A program made the translations under genes and the position numbers. From positions 1-49,649 of the forward strand of contig CAJVYQ010000035.1 of assembly GCA_913009825.1 (NCBI GenBank): a stretch of 49,649 bases of DNA. Direction: 5' to 3'. Positions within the stretch are counted from its first letter, which is position 1; each line of letters begins with the position of its first letter. This DNA is from an uncultured Deferribacteres bacterium. Lineage in GTDB: Bacteria > Zhuqueibacterota > JdFR-76 > DREG01. Below the pieces are notes generated by a model. The model did no database searches and was not told the origin of the DNA. It saw nothing but the letters and a program-made list of their open reading frames with translations. Below are positions 1 to 49,649 of the stretch, piece by piece.

Positions 1-640
1 AAAATGAAAATCTGTTTAGTAATAAAAACAAGCTCAAAAACAAGAGAATCACTCAATTTAGAACGAGATAAAATCCACCGCTGTGAGCAGTAATAATTTG
101 ACTAATTTCTTTTTCTTTGTGTCTCTTGGTGCCTTCCCTGCCCGATGCAGGCAGGGAGACGTTGTAGCTGAATAGTTATATTTTTCGTATTAAACTTTAA
201 ATTTTAAACTTTTAAAGCGACTTTTGCAAATATTTTTCCGAACAAAAGGAGAACCGTAAAAAAATGGGATGGTCCGGATGAGTGAAAAAAGGTGAAACAA
301 ACTTCATGGGGATCAGTATAAAAATGAGATTTTTGGCCTGCTATGTAAAAAAGATTCAACTTTTTTTTACTAAATAGCGTCTTATTCTTTGATTGTGCTT
401 ATTGTGCATACAAAAGGCAGCAAAAACCTCTTTAGGGAAAGATTTAGGCATGTTGGATTCCTGATATGAGAAGAGCCTGCGGCTGAGTTTATCCTGTGTT
501 TGGCGAGCATACGAAGATTATCACGGCCCGGCAAAAGCCCGGCTAAAAATGGCTCGATATGATATCGAATACTTGAAGCAATTGAATCATTAACTCATAA
601 ATAAAGAGAAAAAATTAACAACAAAAGGGAAGGAACACCA
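1..640. other. Intergenic stretch, repeat debris only
   Basis: No coding region is supported here. Bases about 60-176 match the right half of the repeat at 9032-9245 (shared words such as AAAATCCACCGCTG and TTTCTTTTTCTTTGTGT) and end in CTGAATAGTTA, the right end of the dispersed family. The rest, about 180-625, is A/T-rich without a recognisable RNA, promoter or gene. It presumably holds the promoter of the barrel gene that starts at 641, but I cannot point to one. Confidence 0.6.
60..178. repeat. Partial copy of CTGAATAGTTA-ended dispersed repeat
   Basis: The right end reads GCTGAATAGTTATA, and the preceding roughly 110 bases align by eye with the right half of the copy at 9032-9245. An inset GCCCGATGCAGGCAGG corresponds to the GCCTGCATCGGGCAGG seen near the left of the other copy. 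The left end is absent or lies before the window. Confidence 0.6.
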
Positions 641-1966
641 ATGACAAATTCAGTCAGCCGGACGAAAACACGATTAACCGTATTAGTGAAGTTCGTATTC
701 TTATTTATGGCGGGTTTGATTTTTATTTCCACCGCTTTGGCCCAGGAGACGCAAAATAATGAAGTGGAACTGCAGGATAAGGCGATCAAAGTATATTTGG
801 ATGTTTCCCCCTATTCCGAAGATCATATAAAACGGGAGATCGCGTTTGTCAATTATGTCCGGGATCGAAAGCAGGCGCAGGTTTATATCATGCTGACAAC
901 CCAGAGAACGGGAAGCGGCGGCACGGAGAACACGATTTTTTTTATCGGTCAGAAAAATTTAACCGGCAAAAACGATACGCTGAAATATGTATCTCAGCAA
1001 TCGGATACCGAAGAGATTATGCGCGATGGCATTGTAAAAGTGTTGAAAGCGGGCTTGATCCAATACGTTGCCAAAACGCCGCTTTTTAAAGACATCTCGA
1101 TTTCCTACAAGAAAAAATCGGAAATTGAAAAAGTAAAGGATAAATGGAATTACTGGGTATTTAATATCGGTTCGAACGGATTTTTCAACGGACAGGAATC
1201 GAGTAAATCTTTTTCTATCAACAGCTCGCTTTCAGCAGACAGAATTACGCCGGATTGGAAAATCAGTCTGCGTCTGAGCACGGATTACAATGAGAATCGC
1301 TACAGTTTTGGCGATTATTCTGCGAAAATAGTCAGGCGTTCCCACGATTTCAATAGTTTAATTGTTAAAAGTTTAGGGTCGCATTGGTCGGCTGGTTTTT
1401 TCGGCTCCGTAGAGTCCTCTATTTACAGCAATACAAAGATTGGCTTTAATGCAGCACCGGCTTTGGAATATGATCTGTTTCCTTATTCCGAATCGACACG
1501 CAGGGAATTTCGTTTCCTGTACCGGTTAGGTTACGCAAATATCCACTATGAAGAGGAAACCATATTTGACAAATTGAACGATCACTTGTTCATGGAAAGT
1601 TTATCGGCAACTTTCGTGGTTAAAGAAAAATGGGGTTCCGTCACTACGTCATTGAGAGGTTCCCATTATTTTCATGATTTCAGTAAAAATCATTTGGGTC
1701 TCAATTCAAATTTAAATCTGCGACTATTTCAGGGATTTTCAATCAACTTATTTGGCAGCGTTTCTCTGGTGAATGACCAATTGGGATTACGGAAAAGCGA
1801 CTACAGTACAGAAGATATCCTCCTAAACCGAAAGGAACTGTCTACCAGTTACACTTATTTTGCCATGATCGGATTGAATTATCAGTTCGGTTCGATTTTC
1901 AGCAATGTGGTTAATCCGCGCTTTGGCAGCTCCGGCCGCGGACGAACAATGATTATTAGTAATTGA
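641..1966 (+). CDS. Outer-membrane beta-barrel protein, uncharacterised
   Basis: The 441-residue protein has a Sec signal peptide at residues 1-34 (basic start, hydrophobic core, cleavage near STALA-QE). A soluble domain of about residues 40-150 carries YVRDRKQAQVYI and TTQRTGSGG. A long region of alternating aromatic and polar strands follows (about 165-441), typical of an outer-membrane barrel. The domain combination resembles an unnamed family seen in Bacteroidota and relatives; no function is known to me. The ATG at 641 is preceded by AGGAA at 631-635 with a 5-base gap. It stands alone and is closed by an intrinsic terminator at 2025. Barrel assignment is inferred from composition, not structure. 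Confidence 0.75.
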   Translation: MTNSVSRTKTRLTVLVKFVFLFMAGLIFISTALAQETQNNEVELQDKAIKVYLDVSPYSEDHIKREIAFVNYVRDRKQAQVYIMLTTQRTGSGGTENTIFFIGQKNLTGKNDTLKYVSQQSDTEEIMRDGIVKVLKAGLIQYVAKTPLFKDISISYKKKSEIEKVKDKWNYWVFNIGSNGFFNGQESSKSFSINSSLSADRITPDWKISLRLSTDYNENRYSFGDYSAKIVRRSHDFNSLIVKSLGSHWSAGFFGSVESSIYSNTKIGFNAAPALEYDLFPYSESTRREFRFLYRLGYANIHYEEETIFDKLNDHLFMESLSATFVVKEKWGSVTTSLRGSHYFHDFSKNHLGLNSNLNLRLFQGFSINLFGSVSLVNDQLGLRKSDYSTEDILLNRKELSTSYTYFAMIGLNYQFGSIFSNVVNPRFGSSGRGRTMIISN

Positions 1967-2024
1967 TCAAAATTTCACGCCTGTGTGAATTCATTATTTT
2001 TATCCGCTATTTGATCATAAAAAA

Positions 2025-2049
2025 GGTCTGCAATTTGCAGACCTTTTTT
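2025..2049 (+). terminator. Intrinsic terminator after the barrel gene
   Basis: GGTCTGCA and TGCAGACC form a perfect 8-bp stem with an ATT loop, followed directly by a run of T and preceded by a run of A. The A-run means it could also work for minus-strand transcripts arriving from the DUF2905 gene, so it may be bidirectional. Confidence 0.9.
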
Positions 2050-2587
2050 CTTTGGCAATATCCGGCCGTTAAAACATGAAATGAATCGTCTTTGATAACA
2101 CGCCTTCTTGAAGCATCTGTCCCGGCAGGAACAAAATGTTCATAGAAAAGAAAATTGACAAATAAGTTAAAGTCCCATCAGGGACGATATGTGACTCATT
2201 CCTGAATTAGAGTGCAGTTTTATATTCCCCGCCATTCCCCGGAACATGTCTTACCACTTCACTATCACACAAGTAAAATTGTCGCTCTGATCCGCATTGC
2301 TCAATTATACAAGCCAAACCGGCATGTGACGTATGTGTCCTTAAATTTAAAATATAATTTTTAGTAACTATTCAGGTGCCTGTGCCACAAAGACACGAAG
2401 GCACAAAGGTTCACTATAACAATGATCTGTTGTTGTGTCACTTCGTGTCTTAGTGGCTGAATAGTTACAATTTTTATATGAATTGTGGTCTGTTTACCTT
2501 AAAACTTTGAAATTCCGATCCATTAAAATAAAATGGCTGGGAAGCAACAAGATTTACAGGAGCGCTTTGTTTATGAAACCCGGCTCG
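2050..2587. other. Gene-free stretch between convergent genes
   Basis: The stretch lies between the plus-strand barrel gene and the minus-strand DUF2905 gene. It holds the short dispersed word CCCATCAGGGACGATATG near 2168 and the repeat copy at 2364-2468. A reading frame crossing 2483-2812 on the plus strand is antisense to DUF2905 and is not credible. Nothing else is recognised. Confidence 0.6.
2364..2468. repeat. GTAACTATTCAGG repeat, short copy
   Basis: The left end is GTAACTATTCAGG (2364-2376) and the right end CTGAATAGTTAC (2457-2468), giving near-perfect terminal inverted repeats. Inside, AAGACACGAAGGCAC on the left pairs loosely with CTTCGTGTCTT on the right, so the whole 105 bases can fold into one hairpin. 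Confidence 0.85.
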
Positions 2588-2788
2588 CTACTTCCGGTAT
2601 ATCCAGAGCAGGAGAGACAGGATGATGCTGATGAGAAGCATGGTTGTGATGGGAAAATAGATTTTCAGATTGGGCTTGTTGATGAAAATATCACCGGGCA
2701 GCCGTCCGATGGGCAATTTTGCCAGAAAGGGCCAGAGAAGCCCGGCCAGAATGAGAAAAATACCGATTGTAATGAGCAGTTTCTGCAT
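2588..2788 (-). CDS. DUF2905 small membrane protein
   Basis: This 66-residue protein has two hydrophobic segments, at residues 4-24 and about 46-63. Between them is the GRLPGDI..NKPN..IYFPI pattern characteristic of DUF2905. The family is widespread, of fixed small size and unknown function; the length here is normal. It starts 45 bases after the UbiA-family gene on the same strand, so the two are probably cotranscribed. Antisense frames across it are rejected. Confidence 0.85.
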   Translation of the reverse strand: MQKLLITIGIFLILAGLLWPFLAKLPIGRLPGDIFINKPNLKIYFPITTMLLISIILSLLLWIYRK

Positions 2789-2833
2789 AACGTTCCGTTT
2801 CCATCGGTTTAACGACGGAAGCGGTTCTGTTTT

Positions 2834-3742
2834 TTATAACCAAACATTCAAAAATATTCCTGCCGCCACCAGAACGGGTGTGATAATATTCAGCACTACA
2901 TTGCGTCCCATGAAGGGGATCAGATCGGGGATCGATTGGTAATGTTGCGCCACGCCTTTCACCGTCGGGATGGCAATCAAAACGGTGGCCAGTCCGAGCA
3001 ATCCAGCCAAAGGCAACCGACCGGTGGCAAAGCCTGCAATCAGAGCCAAATAAGCGCCGGCAAGAAAAAGAGTGTAAATTTTAACACTTGCCCGGGTGCC
3101 GAGCAGAATGGGAAAATGCTTTCTCCCGATGCTTTGATCTGCTTCCACATCAGGAAATTGGTTGAGCAAAAGCAGGTCGCTAACCAGAAAGAACGGCACA
3201 AGCGATGCGATGAAAGCAGACCAGGAATAAGAGCCGGTCAGGATAAAATCGGTTCCCATCACCATTAGCGGCCCGAATCCCAGGCCCGGCGCAATCAGAC
3301 AGAGGAAAGGATTTTTAGTCAGCCATTTAGTATATGTGAAAATGACGATCAGGCCAAGCAGGCCTAACGGCAGAATCCATATCCCTCTGATAGTCCAGAA
3401 ATAGATGCCGATGGCGGCCGTGATCAACAGAGCGACCAAACCGGTAGCTAACGCCACATTGGCTTTCTGGGGATTTTTAGGCAGAGATTTGCTGCCGCCG
3501 CTGAACGGAGTGGGTTCCGTTTTCAGATCGAGCCCCGATCTGAAGTCGTCATATTCATTAAGCGCATTTACGCTGATGTGGGCGGTTACCGCGCCGATGA
3601 ATGCAAGACTCAGATAAAAAAGGTTAATTTCATGCCCCGTCCACACTGCGGTAGCGAGTCCCAATAAAACACACACCGGCGACAATACTAAAAACGGCAG
3701 GCGCATCGGCCCGATTAAGGATTCTTTGAATGCACGATTCAT
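2834..3742 (-). CDS. UbiA-family prenyltransferase, MenA-like
   Basis: The 302-residue integral membrane protein has about eight or nine transmembrane segments. The two Asp-rich sites of UbiA-superfamily prenyltransferases are visible: NALNEYDDFRSGLD at residues 59-72 and DVEADQSIGRKH near 198-209. These bind the Mg-prenyl-diphosphate that is transferred to an aromatic acceptor. The pattern looks most like MenA-type (1,4-dihydroxy-2-naphthoate) enzymes, but no quinone-pathway genes lie nearby, so the acceptor is unproven. The ATG has GGAG 9 bases upstream. It is followed by DUF2905. Confidence 0.8.
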   Translation of the reverse strand: MNRAFKESLIGPMRLPFLVLSPVCVLLGLATAVWTGHEINLFYLSLAFIGAVTAHISVNALNEYDDFRSGLDLKTEPTPFSGGSKSLPKNPQKANVALATGLVALLITAAIGIYFWTIRGIWILPLGLLGLIVIFTYTKWLTKNPFLCLIAPGLGFGPLMVMGTDFILTGSYSWSAFIASLVPFFLVSDLLLLNQFPDVEADQSIGRKHFPILLGTRASVKIYTLFLAGAYLALIAGFATGRLPLAGLLGLATVLIAIPTVKGVAQHYQSIPDLIPFMGRNVVLNIITPVLVAAGIFLNVWL

Positions 3743-3811
3743 AGATACTGCTCCGTTTTTTTAATAAAAAATCACAGATTTTGTTTTTGTAGCATTTAAT
3801 TTCTGTTTTTG

Positions 3812-3920
3812 GCAGCTACTCAGGTATACTCCATGAATTAACTGTAATCACGCTTCGACTCTCCGCCTGAGGATGGCTATTAAAGCCGGCCTGAACGGAG
3901 CCGGTTGAATGATTGCAGTA
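3812..3920. repeat. Dispersed repeat copy, degenerate right end
   Basis: The left end is GCAGCTACTCAGGTATACTC, followed by the core ATTAACTGTAATCACGCTTC shared with the copies at 7820, 8693 and 26380. The right end (TTGAATGATTGCAGT) is a decayed form of CTGAATAGTTAC. Confidence 0.7.
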
Positions 3921-3947
3921 AAATATCACAGGTCTCCTCTCTCTGCT

Positions 3948-4973
3948 TCATGATTCCTTATCACCGAACTTTTTTGCCTGCTGTAAAGCAATTTCATTTA
4001 CAGCGGACAACGCCTTTAAACCGGAAGCTCCTTCGATGGCTTTTTCCGCAATGCTTTTCACATTGGTCGTTGCACTGCTGATCTGCTGTGTCAGAGTCTT
4101 GATCTGCTCCGCTTGCCGGATAACGGTCTCTTCCAGATTCTTGATTTTCAACTCGGCTACATTCGCCTGTCCCTCATATTCTTTGGCAATTAGTTCCGAT
4201 TTATGCTTTGCTTCTTTTTCGGTTTGGACAATCGCCTCTTTTTTGGCGCCGGCAACGGCTTTTTCGAGTTCTGCAGGAAATGCCTCAACTTTTGCCCTCA
4301 ATTCAACCAATTCCGTTTCACGGGCGGCAACAGCCTTTTCCCGTTCCTCCAATGCTTTTTCCTGAGATTCCTTTTCTTCCCGCAACGCTTTTTTCAATGC
4401 CGCTTTTTCTTCTTCGTAAGTATCCTTCTCCTTCTTTCGTTTTTGCGCCAGGGCATAGGCGTATTCCTCTTCCTCCCGTTTTCTCTCCTTATTTATTTTC
4501 TCATCCCGTTCTTTAATAAATAGATCATGCTCTTTTTGCTCGTCCTGCCGGGCCTTTTTCTTAGCGGCCATTTCTTCTTCGAACCGTTCCTTTTCCTCGT
4601 CATGGTTCCTGATTAAGTTGGCTACCGTTTCCGCCGCAACCTTGATATCATATATTTCTTCAAGATTTTTCTTTTCGATTTCGATAGCGGTTTGAACCTC
4701 GTGCAATTTACCAACTTCAGCGGAAAGGTTGTCGCCCAAATTTGTGAGTGTTTTGCCGATGCTCATACGAAAATCGGTCAGGTGTTTTACAATTTCCTCG
4801 ATGCTCAGGCTGGATGTTTTTTGCAGCAATTCTTCTTCCGCAACCTTCCTGGCCTCTGTTTCTTTTTCGGCACGATTGGCCAGTTTTTCTTTCTCCTGAT
4901 ACCTGGTCAGTAGTTTTTCATAAGCGGAAAGGATGTCCTCTTTCTTGTCTTTCATGGATAATTTTAACTGCAC
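3948..4973 (-). CDS. Long coiled-coil protein, uncharacterised
   Basis: From the GTG at 4973 the product is 341 residues, almost all charged helix. Glu/Lys/Arg-rich heptads dominate about residues 120-260 (stretches such as KERKREEEEYAYA), with a less charged helical head (about 10-110) and tail (about 270-341). No signal peptide, membrane segment or catalytic motif is visible. Coiled coils of this type suggest a filament, scaffold or tether; any role is a guess. The GTG start is chosen because GGGAG sits 7 bases upstream; the ATG six codons later (4955) has no such site. It appears monocistronic. Confidence 0.7.
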   Translation of the reverse strand: MQLKLSMKDKKEDILSAYEKLLTRYQEKEKLANRAEKETEARKVAEEELLQKTSSLSIEEIVKHLTDFRMSIGKTLTNLGDNLSAEVGKLHEVQTAIEIEKKNLEEIYDIKVAAETVANLIRNHDEEKERFEEEMAAKKKARQDEQKEHDLFIKERDEKINKERKREEEEYAYALAQKRKKEKDTYEEEKAALKKALREEKESQEKALEEREKAVAARETELVELRAKVEAFPAELEKAVAGAKKEAIVQTEKEAKHKSELIAKEYEGQANVAELKIKNLEETVIRQAEQIKTLTQQISSATTNVKSIAEKAIEGASGLKALSAVNEIALQQAKKFGDKES

Positions 4974-4980
4974 GGTATTT

Positions 4981-4985
4981 CTCCC
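4981..4985 (-). promoter_or_regulatory. Shine-Dalgarno deciding a GTG start
   Basis: Read on the minus strand this is GGGAG, ending 7 bases before the GTG at 4973. It supports the GTG over the ATG at 4955 and over the longer TTG-initiated frame at 5063. Confidence 0.65.
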
Positions 4986-5063
4986 TGTTTTATGTTGGAT
5001 AGTCTGATTTTCTACATAAAATTTAATACTATTTTTCGCAAAATCAAGTTTGAATTTGCGCAA

Positions 5064-5328
5064 TATTTTAATTAACCCGGGGCGCTGCCCCGGTCTGATT
5101 TATCTCACCCATTCAGGGTGATAAAAATTAGCAGAAATGTGCTTTGAAAGAGTAAAATATACCGGCCCGGTGCGAAGCGCCGGGATTCGAAGTAACGAGT
5201 ATGTTTTATCAGTCCTGAAAGGGCGAAATAAATCTTAAAAATAATGCCTGTGCGCAGCAATAAATGAGTGTGGAGCACTCCTTAGCTTAAATATTTCAAA
5301 GAATTAAAATATTACGAATTTGCCGTTT
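5064..5328. repeat. Intergenic stretch with GGGGCGCTGCCCC and CCTGAAAGGGCG repeats
   Basis: No gene lies between the coiled-coil gene and rho. The stretch contains CCCGGGGCGCTGCCCCGG (5076-5093), a palindrome-like word CCCGGTGCGAAGCGCCGGG (about 5165-5183) and TCCTGAAAGGGCGAAATA (about 5212-5229). The same words occur in the element at 34902-35125, so this is a second copy of that repeat family. GTGGAGCACTCC near 5270 is a further small palindrome. Confidence 0.65.
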
Positions 5329-6465
5329 TCAACGTTTGGATAAAACTTGCCGGATCAATTCTTCGTTGGAATCTGTTTGCTTCATCAGCCAGAGCAATTT
5401 GGTCATGGCTTCGGTGACTGTTAAGCCTGCCATTTCCCGGCGCAACAGACTTGAAGCGGTCAGCGCTTCTTTTTCAAAAAGGAGTTCTTCCCGTCGTGTA
5501 GCGCTGGCGTTCAGATCGAAGGCCGGGAAAATACGCCGGTCCGCCAGTTCCCTGCTTAGCACCAGTTCGCTGTTTCCGGTACCCTTGAATTCCTCAAATA
5601 TCACCTGGTCCATTCTGGATCCGGTATCGATCAAAGCGGTGCCGATGATCGTCAGGGAGCCGCCGCCTTGTTGTTCATCGATTTTACGGGCGCTGCCTAA
5701 GAAGTGTTTCGGCCGTTCCAGCGAAAGGGCATCCAATCCGCCGGAAAGGGTGCGTCCGCTACCGGACTGGACGGTGTTGTAAGTCCGGGATAAGCGTGTG
5801 ATGGAATCCAAAATGATAACGACATTTTCACCCAATTCAACATGGCGCCGGGCACGCTGCAGGGTCATCTCGGCAATTTTAATGTGGCGTTCCGGCGGGA
5901 AATCGAAACTGGAAGAGATGACTTCGCCGTAACCGCAGGCTTGTATCTCCGTCACTTCCTCCGGGCGTTCATCCACAAGAAGAATGTAGAGGGTGCAGTC
6001 GGGATAATTTTTGGTAATCCCTTCGGCGATGGCTTGCAGCACCATGGTTTTCCCCGCTTTTGGCGGCGACACGATAAGAGCCCGTTGTCCCTTGCCAAAA
6101 GGGCAGAACAGATCGATGATCCGGTTCGTGTAATCCGGTTCACCCAATCGCATCATATCACAGCTTAGTTTCAATTGTTCTTCGGGATGAACGGCATTCA
6201 AACGGTTGAAATGGGGTCTGGTTTTAATCTCATCGAGAGAACGGTTGTTAACAGATATAACTTCCGTCAATTCAGGCTTTTTCCCCGGTTCATCAGAAAC
6301 ACTGATCTCGCCTTTAATCTCATCCCCTGCGCGCAAACCGTGTTCACGAATCAAATTCCGGTCGACAAAAATATCGGTTTGACCGGGCAGAAAAAAATCT
6401 TCACGCCGGCGGATAAAACCGGCGCCGCTGCTGAGTACATCCAAAATGCCGATATATTTTTCCAT
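5329..6465 (-). CDS. rho: Transcription termination factor Rho, short form
   Basis: This is a hexameric RNA helicase that terminates transcription. The 378-residue product holds the cold-shock-like RNA-binding domain (residues 1-75, RNP1-like GAGFIRR at 14-20), then the RecA-type motor. Visible motor motifs are Walker A SPPKAGKTM (133-141), catalytic Glu in LLVDERPEEV (about 162-171), Walker B VVIILD (215-220), Q-loop LSGGLDAL (240-247) and an R-loop segment EEFKGTGNSE. The N-terminal helical Rho_N domain and the acidic or basic inserts of many Rho proteins are missing. The protein is thus at the short end of the family (E. coli Rho has 419 residues). The start has AAGGTGAT upstream. It lies 38 bases behind an RRM gene on the same strand, so the two are likely cotranscribed. 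Confidence 0.95.
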   Translation of the reverse strand: MEKYIGILDVLSSGAGFIRRREDFFLPGQTDIFVDRNLIREHGLRAGDEIKGEISVSDEPGKKPELTEVISVNNRSLDEIKTRPHFNRLNAVHPEEQLKLSCDMMRLGEPDYTNRIIDLFCPFGKGQRALIVSPPKAGKTMVLQAIAEGITKNYPDCTLYILLVDERPEEVTEIQACGYGEVISSSFDFPPERHIKIAEMTLQRARRHVELGENVVIILDSITRLSRTYNTVQSGSGRTLSGGLDALSLERPKHFLGSARKIDEQQGGGSLTIIGTALIDTGSRMDQVIFEEFKGTGNSELVLSRELADRRIFPAFDLNASATRREELLFEKEALTASSLLRREMAGLTVTEAMTKLLWLMKQTDSNEELIRQVLSKR

Positions 6466-6503
6466 AAATGATCACCTTTACTTGTTTTGTTCTTCTCCAA
6501 TAA

Positions 6504-6812
6504 TCAAAATCTTTTTCCGCCGCCGCGGGTTAGTTTGCCGCCTCTGACGCCGGAACTACGCAGATAGGGTCGGCGTTGCCGGGCTTCACTTACTTTTATC
6601 ACTTGTCCTTTTAACTCTGTGCCATCCAGCTTTTTGATGGCCGTTTCCGCTTTGGTTTTGTCAGGCATATCAACAAAGCCAAAACCCCTTGATTCACCGT
6701 TTTCATGATCCAAAATGATTTTGGTAGTGCCGACTTCGCCATAGACTGAAAAAGCGTTTTGCATATCGTTCTGATCCACCTCTGTTGCTAAATTGCCCAC
6801 ATAAATGTTCAT
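6504..6812 (-). CDS. RRM-domain RNA-binding protein
   Basis: The 102-residue protein consists of one RNA recognition motif with RNP2 NIYVGNL (residues 2-8) and RNP1 RGFGFVDM (42-49), plus a Gly/Arg/Lys-rich tail (from about 84). It belongs to the small single-RRM proteins of bacteria, best known from cyanobacteria, where they bind RNA and respond to cold. The ATG follows GAGGAG with a 6-base gap. It is directly upstream of rho, which makes a role in RNA fate plausible. A paralogue lies at 8206-8580. Confidence 0.93.
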   Translation of the reverse strand: MNIYVGNLATEVDQNDMQNAFSVYGEVGTTKIILDHENGESRGFGFVDMPDKTKAETAIKKLDGTELKGQVIKVSEARQRRPYLRSSGVRGGKLTRGGGKRF

Positions 6813-6901
6813 GTAATTCTCCTCAATTATTAAATTGATGAAGCGTAAAATGTCGTGTCTGTTCGAATCGTTGTACGTCCAAATCAGTAATGCAAAATGA
6901 A

Positions 6902-7738
6902 TTATATTACATTTTTTTCAGATTGAAGAATCTTTGCAAGCTTGTTGTAGGTTACGGGATAAACAGTTTGGTCGCCACCGATGAATTGATGCCAGTTGTT
7001 TGGCGATAATAATTTTTCGAAAGCCATTCCGGTTGTCAATTTACTGTGGGTCCAGATTTCTATTTCCGCGCCAAATTGCTTTCCCAGTTCCGCACCAATT
7101 TTTTTCAGAATCACCACGCCTTTTTTATGTTTGGATTCTATTTCAATTTCAAAATGACGAATAAGGCGGTTCCGGATTTTGTAAAAAACCGTATCGATTA
7201 CCAATTCGGCAAAAATCGTCTCTGAATTCTCTGCGGTAATGTTTCTGACTTTTCGCTCCGTTTCGCGGTTCTGAATAATGTGCAAACCCAGGCTCCGCAA
7301 TATCTCCAGAGCGTTATCTCGATCTGAATTTACCTCCGGTTCCTGCAGAGCAATGCCGTCGGCAGATAACGCCGAAAGAATTTCGGTCAAGCCTTCGGGA
7401 GACCATCTCACTTCAATCTCGAGCCGTTCCACTCCGCCCCATTCGGTTGTTTTGGCTTCCCCTTTGATGGTAAGCAGCAGGTTTTGTCCGACTTCCCTTA
7501 ACCTGAGTGACAGCTTTTTTTTATACAGTTGGTTATCCCGGGTGTCCCAATAAATATCATGATTGATTTTTGTTTTTTGAACCCGCAAAGGAAAGCCGGA
7601 AATTGAATCCAGAGCAGCAATTCGGGAAGCAATTTCGATGGGGTGTTCCGAGCGGATAATGAACGTTGTCTCAAGTTCTGTCGGATGCTGTGATTTAAGT
7701 TTATTCACCATACGGAATTTTAGTTTTACCGGGATCAT
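6902..7738 (-). CDS. CYTH-domain protein (triphosphate tunnel family)
   Basis: The 278-residue protein has the order of conserved charged strands of CYTH proteins: ELETTF (21-26), SLRLRE, LLTIKGE, RLEIEV, ELVIDTV and HFEIEIE. CYTH proteins form an eight-stranded tunnel that binds triphosphates (inorganic triphosphate, ATP or thiamine triphosphate) with a metal ion. The N-terminal ExExK signature is altered, with Thr in place of Lys. No CHAD domain is attached. The substrate cannot be told. The ATG at 7738 has no good Shine-Dalgarno; a second ATG at 7711 is possible. Confidence 0.8.
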   Translation of the reverse strand: MIPVKLKFRMVNKLKSQHPTELETTFIIRSEHPIEIASRIAALDSISGFPLRVQKTKINHDIYWDTRDNQLYKKKLSLRLREVGQNLLLTIKGEAKTTEWGGVERLEIEVRWSPEGLTEILSALSADGIALQEPEVNSDRDNALEILRSLGLHIIQNRETERKVRNITAENSETIFAELVIDTVFYKIRNRLIRHFEIEIESKHKKGVVILKKIGAELGKQFGAEIEIWTHSKLTTGMAFEKLLSPNNWHQFIGGDQTVYPVTYNKLAKILQSEKNVI

Positions 7739-8205
7739 AAATAGCTAATCTTTTGTGCGGAGTGCACTTTTTATCATCCTGAACCCCTTTCTCTGCCACC
7801 AATTTTTTTAATTGTACGGGCAACTATTCAGGTATGCCCTATATTAACTATAATCACGCTTCGAATCCCCGGCGCAGGCCTGAGAGTAGAGCCGGAGGCT
7901 TACAGGGCAACAACTAACCGGCACACCTGAAATGGTTACTTGTACAGAATAATTACGAGAAAAGTAAATACCTGATAAGAATCCTGATTGGATTGAACCG
8001 GTTTTTTAAATCTCGATTACAAAGGAATCAAAACAAATAAAGAGCTTGCTTCAGACCGAATAATCAAATTCCTGAATTGAAAAAATAATTCGCAGAATGT
8101 CTAAATTATATAATTTATTCGAGAAGGTATATCAAAGTAATTTACAGAAAGCTATTTGTCAAGTGAAATTTTATCTCATAAAAAAATTGGGAAAATTTAT
8201 TATGG
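7739..8205. other. Gene-free stretch with one repeat copy
   Basis: It contains the dispersed repeat at 7820-7939. The remaining 8-kb-side bases (about 7940-8205) are A/T-rich without a recognisable gene, RNA or terminator. Confidence 0.55.
7820..7939. repeat. GCAACTATTCAGGTATGCC repeat copy
   Basis: The left end GCAACTATTCAGGTATGCC and the core TTAACTATAATCACGCTTCG match the other copies. The right end CACACCTGAAATGGTTAC is an inverted match with one inserted base. Confidence 0.8.
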
Positions 8206-8580
8206 CTAGTAAGAGCCGTTATTCTGACTAAGGTTTGTTTGTGGGTTACGGTTGCGTCGCGCCGTGCTTACTTTCACTACATTCCCTTTTAGAGTAGTAC
8301 CATCCAGATTCTTGATGGCGGATTTTGCTTCTCCCGGTGCAGGCATCTCGATAAAACCAAATCCCCTGGACAGACCGCTTTCATAATCTTTCACAACTTT
8401 CACATCGGTAATGGTACCGAACTGAGCAAAAGTTTCACGAAGATCCGCTTCGGTCACTTCCGGGGCAAGATTGCCAACATAAATATTCATACCATTTTGC
8501 TGATTTCCGTTACTTCCATTTTGTCCTAAATAATGTAAGTATGAAATAGCACTTCGATCATCTTTTCTTCTTATCTGCAT
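8206..8580 (-). CDS. RRM-domain RNA-binding protein with N-terminal extension
   Basis: The 124-residue protein has an RRM with RNP2 NIYVGNL (32-38) and RNP1 RGFGFIEM (72-79), close to the protein at 6504-6812. A roughly 30-residue Gly/Asn/Gln-rich leader precedes it and an Asn/Gln-rich tail follows. The longer start at 8580 is preferred because GAGGAG lies 8 bases upstream (TGAGGAGTAAATTATG). The inner ATG before NIYVGNL has none. Monocistronic, flanked by repeats on both sides. Confidence 0.9.
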   Translation of the reverse strand: MQIRRKDDRSAISYLHYLGQNGSNGNQQNGMNIYVGNLAPEVTEADLRETFAQFGTITDVKVVKDYESGLSRGFGFIEMPAPGEAKSAIKNLDGTTLKGNVVKVSTARRNRNPQTNLSQNNGSY

Positions 8581-8692
8581 AATTTACTCCTCACTTTCCT
8601 AAACAACATCATGGTTACATTTTCATTTTTTATGTTGTTTAAACTAATTAACAAATAAATGGGAAAACCTATTCCCGAACATTTAAATATCT

Positions 8693-8889
8693 GTAATTAC
8701 TCAAGTATGCTTTGTGAATTAGCTGTAATTACGCTTCAACTCCTTGCCCGCAAAGGCGGGCAGGCCCGCAGCAGGCGGGCAAGCGCTCAGCATGGCTATT
8801 TAAGCCGGCCTGAGCCCTTCGTCAAGCTCAGGATAAACCCGGTCGAAGGCTTCCTGCACATCAAACAGTAAGCATACCTGAGTAGTTAC
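8693..8889. repeat. Long copy of the GTAACTATTCAGG family with insert
   Basis: The left end GTAATTACTCAAGTATGCT and the right end AGCATACCTGAGTAGTTAC are inverted repeats. The core ATTAGCTGTAATTACGCTTC matches other copies. This copy is longer because its middle holds a direct-repeat-like GCCCGCAAAGGCGGGCAGGC segment and a GAGCCCTTCGTCAAGCTCAG segment. Confidence 0.85.
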
Positions 8890-9031
8890 AAATATCTTTG
8901 TGTTTCCTGTTTTGAAGAGTGCAGTTCACAAAACTTTTGTTGTTTTGGTTTACTTCGCAATAATCCAAAATGTTTCATTTAGGATGAATCGGTCGTCATT
9001 TTTCTGTTTGGGGCAAATTCTTTGTTTAATT

Positions 9032-9245
9032 GTAACCATTCAGCTTGGTTTTTTTTACCGCGAAGACACCCCGCCTGCATCGGGCAGGCAAGCTACGAAG
9101 TTTCACAAAGAAAACTATTCTTGTTTTTTATGTTATCCAATTTTATTACGAAGCAAAATCCACCGCTGCCGGCAGTGGAAATTTGATTCATTCCTTTTTC
9201 TTTGTGTTTCTTCGTGCTTCAGAAACTTTGCGGCTGAATAGTTGC
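9032..9245. repeat. GTAACCATTCAG repeat with unrelated core
   Basis: The ends GTAACCATTCAGC and GGCTGAATAGTTGC are inverted repeats of the same type as the other copies. The core (CGAAGACACC, GCCTGCATCGGGCAGG, TTTCTTTGTGTTTCTTCGTG) is shared only with the copies at 60-178 and, in part, 2364-2468. Confidence 0.8.
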
Positions 9246-9298
9246 GTTTAATTATTTGTTTGAAATATCGGCGCTTTTGTCAAAAACTTGAGTCTTTT

Positions 9299-10621
9299 TT
9301 ATTCTTTTATGATTGCCCCCGCAACCACATTTGCCACCAGGCTGCGGAACCGTACTACGCTGCCTTCATCGTAAGGATGAACGCGGTTGGTAAGTAAAAT
9401 GACGATGGTTTTTGTAGTGGAATCGATCCAGAGAGAGGTGCCGGTGTACCCGGTATGTCCAAAACCCCCTGCCGGGAAAATATCACCGCCGTTTGATGAA
9501 TAAGGAGACGCCAGGTCCCAACCCAGGCCGCGGCCGGAATCTTTGGTGCGGAAATATATAGTGGTCATTCTTTTTACCGTAAGCGGACTTAAAATGCGCA
9601 CGCCGTCATATTGGCCGCCGTTGAGCAGCATCATGGCGAAAATGTACATATCGTCCACATTGGAAAACAAACCGGCGTTCCCCGAAATGCCGCCCTGCAG
9701 CCGGGCCAGAGGATCATGAACGGTGCCGATAAAAGGAACGCCGTTTACAACTTCCGTCGGTACAATTTTCTCTTTTGCCTCTTTCATCAATCTGGCATTG
9801 GGGCCGGGTTTCGCCTCGCCGATTTGCGGAATGTATCCCGTATGCATCATTTTTAGCGGTTCGAAAATATATTTTTGGCTGAATTGATGAATATTCATGC
9901 CGGAAACATCCTTGATGATTTTAGCCAGTGTAATGTAGCCCAGACAACTGTAATGGAATTCCTTGCCGGGTGGATTGAGTTTCTCTTGTGCGGCAACGAA
10001 TTTTACCATTGTATCCGTAACGCATGGATAGCCGTACAGAGCTTTCAGGCTGTCCGCATTGAAGTAGGGTTTGTAACCCGATGTATGTGTGAGCAGATGG
10101 TAAAGCAGGGCGTTCTCCGCTTCGGTGCTGTCCGGAATTGTGGAGATACTGTCCGGTATTGCTGTTGTGCGGTCCGCCTGGGTTGTTGTGGTATCTGTGC
10201 TGTCCGGGTAAACGTAACGGCTGAAATTGGGGACAAAATCGATCACAGGATCCAACAGCCGCAGTTTCCCCTGTTCCAGCAAAATCATCACCGATGTAGC
10301 GGTTGCCATCGGTTTGGTGAGGGAAGCCAGGTCAAAAATCATATCCGGTTTCATTTTCTTTTTTTCCGGTATCACTTCAGCGTAGCCGAAGGCGCGGCGC
10401 ATGACAATTTTCCCCTTGCGCGCCACCAACAGAACGGCGCCGGGAATTTCCTCTTTGGCGATTTCGTCTTCAATCACCGGAATGACCCGTTGTAACCGTT
10501 CTTTCGACATACCGACCGTTTCCGGATCAACTGTCTTCGGCCCTTTTGGGCAGATAAAATTTAACGACAGCATTCCTGTAAACAGTACCGTAATTATTAC
10601 TCTCAACCTGTTATTTCGCAT
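9299..10621 (-). CDS. Exported serine hydrolase, beta-lactamase/class C PBP fold
   Basis: The 440-residue protein has an N-terminal hydrophobic export segment (about 8-24). Motifs of the family are SLTK (Ser100, Lys103), a Tyr motif in YSCLGYITL (about 225-233) and the third-strand HTG in FGHTGYTG (about 388). Such enzymes are esterases, D-amino acid or peptidoglycan peptidases; the substrate is unknown. An unusual Thr/Asp/Pro-rich segment (about 138-170) interrupts the domain. The ATG overlaps the end of the Smr gene by 11 bases, so it is translated from the same minus-strand transcript (S9 peptidase, fragment, Smr, this). Confidence 0.85.
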   Translation of the reverse strand: MRNNRLRVIITVLFTGMLSLNFICPKGPKTVDPETVGMSKERLQRVIPVIEDEIAKEEIPGAVLLVARKGKIVMRRAFGYAEVIPEKKKMKPDMIFDLASLTKPMATATSVMILLEQGKLRLLDPVIDFVPNFSRYVYPDSTDTTTTQADRTTAIPDSISTIPDSTEAENALLYHLLTHTSGYKPYFNADSLKALYGYPCVTDTMVKFVAAQEKLNPPGKEFHYSCLGYITLAKIIKDVSGMNIHQFSQKYIFEPLKMMHTGYIPQIGEAKPGPNARLMKEAKEKIVPTEVVNGVPFIGTVHDPLARLQGGISGNAGLFSNVDDMYIFAMMLLNGGQYDGVRILSPLTVKRMTTIYFRTKDSGRGLGWDLASPYSSNGGDIFPAGGFGHTGYTGTSLWIDSTTKTIVILLTNRVHPYDEGSVVRFRSLVANVVAGAIIKE

Positions 10622-10970
10622 TTTCCTGCTCCGTTTTCAGATAAACAATCGTAGCGCCCCAACCGCCCGTCTGCGGCGGCGCATCCCGGAAACTTTCCAC
10701 TTCGGGATATTTTGCCAACTCTTTATAAACAACCCATTTTAATTTGCTTTTTCCCTTGCCGTGAATGATACGCAGCGAATGCAATCTCAATTCCCGGGCA
10801 TTTTGTAAAAATGCCTGCACCATTTCCGGCACCTGTTCCGGAAAAAAGCCGTGCAGGTCTAAAACATCCGTAACGATGACGGCATCCGCAAACTCCTCAT
10901 CGTCGCCGGAAGGCAGGTCCGGTTTTTTTGCTTTGAGCTTCTTTTTGAACAGATTGCGCAAAAATCCCAT
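10611..10970 (-). CDS. Small Smr-domain protein
   Basis: From the ATG at 10970 it is about 119 residues: a basic head (MGFLRNLFKKKLKAKK), then an Smr domain with LDLHG and the conserved RIIHGKGKSKL, ending in PPQTGGWGATIVYL. Smr domains are structure-specific nucleases, known as the C-terminal part of MutS2 and as free proteins. The LDLHG and HGKG signatures are intact. It begins 6 bases after the AMP-nucleosidase-like fragment and overlaps the next gene, so it is mid-operon. A longer frame reaching 11087 runs into the fragment and is not used. Confidence 0.85.
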   Translation of the reverse strand: MGFLRNLFKKKLKAKKPDLPSGDDEEFADAVIVTDVLDLHGFFPEQVPEMVQAFLQNARELRLHSLRIIHGKGKSKLKWVVYKELAKYPEVESFRDAPPQTGGWGATIVYLKTEQENAK

Positions 10971-10975
10971 CTCTG

Positions 10976-11266
10976 TTACCAACGGTAATGGCGGATCACC
11001 TCGCCGCGCTGCCGGATATCGATTATGCTCAGATTTATCTGTGGAGCATGAACGGCCTGCATCATGGAACCGAAACTTATTTTGCAATGATATACATCAC
11101 AAAAACTCTGTAAATATCGGTGAAAATTTGTCAGGATAATATATTGCTGAAATTCTTCTACTTGCGATCCGGTGTAACGATGCAGCATATCCCGGGCGAT
11201 CCGGTTTTTTTCCGGATTGCGATAAATCAAATTCTCTTGAAACGAGTGCTTTGCACTTTCCGTCAT
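10976..11266 (-). pseudogene. N-terminal fragment resembling AMP nucleosidase
   Basis: The 96-residue frame starts well (AGGGA 5 bases before the ATG). It runs through IARDMLHRYTGSQVEEFQQY, IILTNFHRYLQSF and INLSIID, which I recognise as the N-terminal part of Bacteroidota-type AMP nucleosidase (AMP to adenine plus ribose 5-phosphate). After SIID the expected catalytic Gly-rich domain is replaced by a short unrelated tail and a stop. About three quarters of the enzyme is missing and the Smr gene begins at once. Best read as a deletion remnant; a genuine small protein is less likely. Family recognition is from memory. Confidence 0.55.
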
Positions 11267-11277
11267 AATTTCCCTGA

Positions 11278-13344
11278 TTACTTATTGATCCATTCATCGA
11301 TCCAGCCCAGCACCGTTTTCCACCACAGCCGCGCATTTTGCGGTTTGGTGACAAAATGATCTTCATCGGGGAAATAGAGCAGTTTAGATGGCACATCCAT
11401 GCGCTGCAGAGCGGTAAACATTTGTATTCCCTGACCGATAGGTACCCGAAAATCATTTTCGCTATGAATGACCAAAGTTGGTATTTTAAAATTCTTTGCA
11501 TATCTGCTGGGCGACCATTTGTTGTACAACTCCGGGTGGAAGTAAGGGGTGCCGCCGAATTCCCATTCCGGGAACCACAATTCTTCCGTTTCACCGTACA
11601 TGGAATATTGATCAAAAACGCCGTCGTGACTAACGAGACATTTGAATTTATTCGCCGGGCCGGTGTTAGCCTGGCCGGCAATCCAGTCGATCATGAAGCC
11701 GCCGTACGATGCGCCGGCGGCAGCGACTTTGTTAGTGTCGATGAATGAAAAATTGTCTAACACGTATTTTAATCCCTTCATCAAATCCTGATACGGGCCG
11801 CCGCCCCAATCCCGGGAGACCTGGTCACAAAACCACTGGCCGTAGCCTTTGGAGCCGCGGAAATTTATCATCACCGCTACATAGCCCGGCGAGGCGAACA
11901 GTTGAGAATTCCAGCGATAATGAAAATCGTCGCTCCACATCCCCTGCGGCCCGCCGTGGATGAGGAAAATCATCGGATATTTTTTGCTGCTGTCAAAAAA
12001 AGGCGGTTTTACCATCAGGCCATGCACTTTTTTGCCGTCGTAACTGTCGAACCGGAAATCCTCCACCGGATTCATGGCAAGTTGGTCGATGAGTTTTTGG
12101 TTGGTAAAAGTCAACTGACGGGTTTTCTTTTTCTTCAAATCAAAAGCAAATATCTCGTACGGCAAATTTGCCGCCTGACGCCGGAAATAGAGGGTTTTGC
12201 CATCCGGACTGACAGACAGGGTGTTGTTTATGTGCTCGGTCACAATCTCTTTGATGGTTCCCTTTTTTATGCCGATACTGAAAATGGGTATGCGCCCTTC
12301 TTTTTCAGAAGTGAAGTAAATTTTATCTCCTTTCGGCGCCCAAAGAATTTCATCCACGTCCAGATCGAAACCTTCGGTCAGATTTTTCCGCTCGCCGGTT
12401 TTTCGGTTGTAAAGGATCAAATCATATTGATCCGCTTCGAATCCGGCACGCGCCATGGCGTGATAAGCAATGTATTTTCCATAGGGTGAATAAACCGGTT
12501 GGTTGTCGTTGGCCGGGTTTGGCGTTAATTTTTTGATCCGTTCTCCTCCGGCGGCAACTGTGAAAATGTCATTGTTCGTAGATGTGGCAACTACCGGATC
12601 TTCGTTGCGCACAAAAGCGATTTCGTTTCCGTCGGGAGAAAAGGTAAAATCGTGTTTGCTGCCCAGGTCGGCGGGCGGTGTGTCGTACGCTCCGGGGGTA
12701 ACATCCCGGATGATTTCGCCGCCGGCCGACATCAAAAAGAGATGGCTGTATTTACCGTAGCGCCAATGGTTCCAATAACGGTAAAACAATTTATCCAGAA
12801 TTTGCGCTTTTACTTTTGATTCGGCTTTCTTTTTGTCCCATTGCGCCGATTCCTTGCAATCTTTTGCATCCGGATGAACAGAGGATGTGAACAGGAAATA
12901 ATTGCCGTCCGGCGACCAACGGAAACTATTTACTCCTGTGGCTACCGCGCTGATTTTTTGCGCTTCGCCGCCGGACAGTTCAAGCAGATAAATTTGCGGT
13001 GAACCGTTCCGTGTGGAAATGAACGCGAGCGCTTTGCTGTCCGGTCGCCAGGCCGGGGCGCCGTCGTAATTCGGGCTGGTGGTCAATTTTTTTATCTTGC
13101 CGTTTTTTGTCGCCAGCAAGTAAATATCTGTATTTGAACCGTTGCTATCCATGTAGTATTCGGACACAGTAAAGGCAATCCATTTCCCATCCGGGGAGAG
13201 CACATTGTTGCTTACTCTTTTCATGGCCCACAGATCTTCCACGGTGATCGGCCGTTTTTCCGCAGCAAAGACAAACGGATCGAGAAGAATGGAGAAAATA
13301 AACAGAACAAGTAAAAAAAACGAAATATTTTTTGCACGATTCAT
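11278..13344 (-). CDS. S9 family peptidase (prolyl oligopeptidase type), exported
   Basis: The 688-residue protein has a signal peptide (about 1-28, cleaved near FVFAA) and a beta-propeller (about 35-420) with repeated TolB/PD40-like units (SPDGKWIAFT, RPDSKALAFI, SPDGNYFLFT). The C-terminal alpha/beta hydrolase domain has nucleophile Ser546 in GASYGG, Asp631 in SENDFRV and His663 in DEDHF. It resembles dipeptidyl-aminopeptidase/acylaminoacyl-peptidases that trim oligopeptides in the periplasm. The ATG at 13344 is preferred over that at 13356 because AGAGG lies just upstream. It heads a minus-strand operon reaching 9299. Confidence 0.9.
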   Translation of the reverse strand: MNRAKNISFFLLVLFIFSILLDPFVFAAEKRPITVEDLWAMKRVSNNVLSPDGKWIAFTVSEYYMDSNGSNTDIYLLATKNGKIKKLTTSPNYDGAPAWRPDSKALAFISTRNGSPQIYLLELSGGEAQKISAVATGVNSFRWSPDGNYFLFTSSVHPDAKDCKESAQWDKKKAESKVKAQILDKLFYRYWNHWRYGKYSHLFLMSAGGEIIRDVTPGAYDTPPADLGSKHDFTFSPDGNEIAFVRNEDPVVATSTNNDIFTVAAGGERIKKLTPNPANDNQPVYSPYGKYIAYHAMARAGFEADQYDLILYNRKTGERKNLTEGFDLDVDEILWAPKGDKIYFTSEKEGRIPIFSIGIKKGTIKEIVTEHINNTLSVSPDGKTLYFRRQAANLPYEIFAFDLKKKKTRQLTFTNQKLIDQLAMNPVEDFRFDSYDGKKVHGLMVKPPFFDSSKKYPMIFLIHGGPQGMWSDDFHYRWNSQLFASPGYVAVMINFRGSKGYGQWFCDQVSRDWGGGPYQDLMKGLKYVLDNFSFIDTNKVAAAGASYGGFMIDWIAGQANTGPANKFKCLVSHDGVFDQYSMYGETEELWFPEWEFGGTPYFHPELYNKWSPSRYAKNFKIPTLVIHSENDFRVPIGQGIQMFTALQRMDVPSKLLYFPDEDHFVTKPQNARLWWKTVLGWIDEWINK

Positions 13345-13560
13345 AACGCCTCTCATTTTAATAAATTTACAATAACAATTAATTTTATAAATTCTGATCT
13401 GAAAAGCAATGATTTTATATTATTATTCCGTAAAACCAGATTATTACTCCGTAAAAGTTTGTTTTTTCGACAAAGTTTTTCAAGCTGTTGGTTTGTAATG
13501 CGACGAGTCTTGTCGCCCTACATTATGGAACATCGCGTAAAACATTGTTTTTTTTATGTG

Positions 13561-13593
13561 AGAAGCTAACCTTCTTAAAGAAGGTTAGCTTCT
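13561..13593. repeat. Perfect 16-bp inverted repeat hairpin
   Basis: AGAAGCTAACCTTCTT (13561-13576) and AAGAAGGTTAGCTTCT (13578-13593) are exact inverted copies. There is no T-run after it on either strand, and it lies upstream of both flanking operons, so a simple terminator role is doubtful. It may be an operator, a REP-like unit or an mRNA leader structure. Confidence 0.7.
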
Positions 13594-13695
13594 AAGGGAC
13601 TTCTATTTGTTGCGCTTGTTTTCCCCCTTTTTTTGTTTTAAATTAAAGCGTTGGTTTAAACAAATCCTTTAAGTGAAGAAAACGGGACGCATTAC

Positions 13696-13700
13696 AGGAG
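13696..13700 (+). promoter_or_regulatory. Shine-Dalgarno deciding a TTG start
   Basis: AGGAG lies 7 bases before the TTG at 13708. The first in-frame ATG (13753) has no such site. Confidence 0.7.
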
Positions 13701-13707
13701 AAAACAG

Positions 13708-14562
13708 TTGATTCCGGATTACAATGAACATGGCGACAGCGTGCGCCAATTTATGGATTATTTTTATCTGAAAGCGGAACGTCCCGGCGAGTCTTTTCTG
13801 TCGGCAATTCTGGCTCATTTTTCCCGGATACCGTATGAGAACATCAGTAAAATCATTAAGTGGCATGAGCATTTCGATGATAAAAACCAATTTCGCATGC
13901 CGGAAGAAGTAATGGCCGACCATGCAGCATGGCAGTTGGGCGGCACCTGCTTTTCCCTGACGTTTTTCCTCCAGACCCTGTTAAGTTACAACGGCTTCCA
14001 ATGTTACCCTGTTACGGCGGATATGCGCGCCGGGGAAAATATCCATTCGGCATTGATTGTATCTATGCAGCAGAAAAAATCTTTGGTGGATCCCGGTTAT
14101 CTGCTGAACAGGCCCATGTTGATGGATCCGCAGCAGCCGCGAATGTATCGCACGGAACACACGGGAATCGAATTGCAATTTGATTCGGCAACGCGCCGAT
14201 TTCATCTTTTTACTTTCGATCGTCACGGCAGTAAATGGCGCTACAGTTTTATGGATGTTCCGGTCACGCCGCAGAAATTTCTGCACCATTGGCAGGAATC
14301 TTTTCATCGCAACTCCTTGCATGGCATCAGCCTGACTAAAATTCAACCGGACGGCTTAATTTATATTCACAAAAACTTTATGCGAAAAACCAATCTTGCC
14401 GGCAAGAAAAATTTCAATATCCGCTCAAATTATCATGATACAATCCATTCCATATTTGGTATCAAACCGGAATTGGTGGAGCAAGCGTTGTACGCCCTGG
14501 ATAGCAATTTACAACGGGAAAGAGAACTTGGCCTGTTTGTAAAAGAGAAAGCCCGGTTATGA
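13708..14562 (+). CDS. Arylamine N-acetyltransferase-like protein
   Basis: The 284-residue protein carries the NAT cysteine-protease-like triad: Cys81 in QLGGTCFSLTF, His113 in NIHSALIV and Asp128 in LVDPGYLL. NAT enzymes transfer an acetyl group from acetyl-CoA to arylamines or hydrazines; divergent bacterial members have other acyl acceptors. The CFS in place of the usual CFE/CFQ and the sequence distance leave the substrate open. TTG start, backed by AGGAG. The stop overlaps the next ATG by four bases (ATGA), so translation is coupled to the DUF4416 gene. Confidence 0.8.
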   Translation: MIPDYNEHGDSVRQFMDYFYLKAERPGESFLSAILAHFSRIPYENISKIIKWHEHFDDKNQFRMPEEVMADHAAWQLGGTCFSLTFFLQTLLSYNGFQCYPVTADMRAGENIHSALIVSMQQKKSLVDPGYLLNRPMLMDPQQPRMYRTEHTGIELQFDSATRRFHLFTFDRHGSKWRYSFMDVPVTPQKFLHHWQESFHRNSLHGISLTKIQPDGLIYIHKNFMRKTNLAGKKNFNIRSNYHDTIHSIFGIKPELVEQALYALDSNLQRERELGLFVKEKARL

Positions 14563-15107
14563 AACCGAAAGAACCGGAGCCGGTCAAACTGTTTCACGGT
14601 ATCTTGTCTGCCGGCGAGGCGTTTTTTGATAAAGCCAAAGAAAAACTGATTTCTCTGTTCGGTCCGTTGGACTATGTAAGTCCCATTTATCCTTTTCAGG
14701 TTACCGGTTATTATGAAGCGGAGATGGGCGCGCCTATTTTTCGGATTTTTATTTCCCACGAACATTTGATCCACCCTAAAAATCTGGCAAAAATAAAAAT
14801 CGCCGCCATCGCCATCGAAGAGAAATTATCGGAAGAAAACCGGCGCAAAATCAATATCGATTCCGGCTACATGGATATTTGTAAAGTTGTGTTGGCTTCG
14901 GCAAAATACAACGGACAGAAAATTTACCTTGATCACGGTATTTACGCCGATCTCACGCTGTATTATGAAAAAGGTAACTTTTATCCCTATCCCTGGAGTT
15001 TCCCGGATTTCCGCAACGGGATTTACAACCGGGCTTTTCAGATGATACATGAACGTTTCAAAGTGCAGCATAAAAAGTGGTTTCATGAACAGAAAAACAG
15101 TAACTAA
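14559..15107 (+). CDS. DUF4416 family protein
   Basis: The 182-residue soluble protein shows the pattern of DUF4416: an early PVKLFHGILSA, YPFQVTGYYEAEMG, INIDSGYMD and KIYLDHGIYADLTLYY, ending in YPWSFPDFR. The family is conserved in length and function is unknown. No membrane segment is present. It overlaps the NAT-like gene by four bases and precedes the deoxyhypusine-synthase-like gene by 34 bases, suggesting one operon. Confidence 0.8.
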   Translation: MKPKEPEPVKLFHGILSAGEAFFDKAKEKLISLFGPLDYVSPIYPFQVTGYYEAEMGAPIFRIFISHEHLIHPKNLAKIKIAAIAIEEKLSEENRRKINIDSGYMDICKVVLASAKYNGQKIYLDHGIYADLTLYYEKGNFYPYPWSFPDFRNGIYNRAFQMIHERFKVQHKKWFHEQKNSN

Positions 15108-15141
15108 AACAACCTGTGTGCTACATATTTTTAAATGAGAG

Positions 15142-16251
15142 ATGAAAAACATGGATCATAAAAACGGCTATCTGTCCGGCCCCCAAATTTCTCCTCAACC
15201 TATTCACGGTGAAATCTCCGTTGTGGAATTGATAGAGAACAGTTTTTTAGCCTACAACGCCGCCAGGCTGAAAGAGGCCTGCCACCTTTTTGTCGGGAAA
15301 ATGCTGCATGAAAATGTTACCATCGGATTGAGCCTGACCGGTGCGCTTACGCCGGCAGGACTCGGTGTCTCCGCCATCATCCCGCTGATTAAAAACGGCC
15401 TGGTCGATTATATTGTCAGCACCGGCGCTAATTTGTATCACGACACCCATTTCGGCCTGAATTTGCCTTTGTACAAAGGAAGTGCGACTGTGGACGACCG
15501 GATTTTAAAAGAAAAAAATGTGATCAGAATTTACGATATATTTTTCGAATTTGATGTTCTGTTGGATACCGACTCCTTCTACCGGAAGATAATTCAGTCC
15601 CCGGAATTTCAAAAACCGATGAGCAGTGCGGATTTTCACTTCCTGTGCGGCAAATTTTTGCTGGAACGGGAAAAAGTTCCGGGCATCCTGGATCGATCCT
15701 TTCTGGCCGCAGCTTTTGAGTACGGCGTTCCCATCTACACGTCATCGTTTAGCGACAGCTCCATTGGCATGAATGTGGCCGAAATGATGCTGAAAAACCG
15801 TGAATTGCAAATCGATCCGTTGCGGGACGTGAACGAAACGGCGGCCATCGTTTACAATGCCAAGAGCAGCGGCGGCCGTTCGGCCGTGATGATCATGGGC
15901 GGTGGATCGCCCAAAAATTTTTTACTGCAGACCGAGCCGTACATACAGGAAATTTTGGGGCTTAATGAAAAAGGACACGATTATTTTTTGCAAATCACGG
16001 ACGCACGGCCCGATACCGGCGGCCTTTCCGGCGCCACACCTAACGAAGCGGTGAGCTGGGGCAAAATCGATCCCGGTCAACTGCCGGATAGCGTGGTTTG
16101 TTACCTGGACACCACCGTGGCGCTGCCCCTTCTGACGGCTTATGCATTGGCGAAAAAGAAGAATCGTCCCTACAAACGGTTGATCGAACGTAAAGACCAA
16201 TTTGTAGCAGCCATGCAACAGGAATATCTGAGCCGGGAAAAGGAAAATTGA
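15142..16251 (+). CDS. Deoxyhypusine synthase family protein
   Basis: The 369-residue NAD-dependent enzyme is of the deoxyhypusine synthase fold. Visible are [13 protein letters not shown] and [11 protein letters not shown] (NAD/spermidine binding region), [29 protein letters not shown] with the likely catalytic Lys308 (WGK), and a final [16 protein letters not shown]. Eukaryotic DHS uses spermidine to modify eIF5A. Bacteria lack that substrate, and bacterial homologues are thought to work on polyamines or on an unidentified acceptor. All key segments are intact, so it is probably active. ATGs at 15142 and 15151 are both possible starts. Confidence 0.88.
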
Positions 16252-16260
16252 GAAGCTGTC

Positions 16261-17310
16261 ATGCCGCACACTTTTCTGAAAACAGCATTAACGCCGGTTG
16301 ATTTTGTTAAACTCTGGCAGGATCAGACATTTCAAATCGAGCAGATCCGTTTAAAAATCAAAAAAGGGTATGCCCACACCAACGGAGATAAGGCATTATT
16401 CCCCTGTCTGGTAATTGAACCCTTTTTTGAGCGATGGTTTTATGTTGAAATGAAACAGAAACCGGACGGGAAACTCATCATTCATGCAGATTCCATGACG
16501 CCGGTGGAACGGACGGCCGGTGTGCGTTTGGCCCTTGCCTGGTTTACAACAAACCTGTTGCAATTGGACCCGCAAGCCTTTCTTGAGCCGGGTAACCTAA
16601 GTGATTATTTAAGCCTGTTAGATAAAAATCCCCGACAGCAAGTTTTTTCTTTGGTGCGGCTGCAGGAAAAACTGGTACAACAGATGAAAGACGCTGCGGC
16701 ACGGGATCGGGCAAAACAGTTTCTTATCAGGATTCACCGTTCAAAGCCGCCGCTTGATTTAACCGAAATATTCGGCAATGAAAATCCGGTGGAAATTGAG
16801 ATCGGACCGGGGAAGGGAAAATTTATCCTGCATGAGGCAAAAAGCCATCCGGAGCTGAATTTTCTTGCCATTGAATGGGCGGGAAGGTATCTGAAAATTT
16901 TATCCGGGCGGCTGCCAAAAACAGATGCCCAAAATCTTCGTTACCTGCAGGCAGACGCCCGTACAATTTTCCATGAATGGCTCGGTCCCGCTTCTCTCGC
17001 CGGCGTTCATATCTACTATCCCGATCCCTGGTGGAAAAGAAAGCACCGGAAATACAAACTTTTTTCGGAGGAATTTATGCGGGATATGACTACAGCCCTT
17101 GTCCCGGGCGGTTTTTTAAAATTCGTTACAGATGTTAAGGCAATGCACCAGTTGGTGGTTGTGTTGGTTAGTTCCGCTGCCCGGTTTGTAAAAGTTCAGG
17201 AAAAAGTGTACACGCCAAAAACGGAACCGCCGCCGGAAAGAACCAATTTCGAAATAAAAAAATGGCAGGAGGGCAGCGCTATTTTTGAAGTGGAATGGCG
17301 CAGGGAGTAA
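16261..17310 (+). CDS. trmB: tRNA (guanine46-N7)-methyltransferase with N-terminal extension
   Basis: The C-terminal half (about 170-349) is a complete TrmB: SAM-binding EIEIGPGKGKF (178-188), acidic FLAIEW (201-206), RYLQADAR (227-234) and the signature YYPDPWWKRKHRK (252-264). A late PPPERTNFE matches the family's T-x-(F/Y)-E segment. It methylates G46 of tRNA to m7G. Unusually, about 165 residues precede the methyltransferase, with no domain I recognise; ordinary TrmB is about 210-240 residues. The extension is in frame, starts at an ATG, has no stop or composition break, and so looks like a true fusion. TruD follows after 3 bases. Confidence 0.9.
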   Translation: MPHTFLKTALTPVDFVKLWQDQTFQIEQIRLKIKKGYAHTNGDKALFPCLVIEPFFERWFYVEMKQKPDGKLIIHADSMTPVERTAGVRLALAWFTTNLLQLDPQAFLEPGNLSDYLSLLDKNPRQQVFSLVRLQEKLVQQMKDAAARDRAKQFLIRIHRSKPPLDLTEIFGNENPVEIEIGPGKGKFILHEAKSHPELNFLAIEWAGRYLKILSGRLPKTDAQNLRYLQADARTIFHEWLGPASLAGVHIYYPDPWWKRKHRKYKLFSEEFMRDMTTALVPGGFLKFVTDVKAMHQLVVVLVSSAARFVKVQEKVYTPKTEPPPERTNFEIKKWQEGSAIFEVEWRRE

Positions 17311-17313
17311 CAA

Positions 17314-18564
17314 ATGAAATGGCCTTATCTTACAGAACCGGAACAAAAATTTTCCGCAAAATTTAAATCCTCGCCGCAACATTTTATTGTGGAAGAGATC
17401 CCCGCTTATCTGCCTGCCGGCGAGGGAGAGCATCTTTATATTTGGCTTGAAAAAACCAATCTAACCACTGATCAGGTGATTTTCAGGCTTTCGCAAGCGT
17501 TGGGCATGAAAACTAAAAACATCGGTTATGCCGGTAAAAAAGACCGGGTAGGAGTGACCAGGCAGTGGCTGTCGCTTTGGAGAATCAAAAAAGAACAGAT
17601 AGTGGATGTACAGATTCCCGGTGTGACTGTTTTGCAGATGGATTACCATAAAAACAAATTACGGCCGGGACATCTGCAGGGGAACCGTTTCAGCATATTT
17701 TTAGCAGAAGCAGATGCTGCGGCTCCGGGGATTGCCCGGCATCTGTTTGCCAAATTGGAAACCACCGGAGTAGCAAATTATTTCGGGCCGCAAAGGTTCG
17801 GCATAAAAGGGGATAATCAATTGATCGGCATGGCCATTTTGCAGAGCGACTGGCAGCGGGTGTTCCGATTGGTTTTGGGAAATCCCGATGAAGTTGAAAA
17901 ATCGGTGCAAATTTTGCAGGCGCGCATTTTATACGAAAAAGGACAACTAACAGAAGCCCTGAATTTGTGGCCCAAAGAGCAATTTATCCCGCGCAATCTT
18001 TTACGTCGATTGATTGAAACAAATGGGGATATTGCCAAAACTGCGCGGCGCTTTTCAGGGAAACAGCTAATTTTCTATTTGCATGCGCTGCAATCTTTCT
18101 GGTTCAACCGGTGTCTGGCGCAGCGAATCCGGGAGATAAACCGAATTTGGCCGGGAGACCTGGCTTATTTACACAAAAACGGGGCTGTTTTCCGTGTGGC
18201 AGATGCGGAAGTGGAGCAGGAGAGGGCAGATCGTTTTGAAATCAGTCCGTCCGGTCCGATTTTGGGTAGAAAAATGATTGAACCGGAAGAGAAAGAACTG
18301 CAATTAGAAGCGAAAGTATTCAGCGACGGCAGGCCGGATTTCTCCGGGCTTAAATCAAAATTTACTCGCCGCAATCTGGATGGCGGCCGCCGTCCTTACC
18401 GGGTTCCGTTTCAAAATGCCGTTGTTGAATATGATAACAATCGCTTACTGCTAAAATTTGATTTGCCGGCCGGCTGTTATGCAACTTCGGTGATTCGGGA
18501 ACTACTGAAGGAAAATTTCCCGGAACCGGATTATCAGATACCGGATTTTACGGCAGGAAATTAA
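17314..18564 (+). CDS. truD: tRNA pseudouridine(13) synthase TruD
   Basis: The 416-residue enzyme makes pseudouridine at tRNA position 13. N-terminal FIVEEIPAYLPAGEGEHLY is the TruD start pattern. The catalytic aspartate is Asp77 in GYAGKKDRVGVTRQW. The conserved NYFGPQRFG (about 155) and the final LPAGCYATSVIRELL complete the family signature, with the TRUD insertion domain in between. GGGAG precedes the ATG. It lies immediately after trmB, so two tRNA-modification genes are cotranscribed. Confidence 0.93.
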   Translation: MKWPYLTEPEQKFSAKFKSSPQHFIVEEIPAYLPAGEGEHLYIWLEKTNLTTDQVIFRLSQALGMKTKNIGYAGKKDRVGVTRQWLSLWRIKKEQIVDVQIPGVTVLQMDYHKNKLRPGHLQGNRFSIFLAEADAAAPGIARHLFAKLETTGVANYFGPQRFGIKGDNQLIGMAILQSDWQRVFRLVLGNPDEVEKSVQILQARILYEKGQLTEALNLWPKEQFIPRNLLRRLIETNGDIAKTARRFSGKQLIFYLHALQSFWFNRCLAQRIREINRIWPGDLAYLHKNGAVFRVADAEVEQERADRFEISPSGPILGRKMIEPEEKELQLEAKVFSDGRPDFSGLKSKFTRRNLDGGRRPYRVPFQNAVVEYDNNRLLLKFDLPAGCYATSVIRELLKENFPEPDYQIPDFTAGN

Positions 18565-18576
18565 CCGGAGAAAATC

Positions 18577-19050
18577 ATGGTTCAAAAACAGCTACAAGGA
18601 AAACCGGTCAGCGCCTCAAAAGTTGAAATGACCGAACTGGTTTTGCCGGGACAGACCAATACACTTGGCAATATCTTTGGCGGCCGGGTAATGCAGCTCA
18701 TCGATATCGCCGCCGGCGTTGCCGCCATGCGCCACGCCCGTAAAACCGTTGTTACCGTATTTATTGACCAACTGCATTTTAAAAATCCCATTAAAATGGG
18801 GCAGATTATGATTTTGCACGCGCGTGTGGAATTTACGGGGAATACATCCATGGAAGTAGGCGTGGATGTCTTTTCCGAAGATCCGCTGACCGGAGAACAG
18901 ACACATGCCACAACAGCCCATCTGACCTTTGTTGCTCTGGATCAAAGCGGCAAACCGGCGCCGGTACCACCGCTGATTCTGGAAACAGCAGCAGAAAAAC
19001 GTCTTTTTGAAGAGGCCGGAAAAAGAAGAGAACGACGATTGAAATATTAG
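18577..19050 (+). CDS. Acyl-CoA thioesterase, hotdog fold (YciA-like)
   Basis: The 157-residue single hotdog domain has the family pattern LPGQTNTLGNIFGGRVM followed by DIAAGVAAMRHA, and FKNPIKMGQIM. These enzymes release CoA from acyl-CoA in the cytoplasm; the chain-length preference cannot be read. CGGAG precedes the ATG. It begins 12 bases after truD and is the last gene of the plus-strand run that starts at 13708. The short Lys/Arg-rich tail is normal. Confidence 0.88.
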   Translation: MVQKQLQGKPVSASKVEMTELVLPGQTNTLGNIFGGRVMQLIDIAAGVAAMRHARKTVVTVFIDQLHFKNPIKMGQIMILHARVEFTGNTSMEVGVDVFSEDPLTGEQTHATTAHLTFVALDQSGKPAPVPPLILETAAEKRLFEEAGKRRERRLKY

Positions 19051-19148
19051 AAACGTTAGCTGTCCAATCAAAACAACGTTGCATTAATTGTAAATAGTTT
19101 TTATTTTATTTCTCGAAAGTGTTAAAAATAGCATTTTGGAGAAATAAT

Positions 19149-19766
19149 GTGAATTATATTGAATTCAAAGAGAAATTAAAATCTTTCCCGGTCTTTTCTT
19201 TACAGGAGATAAGAAAGATCGATCTTCGTTTTCACAGAAGAAGATTAAACGAATGGCAGGAAAAAGGGTATATAAAAAAAATTATCCGGGGTTACTATAT
19301 CTTTTCTGATTTAGCCCTGGATGATCATGTTTTATTTGAAATAGCCAACCGAATTTATTCGCCTTCTTATATCTCCTGTGAAATGGCGCTGTCTTATTAT
19401 TCTCTGATTCCGGAGAGCGTTTATCGCATCACATCTGTTTCAACGCGAAAAACATATCGTTTTTCAACATCGATTGCCGAATTCAGTTACAGAAGAATGA
19501 AACCGGCGTTGTTTTTTGGCTATCGTCTGGAAAAATATGGCGCTCGATTTTTCAAAATAGCCTATCCGGAAAAATCAATTCTGGACTATTTTTATTTTCA
19601 TTCGCAAATTAAATCGGCGATTGATTTTGAGAGCCTGCGACTGAATGCTTCTCTGTTTCGGGAAATAATCGATGGAGATAAACTGATGAATTATCTGGAA
19701 AAGATACAACAAAAAAGGCTGAAGAGAACTATTTATTCATTCATGGAATATATGCAAAATGCTTGA
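19149..19766 (+). CDS. AbiEi-like antitoxin/transcriptional regulator
   Basis: From the GTG at 19149 it is 205 residues. The N-terminal winged helix (about 1-60, with EIRKIDLRFHRRRLNEWQEK and IIRGYYIF) is the AbiEi_4-type domain, and the rest matches the AbiEi C-terminal region. In type IV toxin-antitoxin systems this protein represses the operon and counters the partner toxin. The GTG is chosen because GGAG lies 7 bases upstream; a GTG at 19119 is an alternative. It overlaps the AbiEii gene by 8 bases. The pair is visibly richer in A/T than the preceding genes, consistent with transfer. Confidence 0.82.
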   Translation: MNYIEFKEKLKSFPVFSLQEIRKIDLRFHRRRLNEWQEKGYIKKIIRGYYIFSDLALDDHVLFEIANRIYSPSYISCEMALSYYSLIPESVYRITSVSTRKTYRFSTSIAEFSYRRMKPALFFGYRLEKYGARFFKIAYPEKSILDYFYFHSQIKSAIDFESLRLNASLFREIIDGDKLMNYLEKIQQKRLKRTIYSFMEYMQNA

Positions 19767-20550
19767 TTTAGAGCAGATTGCAAGTTTCTATCCCGAAGTG
19801 ATCCATCCGTTCAAAAAAAATATACTTCGGGAATATCTGCAATTCAAATTACTGGAAATTATTTTCGATACGGAATACGCCCACAAATTAATTTTTATGG
19901 GCGGCGCCGCCATTCGGATTTTCCTTGGCAACAACCGTTTCTCGGAGGATCTGGATTTTGATAATTTTAATTTGCAAAAATCCGAGTTTATAAAATTATC
20001 AGACATTATTGAAAAAAGATTAGCCGGGGAAGGATATAAAATAGAGATAAGAAATATTTTTAAGGGCGCTTTTCATTCTTATATCGCCTTTAATAATGTA
20101 TTGTATGAACATAAATTATCTCCCCACAAAGAAGAAAAATTGGTCATTCGACTGGATTCAGAGGCTCAGAAAATCAATTATAAACCGGCACAATTCATTT
20201 TAAACAGATTTGATGTTTTTACCAGGATCAACGTAGTCCCTGAGAGTATCTTGTTATCTCAGAAGTTATTGGCCGTTCTTTTCAGAAAAAGACCGATGGG
20301 GCGGGATTTTTATGATGTTATTTTTTTATTGAGCAAAACAAAACCTGATTTGCTTTATTTGAAAAACAAAGGCAATATTGATTCACCGGAAGAATTAAAA
20401 AGCCTGATTTTAAAAAAAATTCAATCTTTAGACATGAAACGGTGGGTAAAAGATGTGGAACCGTTTTTAATTCAACCGAATGGCACAAAAAAAATATTGC
20501 TTTTTGAAGAATACATTAAGAATATTACATTTGATACAACAGACCAGTGA
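19759..20550 (+). CDS. AbiEii/AbiGii family nucleotidyltransferase toxin
   Basis: The 263-residue protein carries the toxin-family nucleotidyltransferase core: FMGGAAIRIFLGNNRFSEDL (47-66, metal-binding Asp64 and Asp66 in EDLDFD), a third acidic strand around VIRLDSEAQ, and the late KLLAVLFRKRPMGRDFYDV. Members add nucleotides to tRNA or other targets and halt growth, which can block phage. The Gly-Gly, Arg and Asp residues expected for activity are present. Translation is coupled to the upstream antitoxin (8-base overlap). Confidence 0.87.
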   Translation: MLDLEQIASFYPEVIHPFKKNILREYLQFKLLEIIFDTEYAHKLIFMGGAAIRIFLGNNRFSEDLDFDNFNLQKSEFIKLSDIIEKRLAGEGYKIEIRNIFKGAFHSYIAFNNVLYEHKLSPHKEEKLVIRLDSEAQKINYKPAQFILNRFDVFTRINVVPESILLSQKLLAVLFRKRPMGRDFYDVIFLLSKTKPDLLYLKNKGNIDSPEELKSLILKKIQSLDMKRWVKDVEPFLIQPNGTKKILLFEEYIKNITFDTTDQ

Positions 20551-20560
20551 AATTTATGAG

Positions 20561-20983
20561 CTAAGAGATAAAATCGTCATCGTCAAAATGATTGGTTGAA
20601 GAATAAAATTGGGATGAAGTAGAAATTTTATTGCGGAAATAATGTCGCAGCGGTTCTCTCAGCACAGCCCGGCTGGCGGGAAAAAGGAGCAAAAAGCCGC
20701 TGATATCCGTAATGAAACCGGGTGTCAGTAAAAATGCTGCGCCGATCAAAATTAACAATCCGTCGATCAGGGAATCGGTGGGGATTTTGCCCATGCTCAA
20801 TTCATCGCGGATTTTACTGATGATGAGAACCCCCTGTGCCCGGGCCAGCGATGCGCCCAGAATGCCGGTGAGAATAATGATACCCAGTGTTGTCAATGTG
20901 CCGATTCTTTTGCCGACTTCGATGAGGACGATCAGCTCGATAAAAGGAATAATGGTAAAAAGTAACAGCAATCGATAAAACAT
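20561..20983 (-). CDS. fxsA: FxsA family membrane protein
   Basis: The 140-residue protein follows the FxsA pattern: LLLLFTIIPFIELIVLIEVG, then GTLTTLGIIILTGILGASLAR, then DGLLILIGAAFLLTPGFITD. About three or four hydrophobic segments lie in the inner membrane. FxsA is named for its link to phage T7 exclusion in E. coli; its biochemical role is unknown. The ATG at 20983 is used; two GTG codons lie just upstream. It converges with the AbiEii gene, 10 bases away, and diverges from the lipoprotein at 21030. Confidence 0.88.
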   Translation of the reverse strand: MFYRLLLLFTIIPFIELIVLIEVGKRIGTLTTLGIIILTGILGASLARAQGVLIISKIRDELSMGKIPTDSLIDGLLILIGAAFLLTPGFITDISGFLLLFPASRAVLREPLRHYFRNKISTSSQFYSSTNHFDDDDFIS

Positions 20984-21029
20984 GGTCACCACTCAACGAG
21001 TTAATCAATATTACAGTAGTTGAATATAA

Positions 21030-21647
21030 TTGAAGAATTCAAAAATAACAAATGTAATTACCGCGGCACTGATTCTCTCAGCCGGTTTCTTTCTGAATTG
21101 TAAAACGCCTTTCTCAACGCGCAAAGTGGAGCCGCCGGAAAATCAGCAGCGCACCAATTGGCTCCAACCCACAGATGCCGGAGATGTACTCACCAATCTG
21201 CGGCACGCCATCCAGGACCGGAATCTGTCCAACTATCTGAAATGTTTCACCGATTCACCGAAGAATGGACGTCATTTTGGTTTCCGGCCGGACAACAGCG
21301 CTTTAATTCGCTATCCCGGTGTCTGGGATCGCTGGTCGTTGGTACAGGAACAGACTTACATCACCAATGTGTTTCACGCCATTCCGAAAGATTCTGCATT
21401 GACGTTAATCTATCTGGGCGAAGGGGTCGAGAATCCATTGCCGGATTCCACCATCATCATTCGCGAATATGAATTTAATATCGGCCATACGCGTGACACC
21501 GGCCAATTTCCCCGCAAGGCAAAAGGGCGGGCGGAATTTCGTTTAAGCCTGAGCAGGGAGGGTTTCTGGGCTATTTATTACTGGCTCGACGATGGGTTTG
21601 AGGGGTCGCCATCCTGGAGCGATGTAAAAGCGACTTTTATTCAATAG
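21030..21647 (+). CDS. Putative lipoprotein, unknown function
   Basis: The 205-residue protein starts at a TTG with a signal-peptide-like head (KNSKITNVITAALILSAG) ending in a cysteine (FFLNC), an atypical lipobox. The remaining globular part contains DVLTNLRHAIQDRN, a pattern common in small NTF2-like or similar exported domains, and ends in WSDVKATF. No family is firmly recognised. No convincing Shine-Dalgarno is seen, so the start is uncertain. It is 6 bases ahead of the polysaccharide-deacetylase gene and likely cotranscribed. Confidence 0.65.
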   Translation: MKNSKITNVITAALILSAGFFLNCKTPFSTRKVEPPENQQRTNWLQPTDAGDVLTNLRHAIQDRNLSNYLKCFTDSPKNGRHFGFRPDNSALIRYPGVWDRWSLVQEQTYITNVFHAIPKDSALTLIYLGEGVENPLPDSTIIIREYEFNIGHTRDTGQFPRKAKGRAEFRLSLSREGFWAIYYWLDDGFEGSPSWSDVKATFIQ

Positions 21648-21653
21648 GAACCG

Positions 21654-22835
21654 ATGAAAAGAAATTTCCGCAGCGGTAAGCGAATCTCTGCAAATAAGCG
21701 CTCCATTTCTTCACGAACCGCGGTTTTTGCCCGGCTCAAGTGGATTGCTTTTTTAAGCATTTTAGTCCTTGTTTTGTTTTATGTGAACCAGGCCGTTTTT
21801 GCCCCCGCTCAAAAGCCGGAAAAAGAGGCTCAGTCGGAAGTTACAGATTTTTCACAATGGAGAAACGATTTTGAGACAATCCTTTCCCGTTTTTATTTCC
21901 CTTCCGAGTGGGTGAAAGGACTGAACCGTTTGGATAAGTTCGCTGCCTCCGGTGAAAGAGAGCTGACCGTTCGCATCACTATTCCGGGCAAATTTTCCAT
22001 TCACAAAATGATTTTTGCTATTTTGCAAATTGCCCGGGAAAATCATTTGCAGACAGTTGAGTCTTATGAAAAGCTGCTGCCCAATTTTTTCCGGCTAAGT
22101 TTCACCGCTTCCGGCGGCAAACTCTTAAATTTGCAGTTTAAAACGGATGCAGATGCTGAATGGTATTCCGGGAAAATTGCTGTGGTGATCGATGATTTCG
22201 GTTACAAGAAATCAGGCAGCGTCGACCGGTTTTTAAGACTGCCGTTTCCTATCGCTTTTTCCGTCATCCCCGGAACCGAATATGATGAATTGGTGGCGCA
22301 AAAAGCACACGATGCCGGCTTTGATATTCTCATTCACTTGCCTATGGAGGCGCTGAATACCAAAGTTGAAAACAGAGGATACACCATTTTCACTAAAATG
22401 TCTGAAAAACAGATCGGTGAGGCTGTAGCGAAGGCGAAGAAAAAAATTCCTTTTGCCGTTGGGTTGAATAATCACATGGGTTCTAAAGCCACGGCTGACC
22501 GCCGTACAATGACACGGTTCATGAAAGCGTTAAAAAAGTACAACCTGTTTTTTTTGGATAGCGAGACCAATAGAAAAAGTGTGGCGTATCTTCTGGCCCA
22601 AAAAGCCGGAATTCCGGCGCTTAAGTTAACCACTTACCTGGACAATCCGCAGTCTTCAAAATCGGTGGCGCAAAAATTAGAAGAAGTGGTAAAGAATCTG
22701 GAAAAGACAAGAACCGCGGTGGTAATCGGTCATGACCGCAATGCGACGGCCAAAATTTTAACGGAAGCAATTCCCCATTGGGCCTATCATGGTGTCTCGT
22801 TCGTCAAGCTCAATGAACTATTGGAAAACAAGTAA
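21654..22835 (+). CDS. Divergent polysaccharide deacetylase family protein
   Basis: The 393-residue protein has a basic N-terminus and one membrane anchor (about 29-48, WIAFLSILVLVLFYVNQ), so the rest should face the periplasm. The C-terminal domain (about 172-393) is of the divergent polysaccharide deacetylase type (YibQ-like): AVVIDDFGY, FSVIPGTEY, ILIHLPMEA, GLNNHMGSKAT, FFLDSETN and AVVIGHDRNAT. The paired Asp-Asp and His-containing strands correspond to the metal site of NodB-like deacetylases. The substrate is presumably cell-wall or envelope glycan, unproven. It lies upstream of pdxJ with a 63-base gap. Confidence 0.85.
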   Translation: MKRNFRSGKRISANKRSISSRTAVFARLKWIAFLSILVLVLFYVNQAVFAPAQKPEKEAQSEVTDFSQWRNDFETILSRFYFPSEWVKGLNRLDKFAASGERELTVRITIPGKFSIHKMIFAILQIARENHLQTVESYEKLLPNFFRLSFTASGGKLLNLQFKTDADAEWYSGKIAVVIDDFGYKKSGSVDRFLRLPFPIAFSVIPGTEYDELVAQKAHDAGFDILIHLPMEALNTKVENRGYTIFTKMSEKQIGEAVAKAKKKIPFAVGLNNHMGSKATADRRTMTRFMKALKKYNLFFLDSETNRKSVAYLLAQKAGIPALKLTTYLDNPQSSKSVAQKLEEVVKNLEKTRTAVVIGHDRNATAKILTEAIPHWAYHGVSFVKLNELLENK

Positions 22836-22888
22836 AAATCATTTATATTAATCGTGAGTTGATTCAGGTTAAAATTAAATCATTTTTC

Positions 22889-22894
22889 AGGAGG
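22889..22894 (+). promoter_or_regulatory. Shine-Dalgarno before the GTG of pdxJ
   Basis: AGGAGG lies 4 bases before the GTG at 22899 and fixes that non-ATG start. Confidence 0.7.
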
Positions 22895-22898
22895 TAGC

Positions 22899-23612
22899 GT
22901 GGTACGGTTAGGAGTAAACATAGATCATGTCGCCACGGTTCGACAGGCGAGAGGCGTGAAAGAACCCGATCCTATTGCAGCGGCTACATTTGCAGAATTG
23001 GCCGGAGCGGATGGCATTGTTTGCCACTTGCGGGAAGACCGGCGTCACATTCAGGACCGGGATTTGCGTATTTTGCGGGAGGTGGTTCAAACTCACCTTA
23101 ACCAGGAAATGGCGCCAACTGAGGAAATGGTAAAAATTGCCATGGGCGTACTGCCCGACATGACCACGCTGGTGCCGGAAAAACGCCGGGAATTGACCAC
23201 GGAAGGCGGCCTGGATGTGGTTTCCAACAGCGACCGGTTGACAGAGGTGATCAACAATTTACACACTCACAACATTGTGGTCAGTATGTTTATCGATGCG
23301 GATATTTATCAAATAAAAGCTTCTTCGAGAGTGGGGGCGGATTACGTGGAACTGCACACCGGCGAGTATGCCAACGCTGCAGATCTGAATTCCATGAATG
23401 AAGAGTTGGAAAAACTGAAAAGCATGGCTGCTGCTGCGGAAAAGTTGGGTTTGGGAGTTAGTGCCGGCCACGGACTGAATTACCAAAACGTGAGGGATGT
23501 CGCCCAAATTCCGCAGATTGAAGAACTGAATATCGGGCATTCCATTATTTCCCGCGCTGTGTTAGTCGGTATGGAACGGGCGGTGCGTGAAATGCTGGCC
23601 TTAATCCGGTAG
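22899..23612 (+). CDS. pdxJ: Pyridoxine 5'-phosphate synthase PdxJ
   Basis: The 237-residue TIM-barrel enzyme condenses 1-deoxyxylulose 5-phosphate with 3-amino-2-oxopropyl phosphate in vitamin B6 synthesis. The N-terminal [16 protein letters not shown], then [21 protein letters not shown]-like [26 protein letters not shown] and [12 protein letters not shown] are all present, so active-site residues appear complete. GTG start with a perfect AGGAGG. It produces the PLP precursor used by the tryptophanase encoded just downstream, but the two are separated by a decayed gene. Confidence 0.96.
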
Positions 23613-23620
23613 GGGCCGGC

Positions 23621-24296
23621 TTGCACAATTATGTTCCGGTTAGGCGCGGAGATAAAACCGAAAACCGTCACCGGATCCACGCTGTACCGGCAGATCAGAA
23701 CACCCGTTTGCCGACCCGGCGACCCGGGCTTCACGACCTTTTTAGATTTCTCTGCCAAACCTTTCCAAATGCCGGCGCTGTTTCGATCCGGTGTGGTTGG
23801 CCATTTCTCTTTTTCCGATCAGGATATCGCGCTGTTTACCGCATCCCACAACGGGGGGAATTTTCATATCGACGGGGTCAGGAAAATACTGCGGCAAACC
23901 GGATTGGATGAAACGTTTTTGAAATGCGGCTTCCATCCTCCTTATGATCAGAAAGCGCTGGAAAAATTTTATGCAGTTCATTCCGATCCCAGCCCGATTT
24001 ACAACAATTGCTCCGGCGAACACGCGGGGATGCCGGCGGCATACGTGCTGCACAATGATGATCTGGCAACTTATTCCGAACCGGATGATCCTCATCAAAG
24101 ATTGATTAAACAGATTGTTTCCGGGTTCAGCGAAATTTCCGCCGTCAAAATCGAAACGGCGGCGTTCCGGCTTTTTATCTATCGCTGCGCCAGAGGGCAA
24201 AAATGAACGCCGGATTTGCCCGCAGCCAAGAAACCGGTGTGCAAACAATTTGCCGCGCTTATCAATGGAGTAAAAATGGAAGAACAGGAGGGTTAA
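23621..24296 (+). pseudogene. Broken L-asparaginase II-type gene
   Basis: Pieces of an asparaginase (Asparaginase_II type, usually about 330 residues) lie in different frames. A TTG-led start contains VPVRRGDKTENRHRIHAVPA. After a frameshift near 23710 the frame beginning at 23631 continues with GDPGFTTFLDFSAKPFQM, ASHNGG, CGFHPPYDQ, IYNNCSGEHAGM and EPDDPHQRLIKQIV. The expected DGCG active-site region is garbled after about 24140. A third frame (LPAAKKPVCKQFAAL) reaches a stop at 24296, and the C-terminal third is gone. It abuts tnaA, whose AGGAGG lies inside the remnant's end. Confidence 0.75.
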
Positions 24297-25670
24297 ATGC
24301 AGTTTCCGGCAGAACCGTTTAAAATCAAGGTCGTGGAACCGATTAACCGAACCACCCGGGAAGAACGTGCCAAATTGATCGAAGAAGCCGGCTTCAATGT
24401 TTTCGCCATTCCGGCAGAGAAAATCATGATCGATCTGCTTACGGACAGCGGCACCTCGGCCATGAGCGACAATCAGTGGGCAGGCATGATGATCGGCGAT
24501 GAGTCGTATGCCGGAAGCCGGAACTATTTCCATTTTGAAAAAACCATCAAAAGTATTTTTGGCTTTAAAAATGTAATTCCGACGCACCAGGGCCGGGTGG
24601 CGGAGAATCTGCTTTTTTCGGTGATGTTGAAACCGGGGGATGTGGTGCCCAACAATATCCATTTCGACACAACCCGCGCGAACGTGGAACACAAAGGCGG
24701 GCAGCCGCTGGATCTGGTTATTGATGAAGGATTGGACCCAACTTACGATCATCCATTCAAAGGAAATATGGATATTGAAAAACTGAAGAACGCTATCCGG
24801 AAATATGGTAAAGAGCGCATTCCGTTGGTTATGCTGACGGTCACCAACAACAGCGGCGGCGGCCAGCCGGTTTCCATGGAAAATATTCGCCAAGTGAGCC
24901 GGACGGTAAAAAAGCATGGAATTCCGCTGTTTTTTGACGCCTGCCGGTTTGCCGAAAATTGTTATTTCATTAAACAAAGGGAACAAGGTTACCGGGACAA
25001 AAGTATATCAGACGTTGCCCTGGAGATGTTTTCTTACGCCGACGGGTGCACCATGAGCGCAAAGAAGGACGGCCTGGTGAATATGGGTGGTTTTTTGGGC
25101 GTCAATGATGATCGGATCGCCCAAAACATCACCAATCTTTTAATTTTAATGGAAGGTTTCCCAACGTACGGCGGCCTGTCCGGCCGCGATCTGGAAGCTG
25201 TTGCGCGTGGGTTAAAAGAAGTTCTCAACATCGATTATCTGCATTACCGGGTCAGTCAGGTACGTTATCTGGGTGATCTGTTGACAAAGGCAGGCGTTCC
25301 CATCGTAAAACCAACCGGTGGTCATGCCGTTTATTTGAATGCCAAAGAATTTTTGCCGCACATTCCTCAGGAACAATTTCCCGGTCAGGCGCTCACGGTT
25401 TCTCTTTACCGCGAGGCTGGAATCCGTGCCGTCGAAATCGGCAGCCTGATGTTTGCCCACAAAGATGCGGAAACGGGCAAAATGATTTATCCTGAACTGG
25501 AATTGGTTCGCCTTGCCATTCCACGGCGGGTTTACACCATGCAGCACATCAATTACGTTGCCGGGGCGATCGTTGAAATATTTAAAAGCCGGGATAAAAT
25601 ACGGGGCTTGCAGATTATTTATGAAGCGCCGGTGCTGCGCCACTTTACTGCAAAATTAAAGGAAATTTGA
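24297..25670 (+). CDS. tnaA: Tryptophanase (beta-eliminating lyase)
   Basis: The 457-residue PLP enzyme splits L-tryptophan to indole, pyruvate and ammonia. N-terminal PAEPFKIKVVEPI, IDLLTDSGTSAMSD, GDESYAGSRNYF, PTHQGRVAENLL and the PLP-lysine site YADGCTMSAKKDG (Lys256/257) are intact. The closest alternative is tyrosine phenol-lyase. Here the specificity segment reads RAVEIGSL rather than the phenol-lyase MERG with its substrate-binding Arg, favouring tryptophanase. AGGAGG precedes the ATG by 4 bases. No tnaC-type leader peptide with Trp codon is seen upstream. TGATG overlaps the HAD gene. Confidence 0.9.
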   Translation: MQFPAEPFKIKVVEPINRTTREERAKLIEEAGFNVFAIPAEKIMIDLLTDSGTSAMSDNQWAGMMIGDESYAGSRNYFHFEKTIKSIFGFKNVIPTHQGRVAENLLFSVMLKPGDVVPNNIHFDTTRANVEHKGGQPLDLVIDEGLDPTYDHPFKGNMDIEKLKNAIRKYGKERIPLVMLTVTNNSGGGQPVSMENIRQVSRTVKKHGIPLFFDACRFAENCYFIKQREQGYRDKSISDVALEMFSYADGCTMSAKKDGLVNMGGFLGVNDDRIAQNITNLLILMEGFPTYGGLSGRDLEAVARGLKEVLNIDYLHYRVSQVRYLGDLLTKAGVPIVKPTGGHAVYLNAKEFLPHIPQEQFPGQALTVSLYREAGIRAVEIGSLMFAHKDAETGKMIYPELELVRLAIPRRVYTMQHINYVAGAIVEIFKSRDKIRGLQIIYEAPVLRHFTAKLKEI

Positions 25671-26326
25671 TGAAAAAAGCCGTACTCTTTGATCTTGACG
25701 GTGTTTTACTGGATAGTATGCCGTACCATGTTCTGGCCTGGCAAAAAGTATTCAGCCGGTACGGCACCCGGATCGAAGCGAATGAAATTTATTCCCGCGA
25801 AGGCTGCCTATCCGCCGATATGGCGAGACTGGTGGCAGAAGACCATGAATTGAATTTATCCGAACCGGAACTGATGCAGCTCATTCAGGAAAAATCAAAA
25901 TTGTATAATGAACTATCCCGGGCGGAAATTATGCCCGGCGTTGTGGAATTGATTGAGGAACTGAAACGGCGCAGAATTTTGATTGCCATTGTTACCGGCA
26001 CATTTCGGGAGAATTTGCTGCGTGTGATGCCTGCGGAACTGGTGCGTCAATTTAATGTCATTATTACCGGCGGCGATGTTAACAACGGAAAACCGCACCC
26101 GGAGCCTTATTTGAAAGCGGCCGAAAAGCTGGGATTGTTACCGGATGAATGCGTGGTTGTGGAAAATGCAGAACTGGGCATTGCTTCCGGGAAAGCCGCA
26201 GGGATGTTTTGCCTCGGCGTTATGTCAACTCAAACCGCTGAGCAGCTTAAACAGGCCGACCTGATTGTCTCTGATCTGATTGCGATCAGAAATAGATTGA
26301 TTGAAATTTTTGGTATGGAAACCTGA
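25670..26326 (+). CDS. HAD-superfamily sugar-phosphatase/beta-phosphoglucomutase-like
   Basis: The 218-residue protein has motif I DLDGVLLDS (Asp8 nucleophile, Asp10), a helical cap (about 15-85), motif II TGTF (about 107), motif III Lys in GGDVNNGKPHPEPYL (about 141) and motif IV VVVENAELGI. This is the Cof-unrelated, beta-phosphoglucomutase/phosphatase subfamily that acts on small phosphorylated sugars; the exact substrate is unknown. The ATG shares one base with the tnaA stop (TGATG), so translation is coupled to tryptophanase. Confidence 0.88.
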   Translation: MKKAVLFDLDGVLLDSMPYHVLAWQKVFSRYGTRIEANEIYSREGCLSADMARLVAEDHELNLSEPELMQLIQEKSKLYNELSRAEIMPGVVELIEELKRRRILIAIVTGTFRENLLRVMPAELVRQFNVIITGGDVNNGKPHPEPYLKAAEKLGLLPDECVVVENAELGIASGKAAGMFCLGVMSTQTAEQLKQADLIVSDLIAIRNRLIEIFGMET

Positions 26327-26634
26327 AAATGAGGGAATATCGATTGACGAATAATGATTGAAGAAATCGATTAAACAGGGTTACTGCTCAGGTATGCTCC
26401 ATGGATTAGCTGAAAGCACGCTTCAACTCCCTGCCTGCAGCAGGCATGGAATCGAAGGCTTGCACATCGAACAATAAGCATACCTGAATAGTTAAAAAAG
26501 AAACAGGAAGATAACAAAAGCTCAAAATCAATACGGGTTATGGCAGTAAATTGAAAGATAATATTCTTATCTATCGGTTTAGAGAATTGTACTGCTCAAC
26601 CTGATCGTTCATTTCATCAGAAAAGAGAAAAATT
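26327..26634. other. Intergenic stretch with one repeat copy
   Basis: It holds the dispersed repeat at 26380-26494, and the bases that follow, up to the lipoprotein start, should include a promoter that I cannot identify. Confidence 0.5.
26380..26494. repeat. Well-preserved copy of the GTAACTATTCAGG family
   Basis: The left end GTTACTGCTCAGGTATGCTC and right end AAGCATACCTGAATAGTTAA are inverted matches. The core ATTAGCTGAAAGCACGCTTC and the short palindrome CTGCCTGCAGCAGGCA lie between them. Confidence 0.85.
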
Positions 26635-27420
26635 ATGAAAAAATATTTTGTGCTTCTTTTTTTATTCGGCTTATTTCTTGCCCCGGCTTGCGGCAAAAAA
26701 GCGCCTGATGAATCTGTTTCAACAGATCCTTCCCTAACTATCTTTCATATGCCGGAGAGTATTGTTTTTTCTGATGAAAACCCGGTTTTTTTTATGGTCA
26801 GAGTATCTGATCCACAGGGATTAGGTGATATCCGTGAAGTCACTATCGAGATAAATCAGGATACTGTTCTCATCGATGCCGGACTAATGTGGGATGACGG
26901 ACAGAATGGTGATATTATTCCCGATAACGGCACGTACACCTATTTTGTCATCCCCAAAGAATCGGCTTTTTCAATCGGTTCAGCGGTGATTTCTTTTCAG
27001 GCAAAAGACCGGGAAAACCACCTGAGCCCGGTTGTGACGGACACCGTTTTGGTGGAGAGCCCGGTCATCAACAATCCGCCGGTAATCACGCAGGTTGCCG
27101 GTCCGGATACCCTTTCCAGAGCGCAGGGCGGAACCTACTTACTGACCGCTGCCGTAACCGATCCACAGGGTCTGGATGATATTCAGAAAGTAACCTTCAA
27201 CACTTTCAAACCTGATGGATCTCCCTCCAGCGGCAATCCTTTTTCCATGTATGATACCGGCAGCGATGGCGATGCGGCTGCGGGCGATGGAATTTACTCA
27301 TTTCAGTTTACCATCAGTCAATCTAACGTTACCGGCCAGTACCGGTTTGAATTTCAGGCTCAGGACAAACCGGGAGCGACAAGCAATGTTGCAGTTCATA
27401 TAATTACGGTGATTCAATGA
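26635..27420 (+). CDS. Lipoprotein with two Ig/cadherin-like repeats
   Basis: The 261-residue protein has a lipoprotein signal peptide with lipobox LAPAC (Cys about residue 20). Two homologous units follow, at about 45-135 and 150-260. Each has the pattern VSDPQGLGDIREVT or VTDPQGLDDIQKVT, then DDG or DTGSDGD, then an aromatic strand (YTYFVI, YSFQFT). These Asp-rich turns look calcium-binding, as in surface beta-sandwich domains. It ends in an ATGA overlap with the next gene, so it is likely the lipid-anchored partner of that exported beta-propeller. Family unnamed. Confidence 0.75.
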   Translation: MKKYFVLLFLFGLFLAPACGKKAPDESVSTDPSLTIFHMPESIVFSDENPVFFMVRVSDPQGLGDIREVTIEINQDTVLIDAGLMWDDGQNGDIIPDNGTYTYFVIPKESAFSIGSAVISFQAKDRENHLSPVVTDTVLVESPVINNPPVITQVAGPDTLSRAQGGTYLLTAAVTDPQGLDDIQKVTFNTFKPDGSPSSGNPFSMYDTGSDGDAAAGDGIYSFQFTISQSNVTGQYRFEFQAQDKPGATSNVAVHIITVIQ

Positions 27421-28856
27421 AAAAAATCGGCATTATTTTAGGACTGGGTTTTTTCCTTTTTTGGGGCAGCGGCCCGGCACAAATTCTCAATAAATCCTTT
27501 GCAGAACTGAATAAAAATCACAGTGTAACCATTTCCGGCAACAGTGTAACCGATGTGAACTATTATAATCAAAATATCTGGATTGCCACAGGCGGCGGCT
27601 TAAGCCGTACCGGAGATAACGGCGCCCGCTGGTTCAATTTTTCCGCCGCGGATGGCATCGGAAAAGGCGGTGTGTCCGCCATCACTTTTTATGGAGAATC
27701 CGTGTGGATTTCCACTGCCTTCGATACGCTGGTTCCGGAGGGAAATTTATCTGCCGGAGGTGGATTGAGTTATTCCGGTGATTTCGGAGAAACCTGGCAT
27801 CACATCAAACAGCCGGGTGTGACCAATGTGCAAAATGTAACGTTTGATATTGCCATCCTGGACTCGGTAATCTGGACGGCCAGTTGGGGAGGTGGCTTAA
27901 AAAAATCCGGAGACTGGGGACAAACCTGGGTGGATTCACCGCCCGATACATTTTTTTTCGATCCGTTAGGACGGCTCAATCACCGTGCATTTTCCGTCAT
28001 TGCTGCGGACAGCGTGTTGTGGGTTGGCACAGCCGGCGGCATAAATCGCAGTAAGGACGGCGGTGTAACGTGGGAAAACTTCGATCACCAAAATCAAATA
28101 AAACCGGTCTCCGGTAACTTTGTTGTTGCCATTGAACAGCAAAAATGGCGGGATAAAAATATTATCTGGGCGGCAACCATCGAGGCCGAAGATCAAAGTG
28201 AATTCCGTGCGGTCTCTTTTTCTGAAGATGACGGGGAAACATGGAATATTGTTTTAGCAGGGGAGTTTCCGCACAATTTCGCTTTTGATGATTCGATTGT
28301 TTATGTGCCCACAGATAACGCACTGTTCAAATCCATTGATTTCGGCGCGAATTGGGATGAGGTCACGCAAATTGTTGATAAAACCAGCGGCAACTTGTTG
28401 TTTACACACAACTTTTTTTCTGCCGCAGGGGCTCCCGGTCATATTCTGTGGGTTGGCACCGGCGATGGCCTGGTAAGAAGCGATGACGGCGGCACGAGCT
28501 GGACAATCTTCCGCACCTTTGAAACGTTGCGGGACGACAACAATGTGAGCGAAACTTACGCCTATCCCAATCCCTTTTCGCCCTTTCGCCACAATCAAAT
28601 CAACGACGAAGGACATGTCCGCTTTCATTATCGGGTGGATCAGGACGGCGCTGTCTCTGTGAAGGTTTTCGATTATAATATGGTATTGGTGGCGGAGGTG
28701 GAAAAAGAGCTTTATCGAACCGGAGGTGCCGAGTATGACGCTATCTGGAATGCAAAGAACGACTTTGGTGAAAAGGTTGCCAATGGAGTTTATTTTTATC
28801 GTGTCGATCTGCCCGGCGGAAAATCGGTGTGGGGCAAAGTGATTGTGATGGATTAG
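27417..28856 (+). CDS. Secreted beta-propeller protein with T9SS-type C-terminal domain
   Basis: The 479-residue protein has a signal peptide (1-21, WGSGPAQI). Repeated Asp-box/BNR-like units with (S/T)xDxGxTW follow: RTGDNGARW, YSGDFGETW, KSGDWGQTW, RSKDGGVTW, SEDDGETW, KSIDFGANW and RSDDGGTSW, giving about seven propeller blades. The C-terminus (about 388-479) carries AYPNPFSPF, then KVFDYN and AIWNAKNDFGEKVANGVYFY, the FlgD-like/T9SS sorting pattern. The likely fate is export across the outer membrane. The role is unknown; ligand or glycan binding is possible. It overlaps the lipoprotein gene by four bases. Confidence 0.85.
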   Translation: MKKIGIILGLGFFLFWGSGPAQILNKSFAELNKNHSVTISGNSVTDVNYYNQNIWIATGGGLSRTGDNGARWFNFSAADGIGKGGVSAITFYGESVWISTAFDTLVPEGNLSAGGGLSYSGDFGETWHHIKQPGVTNVQNVTFDIAILDSVIWTASWGGGLKKSGDWGQTWVDSPPDTFFFDPLGRLNHRAFSVIAADSVLWVGTAGGINRSKDGGVTWENFDHQNQIKPVSGNFVVAIEQQKWRDKNIIWAATIEAEDQSEFRAVSFSEDDGETWNIVLAGEFPHNFAFDDSIVYVPTDNALFKSIDFGANWDEVTQIVDKTSGNLLFTHNFFSAAGAPGHILWVGTGDGLVRSDDGGTSWTIFRTFETLRDDNNVSETYAYPNPFSPFRHNQINDEGHVRFHYRVDQDGAVSVKVFDYNMVLVAEVEKELYRTGGAEYDAIWNAKNDFGEKVANGVYFYRVDLPGGKSVWGKVIVMD

Positions 28857-28903
28857 AAGAACAGGAAAATAATTGGTAGCTTTTTTTGACGAGAAAGATA
28901 TTT

Positions 28904-29488
28904 ATGAATGTCAAAATAATGAAAATGGACGGTGACTGGAGTGCAGGGTTAGTATTAGATTGGCATATTGCACATAGTGAATTCCTTAGGTATGATCAAT
29001 ATGGCCACCCTGAATACAATACGCTGAGAACAGAAGTCGGTGAAGTTCTATACCAGTTAAAATATCGTTCTGATTTGACACAAATTGACACATTAGCAAA
29101 CACTATGGCTGATACAATAGCAGAGCCATTCCCAACAATATCATTCCTTGTTCCAATGCCACCGTCAAAACAACGGGCAACTCAACCACTCATATTATTG
29201 GCCAAAAAAGTTGCTGAATTACTCAATATTCCCTTCTTTGAAAATATTTTATTAAAAAATGAAACTACACCTCAAATGAAGGATATCAAGACAAAAGAAG
29301 AAAAAATCGATACGTTAATGCGATGCTTTCATATTAATGACGCAATTACCAATGATGGTCAGTTGGATGTTCTCATTATTGATGACCTATATTCCTCAGG
29401 AGCTTCATTGTCTGCGGCGACACAGACAATGAAGACTTATGGTAAAGTTAAAAATATTTATATGGCAGCGTTCACAAGGACGAAATAG
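28904..29488 (+). CDS. ComF-like phosphoribosyltransferase
   Basis: The 194-residue cytoplasmic protein is a type I phosphoribosyltransferase. The PRPP loop VLIIDDLYSSGAS is at residues 156-168 and an adjoining PMPPSKQRATQPL at 84-96 resembles ComF. The ComF zinc finger at the N-terminus is absent; instead there is about 40 residues with VLYQLKYR. Known relatives bind or make nucleotide substrates, but this one cannot be assigned. It is followed after 2 bases by a SLOG-like gene. Both genes are far richer in A/T than neighbours and look imported. The ATG at 28904 is used; a TTG-extended version from 28886 is less likely. Confidence 0.7.
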   Translation: MNVKIMKMDGDWSAGLVLDWHIAHSEFLRYDQYGHPEYNTLRTEVGEVLYQLKYRSDLTQIDTLANTMADTIAEPFPTISFLVPMPPSKQRATQPLILLAKKVAELLNIPFFENILLKNETTPQMKDIKTKEEKIDTLMRCFHINDAITNDGQLDVLIIDDLYSSGASLSAATQTMKTYGKVKNIYMAAFTRTK

Positions 29489-29490
29489 CT

Positions 29491-30111
29491 ATGAAGAGTA
29501 TATTTATCTCCGGTTCAATGCGTATCAAAAATATTAACAAGCTAGTAATTGATCGTATAGAGAATATTATTCGTGAGGAATTCACAATACTAGTCGGTGA
29601 TGCTGATGGAGTTGATGCGTCAATTCAACAAATATTAGCTAAAAAATCATACAAAAATGTGAAAGTATATTGCACAGGAAACCATCCCAGAAACAATATT
29701 GGGAAATGGGAATTAGTAACTGTTCAAACAAATTACAAGCCTAAAACGCGATTATATTTTACTGCCAAGGACTTAGAAATGGCAAAGCATTGTGACTATG
29801 GGCTGATGGTTTGGGATTCAAAGAGTACAGGAACGTTAAGTAATGTTTACGAGCTACTTATTACTCAAAAAACATCCGTTGTGTTTGTTAATAAATTTAA
29901 AAAATTCTTTAATATAAACAATTTTGAAAACTTTGAACATTTGGTTTCCACAATGAACGAGAGCGCATTTGAAAAAGCCAATAAAAAAATTGAACTAAAA
30001 GAAAAGATTGTCACCAATAGAAACAAGCAATTAAGCCTGTTCCCGGAAGCTAACAAAGTGCTTCACTTGACTCGCAACTCGTTGGCAAATTTTGGTGTAG
30101 ATTCAAGCTAG
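29491..30111 (+). CDS. SLOG/DUF2493-like Rossmannoid protein
   Basis: The 206-residue protein has a Rossmann-like N-terminal two thirds: SIFISGSMRI strand, VGDADGVDASI (residues 35-45, nucleotide-binding turn as in YspA/DprA-like SLOG proteins), a conserved CDYGLMVWDSKSTGTLSN (101-118) and a final VVFVNKF strand. A basic tail (150-206) may be a linker. SLOG proteins bind nucleotides or nucleotide-derived ligands and often serve in conflict or sensing systems. It is translationally paired with the phosphoribosyltransferase (2-base gap), suggesting that one makes what the other senses. That is inference. Confidence 0.65.
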   Translation: MKSIFISGSMRIKNINKLVIDRIENIIREEFTILVGDADGVDASIQQILAKKSYKNVKVYCTGNHPRNNIGKWELVTVQTNYKPKTRLYFTAKDLEMAKHCDYGLMVWDSKSTGTLSNVYELLITQKTSVVFVNKFKKFFNINNFENFEHLVSTMNESAFEKANKKIELKEKIVTNRNKQLSLFPEANKVLHLTRNSLANFGVDSS

Positions 30112-30240
30112 TAGCATTCAAAAAAGTTAATCGGCAGATTCACGGCAGGCAAGTGAGTTTGGTCTTTGATTTTTTAAATGAAGTGAAACCATCGTTTCAT
30201 TTCAGGAAGATGAAAAAATCCCGTATAAAGAAGTTTCGTG

Positions 30241-30471
30241 ATGAACAATAAATATAGCGAACATCTGCAAAAATTGGAGAAATTCAATCGGTGGGAAACG
30301 GAGTATCTCAAAAAGCTGTCGGTTGAGAAAAAAATACGGCAGTTTATTCAATTATTTCAGTTGCAAGAATACCTCCCGGAAGAAACGGTTCGGAGAGCGC
30401 ATGAAGAACATTTGGCAAATTTGATCCAAATTCAAAAAATGTTCCGGGGGATGAATGATTTTATTGATTAG
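30241..30471 (+). CDS. Small helical protein, unknown
   Basis: The 76-residue protein from the ATG at 30241 is mainly charged helix (KYSEHLQKLEKFNRWETEYL, then KKIRQFIQLFQLQEYL). It has no signal peptide, membrane segment or recognisable domain. A GTG at 30238 is an alternative. No strong Shine-Dalgarno is seen. It sits alone in the A/T-rich island after the SLOG gene and ends just before a long inverted repeat (30478-30562). Confidence 0.5.
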   Translation: MNNKYSEHLQKLEKFNRWETEYLKKLSVEKKIRQFIQLFQLQEYLPEETVRRAHEEHLANLIQIQKMFRGMNDFID

Positions 30472-30477
30472 CCCTAA

Positions 30478-30562
30478 AAACCCTCCCGCAGGTTATTATG
30501 AGTTGATTAATTTAAGCTTGAAAATTTGAAATTATTATCAGAAAAAACCTGCGGGAGGGTTT
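30478..30562. repeat. 17-bp inverted repeat with 51-base spacer
   Basis: AAACCCTCCCGCAGGTT (30478-30494) and AACCTGCGGGAGGGTTT (30546-30562) are exact inverted copies enclosing A/T-rich sequence. It lies 6 bases after the stop of the small helical gene. It may be a mobile-element end pair or a large terminator-like hairpin; the G/C-rich right arm is followed by only TTT. Confidence 0.75.
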
Positions 30563-30636
30563 AAATCAACAAGCTCACGAATAAAAAGTTAACAAAATAC
30601 GGACTTCGCAACCTTGTGCGAGGAATCTGTTCATAT

Positions 30637-30643
30637 AAGGAGG
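30637..30643 (+). promoter_or_regulatory. Perfect Shine-Dalgarno before a TTG start
   Basis: AAGGAGG lies 4 bases before the TTG at 30648 and fixes that start. Confidence 0.75.
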
Positions 30644-30647
30644 CCCT

Positions 30648-31616
30648 TTGAAAAAAACGATTTTACTGGTCGGAATTCTTTTCGGCATTTACAGCCAATC
30701 TGTTGTTGCCACAACGCCGGGCGGACAGGCAGGCGGGTTTTTGCGCATGGGACTGGGCGCCCGTGCGATCGCCATGGGCAACGCTTTCACCGGTCTGGCA
30801 AAAGACGGTTTTGCCGGTTATTACAACCCGGCCAGTCTGCCGTTTATGGATCATGCCGAGTTGTCTTTTTCGTTCGGTAATCTTTCACTGGATCGAAAAC
30901 ATAATTTCGTCGGCTTTTCTACATACATTCAGCCTGGAGCCAAGGACACGCTCAATGATTTTATGCGCGCCGGATTCGCGTTCGGTATCATCAACGCCGG
31001 TGTGGGCAATATCGATGGCAGGGACAGGAATGGCCAACATACCGGGATGTTTTCCAATACGGAGAATGCGTTCTATTTTTCATTTGCCATGAAACCGCTG
31101 CCCTTTCTGGCAGCAGGATTTTCGGCAAAAATTGTCAACAGCCGTTTCCCCACATTTTTGAATAATGACAAAACGCTAAGCGCATCCGGATTTGGCCTGG
31201 ATTTTGGTCTGTACGCCAAACCTCTGGAAAGGCTGAGCGTGGGGGTTGTGGTGAAGGATATTAAAACCAAATACACCTGGAATACGGAGGGTTTGTGGGA
31301 CAAAGCCTCCACCACCGTCAACTATTTTCCCACATTTCTGCGCATGGGCGCCGCCTATCAACTGCCATTCCGTTCCACAGTTACGGCCGATGCCGAATTC
31401 AATGAGGAGCAGGGCTGGCGTTTTTATTTTGGCAGCGAAATTCCTTACCGGGATTTGCTGGTGGTGCGCGCCGGTTATAATTCCGACCGGCTCACCTTTG
31501 GTTTTGGCGTTTTGTTTAAATTGTGGAAATACCGCGGCGAAGTGAGTTACGCATACGATAGCATCAGTATAACACCGGCGGCGGAACAATATTTTTCCTG
31601 GCGCATTTTATTTTAA
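30648..31616 (+). CDS. PorV/PorQ family outer-membrane protein
   Basis: The 322-residue protein starts with TTG and has a signal peptide (about 1-22). The family pattern GGFLRMGLGARAIAMGNAFT (27-46), followed by AGYYNPASL, is the hallmark of PorV/PorQ and related UPF0164 proteins. The barrel ends in a C-terminal Phe (SWRILF). In T9SS organisms PorV shuttles cargo from the translocon to the attachment complex. This neighbourhood encodes a T9SS-type cargo nearby, so a related role is possible, though no core T9SS gene is present here. A second homologue follows after 38 bases. Confidence 0.85.
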   Translation: MKKTILLVGILFGIYSQSVVATTPGGQAGGFLRMGLGARAIAMGNAFTGLAKDGFAGYYNPASLPFMDHAELSFSFGNLSLDRKHNFVGFSTYIQPGAKDTLNDFMRAGFAFGIINAGVGNIDGRDRNGQHTGMFSNTENAFYFSFAMKPLPFLAAGFSAKIVNSRFPTFLNNDKTLSASGFGLDFGLYAKPLERLSVGVVVKDIKTKYTWNTEGLWDKASTTVNYFPTFLRMGAAYQLPFRSTVTADAEFNEEQGWRFYFGSEIPYRDLLVVRAGYNSDRLTFGFGVLFKLWKYRGEVSYAYDSISITPAAEQYFSWRILF

Positions 31617-31641
31617 TTGCAGATTTTGATTGATGATATAG

Positions 31642-31647
31642 AAGGAG
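31642..31647 (+). promoter_or_regulatory. Shine-Dalgarno before a TTG start
   Basis: AAGGAG lies 7 bases before the TTG at 31655. Confidence 0.65.
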
Positions 31648-31654
31648 AAACAAA

Positions 31655-32542
31655 TTGAGATTTCTATTGAGTGCTTTGTTTTTATTTTTTTTGACCACAA
31701 ACAGTATGGCGCAAACCGGACTTTCCTTTTTGAAGATCGGCGTTGGCGGGCGTGCCTCCGGAATGGCGGAAGCGTACACCGCAGTTGCCGATGATGCCAG
31801 CGCAACGTACTGGAATCCGGCAGGAATGATGAATGCCGGCAGGAGCGAACTATATTTGAGCCACAATGAATGGCTGATAGACGTGCACAGTGAGTTTGCC
31901 GCTTTCATTCTGCCCAAAAATTCTTACGCCATCGGTTTTAGCCTGAACAGCACCAATGTCGGCGGTATCGAAATTCGCGGCAACCAACCTTCCGTTGAAC
32001 CGATCGCTTCTTTTGATTCCCACGATCTGGCGTTCGGCTTTTCGTACGCCCGCAAATTGAACCGGCAGCTCGATGTCGGCGTTACCCTGAATTACATTTA
32101 TGAAAAAATTTACATCGAAGAAAGCGGCGGCTTTTCCGGTACTTTCGGTATGAATTACCGTTTTTCTTCTCTGCCGCTGCGGGCAGCGCTTGTGGTGCAA
32201 AACACCGGTTTTATGACCGGTCTGAAAAATGAAGCGTCCGCTCTTCCCCATCTATTGCGCTTTGGCGTTGCATACTCCGCCGCATTTTTAAATGGGAACT
32301 GGATTTTTGCCGGCGATCTGATCTCCGATTTTGGCGACGCTTTTCATGCCAATCTGGGCGTCGAATACCGGCTGCAGAAATATCTTGCCCTCAGGGCCGG
32401 CTACCAGACCGGATACGAAATAAAAAATATTCACTTCGGTTTTGGTTTGGTTTCCGGGAGGTTTTTACTGGATTACGGTTATATTCCGTTGAAGCAAAGT
32501 TTTGGCCGGGGGCACCGGCTCTCTTTTGGCATTTTGTTTTAG
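31655..32542 (+). CDS. PorV/PorQ family outer-membrane protein, second copy
   Basis: The 295-residue protein starts with TTG and has a signal peptide cleaved near SMAQ. The family pattern GLSFLKIGVGGRASGMAEAY (24-43), followed by SATYWNPAGM, and a barrel with C-terminal Phe (LSFGILF) are clear. It is diverged from the preceding gene but has the same fold signature. Gap to the first copy 38 bases; the two form a unit. Followed by repeat sequence rather than a terminator. Confidence 0.85.
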   Translation: MRFLLSALFLFFLTTNSMAQTGLSFLKIGVGGRASGMAEAYTAVADDASATYWNPAGMMNAGRSELYLSHNEWLIDVHSEFAAFILPKNSYAIGFSLNSTNVGGIEIRGNQPSVEPIASFDSHDLAFGFSYARKLNRQLDVGVTLNYIYEKIYIEESGGFSGTFGMNYRFSSLPLRAALVVQNTGFMTGLKNEASALPHLLRFGVAYSAAFLNGNWIFAGDLISDFGDAFHANLGVEYRLQKYLALRAGYQTGYEIKNIHFGFGLVSGRFLLDYGYIPLKQSFGRGHRLSFGILF

Positions 32543-32562
32543 TTTAAGTTGAGCGGTTTACT

Positions 32563-32675
32563 TGTTTTAAGATTGTTCTTGATACCAAACGGTTTTTTAT
32601 TTTTTTTGCATAAATCAAATGAAATCAGATTATCGATTAGGCAAATCGAACTGCAATCGCTCAATTTAGGTTTAA
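32563..32675. repeat. CCAAACGG/CTCAATTYAGG dispersed repeat
   Basis: Shared words with 45317-45424 are CCAAACGG (with G or T runs after it), a T-rich block, GATTAAGCTAATCG-like palindrome (here GATTAGGCAAATCG) and GCTCAATTTAGGTTTAAAT. A third, shorter match lies at about 36793-36818. Confidence 0.6.
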
Positions 32676-32715
32676 ATTTTTTTGAAGGAGGAAAACTGCC
32701 CGGGGAAAAAGTTTG

Positions 32716-33513
32716 TTAGGTGAGAATAAAATCACATTTTTGAACCGCTTCCACTATGTTTCCCGAATAATATTTTTCGATATATTCTTCCGTTTCCAGC
32801 AGGTGTCCGGTAATCACACTCTTTTCCCGTTTAATCAGATATTTTAATTCTCTCAAATCATCCGACCAGCGAAAGCCGGTGAAAAACTCCGCGCCGGAAA
32901 ATTGTGTTTTATACAGGGCATTCCGGGAATAGCAGGTGCCTAAGTAGAGAAAATTAAATTTTTCCCGGGTAAAATAGTCCGCAGCGCAGGTCATCATATA
33001 CATACCCAGGTTGCGGCTGTAGTAGTTCAGATCGTAGAATGCGAAGTAGTAATACGCCAGGATCGGCGGTTCAAGAAATAATGTGGCAACACCTGCCTCT
33101 TTCCCGGTTTCTTCATCCTCAAATAGCAGAAAATGTGAGATGATTGGAGAATTGAACAGAGCATCCAGACGCCGGTATGTCATGACATCTTTACCGAATT
33201 TGATGTCCGCATAATTTTTATAAAACTTCCGTCGTTGTTCGGTGTATTCAAATTGATCACGCGGAACCAGGCGGCAGGAGATCCCTTTCCCCTTGCGGAA
33301 AATGCGCCGGTTTTCGGAGGATGGTTTGAATTTTTTCAGATCAACCCGGATTTGGCGGCAGAGATAAAACCGGTCCAAATTTCTGGAAGCGGGTAAAAAT
33401 CCCCTGGCAAAAATCTTTGCCGGAGATTCATCCGCTTCCGGAATGGCCCAGATGGCGTAAGGGAAAATATAGTGGGTGTAATCGGATTTATATTCGGAGA
33501 AAAGAATTTTCAT
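32716..33513 (-). CDS. Arginyl-tRNA-protein transferase (ATE/GNAT)-like
   Basis: The 265-residue protein resembles the ATE-type aminoacyl-tRNA-protein transferase fold: ENRRIFRKGKGIS (about 68-80), NSPIISHFLLFED, PPILAYYYFAFYD and RNLGMYMMTCAADYF then FNFLYLGTCY. Known relatives (bacterial Bpt, eukaryotic Ate1) add an amino acid to the N-terminus of target proteins, marking them for degradation. The N-terminal Cys motif is not evident (only one Cys near DRFYLCRQIR). It overlaps the alanine racemase by 4 bases (ATGA), so it is translationally coupled to that gene. The exact substrate is unproven. Confidence 0.65.
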   Translation of the reverse strand: MKILFSEYKSDYTHYIFPYAIWAIPEADESPAKIFARGFLPASRNLDRFYLCRQIRVDLKKFKPSSENRRIFRKGKGISCRLVPRDQFEYTEQRRKFYKNYADIKFGKDVMTYRRLDALFNSPIISHFLLFEDEETGKEAGVATLFLEPPILAYYYFAFYDLNYYSRNLGMYMMTCAADYFTREKFNFLYLGTCYSRNALYKTQFSGAEFFTGFRWSDDLRELKYLIKREKSVITGHLLETEEYIEKYYSGNIVEAVQKCDFILT

Positions 33514-34664
33514 TTTTCCTGATCCTTTTGTAAATAGACCCGGGGCAGACGCCGGCGCCAGCCGGTTAAAATATCGTAAGAAACGCTGTTTTTTAACTGC
33601 GCAATTTCATGGGCGCTGATATCTTCTGTGCCCTGTTTCCCCATGACTACCACATCATCCCACAGGCCGGCTTCAGGAATATGTGTAATGTCAACCATCA
33701 TGGCATCCATGGCGTTGCCGCCGATGACAGGTGCCCGCAATCCACGGATCAACACTACGCCTGCATTTCTGACACGCGGAAAACCATCGCCGTAACCAAT
33801 GGGAATAACAGCGATTCTCCGTCCGGATTTTGCCTTGTAGTGCATGCCGTAACCGACACAATCTCCGGTTTTTAATTCTCGTATAGCAGCGATTTTTACC
33901 TTTACCGACATCACCGTTTTGAGTCCGGAAATACGGCGGCACACTTTGGAGGGGTAGACGCCAAGCGGCAAAATACCGATTCTCACTATATCCAGATGGG
34001 CCTGCGGCAGGTCCAGAAAACCGCCGGTATTGCAAATATGTCTCCATTTTACACGAATTATTTTTCGTCCCATTTCGGCAAGAACCCGATTGAAACGCTG
34101 TAACTGCAACAGGGCATACGTCTTATCGGTTTCGTCTGACATGGCAAAATGGCTCATAATTCCTTCCAGCGCGATGCCCTTATATTCCGCCATCTTTTCG
34201 ATCACCGGCAGCGCTTCATCCCAGCGGATGCCGTAACGGCTCATACCGGTGTCGATTTCAACGTGGACAGGAACCAATTTACCTTGCTTCAGTGCCAATT
34301 GGGACAGCGCTTTTGCTGTTTTTGTATTGTTCACGCAGCAGGTTAAATTCCGGGCAATACAGAGCTGCAATTGTTCTTCCGGTCGTTCACCAAACAGCAG
34401 AATGGGTGTGTTTATACCGTTTTGTCGCAATTCCAGCGCTTCGTCCAGCGTAACCACAGCCAGATATTTAACGCCCGCTGCGATCGCACACTTTGCCACC
34501 GCCACAGCGCCGTGTCCGTACGCCTGATCTTTAACAACCGACAAAATTTGCAGTTTTTTCGGTTTATCGGCAAAAATCAATCGAAAATTTTCCTGCAATT
34601 GCACCAGATCGATCTCAACCCATGCAGGTCTGAGCGGATGTTGGATTTCTTTAATTTTATTCAT
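33510..34664 (-). CDS. alr: Alanine racemase
   Basis: The 384-residue PLP enzyme interconverts L- and D-alanine for peptidoglycan. The PLP lysine is Lys45 in VVKDQAYGHGA, where the usual KANAYGHG reads KDQAYGHG. Other motifs are EIDTGMSRYG, MSHFAMSD, NTGGFLDLP, LPLGVYPS, GYGMHY with the other catalytic Tyr, IPIGYGDGFPR, and GGNAMDAMMVD. The ATG at 34664 is used; a longer TTG frame at 34697 is less likely. Its last 4 bases overlap the ATE-like gene. Confidence 0.92.
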   Translation of the reverse strand: MNKIKEIQHPLRPAWVEIDLVQLQENFRLIFADKPKKLQILSVVKDQAYGHGAVAVAKCAIAAGVKYLAVVTLDEALELRQNGINTPILLFGERPEEQLQLCIARNLTCCVNNTKTAKALSQLALKQGKLVPVHVEIDTGMSRYGIRWDEALPVIEKMAEYKGIALEGIMSHFAMSDETDKTYALLQLQRFNRVLAEMGRKIIRVKWRHICNTGGFLDLPQAHLDIVRIGILPLGVYPSKVCRRISGLKTVMSVKVKIAAIRELKTGDCVGYGMHYKAKSGRRIAVIPIGYGDGFPRVRNAGVVLIRGLRAPVIGGNAMDAMMVDITHIPEAGLWDDVVVMGKQGTEDISAHEIAQLKNSVSYDILTGWRRRLPRVYLQKDQEK

Positions 34665-35424
34665 GAGTTTGTTGATTTCCCGTAAGAAAACTTTCAAAGT
34701 TTTTAATCAATTCTGTAAATTTTGATTATTAATACTCAAGTTTCGCATTTATAATAACTCAGGTATTGTAACTTGTCAGGATCCGAAAAATACAGTTGTC
34801 CGGAATATCTTTTGTTCCATTCTTCGATGTTTATCATCCTGTGCATAAAACAAGTATCCGTATGTTTCCGGGACAATCCCTGTTCATTGATTCATATCCT
34901 GTGAGCCCTGAAAGGGCGGAATATACCAGCCCGGGGCAACGCCACCGGGGGAAAAAAACAACGGAGTCAAGCCCTGAAGGGGCGGAATACAAAATTCAAA
35001 TGAACAGATCGTACCGGCACAGGCAAATATTCCGCCCTTTCAGGGCTTGTTATTCTTTTTCCTCTTTCCCCCCCGGGGCGTTGCCCCGGGCTATTGTATT
35101 TCACCCCGATGGGACGGCTGAAAATGTCTTTTAAATGCTATGAATTTCTCACTGATATCTGAAAGAGTATCACCGGCTTTTTCAGGATGTGTAAAAAATC
35201 ATTTCAATTCGTGCAATTTTGTAATACCTGGTAATATACAACATATAACCTCTGTTTTGGAATTATGTATTAACATATTATAATTTATTAAGTTGTAAGT
35301 TTGTATGCTGCTTTTTTTATGCCGGTTTCCCTTATTTTTATGCCGGTTAACTAACTGCGAAACTTGAGTTAATATCAGAGAATACAATATGTCTATAAAT
35401 ACCCGCAAAAGAAACTTTGGCAGT
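34665..35424. other. Gene-free stretch, repeat-rich
   Basis: No credible gene. ACTCAAGTTTCGCA (about 34734-34747) recurs inverted as TGCGAAACTTGAGT (about 35355-35368), enclosing the GCCCTGAAAGGGC element at 34902-35125. A 77-codon minus frame at 35199-35432 lacks a Shine-Dalgarno and a domain and is not accepted. Confidence 0.6.
34902..35125. repeat. GCCCTGAAAGGGCGGAATAT inverted-repeat element
   Basis: GCCCTGAAAGGGCGGAATAT (34905-34924) and its exact reverse complement (35027-35046) flank a segment with CCCGGGGCAACGCC and AGCCCTGAAGGGGCGG. A second CCCGGGGCGTTGCCCCGGG lies at about 35073-35090. The same words occur at 5076-5229. Fits a dispersed palindromic repeat family of unknown mobilisation. 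Confidence 0.75.
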
Positions 35425-36687
35425 TTATTCATTTCCCGGCGGCCATAAGCTTTTGCCGATATCGGTTCTGTAGTAACTGCTTAAACAACGAATTTTTGCG
35501 ATGTTTTGGTACGCTTTTTCAATAGCAGATTCCATTTTATCTGCAAGAGCAACCACGTCGGCAATACGGTGGCCGGTGGCAAAAAGATTGCCGTTTTCAT
35601 CCGCGGCAACCTCGTTCCACCACACATCGCAGGTAAACTTATCCGGAGCATGGACAGGCAATTGAGGCCCGGTCACTTCTGTGAAAGGGTATCCGTATCC
35701 GGCCAGGGTGACGGAGCAGCCGAAATGGACATTCTTTTTAAACAGAATATCCAATTTTCGATTGTTTACGGTATTCCACAAAACTTCGAGTGGGTTCTCC
35801 AGCATCCGCAAAATCATAGGGCCGGAAGTAACCCCGATGCGGACATTGTATTCCAGAACCTGCCATCTATCGTTACGCCGTGCCGCTGTTACCTGCACCG
35901 GCCCGTGAAATCCGGTTTCCCGAAACCAGGGCAGCAGGGGATGCAGCAATGCTTTCGCCAAACCGTATTTGTCATTGGGGTCTTGTTCAACCAAACCGCC
36001 CAGCGGCGCGCCGGCGACAATGCCCATATTGCCGTCGAATGCCCGTTTGTACTCCTGATCCGTGACCAGGGAATAAATTTCACCACCGCTTACCAGTGCA
36101 ATATGTCCGGCTTCGGCGCGTCCCACGTATTCCTGCAGGAAAACACCTTCTGCATAATCCAGGTTATCCAGCCAGCTTTTAGTGTCGTCGATAGTTTCGC
36201 AGAGAATGGTGTGAACCGGACTGGTGGGTGAGCAGAGCGGATTTTTAATGACGTAAGCAGAGGGGTAAGCATGGAGAATTTGGTCCGCTTCCAGCCGGTT
36301 TTTTGCCACATACGCTTTGGGAAATGGGATTTTATATTTCCGGCACAACTTTTTGGCAAAATCCCGGTCTCTCTCCAACTTCATTCCCTCACCGTAGGGA
36401 GAAAAAATGGGAATCCCCAACGAAAGAAATTCTCTTGCCCAATTTGTTTCCAGCCAATCGATGGACATGGGAATAACAAAATCGATGTTTTTCTTTTGCA
36501 GCAATTTGCATGGATCGGGATAAACTTCGGGGAGATAAGTTTTCCCGGCAAGGGAAGGACTGTAATGGGCATAATCCCGGGTGAGATAAGTGCTTACATT
36601 GGCGCCGTCACTCTTTAAAATTTGCAGTACTCCCTGTGTGAATGCACCGACGCCAAAAGCCATAACACGGAGCGGTTTACCGGCCAT
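35425..36687 (-). CDS. PurD-like phosphoribosylamine-glycine ligase
   Basis: The 420-residue ATP-grasp enzyme resembles GARS (PurD), which joins phosphoribosylamine to glycine in purine synthesis. Visible: a pre-ATP-grasp Rossmann head (VMAFGVGAFTQGVLQIL), DFVIPMSIDWL, SPYGEGMKLERDRDFAKKL, AYVIKNPLCS, GVFLQEYVG, and the metal-binding VLEYNVRIG (where PurD has EYN.RFGDPE). The motifs NVRIG and a missing GDPE make it divergent, so a different carboxylate-amine ligase is possible. The ATG at 36687 has GAGG 6 bases upstream. It is not next to other purine genes here. Followed by a long gap. Confidence 0.7.
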   Translation of the reverse strand: MAGKPLRVMAFGVGAFTQGVLQILKSDGANVSTYLTRDYAHYSPSLAGKTYLPEVYPDPCKLLQKKNIDFVIPMSIDWLETNWAREFLSLGIPIFSPYGEGMKLERDRDFAKKLCRKYKIPFPKAYVAKNRLEADQILHAYPSAYVIKNPLCSPTSPVHTILCETIDDTKSWLDNLDYAEGVFLQEYVGRAEAGHIALVSGGEIYSLVTDQEYKRAFDGNMGIVAGAPLGGLVEQDPNDKYGLAKALLHPLLPWFRETGFHGPVQVTAARRNDRWQVLEYNVRIGVTSGPMILRMLENPLEVLWNTVNNRKLDILFKKNVHFGCSVTLAGYGYPFTEVTGPQLPVHAPDKFTCDVWWNEVAADENGNLFATGHRIADVVALADKMESAIEKAYQNIAKIRCLSSYYRTDIGKSLWPPGNE

Positions 36688-36881
36688 TTTTATCCTCAAA
36701 GTAAATGGAACTTAATTGAACGATTTTTATTTTTACTAATCTTGGTTATGTTGTCAAAGCGGTTATCAACTTTTTCAGAATGTTCCGCAAGTCGATTCGG
36801 CGAATCGACCTGCAATCGTCCGGTTATCTTGCCTGCTGCTGCGGCAGCGGCAGCAGCAGAATATAGACATGATTTCTACTT
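36688..36881. repeat. Short intergenic repeat near purD-like gene
   Basis: CGATTCGGCGAATCGACCTGC (about 36793-36813) resembles the CGATTAGGCAAATCGAACTG segment of the repeat at 32563-32675. Just after it is a GCTGCTGCGGCAGCGGCAGC simple run (about 36836-36860). No gene fits here. Confidence 0.45.
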
Positions 36882-37772
36882 CTACTCCCGGCGTAAAATA
36901 TCCAGAATCACCGGTGTCACATCTACAATTGAGTGCATTTTTTTGGAAATCTCTTCATTTCCTGTGCCCCAGACCAGGGTCATGGCCGGATTCCGGGTGT
37001 GCGATTTTGTGCTCAAATCTTCGATGTTGCCATGGTCGCTGGTGAGAATTACCGCAGTTGAACGCAGCTTAATTCCGCTTAAAAATCGAACCACAAAACG
37101 GCTCAATTTATCGATTTCGGCAAGAGCCAGCGACCTATCCTGTGAATGTCCCGCCCGGTCTGTACGAAAATATTCGTAAAGGATAAAATCATATTCCGCA
37201 ACGGCGGCGGACAAAATATCGGCGGCTTTCTCAGGTGAATAAACGGGCACATCGAATCCCCGTTCTTGCAGAGAAACATTGGTGAAATCCTGGTAAATGG
37301 ACCGTTTGGCAATAATGTCTTCCAGCCGGAAGAACGGCAATCCGGCGGCGTAGTTGGCGATGGTTGTAGCGGAAAGGCGTAGGATCATCTGTTCGGGCAG
37401 GTCGAAAAAGAGAGGACGAAAAGCATTGATGAAGGCCGCTTTTTTTCCCATTTGAACCGTTTCTCGCAGCAGCGAGTGGCGGAGCAAAAGTTCCCGCAGC
37501 GCCCGGTTGGGAAATCCGCTCAAATGATGTTGAATGATTTTTGCCGCGTTTATGCCGGTGAGCAGGGCGGTCTGGCCGGTGGCGCTCTGCGGCAAACCGG
37601 GGACGCCCAGTGTTGCGTCCAGTCCTTTCACCACGCCGGTAAACGGCACGTCTCTATCCGGATTGTCCCGGAAATTTGTAAAGATTTTATTTGAATCATC
37701 GGTGCAGGGATTGATGGCCGCATCGTTTGCCCCGACCCCCAGTCCGTCCACAAACAGAAAAACCACTTTCAT
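36882..37772 (-). CDS. Alkaline-phosphatase-superfamily metalloenzyme
   Basis: The 296-residue protein has the metal-binding motifs of the phosphopentomutase/alkaline-phosphatase superfamily: FVDGLGVGAND (Asp9), LPQSATGQTALLTG with the likely nucleophile Ser63 or Thr65, DRAGHSQD, TSDHGNIED and SHTRNPAM. It lacks the insert domain of iPGM. Related enzymes move or remove phosphate groups; the substrate cannot be told. It starts 3 bases after era on the same strand, so cotranscribed. Antisense frames over it are rejected. Confidence 0.8.
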   Translation of the reverse strand: MKVVFLFVDGLGVGANDAAINPCTDDSNKIFTNFRDNPDRDVPFTGVVKGLDATLGVPGLPQSATGQTALLTGINAAKIIQHHLSGFPNRALRELLLRHSLLRETVQMGKKAAFINAFRPLFFDLPEQMILRLSATTIANYAAGLPFFRLEDIIAKRSIYQDFTNVSLQERGFDVPVYSPEKAADILSAAVAEYDFILYEYFRTDRAGHSQDRSLALAEIDKLSRFVVRFLSGIKLRSTAVILTSDHGNIEDLSTKSHTRNPAMTLVWGTGNEEISKKMHSIVDVTPVILDILRRE

Positions 37773-37775
37773 CGG

Positions 37776-38705
37776 TTAATTCCCCGGGTTTTGGGCGCCG
37801 TAACCGTACTCACGTACAGCGGAATCACTCTTCCGCCACTTTTCCCGGACTTTCACCCACAGTTCCAGATAGACTGGACGGTTCAGGAATACTTCGATCG
37901 CTTTGCGCGCGGCCGCGCCGATCTTTTTCAAAGCCGCGCCTTTTTTGCCGATCAGGATTCCTTTCTGGCTTTCCCGTTCAGCGATGATGGTGGCACGAAT
38001 CACATCTTTTCTTCCTTTCTGTTCGTGGTACTCGTCGATGACCACGGTAGTTGAGTAAGGGATCTCTTCGGAAAATTGATAAAATATCTGTTCCCGGATG
38101 ATCTCCGCCACAAAGAAACGTTCCGGGTGCTCCGTCAGCATTTCCGGCGGATAGTACGGAGGCGACAGCGGCAGCTTCCGGATGATCCAGGTAATCAGCA
38201 AATCCAGCCCGTCCGCCTGCAGGGCAGAAATCGGGATGATCGCTTCCGGTGCAAAATTTTTGCCGATCTCACCGATAAGTGGTAAAATATTCTGCTTTTT
38301 AACCCGGTCTATTTTATTCACTACTACCAAAACCGGTTTTTGTGTTTCCATGATTTGCTGCAGATATCCGGCGTCTCTGACTTGTAGCGATTCTCCTGCT
38401 TCTACCATGAACAGTAGAATGTCGGCATCGGCGATGGCGGCATGCACCGCCTTCATCATAGCTTTTTGCAGATAATAGCGGGGTGTGAGCATGCCGGGGG
38501 TGTCGATGAAAATAATCTGCGCTTCTGCCGATGAATGGATGCCGATGATACGATGACGTGTGGTTTGCGGTTTCGGCGAAACGATGGACAATTTAATGCC
38601 CAGTAGCTGATTAAGCAAAGTGGATTTTCCCACGTTTGGTTTGCCGAAAATGCTGACGTATCCGGCTCTGAAATTTTTTTTCTCTGTGTCGATGTACGGT
38701 TTCAT
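37776..38705 (-). CDS. era: GTPase Era
   Basis: The 309-residue GTPase binds 16S rRNA and helps 30S assembly. G1 GKPNVGKS (21-28), G3 DTPG (68-71), G4 NKID (130-133) and a C-terminal KH domain with GILIGKKGAALKKIG are present, the KH type being the family's rRNA-binding part. Length is normal. ATG start at 38705. The downstream metalloenzyme gene begins 3 bases after its stop. Upstream it is separated from the histidine kinase by 234 bases of repeat. Confidence 0.95.
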   Translation of the reverse strand: MKPYIDTEKKNFRAGYVSIFGKPNVGKSTLLNQLLGIKLSIVSPKPQTTRHRIIGIHSSAEAQIIFIDTPGMLTPRYYLQKAMMKAVHAAIADADILLFMVEAGESLQVRDAGYLQQIMETQKPVLVVVNKIDRVKKQNILPLIGEIGKNFAPEAIIPISALQADGLDLLITWIIRKLPLSPPYYPPEMLTEHPERFFVAEIIREQIFYQFSEEIPYSTTVVIDEYHEQKGRKDVIRATIIAERESQKGILIGKKGAALKKIGAAARKAIEVFLNRPVYLELWVKVREKWRKSDSAVREYGYGAQNPGN

Positions 38706-38788
38706 TGTACGCTTTCAAGTAGAAACAGGAACTAATTCTGCCCACGAAACATACGAAATATACGAGAAAGATTTTTTATGGAAAGATT

Positions 38789-38882
38789 GTGACTATTCAG
38801 GATGCAATACGATAATAGTGGAAATTGTTTTACATCCCCTGGGGGTATGGGGGATGTTCCTTCAATCTACCTGAATAATTAC
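38789..38882. repeat. GTGACTATTCAGG repeat copy, short
   Basis: The ends GTGACTATTCAGG (38789-38801) and CTACCTGAATAATTAC (38867-38882) are inverted. The core is unlike the others but contains CATCCCCTGGGGGTATGGGGGATG, a palindrome. Further end-like words CTGAACAGTTAC and GCAACTATTCT follow at about 38914 and 38928, right up to the histidine kinase stop. Confidence 0.75.
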
Positions 38883-38939
38883 GAAAATTTTAATCATTCT
38901 TTGCCTTGAATTTCTGAACAGTTACGTGCAACTATTCTC

Positions 38940-40142
38940 TCACAGATAAACCCGTAAGGTTGTGCCCACACCCGGATGCGATTCCCTGATGATCAGTTTC
39001 CCGTGGTGATATTCTTCTACTATTCGTTTTGACAGATTCAGACCCAGCCCCCAGCCGCGTTTTTTTGTGCTGATGCCCGGCTTAAAAATGTCGTTCTTAT
39101 TTTTGAACGCGATCCCTTTACCGTTATCGATGACATCCACATAAATTTTGTATTTTTTCCGGTCGGACAGTCCCGTTTCAATTTTTATGGCGCCGGTATC
39201 CTCCCCGATGGCATCGATAGCGTTCTTGATCAGATTTTCGAAGACCCATTCCAGTAAATCGGAATTGGCGGGAACCGCTGGAATTTCCGCGTAGGAGTCT
39301 TCGATGATAACTTTCTTTTTCATCTGTGGCAAACGGCGCCGGATGTAACCGACTACATTTTTCAAAATAGGGTGGATATTCTTATCGCGCAGATCGGTCA
39401 TGGAACCGATCTGAGAAAATCTTTCCGCTACTTTGCCCAATCGTCGCACGTCCTGATCCATTTCATTGATCACTTTAATGGTTTCCGGCCGTTTGTAAGA
39501 ACGTTCCCGCAGCAGCGCCATCCAACCCAACAGAGAAGAGATGGGTGTGCCCAATTGGTGCGCCGTCTCTTTGGACATGCCTACCCACAAAAACCGTTGT
39601 TCGCTTTTTTTGATGGTACTGAAACCGATGAATCCCACAAAAATAAACAGACCCACCAAACCGATTTCGATGTAAGGCAAATAACGCAATCGTGTAATGG
39701 TGGCGGAATCGCCATAATAGATGTACCCCAATGTGAAAGTGCCCAGGTTTGGATCTTCAAAAGTGATTGGGATTGGATCACTGATTTTCCCCATTCGTGT
39801 TTTAATTTTGTTCACTTTGGTTATGGCCGTTTTTGAAGTGTCCTGCGGGCTGACACCGATCCCTTTCCAGAACAACGGTTTGTATTCCGAACTGGTATAG
39901 ATGATGGGGAAATAAGTCTTTTTGATCACCTTGTCGAAAATAAAGTTCACATCCGTATTTGAAGCGTCTGAGGCGGCGTCTGCGTACATTTTAGCATAAA
40001 ACTGCAGGATGGTTCTGGCTTCCATGCGCAAATCCCGCACCATTTTCTCGGTGTAAAACAGCAGAGCGACGATGATGACCATAGCGGCACCCAGCAAAAA
40101 AGCTTTAAAACGCCCGCTGGATTCATACAAATGATTACGCAT
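38940..40142 (-). CDS. Sensor histidine kinase, membrane-bound
   Basis: The 400-residue protein has a transmembrane helix at about 14-31, a periplasmic sensor of about 125 residues, a second helix (about 156-176), then the kinase core: phospho-acceptor His195 in ETAHQLGTPISSL, N-box ENLIKNAIDAI, G1 DNGKGIAF and G2 WGLGLNLSKRIVEEY. Signals are unknown. No response regulator lies next to it, so it is an orphan here. It begins 6 bases after the coaE stop and is probably cotranscribed with coaE and the subtilase. Confidence 0.92.
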   Translation of the reverse strand: MRNHLYESSGRFKAFLLGAAMVIIVALLFYTEKMVRDLRMEARTILQFYAKMYADAASDASNTDVNFIFDKVIKKTYFPIIYTSSEYKPLFWKGIGVSPQDTSKTAITKVNKIKTRMGKISDPIPITFEDPNLGTFTLGYIYYGDSATITRLRYLPYIEIGLVGLFIFVGFIGFSTIKKSEQRFLWVGMSKETAHQLGTPISSLLGWMALLRERSYKRPETIKVINEMDQDVRRLGKVAERFSQIGSMTDLRDKNIHPILKNVVGYIRRRLPQMKKKVIIEDSYAEIPAVPANSDLLEWVFENLIKNAIDAIGEDTGAIKIETGLSDRKKYKIYVDVIDNGKGIAFKNKNDIFKPGISTKKRGWGLGLNLSKRIVEEYHHGKLIIRESHPGVGTTLRVYL

Positions 40143-40148
40143 ATTCCG

Positions 40149-40763
40149 TCATCTCCATTGTTGTAAAATATTTTTAAAAACGTTCTTCACTTGCCCGGCA
40201 AGCCGGTTGAGGTCGCCATCGTTTTCAATGACAAAATCGGCCCGGTTTCTCTTTTCGGACAGTTGTATCTGCTGTTCCATCCGGCGCAAAATTGCATCCC
40301 GGGTCATGCCGTTGCGCTTCATCACCCGGCTGATACAATTTTCTGTGGATGCGGAAACAACTACAATTTTATCCGGAAAACGGTGCAGGTCGGTTTCGTA
40401 AATCAGCGGCGAATCGATGAGTATCATTTTAACGGCCTGATCCTGCTGCATCTTTTCCACGAACCGCCACATTTGCCGGCGCACCCGTGGATGAATGATG
40501 CCGTTCAGCTTTTTCAGCAGCTCCGGATGGCTAAAAACTTTTGCCGCCATCTTTTGCCGGTTCAAATTTCCGTTTTTGTCGATGACTTCATCGCCGAATG
40601 TTTGCCGAATCTGTTGCAAAACATCCGCTTGCTTTGTGATCTCCCGCGCGATCTGGTCCGCATCAAAAACGGCGGCGCCCAATTTTCGGAACAGATTGGC
40701 TGCAGTACTCTTGCCGCTGCCGATAATACCGGTTATGCCGATCAACGGTTTCCGCCTGCTCAT
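40149..40763 (-). CDS. coaE: Dephospho-CoA kinase
   Basis: The 204-residue enzyme performs the last step of CoA synthesis (phosphorylates the 3'-OH of dephospho-CoA). P-loop ITGIIGSGKSTAAN (10-23), VFDADQIARE (CoA-binding Asp pair), a lid around HPRVRRQM, DSPLIYETDL and a final SRVMKRNGMTRDAILRRME are intact. ATG overlaps the subtilase stop by 4 bases (ATGA). Confidence 0.95.
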   Translation of the reverse strand: MSRRKPLIGITGIIGSGKSTAANLFRKLGAAVFDADQIAREITKQADVLQQIRQTFGDEVIDKNGNLNRQKMAAKVFSHPELLKKLNGIIHPRVRRQMWRFVEKMQQDQAVKMILIDSPLIYETDLHRFPDKIVVVSASTENCISRVMKRNGMTRDAILRRMEQQIQLSEKRNRADFVIENDGDLNRLAGQVKNVFKNILQQWR

Positions 40764-43700
40764 TTCACTACCGCAAATTTTCCCCAGTGCGATTCTTTTT
40801 TGTTGAATACGCGGTACAGATAAACGCCGGCGGGAATGCCGGTCTCATTTTCATCACGTAGATTCCAGTTGAACCCGCCGTCTGTGGTAACGACTTGTAA
40901 TTTTTTCACTAAAATGCCCGAAATATTGAATATCTCAATTTCCGCTTCCCCGGTTAAATTGGCAAATATGAGTTCAAACCGTGCCGGGTCAGGATAAACA
41001 TAAACATTTGCCAGATTATTCGCAATGAAAAGAAATGTCACCCGGTTGCCGATGGTTTGCTCCAGAGGGATACCGTTTTGATCTGTTAGGTTGCTGACGT
41101 AAAGGTCATATTTTATGCCGATCGGGCCCACAGGACGGGTCGGCTTTAGTAAAAGTTCCACCGCCTGTTGCTCCGGTGCAATAGCGGTAACGCCGGTCAC
41201 CGGAATGTCCGGCTCCAATCGATAATTGGCGCTGTTCAGCAGCCCGTTGGCAGCTATCTTCCGGCTGAATTCGATTTGTAAATGCCGGCTGTCTTTAAAT
41301 TGTGCCCGGACGATGTACGGCGGGCTGCTGTACTGCTGCTTTGTGAAGACGGGAACCTGTTTGTCCCGCTCATTCAGGGACGTTCCCGAACTGTCGGTGA
41401 GATTTGTGAGCAGCAGGGTGTCTTGTTCCGTAAAGCGCCAATTTTCGGGCCAGGACAAAATCACTTGCCGTAAACTACCGCTCTGTGCTGCGGTAGCCGG
41501 CTGTCGGCCGGAACCCCGGAGCCGGTAGTTTTCCGGCTCACCGGCCGATTTCCCCATCGGCAGGGAAAAGAGCAATCTCAATTGATTGGGATCAATCGTA
41601 TTAAGTTCCGTTACCCGGGCCGGCCGATGGGGAGTGACACGCAAAATTTTCGAGAAAATTTCGGCGCCGCCGGATTGAACCCGGGAAATTTGATACCAAT
41701 AGTTTTCACCGGTGACCAAAGCGGAATCGATGTAACTTTTTTGTGTGAATAGGGGCACGATGAGCCGCAGATTCTCCGGCCGGATGCCGCGGTAAATACG
41801 GAAAGAATCCGGGGCAACAAAGTTGACCCAGGTTAAATGCACCCGCATAGAATCCAAAGCTACCGCTGAAAAATTTGCCGGTCCGGTGGACGGGTTCATT
41901 ATGCCCGGTTCAAAGGAGAACATACGATTTCGGCTTCCGTCGTTCAGAATCAGATCAACGCGGTTGTCATGGTCAAAATCATGTATCACAACGCCATTGC
42001 TGCGCACTTGCTCATGGTATCCGATGATATGATACTGAGACACCGCCGGATCAAAAGAAATGACGTACAGACCGGGATAAAGGCTAAGCAGAATTTCTTC
42101 CGCGCCGTCGCCGTCGAGATCGCCGCAGCTCGCACCGCTGTCGAAATCTTTGGGCGGAAAGTAGGGATGAAAACGTTGTTCCCACACCGGCAGATAGTTG
42201 CCGCCGTTGTAATCGTAAATACGAAACAGCCAGTGCCGTTCATCGAAGCGATGTTCCAGGTCGATGGCATCTTTGCTGTGGCAGCCGGTTAAAAATTCCG
42301 GCCGGCCATCGCCGTCAAAATCGCCGGCAGCAAGAAAATCGATAGCATCGATGAGCGGCAGCCTGTCGCTCCATTCCGGCTGCGCGGTCAGATCTGCTGA
42401 GATTTGGTACAGATACACATCGCCGTCAAAATCGCCGAACAGAATTTCTGTTTTGCCGTCGCCGTCAAAATCGCCGAATTCCACATGAGGCACACCGGTG
42501 CCGTTTTCACCGGCGGTGGGATTGGGCAGATCGAGCAGGGGAGAAAAGGAGAAATCGCGGTTGTTACGCCACAACTGCCACAAGTTGCCGGTTTTGGCCA
42601 GCAGCTCCGGATACCCATCCCCGTTGAAATCGTAAAACCTGCCTGCCCACACATCGTTTGTGTCCAGCCAGACAATTTCTTTGGGAAATGGCGTTGATGG
42701 TTGCCCCGCCAGAAGTACAGACGCTCTACCGGCGCCGGCTAACAGTTCTACTGTTCCGTCCCTGTTCACATCCGCGGCGTCGCGGGGAATCAGACGCAAA
42801 CCGGTATCCACTGTACGGTTAAAATCACCGTTTTCAAATTCCCGGTAAACAAGATTGCCGAAATTCCCGTTGGGTAGATATTCATTCAGGACAACTTCCG
42901 GTTTACCGTTGCCGTTCATGTCGGTGGTGAAAGGGAGCAGATAGCCGGAATTGAAAGTGGGAACGTTTTCCCGAAATGGATCCCCTATTTTCCTATCCGT
43001 TTTTACAGCGACTTGCAGCAGGGAAGGGGTTTGCGGAAAATCGGCTGAAAGTTCCGCCTGATTCCGGATGGTGAAATAGAATTCCCAGTCGCCCTGTTCG
43101 TGAAACGGAATAAGTTGTGCGTGCCGCCGATTGACGAATTTTAATTTTTGAGTCTGAAAATTTGCTGTTCCCCTGCGAAAAGAAAGTTGTGCAGTTGTGA
43201 GATCGTCCGTATCGAAACCAAAGAGGGATCCCGTTTTGCCGGATGAAACAACCGGTACTAATTGAAAATTTGTCACCACCGGCGGAGTGTGATCGACAAC
43301 GATCGAGATATAATCATCCAAACTACGGCCGTTACGCAGGAAACCGCGCAGCCGAAACGTGTAACTCGTATCTTCCCCATCGGGAACCTGCCAGTATAGC
43401 AGCGTATCCGCAATAATTTGATGATTTTGATTCTCTGTTAACCGCTGCCAGTCATTGGGCAAATTTCCCCTGCCGACAGCCAATTCGTAACCGGAAATAA
43501 GCGCGCCGGCACAGGTTGCTGCCACCGGGATGCTTCCCTGTGAAAATCCTTCGTCCTGCCGGGGAACCACAATTTTAACCGTGGCTTGGCCCAAGTCCGG
43601 CAAAGCTTTATCGGCGCGGAGGAGGCCGGCGCCGTATTCAAAATCCCAGCCGTCCGAGCCCAAATCTTCGCAGGATTGCAGAATCCCGGCTCGAACAGTT

Positions 43701-44956
43701 TCCGGGGTGAATGCCGGATTGTTGGCCAGGAGCAGCGCCGCAACTGCCGATACGTACGGCGCCGATGCAGAAGTGCCGCTCACTTCTCCGTAACGATTGT
43801 GTAACTGTGTAGTAAAAATAGCATTTCCCGGCGCAACCAGGTCCAGCGTACTGCCAAAGCTGGAAAACCCGGCACGCTGATCGTAACGGGTGACGGCGCC
43901 CACAGAAATGGTTTCCGCCAACCCGGAAGGGTAGTGAATGCGGTCGTCTCCGCTATTGCCGGAAGAGACGATCATCACCACATTATTTTGATAAGCGTAA
44001 CGGATCACATCGCGCAGCAGCGGTGTAATCAGCACATCGCCAAAACTCATGTTGATGATGCGGAATTTCATCTCCACGGCATACAGGATGGCAGCAGCCA
44101 CATCGTCCTCTTCCAGCAAACCCTGACTGGTGCCGGCGCGCAGATTGACAATTTTGGTCTCCGGCGCGGCGCCGGCGATGCCGAGCCCATTGTCCGCCTG
44201 CGCAGCAAGAATGCCGGCGATAGCCGTGCCGTGGCCATGCTCATCGGACGGATCGTTGTCCCGCTGCAGATAATCTCCGCCGTCGGGATAATTAGGTGCG
44301 TCCGTAAAATCCCAGCCGGTAAGATCATCTATAAAACCATTACCATCGTCATCCACGCCGTTGAAATCACTGGAATCCGCTGTCCCGTTGCCGTTCAAAT
44401 CTTCACCGGGATTGATCCAGATTTGATTTTTCAGATCTTCGTGCTGCATGTCGATGCCGGTATCGATGACCACCACAGGCATCTTCGCCGAACCGCGTGT
44501 TTTCTCCCATGCCGTCAATATGCCAATCCGGCTCATGCCCCACTGTTTAGCAAAATCCGGATCGTCAGGCGTTTGCTGAATTTGCATTGTTTTGTTACGG
44601 CAGGCGTACTCTATTTCCGGCAGGGCGTTGAGACTGTCGATCAACTGCGGCAGGTTTTTTTCTTCTGCAAAGCGTAAAATGCGCACCGTAGAAAAAGGGT
44701 TCGATGCAGCCTTCTTCAGAGTGCGTGAACCGCGGGAAACCGGAACAAGCGTTTTCACCGAAACGAAATCACTCCTTTTTTGCATGAATTGCAACAGGGT
44801 GGAATCCGCCGCAGTCAATTTCCCCAGTCGTTGTGGATTCCGGCTTTTGAATTTGATGATCAACTCCTGCGCGTGACTCAGGGGAAAAAACAGACCGGAG
44901 AAAAGAAGGAAGATGAGACAGAAAGATGTTTTTTGAAAATAAGTTTGTCTGTTCAC
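40760..44956 (-). CDS. Secreted S8 subtilase with FG-GAP repeats and T9SS-type tail
   Basis: The 1398-residue protein starts with a GTG and has a signal peptide (1-29, cleaved near SHAQ). An inhibitor-like propeptide (about 30-125) precedes a subtilisin domain with catalytic Asp165 in VVVIDTGID, His242 in EHGHGTAIAG and Ser396 in SGTSASAP. A Ca-loop insert DLNGNGTADSSDFNG lies between Asp and His. After it come Ig-like strands, at least seven FG-GAP-type units (DFDGDGKTEIL, DLDGDGAEEIL, DVNRDGTVELL and others), fibronectin-like segments, and a C-terminal VYPDP then AGVYLYRV sorting-type domain. Likely a surface or secreted protease. Cotranscribed with coaE and the kinase. Confidence 0.93.
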   Translation of the reverse strand: MNRQTYFQKTSFCLIFLLFSGLFFPLSHAQELIIKFKSRNPQRLGKLTAADSTLLQFMQKRSDFVSVKTLVPVSRGSRTLKKAASNPFSTVRILRFAEEKNLPQLIDSLNALPEIEYACRNKTMQIQQTPDDPDFAKQWGMSRIGILTAWEKTRGSAKMPVVVIDTGIDMQHEDLKNQIWINPGEDLNGNGTADSSDFNGVDDDGNGFIDDLTGWDFTDAPNYPDGGDYLQRDNDPSDEHGHGTAIAGILAAQADNGLGIAGAAPETKIVNLRAGTSQGLLEEDDVAAAILYAVEMKFRIINMSFGDVLITPLLRDVIRYAYQNNVVMIVSSGNSGDDRIHYPSGLAETISVGAVTRYDQRAGFSSFGSTLDLVAPGNAIFTTQLHNRYGEVSGTSASAPYVSAVAALLLANNPAFTPETVRAGILQSCEDLGSDGWDFEYGAGLLRADKALPDLGQATVKIVVPRQDEGFSQGSIPVAATCAGALISGYELAVGRGNLPNDWQRLTENQNHQIIADTLLYWQVPDGEDTSYTFRLRGFLRNGRSLDDYISIVVDHTPPVVTNFQLVPVVSSGKTGSLFGFDTDDLTTAQLSFRRGTANFQTQKLKFVNRRHAQLIPFHEQGDWEFYFTIRNQAELSADFPQTPSLLQVAVKTDRKIGDPFRENVPTFNSGYLLPFTTDMNGNGKPEVVLNEYLPNGNFGNLVYREFENGDFNRTVDTGLRLIPRDAADVNRDGTVELLAGAGRASVLLAGQPSTPFPKEIVWLDTNDVWAGRFYDFNGDGYPELLAKTGNLWQLWRNNRDFSFSPLLDLPNPTAGENGTGVPHVEFGDFDGDGKTEILFGDFDGDVYLYQISADLTAQPEWSDRLPLIDAIDFLAAGDFDGDGRPEFLTGCHSKDAIDLEHRFDERHWLFRIYDYNGGNYLPVWEQRFHPYFPPKDFDSGASCGDLDGDGAEEILLSLYPGLYVISFDPAVSQYHIIGYHEQVRSNGVVIHDFDHDNRVDLILNDGSRNRMFSFEPGIMNPSTGPANFSAVALDSMRVHLTWVNFVAPDSFRIYRGIRPENLRLIVPLFTQKSYIDSALVTGENYWYQISRVQSGGAEIFSKILRVTPHRPARVTELNTIDPNQLRLLFSLPMGKSAGEPENYRLRGSGRQPATAAQSGSLRQVILSWPENWRFTEQDTLLLTNLTDSSGTSLNERDKQVPVFTKQQYSSPPYIVRAQFKDSRHLQIEFSRKIAANGLLNSANYRLEPDIPVTGVTAIAPEQQAVELLLKPTRPVGPIGIKYDLYVSNLTDQNGIPLEQTIGNRVTFLFIANNLANVYVYPDPARFELIFANLTGEAEIEIFNISGILVKKLQVVTTDGGFNWNLRDENETGIPAGVYLYRVFNKKESHWGKFAVVK

Positions 44957-45056
44957 AATATCACTTTTTTAAATCCTGTAGGAAATCGACCTCTTTTTTC
45001 AGGCGGCTTTGTTGACGCCAATGAATTCATTTTGATTCTGCGAAATGAATCACGTG

Positions 45057-45200
45057 CTAATAACCGCCTTTATCGGGTCCTATTCTTTGCATGATTCCAT
45101 TTTTTTGCATCCTGTTCAAATGATATTTAACCCCGTTGTCTGTAATGCCAATCGCACTTGCCATTTCCCGGCGGGTAATATATGGGTTCGCTTGAATGAA
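45057..45200 (-). pseudogene. Winged-helix C-terminal fragment (RecG-like/AlbA_2-associated)
   Basis: Read on the minus strand, an open 47-codon frame ends in a natural-looking stop. It gives NPYITRREMASAIGITDNG then VKYHLNRMQKNGIMQRIGPD and KGGY. This is the winged-helix tail found at the end of AlbA_2/DUF4062-type 'ATP-binding protein, RecG-like' regulators. A stop (TGA) directly precedes the frame, and the upstream ATP-binding and AlbA_2 parts are absent. It is a remnant of a lost gene, presumably a former mobile or defence gene. Confidence 0.65.
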
Positions 45201-45316
45201 TCATCTGTTTTGAAATATAGACCGGACAATTTTCTGACAATGAAACAAAAATAATTTAAACATAAAATTTTGTAAATCACAATAATTTTTACTTCAACCT
45301 GAATTGATCGATTCTC

Positions 45317-45424
45317 CTGTTTTTAAGCTTTGTACTGTTGCCAAACGGGTTTTCAGTTTTTTGTGTAAATCTTCTGTTGGCGATTAAGCTAATCGCCCGA
45401 CAAACGCTCAATTCAGGTTTAAAT
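45317..45424. repeat. CCAAACGG/GCTCAATTCAGG dispersed repeat, second copy
   Basis: Contains CCAAACGGGTTTTCAG, GGCGATTAAGCTAATCGCC (perfect palindrome-like core) and ACGCTCAATTCAGGTTTAAAT, parallel to the copy at 32563-32675. Confidence 0.6.
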
Positions 45425-45514
45425 AGATACCGGTTGACCTTGGCGGGTTTCATCCTTCGGGTTCATTGGTTTCCTGCCGATTTTGAGAAAAACGGATGTG
45501 CTGAGAACCGCGCT

Positions 45515-45793
45515 GGTAAAACCTCAGTTACGGATGGAAGTATGCATAAACCTTATTTTTGTTTTTTCAACCTTAATAGCTGCAAGTAGCCCCACCCCAT
45601 TTTTACCTTATTACCTTATTTTTCATTCTTTCATACCACAACTAAGGTAATAAGGTTTAGAGACTTGGTTGCAAATCATGCTATTAAGGTGTAAAAGATA
45701 AAAATAAGGTTTTCAGAACTCTAAAATGGGTAGCTCAGGCTACAAAATAATGAAGCGAAACCACTTTTATCCACCCGTAACTGAGGTTTTACC
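45515..45793. mobile_element. MITE-like foldback element, about 279 bp
   Basis: Terminal inverted repeats start with GGTAAAACCTCAGTTACGG (45515-45533) and, inverted, at 45775-45793; over 23 bases they differ at one position. Nested inner inverted pairs are AAACCTTATTTTT (45548-45560) with AAAAATAAGGTTT (45700-45712), ACCTTAATAGC (45570-45580) with GCTATTAAGGT (45680-45690), and ACCTTATTACCTTA (45605-45618) with TAAGGTAATAAGGT (45643-45656). The whole folds into one long hairpin. No transposase frame. A GTGCTGA word occurs near both flanks (about 45497 and 45795). A transposon-like origin is inferred. Confidence 0.75.
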
Positions 45794-45962
45794 CGTGCTG
45801 ACTGATTGTTATTGCGGTTTTAATAAATAAGTTTTATATTAATTATTTGTAGCGGCAACTCTATTTATAACTGATATCCAGGGAAAAATATACCCGGCTA
45901 TCTTTTTTGCTGAATTTAAATACACCGAAACCGGAAGCAGAATTTTTTTGGAGATGATTCGG

Positions 45963-47126
45963 ATGTACAACAGAAAAATAGTTCTTTGGGCAGCGTATTT
46001 ATCGTTATTTGTTGTCGGGATTTCCATGGCTGTCCTGGGTTCCGCTTTACCTTCCATTATCGCTAAATTCGGTATCGGTAAACAGGATGCAGGTTCTCTG
46101 TTTCTGATGCTCTCTTTCGGTTTGCTGATCGGTTCCATGATTTTCGGTCCCATTGTGGATCGTTATGGTTACAAATTATTGATAGCACTGGCAATATCAT
46201 TGATTCTTTTATGCCTGCTTGCCATGGCGCTTACGCCGATTTTTACCTTATTGCAATTGGTGGTTTTTTTGCTGGGCTTCGGCGCCGGCGTAATTAACGG
46301 AGGCAGCAGCGCCATGGTGGCCGATATCAGCGAAGGCGAAAGAGGTGCCAAATTAAGTCTTTTGGGCGCTTTCTTCAGCTTGGGCGGATTTGGCGTGCCC
46401 TTTTTATTGGGGATTTTGCTGCGGCGATTTTCCTATGAAAGCATCCTCTTTGGCGTGGGGTTGAGCGTGTCCATTCCGCTGCTCTTTTTTATCATTCCCG
46501 TTTTCCCGCAACCGAAACATGCCCGGGGGTTTCCGCTTAAACAAGGTGTCGGATTATTGAAAAAACCGGTGATTTTACTGGTCGGTTTCATCGCTTTTTT
46601 TGAAAGCGGGCTGGAAATCAGTGTTCCCGGCTGGTCGTCCACTTTCATTCTCGAAGAACTGAGTGTGCCGGCGGACAAAGCGGTTTTTTATCTTTCTTTC
46701 TATTGGCTGGGAATGTTGGGTTCCCGCTTTCTTTTCAGCCGGTTGCTGAAAAAAATATCTCCGGCCAAAACATTCCGGTTTTGCCTGGGCTCGGCCATTA
46801 GCGGTTCAATATTGATGATTTTTGCAAACGATCTTTTCCTGACTATTTTCGGTCTGATTTTATTGGGCATTGGTCTGGCTATGATTTTTCCCATTCTTTT
46901 AGGTTACATCGGCGATCTCTACCCTGATCTTTCCGGAACCGCCTTCAGCATTATTTTCTCAATAGCTTTAGTCGGAGGGATGATTATCCCTTATGTCATC
47001 GGACTGTTGAGCGGCCCCTTTGGCTTACGCCACACGTTTGTTATCATTCCCGTAAGCCTGACGGTGATGAGTATCATTTTTGTTTTTGCCAGAATGGCCA
47101 TGAAAAAGGCGCTCACGGTTCAATAG
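45963..47126 (+). CDS. MFS transporter, fucose-permease-like
   Basis: The 387-residue protein has about 12 transmembrane helices in two halves, with the loop 2-3 signature GPIVDRYGYK and a central loop (about 175-190, PVFPQPKHARGF). The general pattern fits sugar or small-metabolite permeases of the MFS. The ATG at 45963 is chosen because GGAG lies 9 bases upstream; earlier in-frame TTG/ATG codons at 45948 and 45954 are alternatives. It is 124 bases before an exported sialidase-like gene on the same strand, which could supply a released sugar. That link is inference. Confidence 0.85.
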   Translation: MYNRKIVLWAAYLSLFVVGISMAVLGSALPSIIAKFGIGKQDAGSLFLMLSFGLLIGSMIFGPIVDRYGYKLLIALAISLILLCLLAMALTPIFTLLQLVVFLLGFGAGVINGGSSAMVADISEGERGAKLSLLGAFFSLGGFGVPFLLGILLRRFSYESILFGVGLSVSIPLLFFIIPVFPQPKHARGFPLKQGVGLLKKPVILLVGFIAFFESGLEISVPGWSSTFILEELSVPADKAVFYLSFYWLGMLGSRFLFSRLLKKISPAKTFRFCLGSAISGSILMIFANDLFLTIFGLILLGIGLAMIFPILLGYIGDLYPDLSGTAFSIIFSIALVGGMIIPYVIGLLSGPFGLRHTFVIIPVSLTVMSIIFVFARMAMKKALTVQ

Positions 47127-47250
47127 AGAAAAGGAAAAAATGACAGGTGATTATTTTGAGCAGCAAAATTTCGACAGAGCTTTTTCACTATAATTCTCTG
47201 ACAGTTTGAACCGTTTTTTTTACGGCTTTTTAAAAAATGGAGGAATTTGG

Positions 47251-48378
47251 ATGAAATTGAAACCAAATATTTTATTTATCACATTGTTATTGGGCTTTTT
47301 ACTTTGCCGCAACGGCAACGGACAAATCGATACGGATAAGGATTTGTGGATCGATCCCCGCTGTACAATGCTGCCGGCGGAAACAACCTGGCCCATGGTT
47401 GTATTAAGCGACGGCAATCTGCTCAAAATTTCCGGTGATAGCACCTTCATCAGCGAAGATAACGGCAAAACCTGGCCGGCGCCGCGGACGATTTTTACAA
47501 AAGGCGAAACTGTAAAAATTGGCGAAGCGCAAATCTTAAAAACCTACGACGGCACGCTGATCCTGGTGTTCATGGATCTGTCTGACCTGAAGTGGGAATG
47601 GGATATCAAGAAAAATGAACCGGGACCGGATAATCATCTATCGGTCTGGGCGGTACGGTCACAGGACAAAGGCAAAACCTGGGTGGAGCTGCAAAAGATA
47701 TTTGACGGTTACTGCGGCTCTTTACGCACAATAATTCAAACCAGTACCGGCAATATCGTTATTCCCGTGCAGCGATTGATGTACAACCACGGTCGCCACG
47801 CAACGGTAACTTACGTTTCTCAGGATGACGGACATACCTGGAATAAAGGCAGTAACATCATCGATATAGGCGGTTGGGGCGATCATGACGGCGGCTACGA
47901 AGCAACGCTGACGGAATTGAAAGACGGCCGGTTGTGGATGCTGATTCGGACAAACCTGGATCAGTTCTGGTCGGCTTATTCCAATGACGGCGGTTTGTAC
48001 TGGCGGCGCATTGAACCCAGCGGGATCGATGCTTCTTCGGCTCCGGGTTACATTAAACGGCTGGCAAGCGGCAGATTGGTGCTGGTTTGGAGCCGGTTGA
48101 ATCTTGCCAACGGGAGAAAATTCCCCAGAAAAAGCGGGAAATATTCGGAAGTACCGGCAAGTTGGCAGCGGAAAGAATTATCCATTGCCTTCTCCGAAGA
48201 TGACGGAAAAAGCTGGAGCAAGCCGGTTGTTTTTGCAAAAATCCTGGCAGGGAAATGGTTGTCCTATCCCAATATTATGGAACGCTACCCGGGAGAATTG
48301 TGGATCTGGGCTTTGCAGGGCGGCCTGCGTGTTTCTCTCCATGAAGCGGATTTTGTGGGCACAAACAAGAAAAGATAG
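47251..48378 (+). CDS. Exported sialidase-like (BNR/Asp-box) protein
   Basis: The 375-residue protein has a signal peptide (1-26, ending near NGNGQ). Asp-box units are SEDNGKTW, SQDKGKTW, SQDDGHTW, SNDGGLYW and SEDDGKSW, in a six-bladed sialidase-like propeller. Other parts include RCTMLPAETTWPM near the start. An Arg-triad and a catalytic Tyr/Glu are not certain, so the enzyme could be another glycoside hydrolase or inactive binding protein. ATG at 47251 is preceded by GGAGG (47239-47243). It follows the MFS gene. Confidence 0.8.
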   Translation: MKLKPNILFITLLLGFLLCRNGNGQIDTDKDLWIDPRCTMLPAETTWPMVVLSDGNLLKISGDSTFISEDNGKTWPAPRTIFTKGETVKIGEAQILKTYDGTLILVFMDLSDLKWEWDIKKNEPGPDNHLSVWAVRSQDKGKTWVELQKIFDGYCGSLRTIIQTSTGNIVIPVQRLMYNHGRHATVTYVSQDDGHTWNKGSNIIDIGGWGDHDGGYEATLTELKDGRLWMLIRTNLDQFWSAYSNDGGLYWRRIEPSGIDASSAPGYIKRLASGRLVLVWSRLNLANGRKFPRKSGKYSEVPASWQRKELSIAFSEDDGKSWSKPVVFAKILAGKWLSYPNIMERYPGELWIWALQGGLRVSLHEADFVGTNKKR

Positions 48379-48709
48379 AAAATAGGCTCCGGTTTTAGAA
48401 AAATGGAATTTATTCATAAGAAAAAATCATTCTTTTTCATTACGCTTCTATTCGCTTGTTTTTACTCTGTCTTTTCATCTCCGGACGACAGTTGTATATT
48501 TTGCCTGATTTGAAAATACTATTGATATTGTAGTGAATAGATTTTATGTTATATTGAACAAAGTAACTACTTAGGTATGCTTTATGGTTTAACTTTAAGC
48601 ACACTTTCACTGAGCGTCCGAAGGCCTCAATAGGGCTCTTCCGGACAGCCTGACCGGAGCCGAAAGCTAAATATCCGGCATATCTGAATAGTGACAAAAC
48701 GAGCAGCAA
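48379..48709. other. Intergenic stretch with repeat copy
   Basis: It holds the repeat at 48563-48695. A minus-strand frame at 48440-48709 reads through it and is not accepted as a gene. No terminator or promoter is recognised. Confidence 0.55.
48563..48695. repeat. GTAACTACTTAGGTATGC repeat copy
   Basis: The left end GTAACTACTTAGGTATGC and right end GGCATATCTGAATAGTGAC are inverted; the core TTTAACTTTAAGCACACTTTC is a diverged form of the ATTAGCTGTAATCACGCTTC core. It lies directly before the MNT/HEPN pair. Confidence 0.8.
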
Positions 48710-49018
48710 ATGATGTTAAATATTGAAACAAAAGAAACAATAAAAGCTCAATTAATTGGGCTTCTCGGTTCAGAAAAAGAGATAGAAAAAATATTCGTAT
48801 TCGGCTCTTTTGTTAATTCTGATAATCCTCAGGATGTTGATGTAGCAATATACCAAAATAGTAACGAATCATATTTAGCTTTAGCATTAAAATACAGGAA
48901 ATTAACCCGTGCTATTGCTGAAAGAATCCCTATCGATATTATTCCGATTAAATCAGATGCTCCAAAACACTCATTTCTTACTGAAATTGAATCCGGCGAA
49001 ATAATATATGAACGATGA
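48710..49018 (+). CDS. MNT-type nucleotidyltransferase (MntA-like)
   Basis: The 102-residue minimal nucleotidyltransferase has FVFGSFVNSD (29-38) and QDVDVAIYQ (41-49), the GS and DxD catalytic pattern of the MNT family. In HEPN/MNT toxin-antitoxin pairs such proteins AMPylate or otherwise silence the HEPN partner. A third acidic residue is in IPIDIIPIK. The second ATG at 48713 is an alternative start. It overlaps the HEPN gene by 11 bases. Confidence 0.85.
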   Translation: MMLNIETKETIKAQLIGLLGSEKEIEKIFVFGSFVNSDNPQDVDVAIYQNSNESYLALALKYRKLTRAIAERIPIDIIPIKSDAPKHSFLTEIESGEIIYER

Positions 49019-49373
49019 GACTAAAATCTGGTTGGAATATGCAATTGAAAATCTTCAGTCGGCAGAAGTGCTATTGAATAGTGAATTATATAATCCCTGT
49101 TTACAAAATGTTCAACAAAGTGTAGAGAAAACTTTAAAATCAATTTTGATTGAAAATAGCATCGGGCTTAAAAAAACTCATAGTATCAATGAATTAAAAA
49201 ACAATGGAATAACGGTCGATATTTCTGACGGTGAGTGTGATTTTTTAGATTCGATTTATCTTCCTTCCAAATATCCAATTGGAAGTGTACTTCCCTATTT
49301 TGAACCGATTTGTAGCCAATCTGTAGCAATAGCAAAACGTGTGTTAAAAATCGTACAGACTATTTTAAAATAA
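49008..49373 (+). CDS. HEPN-domain protein
   Basis: The 121-residue all-helical protein has the HEPN pattern: IWLEYAIENLQSAEVLL, CLQNVQQSVEKTLKSIL and LKKTHSINELKNNG. The RX4-6H RNase motif is not evident, so it may be of the non-nuclease HEPN type that pairs with MNT transferases. Translation overlaps the MNT gene. Together they form a likely type VII-like toxin-antitoxin module; which partner is toxic cannot be told from sequence. It lies beside a dispersed repeat copy. Confidence 0.8.
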   Translation: MNDETKIWLEYAIENLQSAEVLLNSELYNPCLQNVQQSVEKTLKSILIENSIGLKKTHSINELKNNGITVDISDGECDFLDSIYLPSKYPIGSVLPYFEPICSQSVAIAKRVLKIVQTILK

Positions 49374-49649
49374 ATTTACCAATCAAAAAAGACAGCTCGA
49401 TTCAATGTTCTTAACAAATATTCACTAAAAATTGATGAATTTCACTATTTTCCAGGGTTCGCCAACATATCCGTTTTAAAAATTAAAACGGACAAGTCGA
49501 CTTGATTAAAGTTGAGATTTATGGTAACTATTCAGGTGTTTTCTTTCAATCTTTTTCGCCTTGCCGTGAACGACAAGGCTAAGAAATAAAAGGGCGCTAA
49601 AGCGTCCTATTTACGATAGCATCCTTCAGGATGCTTTCATGTCTTAGCC
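49374..49649. other. Right-edge gene-free stretch, hairpins and repeat start
   Basis: No gene. It contains a palindrome TCCGTTTTAAAAATTAAAAC...GGA (49470-49492) with no T-run after it. The left end of a repeat copy GTAACTATTCAGG is at 49524-49536, whose right end would lie beyond the window, and the nested hairpin element is at 49577-49649. Confidence 0.6.
49577..49649. repeat. Cloverleaf-like nested hairpin ending in TCTTAGCC
   Basis: GGCTAAGA (49577-49584) pairs with TCTTAGCC (49642-49649). Inside are two further hairpins: GGGCGCTAAAGCGTCC and GCATCCTTCAGGATGC. The three-stem layout resembles a palindromic repeat unit or a cruciform. The right end is also the window end, so the full element may be longer. 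Confidence 0.55.

What the first reader, a model, noticed from the sequence alone, without database searches (positions are those of the whole stretch)
28904..30111. Two-gene phosphoribosyltransferase + SLOG-like module in an A/T-rich island
Seen: a ComF-like PRTase with PRPP loop (residues 156-168) lies 2 bases before a Rossmannoid protein with VGDADGVDASI, both in sequence visibly richer in A/T than flanking genes and with different codon choice. Known: SLOG-superfamily proteins bind nucleotides or derivatives and recur in bacterial conflict and sensing systems; PRTases make or salvage nucleotides. Inference: one partner synthesises or releases a nucleotide and the other senses it, possibly as an anti-phage or stress module. 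I know of no named two-component system that matches exactly.
Basis: partly seen in the sequence, partly recalled or inferred. Interest (0 to 1): 0.62.

Follow-up and report, generated by a model that had tools for sequence, protein, structure and literature searches.

The report
Compact PRTase–SLOG toxin–antitoxin-like defence module
Two adjacent genes that arrived by horizontal transfer look like a stripped-down relative of the ShosTA/PsyrTA phage-defence toxin–antitoxin systems: a sugar-phosphate-transferring enzyme that probably poisons the cell and a small nucleotide- or DNA-binding partner that probably holds it in check.

Summary
A 194-aa phosphoribosyltransferase (PRTase, 28904-29488) ends 2 nt before a 206-aa SLOG-fold protein (29491-30111). 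Both lie in an AT-rich insert (GC 36% and 33%) between two genes that are adjacent in close relatives. The pair is a real, conserved and mobile module. The PRTase directly precedes nearly every full-length SLOG relative, in Desulfobacterota, Proteobacteria, a Listeria plasmid and many plasmids and prophages. In one E. coli it sits in the P2 gpA-gpQ defence hotspot, where a ShosTA-type system was found. The PRTase belongs to the PsyrT/RqlH toxin-domain clade, not ComF (bootstrap 96). The SLOG protein's best solved-structure match is the antitoxin ShosA; in some lineages it carries a C-terminal addiction-antidote HTH. Four loci have a broken PRTase beside an intact SLOG; none shows the reverse. 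Best reading: a compact toxin–antitoxin, probably abortive-infection system related to ShosTA/PsyrTA, without the RecQ helicase and with a minimal SLOG in place of DprA. The PADLOC antitoxin models used here miss its second gene. Toxicity, neutralisation and phage defence are inferred.

The parts
28857..30647 (.). Insert between two genes that are adjacent in relatives; 1.79 kb here against roughly 30-170 nt in close relatives
   Evidence: Homologues of 27417-28856 and 30648-31616 are immediate neighbours in G001, G002, G005, G006, G007, G009 and others
28904..29488 (+). PRTase, 194 aa, predicted toxin/effector; stand-alone relative of the PsyrT/RqlH PRTase domain
   Evidence: PADLOC PsyrT 1.4e-14 and ShosT 3.6e-11; ML tree groups it with PsyrT against ComF at bootstrap 96; AF2 pLDDT 93.8; Foldseek HpComF and ShosT
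29369..29407 (+). PRPP-binding loop VLIIDDLYSSGAS (residues 156-168)
   Evidence: D160, D161 and G166 invariant in 17- and 25-row alignments
29491..30111 (+). SLOG-fold protein, 206 aa, predicted antitoxin/sensor
   Evidence: AF2 pLDDT 89.5; best PDB match ShosA 8zva, E 6e-5, then LOG and DprA; some homologues carry a C-terminal addiction-antidote HTH
29593..29625 (+). Ligand-pocket motif VGDADGVDASI (residues 35-45)
   Evidence: G36, D37, G40, D42 and Q46 invariant in 24 homologues; hhalign register with DprA SGLARGVDT, weak
29812..29844 (+). Second pocket motif WDSKSTGTLSN (residues 108-118)
   Evidence: W108, S112, G114 and N118 invariant
29923..30084 (+). C-terminal helical extension (residues 145-198), missing or divergent in most unpaired SLOG relatives; candidate PRTase-binding part (inference)
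   Evidence: AF2 secondary structure; most unpaired viral-contig relatives match the profile only to about position 127-152

Best explanation
A compact two-gene toxin–antitoxin-type defence module of the ShosTA/PsyrTA/RqlHI kind. The PRTase is the toxin: it most likely uses PRPP to alter or deplete the purine/nucleotide pool (as reported for ShosT), damaging DNA metabolism. The small SLOG protein is the antitoxin and probable sensor: it keeps the PRTase inactive or counters its damage until infection or DNA stress occupies its nucleotide/ssDNA pocket, which frees the toxin and stops the infected cell. Shown here: the gene pair, its conservation, mobility and insertion, the PRTase clade, the ShosA-like fold, the antidote-HTH fusions, the one-way decay, and placement of a homologue in a known defence hotspot. 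Inferred: toxicity, neutralisation, trigger and phage defence.
For: PADLOC PsyrT/ShosT hits for the window PRTase, and for 25/25 and 22/25 family members. ML tree: family monophyletic (97), and family plus PsyrT apart from ComF (96). RecQ-PRTase plus DprA operons in other genomes of the host's phylum hold the nearest non-family PRTases. SLOG model's top PDB match is ShosA; ShosT is among the PRTase matches. Pairing: 7 of 8 loci from the genome collection, 23 of 23 informative viral-contig loci with full-length SLOG, and 18 of 18 PRTase-first viral loci; none of 19 divergent, mostly short SLOGs; also plasmids of many genera. SLOG fused to a dnstrm_HI1420 addiction antidote (1e-23, 3e-26) in one lineage and to HTH_37 (5e-19) in another. 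38 loci with both intact, 4 with broken PRTase and intact SLOG (two by IS insertion), 0 the other way. Defence neighbours: CBASS, R-M, SIR2 with nucleotidyltransferase and HNH, AbiU; P2 gpA-gpQ hotspot in E. coli.
Against: No toxicity, neutralisation or phage data. The sequence link between this SLOG and DprA/ShosA is weak (hhalign P 0.011; the window protein hits no PADLOC antitoxin model); the fold match is moderate (TM about 0.5). The 4:0 decay asymmetry is small, and L003's stop could be an assembly error. Related SLOGs without a PRTase exist, so the SLOG fold is not tied to this role. [quoted passage not shown] Defence-neighbour counts were not compared with a background.
Confidence: 0.72

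Rival explanations
1. Nucleotide-signalling defence: on infection the PRTase makes an unusual nucleotide from PRPP, and the SLOG protein binds it and acts as the effector or switch.
For: SLOG domains do bind signal nucleotides (the ThsA SLOG 7uxs is among the fold matches); the pocket motifs are invariant; PRTase catalytic residues are intact.
Against: The SLOG has no effector domain; where it is fused in paired loci, the added domain is an antidote-type or XRE-type HTH. The named relatives are toxin-antitoxin systems. The one-way decay pattern fits a toxic PRTase.
Confidence: 0.13
2. Plasmid/prophage addiction module only: a toxin-antitoxin pair kept for stabilising mobile elements, with no dedicated anti-phage role.
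For: Common on plasmids: 98 records with SLOG relatives, 55 predicted conjugative. Antidote-HTH fusions suggest autoregulation.
Against: Several copies sit beside R-M, CBASS or Abi genes, and one in the P2 defence hotspot. The window copy has no mobile-element genes next to it.
Confidence: 0.1
3. Ordinary ComF/GntX-like competence or nucleotide-salvage enzyme with an unrelated neighbour.
For: RefSeq annotates homologues as 'ComF family protein'; H. pylori ComF is the top PRTase fold match; TIGR00201 1e-5.
Against: 25.4 bits against a 233.55-bit cut-off; the host has a separate, canonical ComF; the tree puts the gene outside ComF; strict pairing with SLOG.
Confidence: 0.05

Closest known systems
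ShosTA (E. coli P2-like prophages)
   Same: Two-gene PRTase plus SLOG-superfamily module; ShosA is the best structural match of the SLOG and ShosT is among the PRTase matches; a homologue occupies the gpA-gpQ hotspot in which a DprA+PRTase system was found
   Different: Antitoxin is a minimal SLOG, not a DprA-family protein by sequence; PRTase matches the ShosT profile only over positions 83-211 of 237
PsyrTA / RqlHI
   Same: PRTase domain in the same clade (bootstrap 96); PRTase gene followed by a SLOG-superfamily partner; PADLOC PsyrT matches all family members scanned
   Different: No RecQ helicase; partner is not DprA; far smaller (194+206 aa against about 670-780 plus 300-400 aa in L110-L112)
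ComFC/GntX phosphoribosyltransferases
   Same: PRTase fold and DD...G PRPP loop; [quoted passage not shown]
   Different: No N-terminal zinc finger, own N-terminal beta cap (GxWxxGxaLDxHt), paired with SLOG, outside the ComF clade
PRTase-effector retrons
   Same: PRTases proposed as effectors in some retrons (stated in PMC9122126)
   Different: No reverse transcriptase was seen among annotated neighbours; not specifically searched for

Membership tests
ShosTA | PRTase toxin of the ShosT family | tested here: inconclusive
   PADLOC ShosT 3.6e-11, positions 83-211 of 237; ShosT structures 8zvd/8zvb/8zvc match at E 3e-5 to 2e-4
ShosTA | DprA-family antitoxin (ShosA) | tested here: not met
   Window SLOG has no hit to ShosA or PsyrA; only 1 of 34 relatives hits ShosA (0.0023). 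Fold is nevertheless nearest to ShosA
ShosTA | Toxin neutralised by antitoxin; phage defence | not testable with these tools
   Needs expression and phage assays
PsyrTA / RqlHI | RecQ-type helicase fused to PRTase | tested here: not met
   194-aa PRTase only; upstream gene is a Sortilin/BNR-type protein
PsyrTA / RqlHI | PRTase domain of the PsyrT clade | tested here: met
   PsyrT 1.4e-14; ML tree bootstrap 96 for family plus PsyrT against ComF
PsyrTA / RqlHI | DprA-like partner | tested here: not met
   No significant hit for the window protein; weak PsyrA hits in 8 of 34 relatives, best 0.0039
SLOG superfamily | Rossmann-like SLOG fold with Gly-rich pocket motifs | tested here: met
   AF2 model matches ShosA, LOG, DprA, ThsA SLOG and TRPM proteins; conserved G8/S9, G36-D42, S112-N118
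DUF2493/YspA | Pfam DUF2493 match | tested here: not met
   Only Pfam hit is IF-2B at 0.058, below its cut-off
ComF family | TIGR00201 score above cut-off | tested here: not met
   25.4 bits against 233.55; ComF genes of this phylum also stay below that cut-off but score 91-143 bits
Type II toxin-antitoxin | Tight two-gene operon | tested here: met
   Gap between -4 and +14 nt in every pair
Type II toxin-antitoxin | Intact toxin never without intact antitoxin | tested here: inconclusive
   0 of 38 intact PRTases lack the SLOG; 4 broken PRTases beside intact SLOG; few events
Type II toxin-antitoxin | Antitoxin with DNA-binding autoregulatory domain | tested here: inconclusive
   Present in some homologues (HTH_37, dnstrm_HI1420), absent in the window copy
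Type II toxin-antitoxin | Toxicity and its neutralisation | not testable with these tools
   Needs expression assays

The most novel reading that the evidence does not exclude
The pair is a new, widely mobile defence family in which a stand-alone PRTase makes a nucleotide (or PRPP-derived product) that its SLOG partner directly binds, so that infection-driven changes in the nucleotide pool switch the module on: nucleotide-sensing control of a nucleotide-making toxin.
Probability: 0.15. Interest if true: 0.75.

Novelty: new variant of a known kind. Interest (0 to 1): 0.52.

Why it matters
It extends the ShosTA/PsyrTA group to a minimal 400-residue form spread over several phyla, conjugative plasmids and E. 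coli prophages, where it is annotated as 'ComF family protein' plus 'hypothetical protein' and missed by the PADLOC antitoxin models used here. Because the antitoxin is reduced to little more than a SLOG domain, it offers a clean way to ask what the SLOG part itself senses or does in these systems, which is obscured in DprA-type antitoxins. E. coli P2-prophage versions make it testable in laboratory strains at once.

Tried and rejected
Pfam, PHROGs, NCBIfam and PADLOC give nothing above threshold for the window SLOG itself; IF-2B (0.058) was rejected as sub-threshold. Single-sequence PDB searches found only chance matches, and profile searches did not reach ShosA or ShosT by sequence; only fold comparison did. 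hhalign of SLOG against DprA and PsyrA alignments was not convincing. No matches for the SLOG in annotated phage records; viral contigs with a single sequence also failed and needed the alignment. A search for flanking direct repeats marking the insertion gave only chance-length repeats, and promoter/terminator scans were at or below shuffle level. The paper with ShosTA biochemistry (PMC11961720) is not held, so its claims are cited through a review (PMC12593503). DefensePredictor (PMC13092281) lists a PRTase in a validated system, but the main text does not say which gene stands beside it, so I could not tell whether it is this family. The complex of the two proteins could not be predicted with the single-chain tool.

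Full report
OBSERVATION. The two ORFs are as described: PRTase 28904-29488 and SLOG-like 29491-30111, both +, 2 nt apart. Alignment of homologues supports the ATG at 28904. The genes are AT-rich (36% and 33% GC; GC3 32-33%) and have the worst codon-usage fit of 38 window genes. The PRPP loop and the VGDADGVD motif are invariant or nearly so among relatives.

IT IS AN INSERT. The upstream gene (27417-28856, a Sortilin/BNR-type protein) and the downstream gene (30648-31616) have homologues that are immediate neighbours in relatives G001, G002, G005, G006, G007, G009 and others, with roughly 30-170 nt between them in the close relatives against 1.79 kb here. The SLOG gene is in none of the 98 other genomes searched. 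In the phylum set no other genome has a stand-alone PRTase of this family; the only other strong hit is the PRTase domain of a RecQ fusion. The nearest relatives of the SLOG (74-79% identity over the alignment) are in Desulfobacterota MAGs. The pair was therefore probably acquired horizontally. I found no integrase or convincing flanking repeat.

THE PAIR IS A UNIT. Of eight relatives from the genome collection, seven have the PRTase directly upstream; the exception (L009) is a SLOG fragment. The fetched plasmid-collection relatives from Methylorubrum, Sagittula, Sinorhizobium, E. coli, Klebsiella, Polymorphobacter, Listeria, Agrobacterium, Xanthomonas and Acinetobacter, and a Neisseria gonorrhoeae record of chromosome size, have it too. 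In viral contigs, 24 loci have a full-length SLOG; one is at a contig edge, and the other 23 all have PRTase sequence immediately upstream. None of 19 more divergent, mostly shorter SLOGs does. Starting from the PRTase instead, 18 of 18 viral loci have the SLOG. The gap is -4 to +14 nt. In 35 distinct pairs the two proteins' distances correlate (rho 0.73, 0 of 2000 permutations), and dN/dS is 0.10-0.14.

WHAT THE PRTase IS. PADLOC's PsyrT and ShosT models match it (1.4e-14 and 3.6e-11), and PsyrT matches all 25 family members scanned. ComF matches at only 25 bits against a 233-bit cut-off; ComF genes of this phylum also stay below that cut-off but score 91-143 bits. The host has its own ComF elsewhere. 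In a maximum-likelihood tree of 35 family members, 9 PsyrT-type domains and 14 ComFs, family plus PsyrT separate from ComF at bootstrap 96, and the family is monophyletic at 97. Its nearest neighbours are PRTase domains of RecQ-PRTase fusions (L110, L130) that sit beside DprA-like genes. L130 shares the N-terminal G-x-W-x-x-G-x-A-L motif.

WHAT THE SLOG PROTEIN IS. Its AF2 model (pLDDT 89.5) has as its best PDB match ShosA (8zva, E 6e-5), then type-II LOG and DprA. The PRTase model (pLDDT 93.8) matches H. pylori ComF first, and ShosT structures with E 3e-5 to 2e-4. By sequence the link to DprA/ShosA is weak, so it is a distinct SLOG branch.

WHY TOXIN-ANTITOXIN. (a) In Agrobacterium and Xanthomonas the SLOG carries a C-terminal dnstrm_HI1420 addiction-antidote domain (1e-23, 3e-26); in Methylorubrum and Sinorhizobium a different HTH_37 domain (5e-19, 2e-19). 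(b) Decay is one-way: 38 loci have both genes intact; in 4 the PRTase is broken but the SLOG intact (IS869 in A. vitis, IS3 in E. hormaechei, a nonsense codon in a MAG, a lost 5' half in a viral contig); none has an intact PRTase with a broken SLOG; a few have both broken or lost. The numbers are small. (c) The named relatives are toxin-antitoxin systems: RqlH toxicity is mediated by its PRTase domain and constrained by the DprA-like RqlI (PMC4670107; [quoted passage not shown] a DprA+PRTase system protects against T7 and lambda (PMC9122126); ShosT is described as a PRTase/pyrophosphatase disturbing purine pools and ShosA as a DNA-binding antitoxin (PMC12593503, citing Pu et al. 2025).

WHY DEFENCE. 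Neighbours include CBASS genes, R-M systems, a SIR2 gene with a nucleotidyltransferase and an HNH gene, and an AbiU match. In viral contigs the pair adjoins integrase or terminase genes. In E. coli CFSAN061762 it lies between the P2-family portal gene and the replication endonuclease gene, which is the gpA-gpQ hotspot described in PMC9122126. Homologues occur in a few dozen of 5,426 E. coli genomes. I did not measure a background rate for defence neighbours.

MECHANISM. Most likely: the PRTase consumes PRPP or acts on nucleotides to poison the cell; the SLOG protein restrains it or counters its effect, and releases it when infection alters DNA or nucleotides in its pocket. The enzyme's substrate, the nature of the neutralisation and the trigger are all inferred.

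NOVELTY. The plan is known (ShosTA, PsyrTA, RqlHI). The form is not matched: no helicase, no DprA, and no curated model found for the second protein. I call it a new variant of a known kind. I cannot exclude that one of the PRTase-containing systems in recent screens (for example PMC13092281) is this family.

Noticed in passing
window 19119-20550 (+): A second AT-rich (33-35% GC) gene pair is a type IV AbiEi/AbiEii toxin-antitoxin system (PADLOC 1.5e-62 and 3.1e-93; Pfam AbiEii 7e-16).
   Followed up: partly
window 48710-49373 (+): A third AT-rich pair (31% GC) is a nucleotidyltransferase (MNT-like) plus HEPN protein, the MNT/HEPN toxin-antitoxin type.
   Followed up: partly
window 30451-30572: About 100-120 bp element with 20-nt inverted arms (core AACCCTCCCGCAGGTT) is dispersed in this genome: 19 further matches at 69-87% identity. 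Looks like a MITE/REP-type repeat inside the insert, downstream of the pair.
   Followed up: partly
L021, L023-L026; L053-L071: SLOG relatives without any PRTase nearby, in Mesorhizobium, Agrobacterium, Sphingobium and cyanobacterial plasmids and in viral contigs. In L021 and L026 a DUF2493 gene lies three genes upstream. Role unknown.
   Followed up: no
L059:4001-6160: 719-aa protein in a viral contig with the SLOG domain, a Gln_amidase (papain-fold) match and an HTH; L061 fuses the SLOG to a GNAT acetyltransferase.
   Followed up: no
L110, L111, L112, L130, L157-L163: RecQ-PRTase genes of the PsyrT/RqlH type in other genomes of the host's phylum; a DprA-like gene follows directly in L110, L111, L112 and L130 (partner not checked in L157-L163). 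Close comparison systems.
   Followed up: partly
L175:6870-8653: In the E. coli P2 hotspot the pair sits next to a RelA/SpoT-domain protein and a ParA-family gene, possibly another defence module.
   Followed up: no
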